Origin: Candidatus Pacearchaeota archaeon
Lineage (GTDB): Archaea; Nanobdellota; Nanobdellia; Pacearchaeales; UBA284
Direction: 5' to 3'
Assembly (NCBI GenBank): GCA_026395795.1
Contig: JAPLYB010000032.1
Coordinates: 1-39,476 of the forward strand
DNA length: 39,476 nucleotides
Shown here: positions 1-39,476 of the stretch, one piece after another
Position numbering within the stretch: position 1 is the stretch's first letter
Layout: each line of letters opens with the position of its first letter
Position numbers and translations under genes: made by a program
The notes under the pieces: model-generated
What the model was told of the DNA's origin: nothing
Seen by the model: the letters and a program-made list of their open reading frames with translations, nothing else
Databases searched by the model: none

Positions 1-27
1 GATATTGGGGTCTATAGGGAGAGCATG

Positions 28-68
28 CATTATTCAGGTCTTGAATAATGGGATAGGTCTGCCTATCC
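28..68. repeat. two abutting perfect hairpins (9 bp, GGTCT loop; 7 bp, TCTG loop)
   Basis: CATTATTCA-GGTCT-TGAATAATG (28-50) followed directly by GGATAGG-TCTG-CCTATCC (51-68), then a T-rich run. Confidence 0.7.
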
Positions 69-143
69 TATTTTGTTTGTTGTTTCGGAGATACTGTTCT
101 AGGGGAAAGTTTAAAATATTCTCTTTAATGTTCTGGTAGATTA

Positions 144-545
144 TTAATCCAATTCTTTCACTAAATCTTTAACTTTTATTTCAATTTGTGAGATTATCTT
201 TTCCATTTCTTTCTTTTTATTACTTTTTGTGTCAGAGATTTTCCAAATAATCAATTTTTTACCGTATTTTTTGTTATCTTTGAAAATTTCTTTGGGAACG
301 TCATCTGCAACAATGACTGTTGTATCTTGCCATTTCAAAAGTTCAGTGGTTAATCCTCTAGGCTTCGATTTGATCTTTATTCCGTAATCTTTTGCTGCGT
401 CGATTATACCCTGATCTATAAGGCCCCCTCTAATAATTCCTGCACTGTTTGTCTTGTTTTTTTTATTTTTATTTAACTTATTAAAAAACGCTTCAGCGAT
501 TTTGCTTCGGAATCTATTATATTTACAAATAAAAAGTATCTTCAT
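144..545 (-). CDS. low-molecular-weight protein tyrosine phosphatase / arsenate-reductase-like protein
   Basis: N-terminal MKILFICKYNRFRS matches a CX5R(S) P-loop in the LMW-PTP position. Confidence 0.7.
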   Translation of the reverse strand: MKILFICKYNRFRSKIAEAFFNKLNKNKKNKTNSAGIIRGGLIDQGIIDAAKDYGIKIKSKPRGLTTELLKWQDTTVIVADDVPKEIFKDNKKYGKKLIIWKISDTKSNKKKEMEKIISQIEIKVKDLVKELD

Positions 546-617
546 AATCTATAAACAAAAATCCGATTTATATAACTATCATTCAAAACTTTTTTGTACA
601 CTATGAGAAACATCTGA

Positions 618-893
618 TTAAAATTCAATCTCTAGAATTTTGAAAATAAAATTTTCAATTTCTTTTAGTTTTTCTTTATTCAAATAAACTTGCAGTCCAT
701 AGGATGAAGGTTTTGTTAATAAAATGTTTTGTTTAACCAAGTCTTTAGCAATTTTATTTATATCTTTGCCAAGATGGGAGGGAAATCCTTTTTTTAAAGT
801 CTCAAATGGAATATGAACCCCGCCGATTACTTCTTTTCTCCTCAAATGATAAAGCAAAGTTGCCTTGACCTTATCTTCATCGCTAAATTCCAT
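618..893 (-). CDS. hypothetical protein, possible winged-helix
   Basis: 91-aa ORF; HTH-like helical pattern, weak. Confidence 0.5.
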   Translation of the reverse strand: MEFSDEDKVKATLLYHLRRKEVIGGVHIPFETLKKGFPSHLGKDINKIAKDLVKQNILLTKPSSYGLQVYLNKEKLKEIENFIFKILEIEF

Positions 894-1024
894 AAAAAGA
901 TAACAAAATCATATATTTAAATATTTCTAATATCTCAATTTTAAACTTCAATTATTGTTTTTTTAAAATAGATATAGAAACATTTATAAATCTTAATTTT
1001 CTTTAATATTCATCCTAAATAAAT

Positions 1025-1351
1025 ATGACAAAAAATAAAATGAAAATGGAACCAGAGACAAGCTTTATAAAAGTGTTTGGAAGCAATCCTGTAATGAAAG
1101 TCTTAGATTTTCTAATAACCTTTCAGGCATTTGATTACCCTCTGACTGAAATAGCAAGAAATTCTGAAGTTAGTTATTCCACACTTCAAACATTTTGGAT
1201 TAATCTTGTCAAAATGAATATAGTTATAAAAACACGAAGAATTGGAAAATCAAATTTGTTTAAATTAAATACAAAAAATCCGGCTGTTCAACAACTTATT
1301 AAACTTGATTGGAATTTGCTTAAGGGTGTTGAGAAAGAAATTGCGATTTAA
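1025..1351 (+). CDS. winged-helix transcriptional regulator-like protein
   Basis: 108 aa, LTEIARNSEVSYSTLQTFWINLVKMNIV HTH pattern. Confidence 0.6.
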   Translation: MTKNKMKMEPETSFIKVFGSNPVMKVLDFLITFQAFDYPLTEIARNSEVSYSTLQTFWINLVKMNIVIKTRRIGKSNLFKLNTKNPAVQQLIKLDWNLLKGVEKEIAI

Positions 1352-1362
1352 TAAAATACAAA

Positions 1363-2619
1363 ATGATTATTCAGGGGATTCGTGCTAGAAAGATTCTTAA
1401 TTCGAGAAGAGAAGAGACAATCGCTGTCAGAGTGAAAACTTTGCAGGGAACATTTGAAGCAAGTGCGCCTGCGGGCGCTTCAAAAGGACAGAATGAAGTT
1501 TGTGGCTTTTCTCCAAAGGGGGTTAACTTTTCTGCGTCTTTTATTAATGCTTTAGGACAAAAAATTGTTAATGAAAGAATGACTTTCGATAAGTTTGAAG
1601 ATCTAGAAAAAATTGAAGAGATTTATAGAAAAGCTGACAAAACAAAAAGACTCGAAATTCTTGGAGGAAACTCTCTTTATGCCCTGGGGGCTGCAATTCT
1701 CAAGGCAATTGCTGCAAGTTATAAGTTAGAATTATGGCAGTTTCTTAACGGACATGTTAAACCAGTTATGCCTTTGCTTTTGGGAAATTGCATTGGTGGG
1801 GGAAAGCATACAAGAGAGATAGAGAAGCCGGATTTTCAAGAATTTTTGATTCTTCCTAGAGCAAAATCAGAAAAAGTTTTTGATAATCAATACCTAAGTT
1901 TACAAGCGTATAAGGAAGTTAAAAAAATATTAAAAGAAAAAGATAAACTATTTTATGAAAAAATAACTGATGAAAATGCTTTTATTTCTTCTCTTGACAA
2001 TGAAGCGATCTTACAGGTAATGCAGGAAGTTAAAAAAAGAATTGAAACGAAATTCCGAGGAACAATTGATTTGGGAGTTGATCTTGCTGCAAGTTCTTTT
2101 TATGACGAGATAAAGAAAGAATATAATTATGCAAGGTTAAATGGAAAGCCGGGAAAATTGAAGACTGATGAACAGATTGATTATCTATTCAATTTAATTA
2201 AAAAATATAACCTTGCCTATGTTGAAGATCCTCTTAATGAGAATGATTTTCAAGGATTTGCAAAACTTTTGAAAAAAGTAAAAGATGCCAGGTTAAACAC
2301 ATTGATTGTCGGAGATGATCTTATTTGTACAAATCATGAATTACTTGAAAAAGCAATAAAGTCTAAATCAATTAATGCAGTTATAATAAAACCAAATCAA
2401 TGCGGATCTTGGATAGAAACAAAGAAGGTCGTTGATCTTGCGAAGAAAAATAGGATTGTTCCAATTGTTTCTAATCGTTCTGGAGAGACTTGCGATGATA
2501 CAATTGCCCATCTTGCAGTTGGATGGAACATTCCAATCATCAAGATAGGAATTGTCGGCAAAGAGCGCTTTGCCAAGACAAATGGACTTGTAAGAATTGA
2601 AAGAAAGTTTGGAAGATGA
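1363..2619 (+). CDS. eno: divergent enolase
   Basis: ARKILNSR, PAGASKG, DFQEFLILP, VGDDL, VIIKPNQ, SNRSGET, IKIG and RIE in enolase order. Confidence 0.85.
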   Translation: MIIQGIRARKILNSRREETIAVRVKTLQGTFEASAPAGASKGQNEVCGFSPKGVNFSASFINALGQKIVNERMTFDKFEDLEKIEEIYRKADKTKRLEILGGNSLYALGAAILKAIAASYKLELWQFLNGHVKPVMPLLLGNCIGGGKHTREIEKPDFQEFLILPRAKSEKVFDNQYLSLQAYKEVKKILKEKDKLFYEKITDENAFISSLDNEAILQVMQEVKKRIETKFRGTIDLGVDLAASSFYDEIKKEYNYARLNGKPGKLKTDEQIDYLFNLIKKYNLAYVEDPLNENDFQGFAKLLKKVKDARLNTLIVGDDLICTNHELLEKAIKSKSINAVIIKPNQCGSWIETKKVVDLAKKNRIVPIVSNRSGETCDDTIAHLAVGWNIPIIKIGIVGKERFAKTNGLVRIERKFGR

Positions 2620-2660
2620 AAAAGTATTCTGAAAAAGATTTATTAATATGACTAAGATGT

Positions 2661-3551
2661 ATGGACATGTCGTGGATAATATTTGCCATTTTTGCTGCAT
2701 TTCTAGGAGCTGTAACAAATATAATTGACAAGTATATTCTTACTAAAGTGGTCAGAAAACCCCTGGTTCCTGTATTAATAATTGGGATTCTTGGACTCAT
2801 TTATGGCATAATTATCTTTCTTGTTCGTGGTTTTGGAAATCTTACTATTTCTTTGATTCTTATTGGATTGCTATCCGGTATTTTCTATACACTGACTTAT
2901 TTATTTTATTTTAAAGCTGTAAAAGTAGGTGAAATTTCTAGGATAGCTATTGCGGAAAGGATAAAGCCTTTGCTAGTGCTTCTTTTAGCAACTCTCTTTT
3001 TAGGAGAAATATTGGCGGCAAAGAATTATCTTGGTATTATCCTCATCTTCTTCGGAACTGTTTTAATCTCATTTAGAAAAGGAAAGAAACTTTTTCTTGA
3101 AAAAGGAATGGGATATAGACTGCTGTCTTGCATATTTTTTGCTGTGGCAGCAATACTAGGAAAGTATTTGCTGAACTTCACTGATTATTTCACTGTTTTT
3201 GCTTATATGCAACTAGGGATATTCTTGACTTTATTGCTTGTTTTTAATAAAAAATTTTCTTTGATAGTTGAAACTGCAAAAGAATCTGGAAAGAAAGGTA
3301 TTGGGATGATAGTCATAAGCCAAATATTAGGTTTGCTCTCTGTTTTTTTAGCAGTGATTGCAACTTCTAAAGGTCCCGTATCCATAGTAAGCGCTTTCAT
3401 ATCTATTCAACCTCTTTTTGTTTTGTTTCTGGTGTTTATTTTAAGTTGGTTTTATCCAAGCATTATAAAAGAGGAACTTAGTGGAAAAGCATGGATCATA
3501 AAATTCATTTCTGTAGTTTTAATTGTTATGGGGGTTGTGTTAATCTCTTAA
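2661..3551 (+). CDS. EamA/DMT-family transporter-like membrane protein
   Basis: multiple TM helices in two repeats; FLGAVTNIIDKYIL, AIAERIKPLLVLLLATLFLGE pattern. Confidence 0.75.
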   Translation: MDMSWIIFAIFAAFLGAVTNIIDKYILTKVVRKPLVPVLIIGILGLIYGIIIFLVRGFGNLTISLILIGLLSGIFYTLTYLFYFKAVKVGEISRIAIAERIKPLLVLLLATLFLGEILAAKNYLGIILIFFGTVLISFRKGKKLFLEKGMGYRLLSCIFFAVAAILGKYLLNFTDYFTVFAYMQLGIFLTLLLVFNKKFSLIVETAKESGKKGIGMIVISQILGLLSVFLAVIATSKGPVSIVSAFISIQPLFVLFLVFILSWFYPSIIKEELSGKAWIIKFISVVLIVMGVVLIS

Positions 3552-3564
3552 TAGAAATTTTTAC

Positions 3565-3846
3565 TTAAGCAAGAGATCCGATACTGTGTACCAACCCTAC
3601 TGTGAGCAGAACAAGCAAAACAATGATGATGGTTAAGATGACAAAAATGATAGATAGGATAAGACCTGCAATTGCAAGACCTTTCCCCTTTTCATGACTT
3701 TTGTTAATCTGAACCAAGGCGATTATGCTTAAGATTAGACCTACAATATTGAATATAAATGCAAAAATAAATCCTAGGATTGCAAGAGTATTCCAATGTT
3801 TTTCTTGTTCCACTTTCTTTGCTTGCTTTTGTGTTTTCTTTGGCAT
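3565..3846 (-). CDS. small DUF4190-like membrane protein
   Basis: two TM helices, LAILGFIFAF...GLILSIIALVQINKS...GLAIAGLILS. Confidence 0.55.
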   Translation of the reverse strand: MPKKTQKQAKKVEQEKHWNTLAILGFIFAFIFNIVGLILSIIALVQINKSHEKGKGLAIAGLILSIIFVILTIIIVLLVLLTVGLVHSIGSLA

Positions 3847-4051
3847 GTTATGATATATGTTTTATTGCTTAAAAAGTTAACTATGCAGCATCTGGGAGAT
3901 TCGACGAGCAAATAATTTATAATAATTAATATCAATTTGGATTGCAAGAAATCCGTTTTAATTTATCCTTCTGGATTGATATTTATTGAGATACGGATAA
4001 GATTTATTAATCTCACTTTCTAATTTATATGAGAAAAATGGAGGTTAAGGA

Positions 4052-4570
4052 ATGATAGAAATCATATTTCATGGACGCGGAGGACAGGGGGCTGTAAAAT
4101 CTGCACAGATTCTTGCACTTGCTGCTTCAATTGAAGGAAAATATGCTCAAGCATTTCCTAATTTTGGAATTGAGCGTTCAGGAGCGCCAGTTGAAGCTTA
4201 TTGCAGAATTTCAGACGAGCCAATATTATTAAGAAGTCAAATATATGAAGCAGATTATGCTGTTGTGCTTGATTCTTCACTGTTGAAAATTAAGGATATC
4301 AAAGCTAAGAAAAAGATTATAGTTAATTCGAGTGTTGGTAAGTGTGATTTGAAAGAAACTTGTGCTTTTGATGCTACAACTCTTGCTCTGCAAGTATTTG
4401 GCAAGCCAATTGTCAGCACAGCCATACTAGCAATTTTTTCAGGATTTACAAATGTGGTTAAAAAAGAGTCGCTTGTTAAAGCTTGTGGAGACTTTTTTAG
4501 CGGAGATGTTTTAAGGAAGAATGTTGTTATAATAAATGAGGTCTACAAAAAGATAGGAAATAAAACTTGA
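4052..4570 (+). CDS. porG: pyruvate:ferredoxin oxidoreductase gamma subunit
   Basis: FHGRGGQGAVKSAQILA and PNFGIERSGAPVEAYCRISDEPI hallmark motifs. Confidence 0.9.
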   Translation: MIEIIFHGRGGQGAVKSAQILALAASIEGKYAQAFPNFGIERSGAPVEAYCRISDEPILLRSQIYEADYAVVLDSSLLKIKDIKAKKKIIVNSSVGKCDLKETCAFDATTLALQVFGKPIVSTAILAIFSGFTNVVKKESLVKACGDFFSGDVLRKNVVIINEVYKKIGNKT

Positions 4571-4660
4571 GATATGAATAAGAACAATTTGATAAAAACA
4601 ACGTCGTTTAAAAGAAATAAAAGCATATAATATTATAATATATTATAAAAAAGGTGTGAA

Positions 4661-5563
4661 ATGAAAAAAAAGAGAATTAAAACAAAAAAGAGAAGTGAGA
4701 AAGTTATGAAAGCCAAGAAAATCAAGAATAGAAAGAAAAAATTTAATCCAGACATAATGAAAGAGGTTGTTTTTAAGCCAGAAACTGGGGGGAGATATAT
4801 TCGTGATTTAAAAAAACAAGAGAAAAAGAATTATGGCGAGAAAGAGAATGAAGAATTGGATTTTATGATTAAGTCTATTGAAATAAATAATCCCGGAATC
4901 GATGGAGAGATTTTACGAGCATTCAGAATTATTGATAGGAAAATGTTTGTTCATCATGATGCATATATGGATGCTCCGGTGCATGTCAAACATGGACAAA
5001 CTATCAGTCAGCCAACAACTATTGCTAGGATGTTAAGGGCAATGAAACCAGAACCTGGGCTTGAGGTGTTAGAAATAGGAGCAAATACCGGCTATCATGC
5101 TGCTATCGTTGCATGGCTTGTTTCTCCTGGACGTGTCACAACCGTTGAAATTTTTAGAGACTTGGCATTAAACGCAGTAAAAAATGTTAAAGAATTAATA
5201 AAAAAACTTGAAAATGAAAAATCAAACAAGAAATTGAATATTGACGTATTCAGAGGAGATGCATTAAATGAAAATAGCCAAATTTGGGAAAGAAATTATG
5301 ATAGAATTTATTATACTGCTGGTGTTGAACCACAGCAGTTAGAAACCGTAAAGAAACTGGCTTTACGTGCATTAAATGAGAATGGCTTGCTTTTATTTCC
5401 GACAAGAGAAAGTTTTGATTATGGCGGAATAGAGCTGTGGCAGAAGAAGTACGGAAAACTATTCTTGTTGAGAAGAGATGAAGGATATGCTTTTGTTCCA
5501 GTTGTAAGACAGAAGGATTTAGAAGATGTTTATGCAAAAGAAAGATTGAAACATAAAAGATAA
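4661..5563 (+). CDS. protein-L-isoaspartate O-methyltransferase-like protein with Lys/Arg-rich N-terminal tail
   Basis: HGQTISQPTTIARMLRAM and LEIGANTGYHAAIVAWL PCMT motifs; ~30-aa basic N terminus. Confidence 0.8.
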   Translation: MKKKRIKTKKRSEKVMKAKKIKNRKKKFNPDIMKEVVFKPETGGRYIRDLKKQEKKNYGEKENEELDFMIKSIEINNPGIDGEILRAFRIIDRKMFVHHDAYMDAPVHVKHGQTISQPTTIARMLRAMKPEPGLEVLEIGANTGYHAAIVAWLVSPGRVTTVEIFRDLALNAVKNVKELIKKLENEKSNKKLNIDVFRGDALNENSQIWERNYDRIYYTAGVEPQQLETVKKLALRALNENGLLLFPTRESFDYGGIELWQKKYGKLFLLRRDEGYAFVPVVRQKDLEDVYAKERLKHKR

Positions 5564-5564
5564 A

Positions 5565-5768
5565 ATGGAAACAAATAAAATGCGGCTTGACCGGAATATC
5601 TGCTTTTGGTTGGGTGTAGCAGTTATAAGTTTGATTAATATTGCATTATACCTTTTTCATAAAAATCAAATAGTCTATGATGCTTACATATTAGGAATTT
5701 CAATCATTTTGTTGATTGTGTTTACAATAATCTTAATTGTAAGAAATAAAAATAGAAACATAAAATGA
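5565..5768 (+). CDS. small two-TM membrane protein
   Basis: 67 aa, two hydrophobic segments, overlaps next start. Confidence 0.5.
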   Translation: METNKMRLDRNICFWLGVAVISLINIALYLFHKNQIVYDAYILGISIILLIVFTIILIVRNKNRNIK

Positions 5769-6043
5769 CCGAAGCAAAACAAATAAAGATTAATCCGGGA
5801 GCGGTTGTTGATGAACCAGGTTCAAGCTTGAAAAACAAAACAGGTTCATGGAGAACCATGAAACCTGTGATAAATGTGAGTAAATGCAAAGGCTGCGGCC
5901 TTTGCGCAGCATCTTGTCCAGATGCTGCAATAAAAATTCTTGACGAGAAGAAGTTCATTAATTATGATTATTGCAAAGGCTGTGGAATCTGTGCTTTACA
6001 ATGTCCAAATCACTCGATAATCATGGTTAAGGAGGAAAAATAA
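5765..6043 (+). CDS. porD: pyruvate:ferredoxin oxidoreductase delta (2x[4Fe-4S]) subunit
   Basis: CKGCGLCAASCP and CKGCGICALQCP ferredoxin motifs with PorD-like N terminus. Confidence 0.88.
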   Translation: MTEAKQIKINPGAVVDEPGSSLKNKTGSWRTMKPVINVSKCKGCGLCAASCPDAAIKILDEKKFINYDYCKGCGICALQCPNHSIIMVKEEK

Positions 6044-6190
6044 ATGAGAGTTAAATTATTTTTCAAATGGTACGATCTTTGGGTTGGGTTCTACTACGAT
6101 AAGCAAGACGAGGCGCTTTACTTTTGTCCTTTTCCAACAATCGGAATTAAATTTGGCGGAAAACCAGATGTTTATTATAAAATAAGATAA
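6044..6190 (+). CDS. 48-aa hypothetical protein MRVKLFFKWYDLWVGFYYDKQ...
   Basis: not in ORF track; ATG directly after porD stop, GGAGG immediately after its own stop. Confidence 0.5.
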   Translation: MRVKLFFKWYDLWVGFYYDKQDEALYFCPFPTIGIKFGGKPDVYYKIR

Positions 6191-6204
6191 GGAGGGAAAA
6201 GAAA

Positions 6205-6846
6205 ATGATTGAAAAATCGCCACTTATAAGTATCTTAGTAAAAAATATTAAAGATTCTAAAGATAAATCACTTGTTGTTATAGGTGTTCACGATGGTCTT
6301 TTTATAAAAGAACTTGGAAGACACTTTAAAAAAGTTTTTTCATGCTACGAGTTCCTTAAAATAAAAGAAATCAAAAAAGGTAACATTTGTGTAATAAAAG
6401 AGCCTTTTTCTATCACAATAAAAAAACTGAAAAATTTTGATGTCATCATGTTTGTGAATGAAATGCACCATCTGCCAGATATTTTTCAATTAAGAACTTA
6501 TTATAATCTGAAAAAAAATCAAGAATTGATTTTAATTGAGTGGGCAAAGAAAGGCACACTTGAAAAATTTTATAATTATTTCCAATATTGCGGACAACTT
6601 TGTGATTTATCAAAAAGGATTTTAGATCAGATGATAAAGCAGGGAATAGTGAAAATTGAAAAAAAACAGCTTTTTAGAGATGAGATTACATTTGAAAATA
6701 AAAAAGAAATGGAAGCATTTTTCAAGTTTATATTGCCCGATCATTATGGTTTTGGGAGATTATCCTTTTTAAAAAAACTAAATCAGAGTAGATTTCCATT
6801 GCACTTGACTGATGTAAACTACTTTTATAAGATCAGGGGTATCTAA
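6205..6846 (+). CDS. class I SAM-methyltransferase-like protein
   Basis: SLVVIGVHDGLFIKEL, FDVIMFVNEMHHLPD pattern; SAM motif I degenerate. Confidence 0.5.
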   Translation: MIEKSPLISILVKNIKDSKDKSLVVIGVHDGLFIKELGRHFKKVFSCYEFLKIKEIKKGNICVIKEPFSITIKKLKNFDVIMFVNEMHHLPDIFQLRTYYNLKKNQELILIEWAKKGTLEKFYNYFQYCGQLCDLSKRILDQMIKQGIVKIEKKQLFRDEITFENKKEMEAFFKFILPDHYGFGRLSFLKKLNQSRFPLHLTDVNYFYKIRGI

Positions 6847-6860
6847 AAAACAAAATAAAA

Positions 6861-7397
6861 ATGAAAATCATAGGAATTTGCGGAAGTCCAAGAGATGGGA
6901 ATTCAGAATACATGTTAAGAACTTTTTTAAAAGAGATGCAAGATAAAGGAAATCAAGTTGAAATTGTTTTGTTAAAAAATGAAAACTTACTTTTTTGTAC
7001 AGGGTGTCAGACTTGTGAGACCACAAAAACTTGCAGACTAACTGATAATATGAATAAAATATTTTCAAAAATGCTGAACTCTGATTTAATCGTGTTTTCG
7101 TTCCCCATTTATTTTGACTATATGCCCGCATTAATGAAAAACTTAATTGATAGAACGAATTCACGATATGAAAAACTAAAAAACAAGAAATTTGTTTTTT
7201 TAGCAGTTGGAGCCTTGAAAGGCAAGGAAGCTAAACCAGGTCAAAAGATGGTCTTGGATCAAATGAAAGATATAATTGGCATATATGGACTCAAACTGGA
7301 GGGATATTATTTTGCAGAAGCCAATAAACCTGGAGAAATAAAAAATTATCCAGAACAATTAGAAAAAATAAAAGATATAGCAAGAAAAATAAAATGA
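6861..7397 (+). CDS. NADPH-dependent FMN reductase / iron-sulfur flavoprotein family
   Basis: IIGICGSPRDGNSEYML; FCTGCQTCETTKTC; IVFSFPIYFDYMPALMKNLIDR. Confidence 0.85.
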   Translation: MKIIGICGSPRDGNSEYMLRTFLKEMQDKGNQVEIVLLKNENLLFCTGCQTCETTKTCRLTDNMNKIFSKMLNSDLIVFSFPIYFDYMPALMKNLIDRTNSRYEKLKNKKFVFLAVGALKGKEAKPGQKMVLDQMKDIIGIYGLKLEGYYFAEANKPGEIKNYPEQLEKIKDIARKIK

Positions 7398-7657
7398 AAA
7401 ATAAAATGAAACTTTTGATTTTAGTAATTGCGGTCTTATTTTTAGCTACATGGTTCTTCTTGCTCGCATCTAACCCAGAGTCACATTTCAGAATAACGAG
7501 GGATGGAATTGCTGTTGATAGAGCAGAATACTCAAAAGAGATAGGCCAAGACCTTAGCAAAGCATGGCTGGAGCAAAATTGTGAAATTCAAAATCAAAGT
7601 GAAATTGTGTACCAGTGTAATGAATACAGTATTAAAGTCTGGAACCAAATAAAATGA
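7394..7657 (+). CDS. small signal-anchor hypothetical protein
   Basis: 87 aa, N-terminal TM; overlaps neighbours by 4 nt at each end. Confidence 0.5.
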   Translation: MKNKMKLLILVIAVLFLATWFFLLASNPESHFRITRDGIAVDRAEYSKEIGQDLSKAWLEQNCEIQNQSEIVYQCNEYSIKVWNQIK

Positions 7658-9726
7658 ACAAAAATAAAAATAAAGTTATGCTTGCGAGCAAGGCAATTGC
7701 TGAAGCTGTGAGAATGTGCGAGCCTCAAGTGATTGCTGGATATCCAATCACGCCTCAAACACTGATTATTGAGGAACTTGCAAGATATTTCGCAGACGGC
7801 AGATTCAAATGTGATTTTATTGATGTTGAATCAGAACATTCTGCTATATCTGCGTGTATCGGAGCGCAGGCAGCAGGATCAAGAACTTTCACAGCAACAT
7901 CTTCTCAAGGACTTGCTTTAATGCATGAAATGCTATTTGTTACTTCTGGAATGAGGCTTCCGATTGTTATGGTTGTCGCTAATAGAGCCTTAAGTGCCCC
8001 AATTAATATTTGGTGTTTTACAAAAGAAACGGGTGTTTTAATGGCAAATTTAACTTATAAATTAATTTCAGACATAAAAATCGGAGAGGAGGTTGTAGGC
8101 AAAGACAAAAAAGGGAATTTAGTGTTTACCAAAGTGAAAAGAACATTTAAAAGAAAAACAAGTGATCTAGTAAAAATAAAAACAGATCAATTTGACTTGA
8201 TGTGTACACCGGAGCATAAGTTTTATTATCATTCAGCGCATTCCCATTGGACACAAGCTCAGAATCTAAAAAATAAAAAGATTCATTGGTTTGGTTATGG
8301 ATTTGATGTCAATGATGAATTCAAAAGAGGATGGCTAGCAGGAATGAGTGATGGCGATGGTTGTTTTTATCGACAAGGCAACGCATATCATTTCAGACTA
8401 AAAGTAAAAGACGAAGAGATAACTAAAAATTTTACTAAATGGGCTAATTACTTTGAATTTCCAGTAAGAGATGTTGATTATCTTAAAAAATATGAATATT
8501 ATATTTCTATTTTAACCTCTACTCCAAAAACACATCATTTTCAGGAATTTCTTAAAAGGGAAAGCGGACTAGACTATTCTAGAGGATATTTAGCAGGAAT
8601 TTTTGACGCCGAAGGAAGTGGACCTTCAAAAGTGAAACAAGCAGTAATATATAATAGTAATCTAAGAATCGTAAAAAAAGTTGAGCATTATCTCAATCAA
8701 CTGAAAATTAGCTATAAAGTTTACTCAGATACGAGAAGAGATAAAAATCACCATAATGATAATTATCACATTAAAATAAATAATGTTCCAGAATTTTTTG
8801 TGAGATGCCCCCCAATTCTGGAAAGGAAAAGAAAAAATTTGTTATGGATGACATTGAAATCAGTTAAATCGCGCATTAAAATTTTAGATGTTATTAATAT
8901 TAATAAATCAACAGAAGTTTATAATCTTGAGACTGAAACTAAAAACTATATTGCTAACGGTTTTTTAGTGCATAATTGCGATCACTCTGATTCTTTTGCA
9001 CAAAGAGACTCCGGATGGATTCAATTATACTGTGAAGATGCGCAGGAAGCGCATGATACTATTGTTCAAGCATATAAAATTGCTGAAGACAAGAATGTAA
9101 TGCTGCCAATCATGGTATGCATTGATGGATTTACATTAAGTCATGTCTCAGAACCAGTTGAAATGATGTCTGATATGGATGTTAAAAAGTTTCTGCCAAA
9201 ATATACCCCTTCTTACAGACTAAATCCAAAAAGTCCAATTACAATGGGATCAATTGCATATCCTAATACTTATACGAAGTTCAAAGAACAACAAAGAGAA
9301 GCTATGGAATCTGCTTTTGATGTGATAAGGAAGACAAATACTGAATTTTCACAGAAGTTTGGGAGAAAGTATGGAGATGGGTTAATTGAAAAGTACAATG
9401 TTGAGAAAGCAGATCATGTGATTATTGCTATCGGAAGTCAGTGTAGTACAATAAAATATACTCTAAATGAACTCGGAAACAAAAAGGTCGGATTAATCAG
9501 AATAAAATCATTTAGACCATTTCCTTCGCATGAGCTTCGAGATGCTTGCAAGAATGTTAAGAGAATTGATGTTATTGACAGAGCAATGTCTCTAGGAAAT
9601 CGTGCGCCTTTGTATCTTGAGATTGTATCTGCAATAAATGATCCTAAAATCAAAATGAATTCACATGTCTTGGGATTAGGCGGAGAAGACATCACTCCTG
9701 AGAGGATAAAAGAGGTGATAAAATGA
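7654..9726 (+). CDS. porA: pyruvate:ferredoxin oxidoreductase alpha subunit precursor, interrupted by an intein
   Basis: extein KAIAEAVRMCEPQVIAGYPITPQTLIIEEL ... ANRALSAPINIW / CDHSDSFAQRDSGWIQ; 690 aa total, ~369 aa extein. Confidence 0.93.
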   Translation: MNKNKNKVMLASKAIAEAVRMCEPQVIAGYPITPQTLIIEELARYFADGRFKCDFIDVESEHSAISACIGAQAAGSRTFTATSSQGLALMHEMLFVTSGMRLPIVMVVANRALSAPINIWCFTKETGVLMANLTYKLISDIKIGEEVVGKDKKGNLVFTKVKRTFKRKTSDLVKIKTDQFDLMCTPEHKFYYHSAHSHWTQAQNLKNKKIHWFGYGFDVNDEFKRGWLAGMSDGDGCFYRQGNAYHFRLKVKDEEITKNFTKWANYFEFPVRDVDYLKKYEYYISILTSTPKTHHFQEFLKRESGLDYSRGYLAGIFDAEGSGPSKVKQAVIYNSNLRIVKKVEHYLNQLKISYKVYSDTRRDKNHHNDNYHIKINNVPEFFVRCPPILERKRKNLLWMTLKSVKSRIKILDVININKSTEVYNLETETKNYIANGFLVHNCDHSDSFAQRDSGWIQLYCEDAQEAHDTIVQAYKIAEDKNVMLPIMVCIDGFTLSHVSEPVEMMSDMDVKKFLPKYTPSYRLNPKSPITMGSIAYPNTYTKFKEQQREAMESAFDVIRKTNTEFSQKFGRKYGDGLIEKYNVEKADHVIIAIGSQCSTIKYTLNELGNKKVGLIRIKSFRPFPSHELRDACKNVKRIDVIDRAMSLGNRAPLYLEIVSAINDPKIKMNSHVLGLGGEDITPERIKEVIK
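8014..8976 (+). other. intein with LAGLIDADG homing endonuclease (321 aa) inside PorA
   Basis: begins Cys (CFTKETGVLM), block B CTPEHKF, dodecapeptides WLAGMSDGDG and YLAGIFDAEG, ends VYNLETETKNYIANGFLVHN with +1 Cys; in frame with porA. Confidence 0.95.
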
Positions 9727-10193
9727 AGAAGGATGATAACAAAAAGAAAATTCATAAATTTAACAAAAAATCAGATTTTTTTGATTATATAAAAAATAAA
9801 TTTGATAAAGAAGATTTAATCTTAGTACATGGGTCTACAGCTCATGGAAGAATAAAGAACTATTCTGATTTTGATATGGAAATTCATGGAAAAAAAGTAA
9901 AAAAGCCATATTATGAACTAATTTTTATAAAAGAAAAGCCAGTTTTAGTATCAATCTACTTTAAAATGTATAACAAAGGAACAAAAACAAAACCACCAAA
10001 TGGTATCGGGATAATAAAAGGGATTTATACAGATAAAATAGATACACAACTTATCAGGATGTATCAAGAAGGACGGTATAATCAAAAAGAAAAATTGAAA
10101 CGAGAATGTCAGTTAATAGCAGATTTTTGTTTTAAGTATTTTAGGTCAAAAGATAGAAAATACTTGCAGTATATCCAAAAGAGGATAAAATAA
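9723..10193 (+). CDS. MNT-type nucleotidyltransferase-domain protein
   Basis: VHGSTAHGRIKNYSDFDMEI (GSxxxGxxxxxSDxD). Confidence 0.75.
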   Translation: MKKDDNKKKIHKFNKKSDFFDYIKNKFDKEDLILVHGSTAHGRIKNYSDFDMEIHGKKVKKPYYELIFIKEKPVLVSIYFKMYNKGTKTKPPNGIGIIKGIYTDKIDTQLIRMYQEGRYNQKEKLKRECQLIADFCFKYFRSKDRKYLQYIQKRIK

Positions 10194-10276
10194 AAGATAA
10201 GGAATAAATATTAATATCGATAAATAAAAAAAGAAATCATTAAAAATAATTTATATTATTATTAAAAAATAAAAAA

Positions 10277-11200
10277 ATGCCAAACCAAAATAATAAAGCA
10301 TGGGAAGGATTTCAGTCAGGACATAATGCCTGTGCTGGCTGCGGAGCAGCCATCGCTATGAGACATATCACTAAAGTGGTTGATGAATGTGTTGGCAAGA
10401 ACGCAATTTACACTATTGCAACAGGATGCATGGAAGTTATTTCCACTGCTTATCCATTAACTGCTTGGAATGTTCCCATGATTCATTCTGCATTTGAAAA
10501 TGCAGCCGCAACTGCTTCTGGGATTTCTGCATCATTAAAGATGCAGGGAAAAGGAAACGAGAGCATTGTTGTTGCAATTGCAGGGGATGGAGGAACTTTT
10601 GACATAGGATTGCAGGCATTAAGTGGAATGTTAGAGAGAAAGCATAAAGTGTTGTTTATATGTTATGATAACGAATCTTATCAAAATACCGGAAGGCAAC
10701 GTTCTAGTGCTACGCCATTACATGCTGAGACTTCTACAACCCCTATGGGATTGAAAATTCATGGAAAAGTTGAGGAAAAGAAGAATATGCCTTTTATCGT
10801 AGCAAGTCATGGAAATGTATATGTTGCAACTGCTTCAATAGGTTATTTAGAAGATTTCAAAGGAAAGATAAGAAAGGCAATAAAATTCATGCAAGAGAAT
10901 GATGCTCCAGCCTACATCCAAGTGTTATGCCCTTGTGTCCCTGGCTGGAAGATGGCAAGCAATATTACTATGGAACTTGCTAAAAAAGCAGTTGGTTGCA
11001 GGGTTTATCCTTTGTTTGAAATAGAAAAAGGAAAACTTTCATTGAATGATATTGCTAGTTCATCTTTGAAAGATTATCTGTCTCTACAAGGAAGATTTTC
11101 TGGTTTAAATGAAAAGGATATTGCAGAAATAGAAAAGCATATTAATGAGAATTATAAGAAATTAGAGGATATTTCAAAGTGTAAACATGGGATTTTCTAG
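10277..11200 (+). CDS. porB: pyruvate:ferredoxin oxidoreductase beta subunit
   Basis: HNACAGCGAAIAMRHI, GDGGTFDIGLQALSGMLERKH, YDNESYQNTGRQRS, CPCVPGW. Confidence 0.93.
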   Translation: MPNQNNKAWEGFQSGHNACAGCGAAIAMRHITKVVDECVGKNAIYTIATGCMEVISTAYPLTAWNVPMIHSAFENAAATASGISASLKMQGKGNESIVVAIAGDGGTFDIGLQALSGMLERKHKVLFICYDNESYQNTGRQRSSATPLHAETSTTPMGLKIHGKVEEKKNMPFIVASHGNVYVATASIGYLEDFKGKIRKAIKFMQENDAPAYIQVLCPCVPGWKMASNITMELAKKAVGCRVYPLFEIEKGKLSLNDIASSSLKDYLSLQGRFSGLNEKDIAEIEKHINENYKKLEDISKCKHGIF

Positions 11201-11307
11201 AAAAGTCTGATAAAATAAAAGAATTTAACCTAAAATTCGTCGATTGATATAATAAGACTGATAATTTCTCCGAATATAAAATTGAAAAATTATATTTTTA
11301 TTTTGCT

Positions 11308-11325
11308 ACGAAATATTTATAAAGT
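11308..11325 (+). promoter_or_regulatory. promoter (TATA box) of the 11462 wHTH gene; 18-nt identity with 12066..12083
   Basis: acgaaatatttataaagt. Confidence 0.6.
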
Positions 11326-11342
11326 ACCATTATACTCTAAGA

Positions 11343-11395
11343 TATAGTTTTAAAAATAATCGTTAAAACTATACTAATCAACTTCATGTTGATTA
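11343..11395 (+). repeat. two tandem 5'-leader hairpins
   Basis: TATAGTTTTAA/TTAAAACTATA (11 bp) then TAATCAAC/GTTGATTA (8 bp), downstream of the TATA box. Confidence 0.65.
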
Positions 11396-11461
11396 AGGCT
11401 GAATGAATAAGAGGGGATAATTCAGATATTAAACAGGGGATACAAGGATACGGGAAAGAAA

Positions 11462-11731
11462 ATGGTTAAGGACGCATTCAACACTTTTTTTAGGAAGAAG
11501 CCAGCATTAATATTGATGGCTTTAAGAAAAGGTGTTAGGGCAAGATATGGCAGTCTGCTTGCAAAAGAGGTGGACTGTACTTACAGCCATGCGGTGAAGA
11601 TTTTACAAAGCTTGGAAAAGTACAATCTTGTTGCTTTTGAGAAAAAAGGAAGAATTAAGTTGATCAAACTGACAACAAAAGGACAAGAGATAGCGGACTC
11701 AATGCAAAAAATCCGAGATATGATAAACTGA
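11462..11731 (+). CDS. winged-helix transcriptional regulator
   Basis: 89 aa; VDCTYSHAVKILQSLEKYNLVAFEKKGRIKLIKLTTKGQEIA, MarR/wHTH-like. Confidence 0.7.
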   Translation: MVKDAFNTFFRKKPALILMALRKGVRARYGSLLAKEVDCTYSHAVKILQSLEKYNLVAFEKKGRIKLIKLTTKGQEIADSMQKIRDMIN

Positions 11732-11876
11732 TTGTCAGTTTCTATTCGGTAATGCAATTTTAAACTCTAACAACTACTGGTTAAGAGTTTTTACTGTCAA
11801 TCTGCTGTAAAAAGGTTAATTCGTTTTGCTTACAGTTTACTGATGTATAATTAGTATAATCAATCATTTTGATATG

Positions 11877-11990
11877 TCAAGATTTGCATTTTATGTAAAC
11901 TCCTTACTTTAGTTCGTGAGAAAGAGAAAGCAAATCTTGAGCATGCTCAAGAACTATAATATGCTATACATTTCATTGTATAGTTCTTGA
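11877..11990. repeat. structured intergenic region: two long perfect inverted repeats plus an 18-bp palindrome
   Basis: TCAAGATTTGC(11877)/GCAAATCTTGA(11930); TCTTGAGCATGCTCAAGA palindrome (11936-11953); TCAAGAACTATA(11947)/TATAGTTCTTGA(11979). Confidence 0.7.
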
Positions 11991-12065
11991 CAGATTCATA
12001 AAACAATATCACACCTCATTGCTTCATCATTAATCACTTTACTATAAATTATAAAAAAATAAAAA

Positions 12066-12083
12066 ACGAAATATTTATAAAGT
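12066..12083 (+). promoter_or_regulatory. promoter (TATA box) of the 12111 surface-protein gene
   Basis: acgaaatatttataaagt ~30 nt upstream of ATG. Confidence 0.6.
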
Positions 12084-12110
12084 GACTTAACTACAAAATT
12101 ACGACAAAAA

Positions 12111-13700
12111 ATGAACTCAAAAACAATTAGCATTTTTTCAGCGTTCATATTCTCATTCTTTATTCTTAGTTTAGCATGCGCTCAAGCAGACTTGTTAATA
12201 TCAGACAATTCTGGTCCATTGACCGTATATCAAAATGGGGATATTTCAGGATATTTAACTTTGTACAATAATGGGACCGGCTGGGTAAATAATACTATGA
12301 TAAGTGCATCAAACCTGCCTTCTAATACTCATATAAACTTCAATCAAAACAACATTAGCCTGGCTTCAGGTGCAAATTTAACAGTTGATTTTAATATTTC
12401 TGCGGACGATAGCGCGCAACTTGGAACAAAAACAGTAACAATAAATGCTGGTTCAACTTCTTTTTCATTTAACCTAACTGTTCAAGAAGCTTATTGTAGT
12501 AAGGGCATTAACAAAGACCACATCACACATTTTGATGTAGATGCAGATAATGACTTTTACGTGGGAGATACTATAAATATTGATATTGATCTTGAGACTA
12601 ATGATGATGTAGATATCATAGTCGAAGCTCAGCTCTGGGATGCTACAGATAATGAAGAAATAGATTCGAATGATACAGACATATCCTTAGATGATGAATC
12701 AGACACAGTTACTTTATTAATAAAAATTCCAACAGATATTAATGAAGATCATGATATTCAATTACGAGTTAAAGCATATGAATACGATAATGAAGATAAA
12801 GAATGCCGAGAATACATAGACAATCTAGACATCACAAGAGAATCACACAAACTTATAATCGATCAGATTAATCTTAATAATGAAAATATACAATGTGGCG
12901 GCGATCTTTCTGGTTATGTCAAGATTGTAAATGTTGGCAATCATAAAGAAAGTGATATAACAGTTACTGTTAAGAACACAGCCCTTAATTTAAGTCTAGT
13001 AAAAAACATCGACAGTCTGGACAAAACAGATACTGAGAAGGTTACATTTACCTTGACAGTTCCAACTACTGCAAAAGAAGGAGTGTACAACCTTGAAGTA
13101 TTAGTAGATTATAGTGAAGATACGATTAAGGATTATTCTTCAGATTTCACTGTTGCTGGAAATTGCGTTGTTCAAAAGCCAGATGTCGCTATTACTGTTT
13201 CTCAGCAAGGAACAGGAGAAGTAGGACAGAACGGTCTTTCAAAGATAACTGTTATAAACACGGGAACCACATCAACAACCTATAACATCAGCATTTCTGA
13301 TTATCAAAACTGGGCTGAGCTAGTTAATTTAGCTCCACAAACAGTTACACTTTCTCCTGGAGAAAAGGCAGATATTTATTTAACATTAAGGCCAAATTCA
13401 AATGCTGGTTCTGTCAATACATTCTATGTACAAGTTGTTTTTGGTGAAAACGTTAAAACAGGAATGGGAAGCATGCAAGTCAACAAGAAAGCATCAGCAG
13501 GAACATTTTTCAGTGATTTATGGAATGCTATTGTTAAGAATTTAGCACTTGCAATAATCAACTTAATCTTAATAATTGCAGTTATTATCCTTCTTATTGT
13601 AGCTTTGACTAGAAGATTAAGGAAGAAAGAAGAGTCAACTGAGATGAGATTGAAAGTCAAGACAAACGGAAACGGAAACGGCAAGAAAAAGAGAAAGTAA
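12111..13700 (+). CDS. secreted CARDB/Ig-like surface protein, C-terminal TM anchor
   Basis: signal peptide, repeated beta-rich domains (DLLISDNSGPLTVYQNGDISGYLTLYNNGTG...), C-terminal TM and KKRK tail. Confidence 0.7.
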   Translation: MNSKTISIFSAFIFSFFILSLACAQADLLISDNSGPLTVYQNGDISGYLTLYNNGTGWVNNTMISASNLPSNTHINFNQNNISLASGANLTVDFNISADDSAQLGTKTVTINAGSTSFSFNLTVQEAYCSKGINKDHITHFDVDADNDFYVGDTINIDIDLETNDDVDIIVEAQLWDATDNEEIDSNDTDISLDDESDTVTLLIKIPTDINEDHDIQLRVKAYEYDNEDKECREYIDNLDITRESHKLIIDQINLNNENIQCGGDLSGYVKIVNVGNHKESDITVTVKNTALNLSLVKNIDSLDKTDTEKVTFTLTVPTTAKEGVYNLEVLVDYSEDTIKDYSSDFTVAGNCVVQKPDVAITVSQQGTGEVGQNGLSKITVINTGTTSTTYNISISDYQNWAELVNLAPQTVTLSPGEKADIYLTLRPNSNAGSVNTFYVQVVFGENVKTGMGSMQVNKKASAGTFFSDLWNAIVKNLALAIINLILIIAVIILLIVALTRRLRKKEESTEMRLKVKTNGNGNGKKKRK

Positions 13701-13701
13701 A

Positions 13702-14406
13702 ATGACAAGAAAAGCAAAGTCACAGGCTAAAGCTATTCAGCCCCAATATTCTCCTGGAAGACTTTTTGTTTTTGGTGGAGAATTAGATGGATTCTTGAGA
13801 GTTGTTGATTCAGACAAAGCTATTGAGTTTTGTACACCATGTTTCTACAATGCGGAAGGAACTCCTATTAAGGAGATAAGCACAAGTCCTAAGACTGGGG
13901 GAGATTATCCATTAGAAGTTTCTCAAGGAGTTTTGGATGACTTTAATGGTTATAAAGGAGAATTTTTAGAAAAGAAAAAAGTAAGAGAACCACTAAACAC
14001 CCAAAGATTTAGAAGCAGATTTGCTACAGGCCAGTATGTATTATTTAAAATGCTAAATCCAAGTCCAGCACATAATTTTTCAAGAGTGCCCGAAGAATCT
14101 TACGTTCTATGCTCAGTAGGAAGAGGGGGACAAATTCATTGGCCAAATCAAAGATATGGACCACTTGGAAGGTTTTCAGCAGTTTCATTAGAAGAAAGAA
14201 TCCAGAAAGTTTTAGAAAGATTAAAGGACCAGAAAGCAAAACCAAATAATCTTGATCTTACAGGAATTTCGCCAGAAGAGGCGTTAGTTATCTGGGCTTA
14301 TGAGCAAGGTTTAGATATGGCAAATAAAAGAGCAAGAATCGAGATGGAAAAAGATGCACAAGGAACTGACACAAGAGTCTCTCAGTTTTTCTATTGCAGG
14401 CCGTAA
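13702..14406 (+). CDS. hypothetical protein
   Basis: 234-aa uninterrupted ORF starting just after the 12111 gene. Confidence 0.65.
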   Translation: MTRKAKSQAKAIQPQYSPGRLFVFGGELDGFLRVVDSDKAIEFCTPCFYNAEGTPIKEISTSPKTGGDYPLEVSQGVLDDFNGYKGEFLEKKKVREPLNTQRFRSRFATGQYVLFKMLNPSPAHNFSRVPEESYVLCSVGRGGQIHWPNQRYGPLGRFSAVSLEERIQKVLERLKDQKAKPNNLDLTGISPEEALVIWAYEQGLDMANKRARIEMEKDAQGTDTRVSQFFYCRP

Positions 14407-14480
14407 AAAGGTTCTTTCAAAACCTTGAAAAAACAGGAATTTTTTTGAGGTCCTGAAAACTTCGTTTTCAAAACCTTTTT
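14405..14480. repeat. nested inverted repeats between the 13702 gene and pheS
   Basis: outer AAAAAGGTT/AACCTTTTT; inner CAGGA/TCCTG and TGAAAAC-TTC-GTTTTCA. Confidence 0.6.
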
Positions 14481-14504
14481 AAAATCCTTTCTGCTAGTGT
14501 TTAG

Positions 14505-16085
14505 ATGGAAAAAGAAATGATGAATCAAGGACATCCAGGACCATGGTCTGTGGATGATGTTCTAGAAACATTAAGTCCTATTGAAAGAAAAATCCTGCCA
14601 TCTTTGGGAGCAGGTTTAAAAGACTTAGGAGAGATTTCTCAGAAATCTGGAATAGAGGTTCCAAGTGTTCAAAGAGCGCTGCAGTTTCTTTCTAACAAAG
14701 GAGTTGTTGAATTAAAAACAAGTGTTAAAAAAGTTTTGGATTTGGATGCTAATGGTTTAGAATATAAAAGAAAGGGTTTGCCTGAAAGAAGATTGCTAGA
14801 TATTGTTATTGAGAAAAAACTCTCATTTGAAGAAGCTAAAAAAAACGCTGGATTGAGTGACAAAGAGTTTATGATTGCTCTAGGTGCATTAAAATCTAAA
14901 GCGCTAATTAAGGTTTTAGAAAACACAGTTGAGATGATTATTAGTAAAGAAGAAGCTATCAAGAAGTTTACAGAAGAAAAATTCTTAGAAGAACTTCCTC
15001 TTGAACTAGAATCCCTGTCTTACGAACAAGTAGAGCTATATAACAAGTTAAAATCAAGAAAAAACATTGTTTATGTTGAAGAACAAAAGACTTTTGGTTT
15101 TGAAATAACTGATCTTGGAAAAAAAGTGATAGATGGTCTTTTAGGAGGAGGAAACAAACAGGATTACATAGAACAACTAACACCAGAGATGATAAGAGAT
15201 GAGAAATGGAAGGGAAAGAAATTTAGGGTTTATGATCTGACTGCTAAGGGCCCTTACACGATTTCTGGAAAGAGGCAGCCTTATTCAAGCTTCTTGTACA
15301 AAATTAAACAAGAACTTGTTGCTCTTGGATTTGAAGAATCAGAAGGTCCAATTGTAGAAGAAAGTTTTTGGAATTGTGATGCTTTATTCATGCCGCAAGA
15401 CCATCCAGCCAGAGGGATACATGATCTGTACTTTGTCAAAGCTGGAAATTCTGAAGAAGGAGAGGTCCCTGAAAAAAAATTATTCTCAAGAATTAAAGGC
15501 ACTCATGAAAATGGATGGAAAACTGGTTCAGACGGATGGAGAATCAAGTTTAATGAGAAGGAATCAAGAAAATTGATACTAAGGTCACAGGGAACTCCTG
15601 TTTCAGCTAGGATATTATCTAAAAATCCAAAAGTCCCTGGAAAGTACTTTACAATTGCTCGTGTGTTCAGACCAGATATCATTGATTCTGGACACTTGCC
15701 TGAGTTTAATCAGATGGAAGGGATAATTATTGATAAAAATCTAAATTTTTCGCAGTTGCTTGGGATGTTGAAGCTTTTTGCTGAAAAAGTTGCTGGAATT
15801 AAAGAGATAAAGTTCTTGCCCGCATATTTCCCATTCACTGAACCATCTGTCGAACTTATCGGGTTTCATCCAGTTAAGAAAATCTGGATGGAACTTGGAG
15901 GAGCAGGCATATTCAGGCCAGAGGTTACTATTCCTTTGGGACTTGAAGAAAATACAAGGGTTCTTGCTTGGGGATTAGGAATTGATAGGCTATTCATGCT
16001 AAAGCAAGGAATGCAGGATATCAGAGACATATTCAGTCAAGACATCAATTTGTTGAGAACATCAAAGATAAATTTGAATGATTAA
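14505..16085 (+). CDS. pheS: phenylalanyl-tRNA synthetase alpha subunit
   Basis: GFEESEGPIVEESFWNCDALFMPQDHPARGIHDLYF, FTIARVFRPDIID, GLGIDRLFMLKQGMQDIRDIF. Confidence 0.95.
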   Translation: MEKEMMNQGHPGPWSVDDVLETLSPIERKILPSLGAGLKDLGEISQKSGIEVPSVQRALQFLSNKGVVELKTSVKKVLDLDANGLEYKRKGLPERRLLDIVIEKKLSFEEAKKNAGLSDKEFMIALGALKSKALIKVLENTVEMIISKEEAIKKFTEEKFLEELPLELESLSYEQVELYNKLKSRKNIVYVEEQKTFGFEITDLGKKVIDGLLGGGNKQDYIEQLTPEMIRDEKWKGKKFRVYDLTAKGPYTISGKRQPYSSFLYKIKQELVALGFEESEGPIVEESFWNCDALFMPQDHPARGIHDLYFVKAGNSEEGEVPEKKLFSRIKGTHENGWKTGSDGWRIKFNEKESRKLILRSQGTPVSARILSKNPKVPGKYFTIARVFRPDIIDSGHLPEFNQMEGIIIDKNLNFSQLLGMLKLFAEKVAGIKEIKFLPAYFPFTEPSVELIGFHPVKKIWMELGGAGIFRPEVTIPLGLEENTRVLAWGLGIDRLFMLKQGMQDIRDIFSQDINLLRTSKINLND

Positions 16086-16347
16086 AATGGAATTAGAACT
16101 TATCAAAGAGATTAAATCAGAAGAATTTGTAAAGAAAGTGAGAGATGTTGCGAAAAACAAGAAAAAATGGCATTTTCATTTTCTAACTCCTAATTGTATC
16201 TTTAATTATAAGAATAAATTCGCAATTGTTTTTGAAAATGAGGAAACAAAAGAAACTTGTGTTTGTTTCTATGATAAAAAACCAAAGGAATTAAACATTT
16301 TTGAAAATTTATTTTATGGAAGGTCGGAGGGTTTTGACCAATATTAA
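16078..16347 (+). CDS. hypothetical protein between pheS and pheT
   Basis: 89-aa ORF overlapping the pheS stop. Confidence 0.55.
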   Translation: MIKMELELIKEIKSEEFVKKVRDVAKNKKKWHFHFLTPNCIFNYKNKFAIVFENEETKETCVCFYDKKPKELNIFENLFYGRSEGFDQY

Positions 16348-16350
16348 AAA

Positions 16351-18036
16351 ATGCCAAACATTGAGATAAACAAAAAAGACTTTGAACATCTTCTTGGAAG
16401 AAAATTCTCTCAAAAAGATCTTGAAAATGTGTTTGAATTCACAAAAGTAGGAATTGAGAAAGTTGAAAATGATAAGATAACTCTTGAAATCAAAGACAGC
16501 AACAGGCTTGATTTGCTTTCTATTGAAGGGGTTGTAAGAGAGGTTAAAGGGATTATAAAGAAAGAAATTGGTTTGAAGGATTATAAAATTGAGAAGTCAA
16601 ACTTTGTCGTAAAAGTTGACCATAAAGTGAAAGCTGTCAGACCCTTTACTGTTTGTGCGGTTATTAAAGATCTCAAATTTACAGAACACTTCATTGAACA
16701 GATGATTCAATTGCAGGAAAAGCTTTGTGAGGGTTTTGGAAAGAAAAGAAGAGATGTGGCCCTAGGGATTTATGATTTTGATAAAATAAAGTGGCCAATA
16801 ACATACACCACTTTCAAACCAGATGCTTTAGGTTTTATTCCCCTTGGTTTTGAAGAAAAATTAACTTTGCGTCAGATTCTAGAAAGACATGAAAAAGGGC
16901 AGATATATGGTGGTTTGCTGCATGGAGCAAAAGAGTACCCTATCTTCATTGATAAAGAACAAAATGTTTTGAGCATGCCGCCAATCATTAATTCAGAATA
17001 TTCTGGAAAAGTAACTAATGAAACAAAGAATGTGTTTATTGAAGTTTCTGGTTTTGATATGAAAAAGATTTCATATGCCTTGAATATAGTTGTAGCTGCT
17101 TTTGCAGATCGTGGCGGAAAAATCTTTCAGGTTAATGTCAGGAATTTAAAGAGCATATTAATTCCCAACTTTTATTCTAGAGTCAAAAAAGTGACTCTTG
17201 AAGAGATTAATGCATTGTTAGGGTTAGGATTAAGTGATAAAGATGTGATATATTGTTTAAAGAAAGCGAGATATGGTGTAAAACAAAAAGGGAATGAATT
17301 TATTGTAGACATTCCTTTCTATAGAGAAGATGTTTTACATAAAGTAGATATTATAGAAGATATTGCTATTGCTCATGGATTCAAGAACATAGAACCAGTT
17401 GAATTGAAGATTCCCACCACTGGCACGCTTTTGAATGAAACAAACAAACAAGAAAAACTCTCAAGTTTACTGATTGGTCTTGAATTCCAAGAAGTCTTGA
17501 CTCTCAATCTATCAAAGAAAAGCGATTTATTTGAAATGATGAATCTTCCTATTTCTGAGATAGTTGAGATTAAAAATCCTGTTTCAGAAAATCAGAACTG
17601 TATAAGAAACTGGTTGATGCCATCTCTTCTTAACTTCTTGAGTCAAAACACCACAAAGATTATGCCGCAAAAAATCTTTGAAATTGGAAAAAGTTTTGAA
17701 GTAGACAATTTAGAATCTAACAAAACCAAGGAAAAAACAAAGGTTGCTTTCGCAATCTCAGAAGCTAGGGCAAACTTTACACAGATTAAACAGGTGTTGG
17801 ATTATTTAGCTGATTTGCTTGGAGTAAAATATTCATTAAAACAGCTCAATCATGGAAGTTTTATTTCCGGAAGATGCGCCGAAATAATTATTTTGGAAAA
17901 AGATATAAAAGGAAGAAATGCGGAAAGGGTCTTGGGAATTATTGGAGAGGTAAATCCAAAGGTTTTGAGCAACTGGAAAATCAAAATGCCTGTCGCTGCA
18001 ATGGAACTTGATTTTGATTTGATAAAAGAATTTTAA
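16351..18036 (+). CDS. pheT: phenylalanyl-tRNA synthetase beta subunit
   Basis: archaeal PheT features: LEIKDSNRLDLLSIEGVVREVKG, YREDVLHKVDIIEDIAIAHGF, GIIGEVNPKVLSNW. Confidence 0.93.
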   Translation: MPNIEINKKDFEHLLGRKFSQKDLENVFEFTKVGIEKVENDKITLEIKDSNRLDLLSIEGVVREVKGIIKKEIGLKDYKIEKSNFVVKVDHKVKAVRPFTVCAVIKDLKFTEHFIEQMIQLQEKLCEGFGKKRRDVALGIYDFDKIKWPITYTTFKPDALGFIPLGFEEKLTLRQILERHEKGQIYGGLLHGAKEYPIFIDKEQNVLSMPPIINSEYSGKVTNETKNVFIEVSGFDMKKISYALNIVVAAFADRGGKIFQVNVRNLKSILIPNFYSRVKKVTLEEINALLGLGLSDKDVIYCLKKARYGVKQKGNEFIVDIPFYREDVLHKVDIIEDIAIAHGFKNIEPVELKIPTTGTLLNETNKQEKLSSLLIGLEFQEVLTLNLSKKSDLFEMMNLPISEIVEIKNPVSENQNCIRNWLMPSLLNFLSQNTTKIMPQKIFEIGKSFEVDNLESNKTKEKTKVAFAISEARANFTQIKQVLDYLADLLGVKYSLKQLNHGSFISGRCAEIIILEKDIKGRNAERVLGIIGEVNPKVLSNWKIKMPVAAMELDFDLIKEF

Positions 18037-18038
18037 AA

Positions 18039-18611
18039 ATGAATGTAAAAAGCCTTATTTTAGGAGCAGGGATTGTAATAGTTTTCGCTTTGCTACTTTG
18101 GTATGGGTTTGAAACTTTTTATCCTTCTCCACAATATGAAAAGTTCTGTAACAATTCTAATGGGGGTTATTCAGAACCAATGAAGGCGCCTTATGCATGT
18201 TCATCTGTAAACTGCACATTCTCTCAACAATTACAAAATGAAACAGATCAATGTTATGGAGACGGAGGACAACCTACCTACAATCATGATGAAAATGGAT
18301 GTTCTATTTCTTTGAAAAAATGTGATTTTTGTAACAAAAGTTTTGAAGAAGCTATGAAGAAGAGAGGAAATCTGGTCTTTGTTTTCTCTTTGATAATTGG
18401 AATCATTGTTTTATTGATTGGATATCTTCTTTTAAGTACAGAACCTATAGGAATTTCATTAATTGCATCTGGTGTTTGGGCTCTATTTTATGGGGCAATA
18501 AATAACTGGAGAAATCTTGTTAGTGTTTGGAAATTCTTATTATTGTTAATTGCTTTTATAGTAATTATCTTTCTTGCCTTTAAGGTTAATAGAAAAAATA
18601 AGAAATTCTAG
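18039..18611 (+). CDS. membrane protein with Cys-containing extracytoplasmic loop
   Basis: TM helices, several Cys. Confidence 0.6.
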   Translation: MNVKSLILGAGIVIVFALLLWYGFETFYPSPQYEKFCNNSNGGYSEPMKAPYACSSVNCTFSQQLQNETDQCYGDGGQPTYNHDENGCSISLKKCDFCNKSFEEAMKKRGNLVFVFSLIIGIIVLLIGYLLLSTEPIGISLIASGVWALFYGAINNWRNLVSVWKFLLLLIAFIVIIFLAFKVNRKNKKF

Positions 18612-18626
18612 AAAAATAGAATGACA

Positions 18627-19109
18627 TTAACCCATGTAACTATTTCTCTTTTTTTCTCCTTCTACATTGACTTTACTTAAAGAATCAATCACTACTTTCA
18701 AACTTGGTTTGATTTCCTGCCAAGTTTTGAATGTTTGGGTGATGAACTGAGCTTCTGTTTTTTCGTTGTAATTTATATCTAGTTTTATTGATTTTAATTC
18801 TATTTCAACTAAGGACTGATAGTTCTCTTTTATTGCTTCTTTATCACTATTGCTGAAATTCTTTAAAGCAGCCATGATAAATGCTGGAGCAACAACCGGG
18901 TTTAGAACTGCCTCAAAAAACCGTAAGAAAGCTCCGACTTTTTCTCCCACTCCTTTTCTTATCTCTCTTAGTATAAAATCTGTTTCTCTTTCTTGAATCT
19001 TTTCTATTTCAAACTCTTTATTAAGATCATCAAAACTAGGTAATTTATACTTCTTTCTTAATGGTTCATACTGTTTTTTAAAATGTGCGAGACAACTGTC
19101 CTTTTCCAT
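18627..19109 (-). CDS. hypothetical protein
   Basis: 160-aa helical ORF. Confidence 0.55.
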   Translation of the reverse strand: MEKDSCLAHFKKQYEPLRKKYKLPSFDDLNKEFEIEKIQERETDFILREIRKGVGEKVGAFLRFFEAVLNPVVAPAFIMAALKNFSNSDKEAIKENYQSLVEIELKSIKLDINYNEKTEAQFITQTFKTWQEIKPSLKVVIDSLSKVNVEGEKKRNSYMG

Positions 19110-19166
19110 GATGCTTCTAAGCAGAATTGGTTTTTAAATGTTGTTTAGAATTTGAGAGTAGAAAAA

Positions 19167-19179
19167 GCCTCTGACGAGA
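19167..19179. repeat. 13-bp partial copy of the tRNA-Thr 3' end
   Basis: gcctctgacgaga, identical to 19560-19572. Confidence 0.5.
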
Positions 19180-19229
19180 GTTAATCCTTTTAGTTGCCTT
19201 TTTGAGAGAATTGTTAAGTTCCCAAAAGA

Positions 19230-19502
19230 TTAGCCAAAAACCTTTCTTCGATTTTCTTCATAAACATTTTTCGGAATAAATTTGATTGCAATAAATGCAG
19301 TAGCAGGAACCAAAATTAAATCATCAATCTGCCCAAGAACTGGAATAAAGTCAGGTATTAAATCAATAGGAGAAACAAAGTAGGCTAAAGAAAATCCTAA
19401 TAGTGCTTTAGAGAAAAAAGGCACCCTTTTGTCAGATGTTAATACCCTATAGAATTTAACATACCTCTTGAAACTATTTTTTATTTTTTTTAATGTAACC
19501 AT
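19230..19502 (-). CDS. YkvA/DUF1232-family protein
   Basis: VPFFSKALLGFSLAYFVSPIDLIPDFIPVLGQIDDLILVPATAF is the DUF1232 signature. Confidence 0.85.
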   Translation of the reverse strand: MVTLKKIKNSFKRYVKFYRVLTSDKRVPFFSKALLGFSLAYFVSPIDLIPDFIPVLGQIDDLILVPATAFIAIKFIPKNVYEENRRKVFG

Positions 19503-19559
19503 CTATTTGTTTGCTTAAGACTTTTTAAACTCTTCTTTATATGGACTAAAAGGGGTTAA

Positions 19560-19630
19560 GCCTCTGACGAGAATTGAACTCGCGACCCCCTCCTTACCAA
19601 GGAGATACTCTACCACTGAGCTACAGAGGC
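19560..19630 (-). tRNA. tRNA-Thr(GGT)
   Basis: reverse complement folds: GCCTCTG/CAGAGGC acceptor, TCTCC-TTGGTAA-GGAGG anticodon arm, GCGAG-TTCAATT-CTCGT T arm. Confidence 0.93.
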
Positions 19631-19690
19631 ACAATTCTCTAAAGAAAAAGGTTTTTTAAACATTCTTAACATATAGTTATTGCAGAAATT

Positions 19691-19792
19691 AGCCCCGTAG
19701 TATAGCGGTCAAATTTTTCAAGAAATTCTTGAAGAAGACTAAGTATGCTGGCCTCTGGAGCCGGCGACCACGGTTCGAATCCGTGCGGGGCT
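19691..19792 (+). tRNA. tRNA-Gln(CTG) with a 30-nt D-loop intron
   Basis: AGCCCCG/CGGGGCT acceptor, CTGGC-CTCTGGA-GCCGG anticodon arm, T arm CCACGGTTCGAATCCGTG; insertion after GGTCAA. Confidence 0.92.
19713..19742 (+). other. archaeal tRNA intron (BHB-type) in the tRNA-Gln D-loop
   Basis: central helix GGTC/GACT, bulges AAA and AAG, inner helix TTTTTCAAG/CTTGAAGAA; removal restores a canonical D-loop. Confidence 0.88.
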
Positions 19793-19815
19793 ATTCTGCT
19801 TTTATTTCATAAAAA

Positions 19816-20589
19816 ATGATAGAATTGATGCAAGCAATAATCTTGAGTGTAATTCAGGGGGTAACAGAATGGCTGCCGATAAGTAGTTCTGGGCATCTTG
19901 CTTTTATCCAGTACTTATTTGGCATCAACAATTTGGCTTTTGATGTTTTCCTTCATTTTGCTTCTATACTTGCAGTTATCTTTGTTTTTAGGAAAGAAAT
20001 CGCAAGTTTGTTTGATTTCACAAAGAAGAAGAATATAAAATATTTCCTTTTACTTTTCATTGCTACCATCCCTGCAGCAATTGTTGGTTATCTGCTTCGT
20101 AATGTGATAGGAGATCTGTTTTCCAAAATCATTTTTGTTGGTATATTCTTCATGATAAATGGAGTTTTTATTTTTTCAACCAAATTCATTAAGCCATCTA
20201 AAGAAAAAAGGGAGCATCCTTCTTTATTCGGAGCAATTGGAATAGGCATTGCCCAAGTATTTGCTCTCCTGCCAGGAATTTCAAGAAGCGGTTCAACAAT
20301 CTCTGCAGGATTATTCAATGGAGTAGATAGAGAAGAAGCGGTAAAATTTTCATTCCTGCTTTCAATTCCTGTTGTTCTAGGAGCTGCTGTTCTTGAAACA
20401 AAGGATTTTATTTTTTCAAACATAGATATTGGATTGCTAATAATCTCGTTTATAACAACTTTCTTCATTAGTATTCTTGCAATAATACTCTTAAAGAAAA
20501 TTGTAAAAGGCAATTATTTCTATCTTTTTGGAATCTATACATTCATCTTAGGTATTGTTGTCTTGGCTTTCAACTTCTTTAAAGGTTAA
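19816..20589 (+). CDS. uppP: undecaprenyl-diphosphatase (BacA/UppP family)
   Basis: GVTEWLPISSSGHLAFIQ and LLPGISRSGSTISAGLF. Confidence 0.93.
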   Translation: MIELMQAIILSVIQGVTEWLPISSSGHLAFIQYLFGINNLAFDVFLHFASILAVIFVFRKEIASLFDFTKKKNIKYFLLLFIATIPAAIVGYLLRNVIGDLFSKIIFVGIFFMINGVFIFSTKFIKPSKEKREHPSLFGAIGIGIAQVFALLPGISRSGSTISAGLFNGVDREEAVKFSFLLSIPVVLGAAVLETKDFIFSNIDIGLLIISFITTFFISILAIILLKKIVKGNYFYLFGIYTFILGIVVLAFNFFKG

Positions 20590-20697
20590 TCTCGACATCT
20601 CTACAACTCCAACATTCATTACAGTCCATAATTTTAAATATCTCTTATTTTTGTTTGTAGTATGCTTGAAAAACAAAAGTCCTAGAAAATCAGAAGA

Positions 20698-20872
20698 TGC
20701 TCAAAATTTTGAATTTTGGGCACACAGAAAATCAAAAATTTTCTAGTGTTTTCGGGACACCAAAAATCCTACAAGATTTTTTAGTGTTTTTCGGCATGCT
20801 CGGAAACCAAGTTTCCGGCGACCCAAAAACTCGAAAGTTTTTTAGGGTGCCAAAACCGCAAGGTTTTTTAGC
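20698..20872. repeat. array of six consecutive hairpins upstream of tRNA-Glu
   Basis: H1 20698-20722, H2 20722-20749, H3 20757-20787, H4 20800-20818, H5 20821-20848, H6 20849-20872; stems 6-11 bp, loops 3-6 nt. Confidence 0.75.
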
Positions 20873-20874
20873 AA

Positions 20875-20947
20875 GCTCCCATAGTCTAGAGGCCAAGGAT
20901 ACTGCCTTCTCAAGGCAGTGACACGAGTTCGAATCTCGTTGGGAGCA
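20875..20947 (+). tRNA. tRNA-Glu(CTC)
   Basis: GCTCCCA/TGGGAGC acceptor, CTGCC-TTCTCAA-GGCAG anticodon arm, ACGAG-TTCGAAT-CTCGT T arm. Confidence 0.94.
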
Positions 20948-20949
20948 TT
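20925..20949 (+). repeat. attL (25 bp, tRNA-Glu 3' end)
   Basis: gagttcgaatctcgttgggagcatt identical to 29740-29764. Confidence 0.9.
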
Positions 20950-20996
20950 TATGACACGAGGAAAAGGCTTATAAAGAGCCTTTTCTTTAGTGGCGT

Positions 20997-22118
20997 ATGA
21001 CAACGAGTAAGATTCCCCTACAGAAAAGATACGACAAAAGTAAGAAGGACAATATCGTTAAGTGGATTGTTCCTGAAAAACAAAAAGAAGATATCAAAAA
21101 ATATATCGACGCTTACGAGAATGGCGACATAACAAACAGAATAGGAACTAATATGCACGTGATAATCGAGAGAGAATTAGATTATCTCAAGGTTTCTTTG
21201 CAAAGTATAAACAAGGACAAACCAATAAAAGAAGACATAACCACATTCAAGAATAATCTTATTCAGAACAAGATAAAGAGATATAACCAAAAAACTAAAA
21301 AGCATGACGGCGAACCTTATTCTTTGAAGACCAAAAAAGCCATGCTTGAAGCAGTTAAAAAATATCTTAAATGGAAGTTTCCAGATAAACCAGAGATTCT
21401 TGTGCCTTTAGAAATAAAAATAAATTCTAAAAAGAATGATTATAATTACTTGACTCTTGATGAGATAGATAAACTCTATAAGAACTGCAAGAACGACGAA
21501 GAACGATACTTTATTGCCGTTTTGTTCTCAAGTGGGGCAAGAATCGAGGAATTTCTTAATATTCGATACAGCGATATAACTCTTCCAAAAGGTGAAGAGA
21601 ATTTCGTTAAGATTAGATTAAGAAGTGAGTTCACAAAAACCGAAAGCAGAACAATCTCTCTATACTATAAAAATTGCCTTGAAGCAACTCGAGACTTCTT
21701 AAAACAAAGAGAGAATGAAGGCATAAAACCAGAAGAGGCAGTTCTAACAAAAAAATACGGCAATCTTCGGGGGTGGTTATCTACATTCGGAAAAAGAGTT
21801 TTGAATAAAAGAGTTTCTTGTCATCAATTTAGACATTCAAGTGCGACTTGGTTGGCTTCAAGATTAAACCGACAACAATTATGTATTTATTTTGGTTGGA
21901 AATTCTCAAGCAACATGCCCGATAGATACATCTCAAGAAACGGCGTAGATATGGAAGAAGCGAATAATAAGTTTTCAGCAACAGAATTAGAAGAATTAAA
22001 AAATAGGCTTGATAGGACTGAACAAAAGCTTAGTAGAACTGAAGAAACCTTAAAATTAGCTTTAGATAGTGGAACTAAAACTTTAACAGATGTCAAAGAA
22101 CGATTGGCTAAAAAATAA
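20997..22118 (+). CDS. tyrosine recombinase/integrase, archaeal type, C-terminal coiled coil
   Basis: SSGARIEEFLNIRYSDI, CHQFRHSSATWLASR, ...DRYISRNG catalytic R/HxxR/Y. Confidence 0.88.
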   Translation: MTTSKIPLQKRYDKSKKDNIVKWIVPEKQKEDIKKYIDAYENGDITNRIGTNMHVIIERELDYLKVSLQSINKDKPIKEDITTFKNNLIQNKIKRYNQKTKKHDGEPYSLKTKKAMLEAVKKYLKWKFPDKPEILVPLEIKINSKKNDYNYLTLDEIDKLYKNCKNDEERYFIAVLFSSGARIEEFLNIRYSDITLPKGEENFVKIRLRSEFTKTESRTISLYYKNCLEATRDFLKQRENEGIKPEEAVLTKKYGNLRGWLSTFGKRVLNKRVSCHQFRHSSATWLASRLNRQQLCIYFGWKFSSNMPDRYISRNGVDMEEANNKFSATELEELKNRLDRTEQKLSRTEETLKLALDSGTKTLTDVKERLAKK

Positions 22119-22120
22119 AA

Positions 22121-22786
22121 TTATTTCTTATGTTTCTTTAGATAAGCTTTTCCTTTATCAGTAAGAGAAAGTTTATAATCGATTTTTATAAAATCATCAT
22201 ACAAAAGAAAAATGAGCTTTGCTCCAAAGTTATCTTTTCCAAATTGTTTAAACATTTCTATAAGTTTTTGATGTTGTTTATCTGAAGGTTGTTGTTCTTT
22301 AATTTCGACAAGTATTTTATCTACGAGAATACTTTTTAATTCGCCCTCTTCAAAGCTTTTATAACGTCTGTATGAATATTGTTCTGCTTCTTTAATTCTC
22401 TTTTTGTTCAATATTAATGTTTTTGGTCGTCCCCTTCTTTCTTCTCCTTCAAGTTCAAGGGATTTTCTCTTAATCCAACCTTCTTTTTCTAGCATATTTA
22501 TCCAATAATTGAATGTATTGCGATTTATTCCTAATTTTCTCTGAATATCTGCAATTGCTAAATTTTCTTCCGAAGATAATATTTCAAATATCTTCTTTCT
22601 GATTTCACTCTTTCTTTGCATCCGACTTAAGAGATTTTTAGCATATACCTCTGTTTGTTCTGGTTTCATTTTCTTCATAGAACTTAGTCTTCTCTTTTCT
22701 TTGTCATATATCTCTTTCTCTTCCTTCTTAGACATCTTTCTCTTCCAGTTCCAATTTTTATTTTGTTTATATTCAGTGTTTTTCAT
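22121..22786 (-). CDS. winged-helix transcriptional regulator
   Basis: IADIQRKLGINRNTFNYWINMLEKEGWIKRK; internal start MKNTEYKQ preferred over the track start at 22840. Confidence 0.65.
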   Translation of the reverse strand: MKNTEYKQNKNWNWKRKMSKKEEKEIYDKEKRRLSSMKKMKPEQTEVYAKNLLSRMQRKSEIRKKIFEILSSEENLAIADIQRKLGINRNTFNYWINMLEKEGWIKRKSLELEGEERRGRPKTLILNKKRIKEAEQYSYRRYKSFEEGELKSILVDKILVEIKEQQPSDKQHQKLIEMFKQFGKDNFGAKLIFLLYDDFIKIDYKLSLTDKGKAYLKKHKK

Positions 22787-22787
22787 A

Positions 22788-22810
22788 GTTATAACCATAA
22801 TGGTCATAAC
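22788..22810. promoter_or_regulatory. near-perfect 23-bp palindrome at a divergent promoter
   Basis: GTTATAACCAT-A-ATGGTCATAAC (one mismatch). Confidence 0.55.
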
Positions 22811-22829
22811 ATATATCCTTATAAATATT

Positions 22830-23009
22830 ATGCCCCCCACCCCATATATGGAGTCAATTAATATTTACAAAGAGAAGTGCCCCCATTGTAAAAAGGAGTT
22901 TACTTCTACAAACGAAACGGAAGTAAGACATAATTTTATTACTCATAAAGGGGCTTGTCCTGTTTTAAAAAACAGACTTAAAGAACAAAATGGAAAACCC
23001 TCAAATTGA
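22830..23009 (+). CDS. small zinc-finger-like protein
   Basis: CPHCKKEFTSTNETEVRHNFITHKGACP; start at the internal ATG. Confidence 0.6.
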   Translation: MPPTPYMESINIYKEKCPHCKKEFTSTNETEVRHNFITHKGACPVLKNRLKEQNGKPSN

Positions 23010-23106
23010 TACTCTAAAACTGCTAGAAGTTCAGGTTATGGAATTTCAAAATCTTTGTCAAGAAGTCGAAGATTTAATTAAACAAAAAGAGGTAAAAAAA
23101 AGCTAA
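22990..23106 (+). CDS. 38-aa hypothetical protein
   Basis: MENPQIDTLKLLEVQVMEFQNLCQEVEDLIKQKEVKKS; overlaps the upstream stop. Confidence 0.4.
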   Translation: MENPQIDTLKLLEVQVMEFQNLCQEVEDLIKQKEVKKS

Positions 23107-23107
23107 A

Positions 23108-23296
23108 ATGGAAAATAAGGATATAGGTTACAGGGATAAAGAATGTTTTCTAGTTTATTTGGATGACAATAACCAGCAAGTTTCTGCTTATGTTTATGTT
23201 GTTGACATAAAAGAAAATCTGATTACTTTCAAAACCCCCAAAAATATTATCACCATTCCGACAAGTAGAGTAATTAAAATGAAGGAGAAGATTTAA
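23108..23296 (+). CDS. hypothetical beta-rich small protein
   Basis: 62-aa ORF in a compact operon. Confidence 0.5.
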   Translation: MENKDIGYRDKECFLVYLDDNNQQVSAYVYVVDIKENLITFKTPKNIITIPTSRVIKMKEKI

Positions 23297-23300
23297 AAAA

Positions 23301-24824
23301 ATGCCTGAAAAAGTTGATGGTTATATCGATGAAGCAAAAATAGACCACATTTTTGGAAAACCAAAGCCCGTTTTTCAAAGTCTTGGATGCGGAATACATA
23401 ACGGTCATTTTTATTTTGGAACAGTGATTTACGCTGAAAATAAACCTTTTGATGCTGTAATCACAGATACTGGAGATTATCATATTGCTTATCCCATGCG
23501 TGATGAAATAAAAGAGGTTTTTGGTCTCAACTATCGATTTCCTCTTTATGATGATATGATTGACTATGCTTGGAGTAATGAAGGTATTTCAGATTTTCTA
23601 AAGGGAGTTTATAACCCTGAAGAAATGAAAATTATCTTAAAAAATCAGTTTGAAAAAATAAAAAAGAAGATTGAGGAGTTAATGGAATACCATGATAAAA
23701 GAATTTATCTTTCTGTTGCTTGCGATATAATAAGCACATACTTTTTGCCCGTCTGGTCTGCAAGGGGCATAACTTATTTCAAAGGAGACGCTGGTTCAGG
23801 AAAAACAAAGAGTGCTTCTATTTATGGCTTGTCTGCGTTTAATCCGTTACAGGCGGGCAATATAACACCGTCTGCATTATTCAGGACAATTGAAAGCACC
23901 AAAGGAACGATGATTATTGACAATTTCGATAATCTTCCTGAAGACCAAAAAAATGAGATTATTCATCTGTTGCAAGTTTGCTACAAAAAAGGTTTAAAGT
24001 ATAGCCGTAGCGAAGAGAAAGGCAAACAAAGGAGACCTACAACATTTGATACTTTCTGCAATCTTGTTTTAAATAATATTATGGGTTTAGATGATGTAAC
24101 CTTATCAAGATGCAACGAGACAGACCTTTTGAAAACAACCTCTGATAAAGGAAAATTACAACCAGACTCAAAAGACGCATTTTGGAAAATCTTTAGAGAT
24201 GATATGCATGTCTACGCTTTGCAAAACTGGAAAGCGGTTTTAGAATGTTATGAAGAGTTAGATGTTGATTTAATAAATAGAGACTTAGAAAAAGTCAAGC
24301 CAATTTTAACAATAGCCAAAATCGTAGATGAACAAGTCTATAAACAACTTTTAGATTATTTCAAAGAACAATCAGAGCTTTCTAAAGTTAAAGATTTAAA
24401 AGATGACTGGGGATATCAGTTACTTAAAAAAATTAAAGAGATTGTTTCTCAGAATGGCGATTGTTGTATAAAAACTGAGACTTTAACAGATGAACTTGCT
24501 AATTTGGTACTTGACTCAGAAGCACGAGACTACAAAAAACAGAAGCATGGATTAAGCATATTTATCGGTAAGAGAATTAGAGCTGTTCCCATGTGGAAAA
24601 ATAGCGGCAGAATGATAAATGGTAAAAGTGAATATTTTTTCAAACGTGAAGATATTCAAAAGCTTTTAGAAATCAAAGGTTATGTTGAGAACTCTACTAA
24701 CCCTACAATCCCTACTAACTCTACTAACCCAACTAATTCTACATCTGAAATTCTTGTAGAGAAGGTAGAATTAGTAGAATTAAAAGGAGATAAGCAAGAG
24801 AATGAAACACCTAACACCAATTAA
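23301..24824 (+). CDS. P-loop ATPase, possible plasmid/virus replicative helicase-like protein
   Basis: Walker A FKGDAGSGKTKSASIYG, Walker B-like GTMIIDNFDNL, low-complexity Thr/Asn/Pro segment near the C terminus. Confidence 0.7.
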   Translation: MPEKVDGYIDEAKIDHIFGKPKPVFQSLGCGIHNGHFYFGTVIYAENKPFDAVITDTGDYHIAYPMRDEIKEVFGLNYRFPLYDDMIDYAWSNEGISDFLKGVYNPEEMKIILKNQFEKIKKKIEELMEYHDKRIYLSVACDIISTYFLPVWSARGITYFKGDAGSGKTKSASIYGLSAFNPLQAGNITPSALFRTIESTKGTMIIDNFDNLPEDQKNEIIHLLQVCYKKGLKYSRSEEKGKQRRPTTFDTFCNLVLNNIMGLDDVTLSRCNETDLLKTTSDKGKLQPDSKDAFWKIFRDDMHVYALQNWKAVLECYEELDVDLINRDLEKVKPILTIAKIVDEQVYKQLLDYFKEQSELSKVKDLKDDWGYQLLKKIKEIVSQNGDCCIKTETLTDELANLVLDSEARDYKKQKHGLSIFIGKRIRAVPMWKNSGRMINGKSEYFFKREDIQKLLEIKGYVENSTNPTIPTNSTNPTNSTSEILVEKVELVELKGDKQENETPNTN

Positions 24825-25041
24825 AGCAATAAAAAAGTATTGTAAAGAGCAGTGCTGTAATATGGAAATAGAAAGCTGGAAGAAATGCCCAACAACCACT
24901 TGCTACCTATATCCTTATCGCTTAGGTAAGAGACCCATAACTAAAACATTACCTGAACAATCTAACACTCAAAAAGTGATAGATAGCCCGCATAATTTGA
25001 CTAAAAACAACGAAATAAAGGATATCTCTCAAACCGAATGA
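24802..25041 (+). CDS. small Cys-rich protein of a phage/plasmid-associated type
   Basis: IKAIKKYCKEQCCNMEIESWKKCPTTTCYLYPYRLGKRP. Confidence 0.65.
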   Translation: MKHLTPIKAIKKYCKEQCCNMEIESWKKCPTTTCYLYPYRLGKRPITKTLPEQSNTQKVIDSPHNLTKNNEIKDISQTE

Positions 25042-25046
25042 TAGTA

Positions 25047-25150
25047 TCCGCACAACGCAAAGCCCGAGTGGAGTCCCCTTCTGCGTTTCTTGTCTACTTC
25101 GTAGACAAGAAACGCTATATTGTCCTTTCTCTCATGTTTGCTTGTGCGGA
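25047..25150. repeat. nested inverted repeat: 9-bp outer arms around a perfect 15-bp hairpin
   Basis: TCCGCACAA(25047)/TTGTGCGGA(25142); GCGTTTCTTGTCTAC-TTC-GTAGACAAGAAACGC (25083-25115). Confidence 0.85.
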
Positions 25151-25204
25151 AAGTACAAAACCTTGATTAGAAAAGGTTAAAAATATGAGATTTGTAAGAT
25201 AAAT

Positions 25205-26053
25205 ATGAAAGAAAGCTCTAGCGAAATAAAAAACAAAAATTTAAAACTAAGTGTAATGGAAGCATTGCAGGAAGATGCTTACAAAGGAATTGCAAGAATT
25301 GATGCAATGACAATGAAGCAATTAGGTGTGCAATCTGGAGATATTATCTCTATAAAGGGTGAACGTGAAAGTGTTGCCATTGTTGATGAAGTATGCCAAG
25401 CAGATGGGCTGTGGAAAAAATGGTTGGAGGAAAACCATCTTGGAGAGCATATTCTAAGAATCGATGGGATTATAAGAAGAAATGTCAAAACCGTAATTGG
25501 AGGAACCGTCATAGTTAATAAGATAGATACCAAAGAGGCAAAGGAAATTGTTGTTGAACCTACTAAAAAGGGGGTAGTTGTTCAAGTTAATCTTGAATAT
25601 TTCAAGAAAGAATTGCTAGGAAGAGCAATTGTTGTTGGTGATTTAATTCTTTTAGGCACTCAAAGGAGAAATGACTCGTCAGATGAGTTTGATGCTGGAG
25701 ATTTGGGAAGCATTTTTGGAGAAGTTTTCGGGAGTATGGGTATGAATCTAGGAGAGTCTGGAGGAATAACCTTTGTCGTAGAATCAACAAATCCTAAACA
25801 ACCAGTTATAATAACCGATAAAACCCAGATTAAGGTAACCCGTAAATCAACCAAAGAGTTTAACGAAGAAGATATTCGTGAGAAACAAATAATTGAAGTT
25901 ACTACTCTTCCAAATATGAAAAAGTTTCTTCGAGTTAAATCTCTAAAAGACATTTTCAAATTTTCAGAAAAAGGGTACATTATAAACAAATATGAAGATA
26001 AAATCAAGAAAATTTATTTTGTATCGGGGTATTTTTACGAAGTAAAAAAGTAG
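25205..26053 (+). CDS. standalone Cdc48/VAT N-terminal substrate/cofactor-binding domain protein
   Basis: LKLSVMEALQEDAYKGIARIDAMTMKQLGVQSGDIISIKGERESVAIV...ILRIDGIIRRNVKTVIGGTVIV; LGRAIVVGDLILLG; TFVVESTNPKQPVIITDKTQIKV; no Walker motifs. Confidence 0.85.
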   Translation: MKESSSEIKNKNLKLSVMEALQEDAYKGIARIDAMTMKQLGVQSGDIISIKGERESVAIVDEVCQADGLWKKWLEENHLGEHILRIDGIIRRNVKTVIGGTVIVNKIDTKEAKEIVVEPTKKGVVVQVNLEYFKKELLGRAIVVGDLILLGTQRRNDSSDEFDAGDLGSIFGEVFGSMGMNLGESGGITFVVESTNPKQPVIITDKTQIKVTRKSTKEFNEEDIREKQIIEVTTLPNMKKFLRVKSLKDIFKFSEKGYIINKYEDKIKKIYFVSGYFYEVKK

Positions 26054-26149
26054 AAGTGTTGAAAAACGAATTCTTCTTTATTTATTCTATTCAAGAACAA
26101 TGAGAGTTAGTTCACCTTGTATATCTTATATGAAACGATTTAACTATTC

Positions 26150-26353
26150 TTATTTTTCAACTAGAATCAATCTTAAAACTATAATCAGAAAAATAAACAA
26201 AATAACCGAAATTAAAGCTGGAGCAAAAATTCTCAACAAAATAGACTCATTTTTTAATAATTCATAAGCTACCATCCATTGAGTAACTATTACACCACCA
26301 AAAAATCCTGCAAGAATATCTCTTACAAATTTTGTCCATTCTTTAGGGTTCAT
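26150..26353 (-). CDS. small membrane protein
   Basis: 67 aa, two TM. Confidence 0.5.
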   Translation of the reverse strand: MNPKEWTKFVRDILAGFFGGVIVTQWMVAYELLKNESILLRIFAPALISVILFIFLIIVLRLILVEK

Positions 26354-26379
26354 CCCCCCTTTTTGGCTTATACATTTTA

Positions 26380-27045
26380 TTAATAGATTGTGAGATTAAA
26401 AATTTTATTTTCTATTGGTGGCACTGAGTGAAGATAGAAATACAGTTGCACAGTCTTATCCTTATCATCAAAATAGCTCGGACAAGATGGGCAATAAGAT
26501 AACGAGGATAACGTAACATCTAAATAACAAGATTTGCCCACTTGTAATGAACCTTGTTGTGAAATTATCAAACCGACCCCAGCATCACAAGAAATGGAAT
26601 AGTATTGACTACCATAACTCTTGGGAATATAATCTTTATACATGGGAACGCCTTTTTCTATTCTGTAAACATAAATATCATACACATTAAACCCTTCTAT
26701 GTCTTTTTTCCCAATATTAGTAAAATTGATATGGAACTTGACATCTTGTTTATTGTTAAGTTCAATATTAGAAGGGGAAACATTTATTTTTATATCATAA
26801 TCTTTCTGAGAGCTAGTTAGTCGAAGAGAGTCTAATTTTATTATTCCAATAGTCCCAAAAAGGATTACAACTATAATTGAAACTATCCAGTAAACTCTTT
26901 GCTCCCCCAATCCCATCGACTTTTTTGATTCTGTCTTACTAATGTTCTTATGTTCATCACTTACTTTTAAATGCTTTTTAGTTACCCTTAGTAATTCTTT
27001 TTGAGTTTCTAATTGTTTTTTTGGGATACTCTCTCTTTCTGCCAT
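26380..27045 (-). CDS. single-pass membrane protein with extracytoplasmic beta domain
   Basis: TM VYWIVSIIVVILFGTIGII; NVSPSNIELNNKQDVKFHINFTNIGKKDIEGFNV. Confidence 0.6.
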   Translation of the reverse strand: MAERESIPKKQLETQKELLRVTKKHLKVSDEHKNISKTESKKSMGLGEQRVYWIVSIIVVILFGTIGIIKLDSLRLTSSQKDYDIKINVSPSNIELNNKQDVKFHINFTNIGKKDIEGFNVYDIYVYRIEKGVPMYKDYIPKSYGSQYYSISCDAGVGLIISQQGSLQVGKSCYLDVTLSSLSYCPSCPSYFDDKDKTVQLYFYLHSVPPIENKIFNLTIY

Positions 27046-27068
27046 ATTTTTCTAGTTCCTTTTAGAAT

Positions 27069-27455
27069 TTAAACCCTCTTCTTTCTATTCCTTCTATTCA
27101 ATCTTCTCACCCAGTAATTATATGCTCTAAGCTCTTTTGGGTCTTGTTGCATTATTCTTTGAAAGATATCATCATCTGTAGGATGTCCTTTCCAGTATAT
27201 TCTTTTTCTCACACGATATAAGGGTTGTTTATAACGAATTGGTTTCCAGACTTCTTTTCCATTTCTATGACCTTTAAATTCCCATGTGCCAGACCTTTTC
27301 TTTCCTTCCTTAATACTCTTCCAAATCCAGTAAACAGCACATACGCTAATTATTCCCGCACCAACAAAACAAAACCATTCTTTATAGATAAACCCTAGAA
27401 CTAGAAGGAAAACTGCTAGAAGAGAGTAGAATACTGCGTTTTGTTTAGTTTTCAT
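27069..27455 (-). CDS. two-TM membrane protein, paralog of 36445..36879
   Basis: shared MKTKQ.VVFY.LLAVFLL.LGFIYKEWFCFVGAGII and DPKELR.YNYWVRRLNRRNRKK. Confidence 0.75.
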   Translation of the reverse strand: MKTKQNAVFYSLLAVFLLVLGFIYKEWFCFVGAGIISVCAVYWIWKSIKEGKKRSGTWEFKGHRNGKEVWKPIRYKQPLYRVRKRIYWKGHPTDDDIFQRIMQQDPKELRAYNYWVRRLNRRNRKKRV

Positions 27456-27912
27456 TTTGTAATTGATAAAGAGAGGGAAATTTCTTTTTGAGTATGGTTT
27501 TCAAGATAAAAAGAGATACCAAAAAACCAACAAATAAGATAACAGAGGCGATTATCATAGATAGATGATACTTCCCAATTAAATACACCATTAAGATAAA
27601 AAGAGATACAAACAATACAACTTCCATAGAGACAAATTTAGAATTAATGGGGTTCTTTTCAAAAATAGAAATGATTTGGAAAATCAGGGAAAATACAATC
27701 GCTAATCCTCCAAAAACAACCATAATTAAAGCCATTCCACTGAGTTGGTTTGGAGACTTTGAAAGAACAATAGTTATGATTGCCCCCATAAGCAAGACTA
27801 AAAGAGAAGTGTAAATAGTATCAAAACTGCCAAGTTCAGTTGTTTCTTTGATAACGTCCAACTTTTTGTTAATTGTTTCTAAAATTTCGGTGTCTTTCTT
27901 TTCCTCAACCAT
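27445..27912 (-). CDS. four-TM membrane protein
   Basis: hydrophobic segments; start context matches the 36888..37289 gene. Confidence 0.6.
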   Translation of the reverse strand: MVEEKKDTEILETINKKLDVIKETTELGSFDTIYTSLLVLLMGAIITIVLSKSPNQLSGMALIMVVFGGLAIVFSLIFQIISIFEKNPINSKFVSMEVVLFVSLFILMVYLIGKYHLSMIIASVILFVGFLVSLFILKTILKKKFPSLYQLQNEN

Positions 27913-27962
27913 ATCTTTCTAACATCTAGCCCCTATTTATTCCTTTTCCCAGCCACCACACA

Positions 27963-27980
27963 CCACGCCCGCAGGCGTGG
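27963..27980. repeat. GC-rich hairpin CCACGCC-CGCA-GGCGTGG
   Basis: same stem, different loop, at 37340..37357. Confidence 0.8.
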
Positions 27981-28068
27981 GCGTACACCCCCCATAAAGA
28001 TAAGATTTCAACACCAGCGACCTTTGAACCCTCTCTCTTTGCTCTCACCCAGAACCCCAGAGAAAATT

Positions 28069-28323
28069 TTATGTTAATTTTTTTATTTTCATTCCTTTTT
28101 CTGTAAGAATATAGATTCTACCAAGTTTATCCTTTTCATTAAGACACTTTGCAACCTTATATTTTACAAACAACCTAAGATTATCACTCACATTATTCAA
28201 AGCGAGACTTGTTAACTTCTTGATTTGTGTGGGCGTTAAAGGTTTATCCATTACTTTAAGCATTTTAGCTCTTTGAGAGCCCCGAATAATCCACGAATAA
28301 AGTTTAACCTCTTTTTGTTTCAT
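28069..28323 (-). CDS. winged-helix regulator
   Basis: PLTPTQIKKLTSLALNNVSDNLRLFVKYKVAKCLNEKDKLGRIYILTEKG. Confidence 0.7.
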   Translation of the reverse strand: MKQKEVKLYSWIIRGSQRAKMLKVMDKPLTPTQIKKLTSLALNNVSDNLRLFVKYKVAKCLNEKDKLGRIYILTEKGMKIKKLT

Positions 28324-28407
28324 AAAAACAGGGGTTTTTAAGAATTAAAATGGATTACACTGAAATTATACCGAAATATTTAAAAGAGTTGAGGAACTAA
28401 GAAAAGT

Positions 28408-29064
28408 ATGAAAAAGCAACATTTAACTTTAATTGCTATTTCTTTGTTGATTATTGGAATATTATTTATTGCTGGATGTAACCAAACAACAAATCAACAA
28501 ACATGCAATAAACCATATATTTTAGTTGGGACTTCTTGCTGTTTAGACCAGAATGATAATTCAATATGCGATACAGATGAGACCTCAATACTACCACCAG
28601 AAACCAATTTCTTGACTTATGATAACTCTGCTTATGGAATAAGAATAACATATCCTTCAAATTGGGAAAAAGAGGAAAAATCGACTGGCATGGTCATCGT
28701 TGAATTTTTCTCACCAAAAGAAAGTGTTTCTGATGCAATTACAGAAAATCTAAATGTGGTTATTGAAGATTTATCTGCTCAACCCATGACCTTAAACGAA
28801 TACACAAACCTGTCTATCAAGAATATAAAGCTATATTTTACAGATGTGAATATGATTGATTCAAGTGCAACTACCTTAGGTGGCAATTCTGCACATAAAG
28901 TTGTTTATACTGCGAATATGGGACAATATAATGGAAAATTTATGCAAGTTTATACAATTAGAAATAATAAAGCATATGTAATTACATATACCGCACAACC
29001 AAGTACGTATTCCTATTATTTAGATATAATAAACCAGATGATTAATTCCTTTGAAATTATTTGA
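28408..29064 (+). CDS. lipoprotein: Cys-rich Asp/Asn-loop leader plus PsbP-like domain
   Basis: lipobox LFIAGC; CNKPYILVGTSCCLDQNDNSICD; YGIRITYPSNWEKEE... Confidence 0.7.
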   Translation: MKKQHLTLIAISLLIIGILFIAGCNQTTNQQTCNKPYILVGTSCCLDQNDNSICDTDETSILPPETNFLTYDNSAYGIRITYPSNWEKEEKSTGMVIVEFFSPKESVSDAITENLNVVIEDLSAQPMTLNEYTNLSIKNIKLYFTDVNMIDSSATTLGGNSAHKVVYTANMGQYNGKFMQVYTIRNNKAYVITYTAQPSTYSYYLDIINQMINSFEII

Positions 29065-29119
29065 ATTAACAATATAAATAAAGAAAAAGATTTAAATAAA
29101 TAACTTTACTTGATTAAAC

Positions 29120-29401
29120 ATGAATAAAACACAATGGTTTGTTTTAAGTGGAATATTGATTTTATCAGGTATTTATATTATCTTTGCTGGAATGAATTGG
29201 GGGTGCATACAAGATTCTTTTAATCAGTTTGCAGACTCACAATCATCTCAAACTTTTTATATGGATTATGCCCCCAATGAATACGACCTTGTTCAGTGTG
29301 CAGTTGGAATCAAAATGTCTTATATACTCGTATATTTGGCTTTTTTCTTAGGCGTGGTGTGTGCTATTATGGGATTTTTAGAACTAAAGAAAAAGGTTTA
29401 A
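29120..29401 (+). CDS. two-TM membrane protein, paralog of 38076..38312
   Basis: MNKTQW.VL N terminus, G(F/I)LEL/EPKKK C terminus. Confidence 0.6.
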   Translation: MNKTQWFVLSGILILSGIYIIFAGMNWGCIQDSFNQFADSQSSQTFYMDYAPNEYDLVQCAVGIKMSYILVYLAFFLGVVCAIMGFLELKKKV

Positions 29402-29425
29402 ATTATTGAATTCATTAAAAAGAAT

Positions 29426-29692
29426 ATGCCAAAACAAAAAAAGCAAGAACGCAAAACATGGCCTTTGATTCCTTTGATAATTGTGATATATTTTGCTGTC
29501 GGAATAACACTTCTTATATGTTCCCCCTTTCTTCCTTATCCGTATAGTACTTCCTTATCTCGAATAGCAGATAGCATGATAAATATTCATTTTTATTATT
29601 CCGATTTAATAATATTTCTAGTTGGATTACTTATCGGCATGGCTATTGTTCGACATAAAAAACAAACTATCTCAAAAGCTCCAGATAGCTAA
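29426..29692 (+). CDS. two-TM membrane protein
   Basis: 88 aa, two hydrophobic segments. Confidence 0.55.
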   Translation: MPKQKKQERKTWPLIPLIIVIYFAVGITLLICSPFLPYPYSTSLSRIADSMINIHFYYSDLIIFLVGLLIGMAIVRHKKQTISKAPDS

Positions 29693-29739
29693 ACCGATAA
29701 CTTTCTTACTAAGTGCCTCGTGTCAACCTTTTATGATTA

Positions 29740-29764
29740 GAGTTCGAATCTCGTTGGGAGCATT
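29740..29764 (+). repeat. attR (25-bp copy of the tRNA-Glu 3' end)
   Basis: gagttcgaatctcgttgggagcatt. Confidence 0.9.
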
Positions 29765-29810
29765 GGAGAGACTCCGATAAATTTAAATAGTTCGGAGTCT
29801 CTTATTTTTC

Positions 29811-31085
29811 ATGAAAATAGACCTATATAATCATGAGCCAAGATACAATAGCTGGAAAGAGCACGCTTCTAAAAAGGATTATATCGAAGGAAACCTAACA
29901 AAAAAGAATTCTGATACTCTATTAAAATATATCTTTGATATGGAAGTTGGTGCTAATGTTTCTTTGCTTAGTAAAAAAGGCGGAAGGTCATTTATGAGGC
30001 TTAATACTATCAGAACAAGACTTACTCAGCTGTTTATAATGTTTCAAGGAAAAGATATTCCAGATATAACAAAAATAACAGAAAAACAACTTCAGAATTT
30101 CTTTGCAAATATGAGAAATGGGACAATCAAGAACAAATTAGGAGAAAAATACAAATCAACTGCCGATTATGTCAAGACTTTCAAGGCATTTTGGCACTGG
30201 TATATGAAAGTAAGCAAGAAAAAAGAGAAACTCATAACCGATGTTACAACAGAATTAGACTCCTCAAGAGATGAAAAGCCAAAATGGGTGTATCTTGATG
30301 AAGACCAGATGAAACTGCTTCTTGAGAAGTGTGAGCCACGTTATAAGCCATTCTTGTCATTCCTATACGATTCTGGAGCAAGGGTTACAGAATCCTTCTC
30401 TTTATTAGTTCAGGATATTCACGAAGAAAAAAATATTGTTTATGTTAACATAAGGGATGAAACAAGCAAGACATTTGGAAGAAAGATTAAACTGCTATTA
30501 TGCGGAAAAGACCTGCTAGAATACATAAAAAGAAGTGAACTAAAGCCAGAAGATAGACTATTTGGTTTTAGCCCAGAATATACTAATAGATATTTAGGAG
30601 AATTAGCAAAACAATTATTCGGGGATAAAGATTCAAAAGCAGGAGCAAAATACTCTGACTTGTCAATGTATGACTTTAGGCATAATTCTTGTTGTTATTG
30701 GATTAAAAGATACAAGAATAACACTGGCTTGATGTTTAGATTTGGATGGAAAACTGAAAAATATATTTTATATTACTCAGAATTTCTTGGAATGAGAGAT
30801 TTAATTTCTCAAGAAGATTTGTATATTGATATTACAAAAACAGAACTTGAGAAACAGCTTGATGAACAAAGTAAACAAGTAATTTCTTTACAAACTGCTC
30901 AAACAGAAATGCAGAAAGAATTTGAAAAAACCAAAAAAAGATTAAAAATAACATCAAAAGGAGATAGAATGGCGAGAGCATTTGTTGAAAGAATATTGGA
31001 AAATAGACCCGAAGTTAGAAGAGCTGTTGAAAAGGCAATGGAAAGAGAGGAATTAGAAAAACAAAATAAAAAATCTCATAAATAA
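29811..31085 (+). CDS. second tyrosine recombinase/integrase
   Basis: LYDSGARVTESFSLLVQDI, LSMYDFRHNSCCYWIKR, Tyr region KYILYYSEFLG, C-terminal coiled coil. Confidence 0.85.
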   Translation: MKIDLYNHEPRYNSWKEHASKKDYIEGNLTKKNSDTLLKYIFDMEVGANVSLLSKKGGRSFMRLNTIRTRLTQLFIMFQGKDIPDITKITEKQLQNFFANMRNGTIKNKLGEKYKSTADYVKTFKAFWHWYMKVSKKKEKLITDVTTELDSSRDEKPKWVYLDEDQMKLLLEKCEPRYKPFLSFLYDSGARVTESFSLLVQDIHEEKNIVYVNIRDETSKTFGRKIKLLLCGKDLLEYIKRSELKPEDRLFGFSPEYTNRYLGELAKQLFGDKDSKAGAKYSDLSMYDFRHNSCCYWIKRYKNNTGLMFRFGWKTEKYILYYSEFLGMRDLISQEDLYIDITKTELEKQLDEQSKQVISLQTAQTEMQKEFEKTKKRLKITSKGDRMARAFVERILENRPEVRRAVEKAMEREELEKQNKKSHK

Positions 31086-31166
31086 AGTTTAACAATACTC
31101 AAAAAAACAAGAGCAAAAGAAACCGAAAAGTTATGTTCAAAATTATAAAATAAACTAAATCGATAA

Positions 31167-31203
31167 GCAAGGTTTCGAAAAGCCTTTAGGCAAGAAACCT
31201 TGC
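31167..31203. repeat. long stem-loop GCAAGGTTTC...GAAACCTTGC with inner GCCT/AGGC
   Basis: 10-bp perfect arms plus inner 4-bp stem. Confidence 0.75.
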
Positions 31204-31222
31204 GAGAGGTGAAAAATGTTAA

Positions 31223-32293
31223 ATGACAAAACAAGAAACAGACATGGGTTTATTCATAGTTATTGCACTTGTCTTAATGGCTATTCTATCGTCGACTTTT
31301 CTCAAAGTTAAAAATTGGTTTTTACAGACATTCAATAAAATCTCAACTTCTGTTAATAATTCTATAAAATACATTCAAACGCATGGAATACTTACTATTC
31401 TTTGGATTATATTTGGTCTTGCTGTTGTCTATATTCTTTACAAAATAATAAAATCAATTATAGACAAAATAAATGAAAAAAGAGAAAGAGTTGAAAATAT
31501 TAAGAATGAGTTAAAAGAAATAGAAAAGCATATTAAAACAAGGTCTAACCCAGGTACAGTAGAAGAAGCAATTGATTCAGTAAGCAAAAAATTACAACTT
31601 TGTGAAGATACAAATAAATTAAAAGGGCATATCGGACTATTAAAAAAGAAACTTCTTAATCTTGAACTTCTGAATGAAGAATCAAGACGTAAAGAAAATA
31701 TAAACCAGCTAGAAATAAGAGAAAGAGAATTAGATTCTAGATTTGCAGAAAAAGAAAGAAAATCAAGAGAAGCTGAACAAAACAAGCAAGTCCTATTAAG
31801 AAGACTTGGAATTGAAGAAAATCGCGTATTTAAAAAATCAGAATTAAGAGACAAAGAAATAGAAGCACTTAAAGAACAGGATTTTGAGCAAGTTAATCAA
31901 TTTGATGTTCTTGAAAGAAAACAAATTTCTGTTTTAATCAAGCCCTATGAAAAATTAAATCATTCAAGGGAGCATATTTTCTTGGTTTGGAGTGTAAAAA
32001 GATTTCTTGAATCAAGGAGAATAGAAAGAATTGAAGAGCACTTAACAAAAGGTGCCGATATTACATTCAAGCATAATAAAAAATGGTTTGCAATTGAAAT
32101 TGAAACAGGCAGTATGCTTGAAAAATCAAAAAGGTTAAAAGAAAAAGTTGATTATCTTAATAGACAATATCCAAACAGGTGGATGTTTGTTGTTTCCAAT
32201 GAAAAATTAGTCTCAAGATATGCTGAATTTGGGTTAAGCACCTCAAGAAACCGGGTGCCAGAAAACCTCGAAAAACTGCTTAAAAATGTATGA
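31223..32293 (+). CDS. membrane-anchored coiled-coil protein with putative PD-(D/E)XK nuclease domain
   Basis: two N-terminal TM helices, long charged coiled coil, C-terminal GADITFKHNKKWFAIEIETGS. Confidence 0.6.
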   Translation: MTKQETDMGLFIVIALVLMAILSSTFLKVKNWFLQTFNKISTSVNNSIKYIQTHGILTILWIIFGLAVVYILYKIIKSIIDKINEKRERVENIKNELKEIEKHIKTRSNPGTVEEAIDSVSKKLQLCEDTNKLKGHIGLLKKKLLNLELLNEESRRKENINQLEIRERELDSRFAEKERKSREAEQNKQVLLRRLGIEENRVFKKSELRDKEIEALKEQDFEQVNQFDVLERKQISVLIKPYEKLNHSREHIFLVWSVKRFLESRRIERIEEHLTKGADITFKHNKKWFAIEIETGSMLEKSKRLKEKVDYLNRQYPNRWMFVVSNEKLVSRYAEFGLSTSRNRVPENLEKLLKNV

Positions 32294-32298
32294 TTTTA

Positions 32299-32321
32299 AG
32301 CACCCGGAATTTGCGGGTGCA
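32299..32321. terminator. terminator-like hairpin after the 31223 gene
   Basis: GCACCCG-GAATTTG-CGGGTGC hairpin a few nt after the stop codon. Confidence 0.45.
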
Positions 32322-32390
32322 AACTTACCTTTATTGAAGATAAAACTATGATTTTAAGTCACTTTTAACACCGGCGTATATGGTATCTAC

Positions 32391-32852
32391 TTATACCCTT
32401 AAATCATGCCCCCTCTTTATAGTTGAGTCTGGATTACTTATCACTAAATCCATAACTGAGCATAATCGATTAATATCAGGTAAAGCCATTTTCGGATTAT
32501 AAATAAACACAGAATAATCTAATGTCTTTCCGAATGTGCTCAAAACAGAACGATTTACCATATCTTTACTATACTTCGGTCCAGAAGCACCACCAATATC
32601 TAAAAAATGCCCGTCATGACCGTTTATTGGTTCCATATCCGCACTGCTAAATAATTCTGAATATATCTCAGAAGTAAAATGCATTCCATTTTGATATAAT
32701 TCCTCCATTAATCTCCTTATTAAAGTAGATTTTCCATGGTTTCTTCCAGGAGAATGAATTGATACTAAGACTGGTTTTTCGAATCTTTGTACAACTTCAT
32801 AAATTCTTTTTATTCCCGTGTCAAAATCAACAACATTCGCCATAATAACCAA
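32391..32852 (-). CDS. P-loop NTPase / nucleoside-kinase-like protein
   Basis: VLVSIHSPGRNHGKSTLIRRLMEEL (GxxxxGKST). Confidence 0.6.
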   Translation of the reverse strand: MVIMANVVDFDTGIKRIYEVVQRFEKPVLVSIHSPGRNHGKSTLIRRLMEELYQNGMHFTSEIYSELFSSADMEPINGHDGHFLDIGGASGPKYSKDMVNRSVLSTFGKTLDYSVFIYNPKMALPDINRLCSVMDLVISNPDSTIKRGHDLRV

Positions 32853-32932
32853 AAGAATTGTACATTTTTAAATTTTGGCATTGTTATCACTAAACAATAG
32901 ATACTAAAAGAAAAAAATAAAAAAAAATATTA

Positions 32933-33532
32933 TTAGACTAAGCTATATTCTTTTTTGGCAATTTGGTCAATCATAGCACCGGGCGAAGTATCATTTCCCG
33001 TAGTATTCAAACACCTTCCCCCAGAACATCCGCTTGGGCAGTATATTAATGTTCTTTGTGGAGAACCCTTCCAACAATAGAATTCAGCTAGTACATTTGT
33101 AACGTTTGAAGAATTGGTCTGATTTCCATTTTTCCAACAAAAGTCTCTGTAATTTCCAGGGTTTACAATTCCAAATACATAAGGCACTATTCCGCCATCT
33201 GTATCTGTACAATTTGTCTGATTTGTTCCATTCAAAGAAGCTCCAGCGTATTCTGTTGAATTTGTCCAATTGCAATCACTATTTGACCAACATCTATTTA
33301 TCCCAGGACCAACAACTTTAACACACCTGTAACTAATACATTCATTATGCGTCTGGTTTGTTTGGTTAGTTTGATTGGTCTGGTTTGCTCCTAATGTACT
33401 TGAACTTCCACTAAATAAAAAGCTAAATATGCTGTTACCAGTCACATTAGCAACACTAAGCACAGTTATTACTCCTAAAAAAACAGCAATCACAATTAGA
33501 ACCGTAAAAATACCTTTGTTCTTTTCATCCAT
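32933..33532 (-). CDS. secreted/anchored Cys-rich protein with NQT repeat
   Basis: N-terminal TM, GANQTNQTNQTNQT, multiple Cys. Confidence 0.65.
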   Translation of the reverse strand: MDEKNKGIFTVLIVIAVFLGVITVLSVANVTGNSIFSFLFSGSSSTLGANQTNQTNQTNQTHNECISYRCVKVVGPGINRCWSNSDCNWTNSTEYAGASLNGTNQTNCTDTDGGIVPYVFGIVNPGNYRDFCWKNGNQTNSSNVTNVLAEFYCWKGSPQRTLIYCPSGCSGGRCLNTTGNDTSPGAMIDQIAKKEYSLV

Positions 33533-33669
33533 TTTTTAACCTCCTTTCAAGTCTCTTTAAATCAATAGTTTAACTAAAATAAAGAGTATTCGGACTTTAA
33601 AAAGATTTGGTAAGTCGTGCGTAAGTCGTTAATGGCTAATGAATTAAATATTGGTAAGCCAGTAGTATT

Positions 33670-33927
33670 ATGAAAAAAGATTACTCGCTTATCAGTTTTA
33701 TTCAAAGGGCAAAAAGAAGAAAAATTGTTCTTAACTGTTTGAAAAAGGCAAAAATCCCAAAAGAGATAGCAACAGAATGTAAAATAAGCATCTCTAATGT
33801 TTCTAATGCTTTAGCAGAATTGGTTAAAGCAGACTTAGTCTTTTGTAACAATCCAAAAGACCATTACTTTAGGTATTATGAATTAACTCCAAAAGGAAAA
33901 AGTCTGCTTAAGAAAATATCTGTTTAA
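33670..33927 (+). CDS. winged-helix regulator
   Basis: KIPKEIATECKISISNVSNALAELVKADLVFCNNPKDHYFRYYELTPKGKSLL. Confidence 0.75.
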   Translation: MKKDYSLISFIQRAKRRKIVLNCLKKAKIPKEIATECKISISNVSNALAELVKADLVFCNNPKDHYFRYYELTPKGKSLLKKISV

Positions 33928-34013
33928 TTGATATTTAAAAATATAATAATTTATAAAAAGAAGAGCATTAAAAAACTTTAAATAGTATAAAGATTATATT
34001 ACTAAGACACAAA

Positions 34014-34193
34014 ATGGAAAATAAAAGCATGAAAAAACTGAAAGAAGAGAATAAAGAATTAAAAGAAATTGTAGCTATTGCCTTAAATAAACCTTTATTG
34101 AAACAGCTATCCCACGCTATAAAAGAGATAGAGTCTGGAGAGTATTACACTGAAGAAGAATTCGCTAGGAGAGCGAACTTAGTAACTGCTTAA
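34014..34193 (+). CDS. putative RelB-like antitoxin (59 aa)
   Basis: ALNKPLLKQLSHAIKEIESGEYYTEEEFARR; absent from the ORF track; convergent with 34165 toxin. Confidence 0.6.
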   Translation: MENKSMKKLKEENKELKEIVAIALNKPLLKQLSHAIKEIESGEYYTEEEFARRANLVTA

Positions 34194-34470
34194 TTTTTTC
34201 TGGAGATAACCCCCGAACATATTTGTCGCAGTCATCTTTATGTTTTATTGACAGCATAAGCAATTTAATCTTATTTTCATCAATAACATAAAAAATTCTA
34301 AACATCTGAACATGCAATTCCCATAAATCTAGGTATCTTAGATGTTTCCCTATCAATTTAGGATTTTCTTTAAGCCTTAAAATCTTTTTCCAAGCTTCTT
34401 GTCTGATTGGGTTGCCTATCTTTTCAAACTCCTTCTCAAACTCTTTGCTAAATTTTAGTTCATATTCCAT
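34165..34470 (-). CDS. RelE/ParE-superfamily toxin
   Basis: MEYELKFSKEFEKEFEKIGNPIRQEAWKKILRLKENPK...LHVQMFRIFYVIDENKIKLLMLSIKHKDDCDKY. Confidence 0.8.
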   Translation of the reverse strand: MEYELKFSKEFEKEFEKIGNPIRQEAWKKILRLKENPKLIGKHLRYLDLWELHVQMFRIFYVIDENKIKLLMLSIKHKDDCDKYVRGLSPEKIKQLLSSLS

Positions 34471-35081
34471 TTTACCTTGCCACTTTTGATAAATTAAAAA
34501 TGCTTGAAGAATTTATAAATATTGTTATTAGTTTCCTTTGGGGTATTATCCCCGAATTACAATTATATCTTTCACAACAACAAATTATAAATACTTACTT
34601 GTCTTTTATAAATCGGCAATAAACAAGAAAAAAATCTCTTTCTTTCGTGATAATAGGTAAAAGTACGAATCCTTGGTAAGTCCGGCGGGAGCATCTCCTT
34701 TTAGTTCTATGCCCCTTTATTTATAGGTTATTATCTTGATTTATATGCTATTATATCGAGGACAATGTCTTTTATAAAATCATCTAATCACTGACGGGGT
34801 GCGGCAAGATGTTGATTAAACCTCGTCTTTAAAAAAGTTGCCTTTTAAACAGAATACTCCTTTGATTATTGCAATAGCTGTTCTTGTTGCAACTCTCTTA
34901 ATCACCGCAGGTTTCTTTAACTGATAGATAATCATAACTGCAACGTATATTTTATAGTACATACAATTTAATTGTCGTGTTATGACAACACAGCGTAACA
35001 GAACACACAATAAATTTATTGCAGACAAAACAATATTCAATATCAATAGCATTTCAAAACAACAAAGAATAAAAGGAAAAA

Positions 35082-35410
35082 TGGCTTGGGAAAATATGAA
35101 GAAAAAATGGAACTGGGACTTATCTGAAAAAATTAATGTTTTTATAAAAGTAGTCGGTTGTATAGTTTTAGTGATTGGTCTTTTTATAGTAGTTTTCTCA
35201 CTCCCTCAATCTAGCATGGCAACCCTTGAGATTGGTGGGAACATCATAAAATTAACAGATATATCGGAAAATAATGCTATGAGATTAAGTGTTGGTGTAA
35301 TTTTAATTATCTCTGGTCTTGTTCTTATATTCATAGTGGATATAGTTAAGGCGTTTACTAAAAAGAAAAGATTGTTTAAACACGCCCCTAATTTGAAACC
35401 AAAACTATAA
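35082..35410 (+). CDS. two-TM membrane protein
   Basis: track start 34982; internal MAWENMKKKWNWDLSEKIN is a plausible start. Confidence 0.5.
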
Positions 35411-35505
35411 ACCTTCCCCAAGCGCTTCTTGTCACTTTGTAGTTGTAAAAAATAGAAAGATTTAAAAGGACGTTACATAAAATTTATATAGGTATATGCA
35501 CATTA

Positions 35506-35796
35506 TTGATTATGGTAAAAATAGAAAAAGTAATTCTTGAAAATTATTGTATTACAGATATATTTAAAGAAGATTTTATAGAAAAAATAAAAGGACTCTC
35601 TGGAGAAACATTTCCAATAAGTTTAGTCTTAATAAATGAGAAAGGAAGTGAAGATAAAAAAGAAGTGTCTCCTATTATTTTTAGTCATCAATCCAATGAA
35701 GAGATAAAAAAGAAAATAATGCACTTAGAATCACCAAATACAGATTTACTAAACGAATTACTAAAAGTATTAAAAAATAAGAATGAAAAACAATAA
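35506..35796 (+). CDS. hypothetical protein
   Basis: 96-aa ORF overlapping the antitoxin gene start. Confidence 0.5.
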   Translation: MIMVKIEKVILENYCITDIFKEDFIEKIKGLSGETFPISLVLINEKGSEDKKEVSPIIFSHQSNEEIKKKIMHLESPNTDLLNELLKVLKNKNEKQ

Positions 35797-36052
35797 TGCC
35801 AATTCCCAACATGTCATTGTAGGGAATGCAAATGAATTTGAAAAAGATTTAACTTTTGAAGTATCTAAAAATTATACAATTACTACAAAAGTAACTTACA
35901 AAAAAGGAGATGTTATGGAGAGTTTAATAAAACAAATAAGAAAATTACAACAAGAGGTAACTGTTTTGAAGAATAATACTTTAAATATAAGTTTTGGTGT
36001 TTTGTCAGAACTTTGGGATAACAAAGAAGATGATAAATGGAACGAGTATTAA
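35783..36052 (+). CDS. putative antitoxin partner of the MazF-like toxin
   Basis: 89 aa, coiled-coil C terminus, overlaps the toxin start. Confidence 0.55.
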   Translation: MKNNNANSQHVIVGNANEFEKDLTFEVSKNYTITTKVTYKKGDVMESLIKQIRKLQQEVTVLKNNTLNISFGVLSELWDNKEDDKWNEY

Positions 36053-36389
36053 ACAGAGGGATATTATTCTCATCCCCTTTCCATATTCAGACTTAAATGG
36101 TATTAAAAAAAGACCAGCATTAATTTTATCTGGAAAAGATTATCTCTCTAAAAATAATGATGTAATCTGTTGTGCAATGACTTCTTCACCCAAGAATTTT
36201 GATAGAGGAGTGATGATAACAAATATAGATTTAGATTTGGGACATTTAGATTTTGATACTGCCGTAATTCCTTGTAAACTTTTTAATTCACATAAGCATA
36301 TGATTATAAAACATATTGGAAGGTTAAATATTAAAAAAAGTAAAGAAGTAGTCGAATTTTTAAAGGTAAATATTAAGATTGATGAATAG
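36030..36389 (+). CDS. MazF/PemK-like toxin
   Basis: IKQRDIILIPFPYSDLNGIKKRPALILSGKDY...VICCAMTSSP; internal start at 36030 preferred. Confidence 0.8.
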   Translation: MINGTSIKQRDIILIPFPYSDLNGIKKRPALILSGKDYLSKNNDVICCAMTSSPKNFDRGVMITNIDLDLGHLDFDTAVIPCKLFNSHKHMIIKHIGRLNIKKSKEVVEFLKVNIKIDE

Positions 36390-36444
36390 ATTATTCTTTC
36401 TCAACAATAATCTTTCCGTCTTTGCCTTTACTTCTTTTAAGGAT

Positions 36445-36879
36445 TTAAATCTTTTTCTTTCTATTCCTTCTATTCAACCTTCTAACCCAATAATTATACG
36501 TTCTGAGCTCTTTTGGATCACTCATCATCTTATCAAAAAGATCATCGCCAACCCTCGTTCCTTTCCAATATGTGTCATTACCCTTTGTGTATAATGGTTG
36601 TTTATAATAAATCGGTTTTAAAATTCGTTTTCCTTTTTTATATCCTACAAATTCATATCCGCCAAAATAACCCTTTTTTCTTGTATGAAGATATATTGTA
36701 TTCTCTTTTTCTTTAATTTTATCACTTGCTTGTTTGATACTCTTCCAAATCCAATAGAAAGCACATATACCAATTATTCCCGCCCCCACAAAACAGAACC
36801 ATTCTTTATAGATAAATCCCAGAATTAAGAGGAAGACTGCAAGAAGCATGTAGAATACTACGGATTGTTTAGTTTTCAT
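36445..36879 (-). CDS. two-TM membrane protein, paralog of 27069..27455
   Basis: near-identical N and C termini, divergent middle. Confidence 0.75.
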   Translation of the reverse strand: MKTKQSVVFYMLLAVFLLILGFIYKEWFCFVGAGIIGICAFYWIWKSIKQASDKIKEKENTIYLHTRKKGYFGGYEFVGYKKGKRILKPIYYKQPLYTKGNDTYWKGTRVGDDLFDKMMSDPKELRTYNYWVRRLNRRNRKKKI

Positions 36880-36887
36880 CTTGACTT

Positions 36888-37289
36888 TTATCCTTTATAA
36901 TCCTCAATTAAATTATCTAATTCTTTTTCTCCGCCATAATAATAAATTTGATAACAAGAAGAATAACATTCATCTTTAACTGCTGGTATCTCAATATCTT
37001 CTCCAGCACACAATTTTGTGCACTTATCTAGTTTTAAATTTATACATATTTGTTCAAAATTCAATCCAATTTTTGTTTGGCCAGCGCACTTCATAGTTTG
37101 ATTCGAATCAGTAAAACTTTGATTTTCTATAGAATCATTTGATCTTAATCCAAAGCTTGTTGGTTCACCTTCTTCTGTGAACATCCCAATAAGTCCAATA
37201 AATACAAACACAATTATAACCACGGTCCAAACAGGATGTCTTTTAATCCAAGATTTTTTCTTGATTTTCTTTGATTGCTTTTTGACCAT
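36888..37289 (-). CDS. single-pass membrane protein with Cys-rich extracytoplasmic domain
   Basis: TM HPVWTVVIIVFVFIGLIGMF, six Cys. Confidence 0.6.
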   Translation of the reverse strand: MVKKQSKKIKKKSWIKRHPVWTVVIIVFVFIGLIGMFTEEGEPTSFGLRSNDSIENQSFTDSNQTMKCAGQTKIGLNFEQICINLKLDKCTKLCAGEDIEIPAVKDECYSSCYQIYYYGGEKELDNLIEDYKG

Positions 37290-37339
37290 ATCTTTCTAAC
37301 ATCGAACCCCTATTTATTCCTTTTCCTAACCAACACACT

Positions 37340-37357
37340 CCACGCCAGTAGGCGTGG
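37340..37357. repeat. GC-rich hairpin CCACGCC-AGTA-GGCGTGG
   Basis: second copy of the 27963 hairpin. Confidence 0.8.
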
Positions 37358-37507
37358 GCCATAATTACAACACAAGCGACCCTTAGGGGGGAAGGGTAGA
37401 GTTAGGGGGTGGAACTCGGAGAAAATTTTGTAGAAATATTTAAATAATCCCCTAGAGTATCATTTTGAGGTGATGGTCACCAGAAACCTAATTCTGATAT
37501 TAATAAA

Positions 37508-38038
37508 ATGCCATTTTGTGCTCAATGTAAAAGACCAATAACAATTGGAGACCCCTTCTGTAAGAATTGCGGTAGAAAGTTAGGAAAAAGACCAGTTTCT
37601 CCAAAAGATATCCCAGAAGCTACTACCAAAGAAAAGAGAGTTCAAGGTCTTGGTGGTTGGTTAGTTTTGTTACAAATTGGATTTTATTGGAGCATATTTG
37701 CTATTCTAGATGCTTTGTGTAACGGTTTTCTTAACGAACCAGCTTCATCATTTGCATTGATTTATGTAATAGGATATGCTATTCTACTTCCAATCGCCAT
37801 GGTTTTATTTTATGGAAAAAGAAAACTATTTCCTTTGTTTTTCATAATTTTACTCTGGGTAAATTTTTTGTATATGATTACTAACGGATTTTCTTTTCCT
37901 CCTCTTACGGACATGCAACTTTTCAGTCTTTACTTAAAACTTAGTCTTATTGGTTCAGTAAGCAGTTTTAGTATAGCAATAATTTGGACTTTATACCTTA
38001 CTAAATCAAAAAGAGTTAAGAACACTTTTGTAAGATAA
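37508..38038 (+). CDS. zinc-ribbon membrane protein
   Basis: CAQCKRPITIGDPFCKNCGRKL then TM helices. Confidence 0.75.
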   Translation: MPFCAQCKRPITIGDPFCKNCGRKLGKRPVSPKDIPEATTKEKRVQGLGGWLVLLQIGFYWSIFAILDALCNGFLNEPASSFALIYVIGYAILLPIAMVLFYGKRKLFPLFFIILLWVNFLYMITNGFSFPPLTDMQLFSLYLKLSLIGSVSSFSIAIIWTLYLTKSKRVKNTFVR

Positions 38039-38075
38039 AGAAAAAGGTTTAAATTCTTGAAAGGATTAGAAAAAT

Positions 38076-38312
38076 ATGAATAAAACGCAATGGATTGTTT
38101 TGGGTATAGGATTATTAATTTTATTTGGGTATCTGTCTTTTATGGCACCACAAGGAATTAGTAGTGACCATGTGCAAATAGGGAATATAGACCTTATGTT
38201 GATGATGATGTATCAAAGAGAATATGCCTATACTATTCTTGCCTCAATTTCGGGAGCTTTGGGTATTTTATTTATAATCTGTGGTTTTTTAGAACCTAAG
38301 AAAAAGATTTAA
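38076..38312 (+). CDS. two-TM membrane protein, paralog of 29120..29401
   Basis: MNKTQWIVLG... IICGFLEPKKKI. Confidence 0.6.
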   Translation: MNKTQWIVLGIGLLILFGYLSFMAPQGISSDHVQIGNIDLMLMMMYQREYAYTILASISGALGILFIICGFLEPKKKI

Positions 38313-38335
38313 ATTCTTGAAAAGATTAAATAGAT

Positions 38336-39217
38336 ATGAAAACGGCGGCTATTTTTAGTTTGTTGTTAGTGGCTTCTTTATTCTTAATGAATGGGTGTGG
38401 CGAATCAACAAATCAATCACCATGTAATAAACCAAATATTTCAGCGGGAACAGAATGTTGTTTAGATCAAAATAATAATGGGATTTGCGATGGGAGTTAT
38501 GGAGAAATTGTGCAATCCAAATCAGTTGAAGACAATTTTTCCAATGTGACGGGGTTTAAACATTGGGGGCATATGCCAATAACATATAAAATAGAAAATG
38601 AAGCCCTCGAAAAGCAGATTAATCTAACAAAAACAGCTTTTTCCAAAATAGAAGAAGAAATCTCGGGATTGGTTTCTTTTAAAGAAGTGCAAGAAGACCC
38701 AGATATCTCCCTTTATTATTATATCACTCCAAAATATGATTACGACCGAAATTATATTTATGCTGAAGCTCTGATTACAGAATCAAACGATTCAATGAAT
38801 TTAACAATCAAAGGAGAAATTACCTTTTATGCCGGGGGGTTAATGTGTAACACGGGCTATCCCGCTTTGGAGGTTCATGAAATACTTCATCTTTTTAAGA
38901 TGCCCCATAGTCCATTAACTAATAGCATAATGGGTAGGTATGCCGCAGAAACTTCAGCAGATTGTAAGATAACTAAAATTGACCCAGAGTATATATCTTG
39001 TTTAAAATATATTTATTCTAACGGCGAGCTTGAGAAGTATACTATTTTTAAGGGAGAGGTTAAGGGGCCCTGCTATTTTCCCAATGTTGTCTATGAAGAA
39101 GAATCGGAGTATGGCTGTAACAATGGATGGTATCAATCTGTAACTAAGGGTTATTGTTGTCCAAACCCAAATATGAAAGTTGTTAATGACATTTGTGTTC
39201 AAAATATTATTCCTTAA
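38336..39217 (+). CDS. lipoprotein with Asp/Asn-loop leader and metzincin-like zinc protease domain
   Basis: lipobox LFLMNGC; CNKPNISAGTECCLDQNNNGICD; HEILHLFKMPH and SIMGRY. Confidence 0.7.
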   Translation: MKTAAIFSLLLVASLFLMNGCGESTNQSPCNKPNISAGTECCLDQNNNGICDGSYGEIVQSKSVEDNFSNVTGFKHWGHMPITYKIENEALEKQINLTKTAFSKIEEEISGLVSFKEVQEDPDISLYYYITPKYDYDRNYIYAEALITESNDSMNLTIKGEITFYAGGLMCNTGYPALEVHEILHLFKMPHSPLTNSIMGRYAAETSADCKITKIDPEYISCLKYIYSNGELEKYTIFKGEVKGPCYFPNVVYEEESEYGCNNGWYQSVTKGYCCPNPNMKVVNDICVQNIIP

Positions 39218-39255
39218 AGAAAAAGGTTTAAATTCTTGGGTTTCTTAAGAGGAAT

Positions 39256-39348
39256 ATGCAAGAACAAACAAATCAAGGACATAAAACATGGCTTTGGCTA
39301 CTTTTGATACCTGCAATATATATTCTCGTCCTTATAGATACTGTATAG
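39256..39348 (+). CDS. 30-aa membrane peptide, truncated relative of 29426..29692
   Basis: MQEQTNQGHKTWLWLLLIPAIYILVLIDTV; shares KTW then TM pattern and the upstream promoter junction. Confidence 0.4.
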   Translation: MQEQTNQGHKTWLWLLLIPAIYILVLIDTV

Positions 39349-39376
39349 TTAACGTCAGATAGATTTATATAGTTTC

Positions 39377-39404
39377 ATCTCCTGTTTTTATAACAGGAGG
39401 TGAG
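39377..39404 (+). promoter_or_regulatory. inverted repeat that would sequester a GGAGGTGA ribosome-binding site
   Basis: TCATCTCCTGTT...AACAGGAGGTGA just upstream of ATG 39409. Confidence 0.5.
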
Positions 39405-39408
39405 ATGT

Positions 39409-39476
39409 ATGAAATGTCCTTTTTGTAAAAGCTCGAAATTGCTAAAACAAGGATATCGTTTTAATTCTACTGGTAA
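39409..39476 (+). CDS. partial zinc-ribbon protein, transposase-like N terminus (runs off window)
   Basis: MKCPFCKSSKLLKQGYRFNSTG. Confidence 0.5.
   Translation, partial: MKCPFCKSSKLLKQGYRFNSTG

Follow-up and report, generated by a model that had tools for sequence, protein, structure and literature searches.

Introduction

Non-canonical tRNA introns serve as the main evidence for the co-evolution of tRNA gene structure with the subunit type of the splicing endonuclease, EndA. In a published generalisation, the efficient removal of relaxed introns is credited only to (alpha-beta)2 and epsilon2 EndA (PMC6379350), while alpha4 and alpha'2 enzymes are said to cut canonical BHB motifs only, with Korarchaeum as the one alpha2 exception that carries a specificity loop and with Methanothermobacter among the archaea that have multiple-intron tRNAs (PMC4033280). 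The tRNAscan-SE 2.0 survey counted 673 non-canonical BHB tRNA introns in 217 genomes (PMC8450103).

The non-canonical BHB introns of Crenarchaeota and Thaumarchaeota are short, lie outside position 37/38, combine a 4-bp helix and 3-nt bulges with an inner hairpin, and restore the cloverleaf when removed. The intron described here, found in a 39,476-nt stretch of DNA from a Candidatus Pacearchaeota archaeon (the window), shares all of these features; it differs from that set in belonging to the Pacearchaeota/Woesearchaeota type (DPANN), outside the training of the published BHB models, and in its apparently alpha4-like EndA. Nanoarchaeum equitans (EndA 3iey, (alpha-beta)2) belongs to the same class of archaea, has a relaxed motif, and its catalytic subunit is similar to the query EndA over most of its length; it has two subunit genes, however, with catalysis and the L10 motif on separate chains, whereas the query has both on one chain and no second gene was found in its genome. 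ARMAN-2 (epsilon2 EndA, 4fz2 and 9w2k) is likewise a DPANN archaeon with relaxed D-arm introns, but its enzyme, at about 390 aa, fuses three units and has an ASL, unlike the single-unit query of 217 aa, in which no such loop was found in the predicted model. The best structural match is the alpha4 EndA of M. jannaschii (1a79), colinear with the query and also carrying the catalytic triad and the L10 motif on one chain; it is classed as narrow in specificity (PMC6379350), and the query adds to this plan a basic N-terminal tail of about 48 residues.

The intron itself is thus of a kind already known, here in an under-described lineage. The new point is an apparent mismatch with the published rule, in that relaxed introns seem, as judged from sequence and predicted structure, to occur together with a one-gene, alpha4-like EndA. 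Our literature search retrieved no publication on DPANN or Pacearchaeota tRNA introns of this sort; a survey of EndA types against introns, reportedly made by Kaneta et al. in 2018, may mention these lineages.

The tRNA-Gln(CUG) gene and its intron

Read directly from the sequence, the tRNA-Gln(CUG) gene spans positions 19691-19793 (Table 1), with acceptor strands AGCCCCG (19691-19697) and CGGGGCT (19786-19792) and the anticodon CTG within the loop CTCTGGA. The preliminary description ended the gene at 19792, but the discriminator A73 lies at 19793 and moves the end accordingly; the helix, bulges and cut sites given there are unchanged. A 30-nt insert (19713-19742) interrupts the D loop at tRNA position 21/22, and the arms of its hairpin (TTTTTCAAGA/TCTTGAAGAA) form 10 bp with a 3-nt loop or, in an equivalent view, 9 bp with a 5-nt loop.

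Table 1. Features of the tRNA-Gln(CUG) locus (window coordinates).
Feature	Position	Strand	Basis
5' exon of tRNA-Gln(CUG): acceptor strand, D-stem 5' strand, D loop to A21	19691-19712	+	sequence; cloverleaf fit of spliced product
30-nt intron, tRNA position 21/22	19713-19742	+	sequence, shuffles, fold; intronless relatives match spliced product gap-free
3' exon: D-stem 3' strand GTAT, anticodon arm (CTG), T arm, acceptor, discriminator A73	19743-19793	+	sequence
BHB central helix, 5' strand GGTC; holds G18 and G19, pairs with 19737-19740	19707-19710	+	sequence, fold
BHB central helix, 3' strand GACT	19737-19740	+	sequence, fold
5' bulge AA/A, predicted cut after 19712	19711-19713	+	sequence
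3' bulge AA/G, predicted cut after 19742; faces unpaired GC (19705-19706) once D stem forms	19741-19743	+	fold
Intron hairpin, 10 bp: 19714-19723 with 19727-19736, one G-U, loop AAT	19714-19736	+	sequence, fold
TATA-like TTTTTTAAA after purine-rich GAAAAAGG; candidate archaeal promoter, 31-39 nt upstream of tRNA-Gln(CUG)	19652-19660	+	sequence only

Unconstrained RNAfold of the whole pre-tRNA returned the 4-bp helix, the 3-nt bulge and the 10-bp hairpin unprompted. When the exons were held fixed, all 13 scored BHB positions of the insert were paired, a value equalled by none of 20,000 intron shuffles. The readable, relaxed BHB motif of the preliminary description was thereby recovered, and its reading of a 30-nt D-loop intron with predicted cuts after the second base of each bulge proved exact, as judged by sequence, shuffles and intronless orthologues. 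The weak outer helix described there needs restating. No outer pairs lie directly beside the 3' bulge, and to this extent the insert departs from the strict canonical hBHBh' form; an outer helix is nevertheless present, since in RNAfold the D stem GTATA/TATGC can form outside the BHB across a 2x3 internal loop whose two strands are GC and AAG. As the D stem pairs only across this loop, the 3' site is placed within a loop instead of a strict 3-nt bulge, and the GC/AAG gap between the D stem and the motif makes the motif relaxed at this site and not strictly canonical.

With a standard tRNA restored by removal of the insert, a 4-bp helix with trinucleotide bulges, conservation and covariation among relatives (see below), and EndA and RtcB both encoded in the genome, the locus has the properties of a non-canonical archaeal BHB tRNA intron, and the insert is confirmed as a genuine intron of this type, in relaxed form. 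A group I intron, the catalytic core of which is typically longer than 200 nt, or another known RNA was considered and rejected, the insert being just 30 nt long and a search of Rfam (E<=1) having given only tRNA-like matches.

Standard gene finders dealt poorly with the locus. ARAGORN, run over the window, did not list tRNA-Gln(CUG), and on a sub-stretch it wrongly reported an intron-containing tRNA-Ala(ggc); with Rfam RF00005 the gene scored 23.3 bits, under the cut-off of 29. Because tRNA gene finders miss such genes, false gaps are to be expected in the tRNA sets of these archaea and in codon-reading inferences drawn from them.

The spliced product and its intronless orthologues

Removal of 19713-19742 yields a 73-nt tRNA with a cloverleaf fit of 61.0; on the same score, most intact tRNAs of Pace33H, a member of the same family with a complete genome (Pacearchaeota archaeon Pace33H, CP061211.1, 710,724 bp), fall between 58 and 64. 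The intronless tRNA-Gln(CUG) of a relative (G009) is identical to the predicted spliced product at 67 of 73 positions without gaps, and its D stem and loop (GTATAGCGGTCAAGTAT) match the product exactly across the junction. The same splice rule, applied to tRNA-Glu(TTC) of the query genome, gives a D stem and loop equal to those of its intronless Glu(CTC) (window 20875-20947). These comparisons bear on the choice of splice register. If 19714-19741 (28 nt) were removed instead, three central and nine inner pairs would form and an 11-nt D loop would be left, at an equal cloverleaf score; the intronless orthologues, however, have a 9-nt D loop, as the 30-nt register gives, the full 4-bp central helix belongs to that register, and the register of the 30-nt rule fits all seven introns resolved in this genome. 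We consider the 28-nt register very improbable.

Conservation of the tRNA-Gln intron

The genome assembly around the window (957 kb) is 87.5% complete. Judged by EndA, its nearest named relatives are the archaeon CSMAG_2760, at 75% identity, together with MAGs that bear the labels Pacearchaeota, Woesearchaeota and Nanoarchaeota. A pattern search for the tRNA-Gln intron gave matches in 15 of 383 genomes of the class, which is a lower bound because the pattern was strict. After folding, and with G018 and G009 added, clean tRNA-Gln introns at 21/22 were present in 11 other genomes, for CTG, TTG or both; three matches (L132, L142 and L144) were removed as not clean on folding, and two more (L130 and L137) for a poor whole-tRNA fit. 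Across 16 introns, each hairpin arm paired with its own partner at 6.75 of 8 positions, as against 4.26 of 8 when partners were swapped, a difference that none of 20,000 permutations reached, with the proviso that related introns are not independent. The hairpin sequences thus differ between tRNA-Gln introns yet still pair.

The least likely of the readings that we weighed is that the gene is a pseudogene, or that the insert is never removed and the tRNA works with an extended D arm. In favour of this reading, the tRNA-Gln(UUG) could in principle read CAG codons by wobble. All tRNA arms are intact, however, and a cut-ready BHB is conserved across genera while the hairpin sequence varies; an extended D arm would, moreover, block the contact that G18 and G19, located in the central helix, make between D loop and T loop. 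The preliminary description had named a second intact tRNA-Gln(CTG) as the sign of a pseudogene, and a pattern search of the 87.5% complete assembly found none, only one CTG gene and one TTG gene, the latter with an intron at the same place; the idea of a relic beside a second CTG copy was rejected on this ground.

Other tRNA introns in this genome and in Pace33H

Six further non-canonical introns were resolved in the same genome, in Gln(TTG) and Glu(TTC) at 21/22, in Val(TAC) and Val(GAC) near 20a/21, in Trp(CCA) at 22/23 and in Phe(GAA) at 27/28. All six have a 4-bp central helix and the cutting register of Gln(CUG), with shuffle counts of 0-16 in 20,000. Introns at 37/38 are carried by seven tRNAs, namely Ile(TAT), Arg(TCT), Ser(CGA), Ser(TGA), Ser(GGA), Leu(CAA) and Leu(TAA). 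The statement that D-loop introns are rarer than those at 37/38 therefore does not describe this genome, where seven resolved non-canonical introns, initiator tRNA-Met being excluded from the count, stand against seven at 37/38. In Pace33H, 12 introns sit at 37/38, where the outer helix is 5 bp or longer, and a single one lies in a D loop, that of Gln(TTG). With seven non-canonical introns in the one and one in the other, D-arm introns are far more numerous in the query's genus than in this family member. In CSMAG_2760, other non-canonical introns occur in Pro(TGG), Leu(AAG) and Leu(CAA).

The initiator tRNA-Met of the query genome (L023:101-203, minus strand) contains a D-arm insert of about 25-28 nt, and every splice choice fell short of either a full BHB or a good cloverleaf; a D-arm insert is also present in the initiator tRNA of G009 (L316), and that of CSMAG_2760 (L317) is uninterrupted. 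The 37/38 introns of Arg(TCT), Gly(TCC), Gly(CCC) and Lys(CTT) in Pace33H share a nearly identical hairpin (ATAAGGGC..GCCCTTATCAACCC, or variants close to it), a pattern suggesting that introns have spread between tRNA genes. The Pace33H tRNA-Lys(CTT) (L300, G005:86850-87160) has a normal 3' part and its 37/38 intron, and its 5' end is unpaired with the acceptor; the gene is either damaged or a split gene with its 5' half elsewhere.

The splicing endonuclease

Classification of the host endonuclease, as the preliminary description had proposed, was based on a single PF01974 gene, that of EndA, which adjoins tRNase Z. The N-terminal and catalytic domains (PF02778 and PF01974) are joined in its one ORF of 217 aa, as expected of an alpha4 EndA, the core of which measures about 180 aa. 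Alignment with M. jannaschii EndA and with both EndA subunits of a control genome with an N. equitans-like enzyme (G193) placed the catalytic triad (Y153, H163 and K194) and the L10 motif VDEEGDVTYY (GIVDEEGDVTYY) together on this single chain. In the control, two genes were recovered, a catalytic alpha that lacks the L10 motif (GIVSDKIEFIEVSW) and a non-catalytic beta that has it (AIVDSEGDVTYY); alpha and beta were told apart by the motif D-x-x-x-D-V-x-Y-Y, counts of acidic residues in the L10 region having failed to separate the two in G193. The catalytic triad was kept in all 57 relatives from which EndA was extracted.

The AlphaFold model of the query EndA (pLDDT 86) matched the alpha4 enzyme of M. 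jannaschii best in the PDB (TM 0.91 on target). Its Foldseek alignment to 1a79 has 171 columns for 171 residues, whereas the crenarchaeal subunits align with gaps, and neither the CSL nor the ASL specificity loop, of the crenarchaeal alpha-beta and ARMAN epsilon enzymes respectively, was found in the predicted model at the level of this alignment. The N-terminal tail is rich in lysine and poorly modelled. The tail was considered as a necessary cause of broad specificity and rejected, since two genomes (G082 and G096) carry the same tRNA-Gln intron with an EndA of 172 aa that has no tail. The sole EndA found thus looks, by sequence and predicted fold, like an alpha4 enzyme with neither a beta subunit nor a CSL/ASL loop, and the broad-specificity endonuclease that the preliminary description took to be required did not emerge from this classification. 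RtcB is also encoded in the genome (E 1.1e-168).

We regard it as probable that tRNA-Gln(CUG) is functional and that its 30-nt intron at 21/22 is excised by an alpha4 homotetramer of the single EndA found, the exons then being joined by RtcB. In the precursor, GGTC of the D loop would pair with GACT at the 3' end of the intron, beside the 10-bp hairpin, and the motif would present two unpaired trinucleotides to EndA. The enzyme, most likely acting as an alpha4 homotetramer on a relaxed motif with a D stem displaced by two extra bases, would cleave after the second base of each trinucleotide, and RtcB would ligate the exons into a tRNA with D loop AGCGGTCAA and D stem GTAT/GTAT. We infer that splicing takes place in vivo, that the enzyme is in the alpha4 state and that EndA alone suffices. 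As reviews limit alpha4 EndA to canonical BHB motifs (PMC4033280, PMC6379350), either the assignment of the oligomer or that generalisation must be wrong.

The first of these would be the case if the same intron, with the same splice sites, were removed by a heteromer of EndA and a highly divergent or unassembled beta-like partner, with broad specificity as in N. equitans. Efficient cutting of relaxed motifs has been shown only for (alpha-beta)2 and epsilon2 enzymes (PMC6379350), the stretches KWVLxPV and FAxKNRVAHST of the query are similar to those of the N. equitans alpha, and the genome of the related nanoarchaeon Nst1 likewise had no identified beta subunit gene (PMC3655853). In addition, PF01974 might miss a beta subunit that is very divergent, and the assembly is incomplete. 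Against a heteromer, PF01974 detects the N. equitans-type beta of the control at E 4.9e-16, and the query retains the L10 motif, which in N. equitans has been lost from the alpha and is found on the beta subunit. The profile search found no beta subunit gene in the query genome or in the complete genome of Pace33H, which has one PF01974 gene even at E<=10. PF01974 matched exactly one gene in 53 of 56 genomes (those of relatives and the query's own) and none in two; in the remaining genome, G028, there is a second fragment covering 29 profile positions. Apart from this short fragment and two pieces at contig edges in G216, no DPANN relative searched yielded more than one full gene. None of the 11 other genomes with the tRNA-Gln intron has two PF01974 genes; there is exactly one in 10 of them and none in G318. 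A heteromer therefore appears unlikely to us, although it is the alternative that we take most seriously.

The single-gene alpha4-like enzyme might act in the same way across the lineage. That single-gene, alpha4-type EndA without a specificity loop excises relaxed D-arm introns throughout Pacearchaeota and Woesearchaeota is a proposal to which we give even chances. If it is true, the rule limiting the removal of relaxed introns to (alpha-beta)2 and epsilon2 enzymes is broken, and this would suggest that the two-subunit split in Nanoarchaeum was not what enabled relaxed introns. The lineage appears to pair such introns with the ancestral one-gene enzyme, and the rule can consequently be tested with one purified protein and one transcript.

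Neighbouring and additional observations

The gene for tRNA-Gln(TTG), with its D-loop intron, is located some 1-2.5 kb downstream of EndA both in the query genome (L119, L001, G000:C41) and in Pace33H (L097); in G010, G002, G006 and G004 the two genes are no more than about 2 kb apart.

The window contains an integrated element (20875-29764) with tRNA-Glu(CTC) (20875-20947) and an ORF for a tyrosine integrase (20997-22118); the 3' end of this tRNA forms a 25-bp direct repeat (GAGTTCGAATCTCGTTGGGAGCATT) at 20925-20949 and 29740-29764. A second integrase ORF (29811-31085) directly follows the latter copy, perhaps as a result of tandem integration. The idea that the intron shields the tRNA gene from integration was rejected; the one att site of the window is this repeat of a tRNA 3' end, which a D-loop intron would not interrupt, and protection is therefore unsupported. 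An intein with a LAGLIDADG domain lies within the 2-oxoacid:ferredoxin oxidoreductase alpha subunit (window 7654-9726).

According to a 2024 paper, A34 tRNA genes are absent in archaea (PMC11066159). The query genome has tRNA-Leu(AAG) (L025:61-144, minus strand) and tRNA-Pro(AGG) (L023:598-671, minus strand), and further A34 genes were seen in Pace33H (Leu(AAG), L297; Pro(AGG), L298), in G009 (Leu(AAG), L323) and in CSMAG_2760 (Leu(AAG), L303, with a non-canonical intron). One locus of G009 (L325, G009:C72:5060-7640) holds 16 tRNA genes in 2.6 kb, including a bacterial-type tRNA-Arg(ACG), and is probably a virus or a contaminating contig.

Follow-up and report, generated by a model that had tools for sequence, protein, structure and literature searches.

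What does an integrated archaeal element gain from a Cdc48/VAT N-domain that is separated from its motor? The question is raised by a 282-aa protein encoded in a stretch of DNA of 39,476 nucleotides from a tiny, uncultured member of the Pacearchaeales (hereafter the window). An earlier note, made from the letters alone, had read this protein as a Cdc48_N double-psi barrel plus a Cdc48_2 subdomain, followed by a novel tail and lacking Walker A/B motifs, and had placed its gene on a mobile element.

The integrated element and its surroundings

The gene lies in an element that spans 8.8 kb between exact 25-bp att repeats. Outside the Cdc48-N gene itself the following features were recognised:

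20875..20947, + strand: tRNA-Glu (CTC), the integration target (ARAGORN; Rfam tRNA, 64.4 bits)
20925..20949, + strand: attL core, 25 bp GAGTTCGAATCTCGTTGGGAGCATT, at the tRNA-Glu 3' end (exact direct repeat)
20997..22118, + strand: tyrosine integrase, 373 aa (Pfam Phage_integrase, 5.3e-13; PHROG integrase, 1.5e-20)
22121..22840, - strand: winged-helix DNA-binding protein, 239 aa (HTH_24, 2.4e-8)
23301..24824, + strand: P-loop ATPase, 507 aa (homologues; Walker-like GDAGSGKT by eye)
25042..25157, + strand: strong hairpin, single copy in the genome (fold z -7.21; inverted repeats)
29740..29764, + strand: attR core, identical 25 bp (exact direct repeat)

The repeat of the tRNA 3' end on both flanks and the internal tyrosine integrase, which adjoins attL and starts 48 bases past it, are the hallmarks of a tRNA-integrated element and bear out the mobile location proposed earlier. 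No third att copy was found in the assembled genome when the first 22 bases of the repeat were searched with one mismatch allowed, and no capsid or packaging genes were recognised among the element ORFs with Pfam and PHROGs; the element is likely to be integrative and plasmid-like. The winged-helix protein is a probable regulator and the P-loop ATPase a probable replication protein, while further genes encode small membrane proteins and a PsbP-like lipoprotein. Relatives of the ATPase were found in 14 other genomes of the same order, and in four of the seven neighbourhoods examined they were accompanied by an integrase resembling either of the two in the window; the element integrase is 42% identical to an integrase in L040. 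None of these seven neighbourhoods contained a Cdc48 N-domain. The ATPase relatives in L037, L040 and L042 have a longer N-terminus, which judged by eye is possibly primase-like. Between a 79-aa ORF and the Cdc48-N gene lies the hairpin, with a perfect 15-bp stem (25083-25115) and outer arms at 25042-25055 and 25142-25155, which may be an origin of replication, a terminator or a structured RNA; six related element neighbourhoods had no perfect hairpin like it.

A second tyrosine integrase (window 29811-31085) begins 46 bases past attR, arranged just as the first integrase is relative to attL, which suggests a tandem second element at the same tRNA-Glu site. It is adjoined by a 356-aa protein (window 31223-32293) that weakly matches the defence protein KwaA (E 0.001).

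Fold and layout of the Cdc48-N protein

The Cdc48-N gene starts with ATG, and its product has the following layout:

25205..26053, + strand: stand-alone Cdc48/VAT N-domain protein, 282 aa (ORF, Pfam, NCBIfam, AlphaFold2, Foldseek)
25244..25525, + strand: Nn lobe (CDC48_N double-psi barrel), residues 14-107 (Pfam PF02359, 6.3e-16, above cut-off)
25406..25438, + strand: 11-aa insert GLWKKWLEENH in the second psi hairpin, residues 68-78 (alignment, model)
25592..25858, + strand: Nc lobe (CDC48_2), residues 130-218 (Pfam PF02933, 1.6e-12, above cut-off)
25682..25756, + strand: F/G/M-rich disordered loop, residues 160-184 (alignment; low pLDDT)
25859..25903, + strand: N-D1 linker remnant, residues 219-233 (tblastn of host Cdc48, whose alignment ends at 25903)
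25904..26050, + strand: novel C-terminal tail, residues 234-282, 49 aa (outside any known family)

A TATA-like stretch, noted by eye at 25177-25185, about 24 bases 5' of the start codon, would be consistent with a transcript that is leaderless, as in archaea.

Both lobes read earlier from the letters were recovered by Pfam and in an AlphaFold2 model, which was computed from an input alignment of 43 Pacearchaeota-type N-domains. In Foldseek this model matched p97 N-domains with E-values of about 4e-13 to 1e-12, so that the structural mismatch that would have spoken against the identification did not appear; the match of the protein to the Cdc48 N-domain is far above chance. The double-psi barrel and the Nc barrel were mostly modelled with a pLDDT of about 80-96, and confidence dropped at residues 61-80, in the loop near residues 153-185 and beyond residue 220 in the tail. 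The NCBIfam CDC48 model (TIGR01243) aligned with residues 13-237 only, scoring 114.7 bits where the cut-off is 802.65. Compared with a Cdc48/VAT ATPase, the protein has the two-lobed N-domain but not the two AAA modules with Walker A/B motifs. In agreement with the earlier reading of an ORF that ends at 282 aa without such motifs, the Pfam scan found no AAA family in the protein. Likewise, tblastn of the host Cdc48 against the window revealed no D1/D2 remnant in any frame. A broken cdc48 gene, of which an adjacent AAA fragment would have been the sign, was ruled out by this lack of D1/D2 homology together with a complete host cdc48 on another contig.

The features listed earlier were incomplete, as both the 11-aa insert and the conserved F/G/M loop had been overlooked. 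The insert, of which residues 68-76 were modelled as a helix, occurs neither in the host Cdc48 nor in any other Cdc48 N-domain in the alignment. The description of the tail as novel holds for residues 234-282, while residues 219-233 match the host N-D1 linker (DIREKQIIEVT in the element versus DIVEEKVLDVT in the host). As a whole the tail (219-282) is basic, with a pI of 9.5, and its pLDDT is 27-52. Compared with D1, the tail scored no better than shuffled sequences, 10% of which reached the same score. A weak tail match was obtained to a 62-aa ORF in L125 (E 7e-7 in one genome, one of 20 mostly weak matches across 195 genomes), for which no Pfam family was found.

Origin from the host lineage and selection on the element copy

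The Pacearchaeales host genome, which is 87.5% complete, encodes an intact Cdc48 of 770 aa on a separate contig (C42 of G000), the full-length copy that the earlier note had proposed to look for. It also encodes two proteasome-family proteins, from whose count we infer an alpha and a beta subunit. Those relatives of the host Cdc48 that carry a name come from Candidatus Pacearchaeota, which places the host in this group. The host Cdc48 (L020:3932-6244) ends in HSYTG and its counterpart in L013 in WYTG; the tyrosine of the host protein is third from the C-terminus, unlike in the classical terminal HbYX proteasome-docking motif. Directly 5' of cdc48, three genomes of the order encode a small protein (L020:6327-6824, L006:1115-1507, L013:6547-6936) with zinc-ribbon-like and AbrB-like parts by eye, possibly a factor linked to Cdc48.

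The element protein was sister to the host Cdc48 N-domain, with a support of 100/98, in a tree built from 85 N-domains, although a branch as long as that of the element protein (0.91 versus 0.15 for the host, about six times) can be misplaced. This placement therefore shows that the N-domain was captured from the host lineage. Moreover, element and host have a common loop, EFDAGDLGSIFGEVFG(N/S)MGMNLG, which differs in the other genera of the family in the alignment. In the genome search the two N-domains were 62% identical in amino acids across residues 10-233, and the gapped BLAST alignment gives 57%. At the protein level, homology to the host stops at element residue 233, within the N-D1 linker, and the capture therefore took place at a domain boundary, presumably by a clean cut in this linker; homology at the DNA level ends earlier, at 25818.

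At sites where the host base is common to at least three outgroups, the element branch had changes at 16% of second versus 37% of third codon positions (p=5e-4), compared with 4% and 34%, respectively, on the host branch. At the two larger site sets, the third-position bias on the element branch had p-values of 5e-4 to 9e-8. In neutral simulations the frame stayed open in less than 1% of cases, and pairwise dN/dS was about 0.2. At family-conserved sites, 26 changes were element-only and 9 host-only. The codon-position bias and the neutral simulation thus show that the protein has been maintained, under a constraint weaker than that in the host, and such purifying selection, read from the sequences, implies that its product is functional.

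Conservation was concentrated in two patches. The psi hairpin at residues 13-33 is 86% identical between element and host, and in the loop at residues 160-184 identity is 88% (22 of 25 residues) versus 60% outside it (p=0.007, uncorrected, for one of several segments compared and with small counts). Between the host and the family, by contrast, the loop is more divergent than the remainder (44-55% versus 71-75%). Recent gene conversion of the loop was ruled out, since 36-43% of its unchanged residues use different codons, and these synonymous differences argue against a recently converted patch.

Possible action of the motor-less N-domain on host Cdc48

The survey for stand-alone copies covered about 325 genomes, 207 of the same order and 142 of the class, 24 of these in the order. 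Many of the genomes are fragmentary, and coordinates alone were used to judge a few frames that are short or truncated. Among the matches listed there was no other stand-alone two-lobed N-domain, nor was one found among 80 named loci. No stand-alone copy was found in viral contigs (two scans with the element protein or its alignment and one with the ATPase), phages or plasmids; the plasmid matches were 23-30% identical, and many are annotated as full Cdc48 ATPases. Several candidates were rejected. The short frame in G104 (L013:6933-9163) belongs to a chromosomal cdc48 that an apparent frameshift divides into two ORFs; the gene is a pseudogene or the assembly contains an error there. The short frames in G173, G088 and G108 and the named loci L046, L071, L074 and L090 are cut by contig ends, and by their coordinates the frames in G060, G075, G249 and G259 come close to a contig end, leaving no more than a few hundred bases. 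In other genomes, second matches were full-length paralogues, G092 (156 aa, near the contig start) and G072 (411 aa) aside. The gene was thus found on one element only, and the widespread strategy that the survey might have revealed is unsupported by this single case. In the literature searched, which covers the field in part, no earlier description of a Cdc48 N-domain on a mobile element was found.

Like the N-domain of host Cdc48/VAT, the element protein has both lobes, the same fold and the common lineage-specific loop. In contrast to host Cdc48 it lacks D1, D2 and the Walker motifs and carries the 11-aa insert and the 49-aa new tail; its N-domain has a pI of 5.9 versus 8.8 in the host and evolves faster. 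The nearest analogue is Ufd1, a motor-less protein of the same fold that serves as a cofactor of eukaryotic Cdc48/p97 and also occurs in giant viruses, and in which the Cdc48-N architecture is likewise followed by a C-terminal region (PMC4192671). The UT3 fold of Ufd1 is equivalent to Cdc48-N, and its C-terminal region recruits Cdc48 (PMC4192671). The best viral structural match of the element protein in Foldseek was a putative UFD1 of Hyperionvirus, a giant virus (E 3.4e-9). However, the element protein derives from host cdc48 according to the tree and not from the Ufd1 lineage, it has no Pfam match to the UFD1 family at E-values up to 1, and membership of that family is not claimed. By eye, residues 219-282 contain no intact SHP/BS1 box (F-x-G-x-G-x-x-L), the nearest string being FSEKGYII, which lacks the first glycine. 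A 100-aa ORF in one genome of the class (L134:3960-4262), the end of which overlaps the first bases of a full-length cdc48, similarly encodes an isolated CDC48_N-type double-psi barrel, but it has no Nc lobe, lies directly before cdc48 and shows no sign of an element. A fast-evolving host domain has here been recruited by an integrated element, as in other cases where mobile elements or viruses captured genes of their hosts.

A recognition part without its motor on an element suggests interference with host Cdc48 or its redirection, and retention of the hairpin and of the host loop suggests the same partner as that of the host N-domain. The Cdc48 N-domain is a docking site for cofactors, which often compete for it (PMC4192671). 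The physiological role of the VAT N-domain has been described as unclear, and the unfoldase activity of VAT rises when this domain is removed (PMC5423775). We tentatively favour, at somewhat below an even chance, a trans-acting decoy of host Cdc48 that has no ATPase and shields a client. After taking the N-domain from its own host lineage by a cut in the N-D1 linker, the element would have kept binding to a partner or substrates of the host N-domain through the conserved hairpin and loop. Lacking a D1/D2 ring, its protein could not unfold bound clients and so would compete with host Cdc48, and some client, plausibly an element protein, would be shielded from unfolding and the proteasome; the insert and the tail may add specificity or an anchor. 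The presence of both Cdc48 and proteasome-family proteins in the host genome is in favour of such a decoy. Against it are the occurrence of the gene on a single element, with no recurrence to back a general strategy, the relaxation of selection relative to the host copy as judged from substitutions, and the new tail, which is superfluous for a pure decoy.

This tail would find a use if the protein were a Ufd1-like adaptor, in which the N-fold holds a client while the basic tail or the insert attaches to a protein of the host, be it Cdc48 or a different one; the unfoldase would in this way be brought to a target chosen by the element, for example a protein of host defence or the element's replication complex. 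The Ufd1-like layout (PMC4192671), the giant-virus match and the presence of both new parts favour an adaptor, but the tail has no intact SHP/BS1 motif and is modelled with low confidence, and Ufd1 depends on Npl4 and ubiquitin, which leaves this explanation rather unlikely. We regard it as improbable that the gene is a captured host cdc48 fragment, decaying and functionless as cargo. The branch six times that of the host, the excess of element-only changes at conserved sites and the one known copy would agree with such an accident, yet the frame is open and has its own start, its third-position bias and its survival are not those of neutral drift, and the patches are conserved. Least probable, with only a slim chance, is a stand-alone chaperone that binds unfolded element proteins and aids their folding without involving host Cdc48: isolated VAT-N reportedly assists refolding without ATP, but the retained lineage-specific host loop suggests a host-specific partner.

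It is conceivable, though we hold it with some doubt, that the free N-domain controls which targets the host Cdc48-proteasome system destroys, and that the element has thereby independently reinvented the motor-less design of Ufd1. A motor-less N-domain kept by selection marks the parts that an interferer must keep, namely one psi hairpin and the disordered F/G/M loop, and so may serve as a tool for finding N-domain ligands. If the protein acts on host Cdc48, the element would be, within the searches made, the first DPANN mobile element that targets protein quality control of its host, and would parallel a possible origin of Ufd1.
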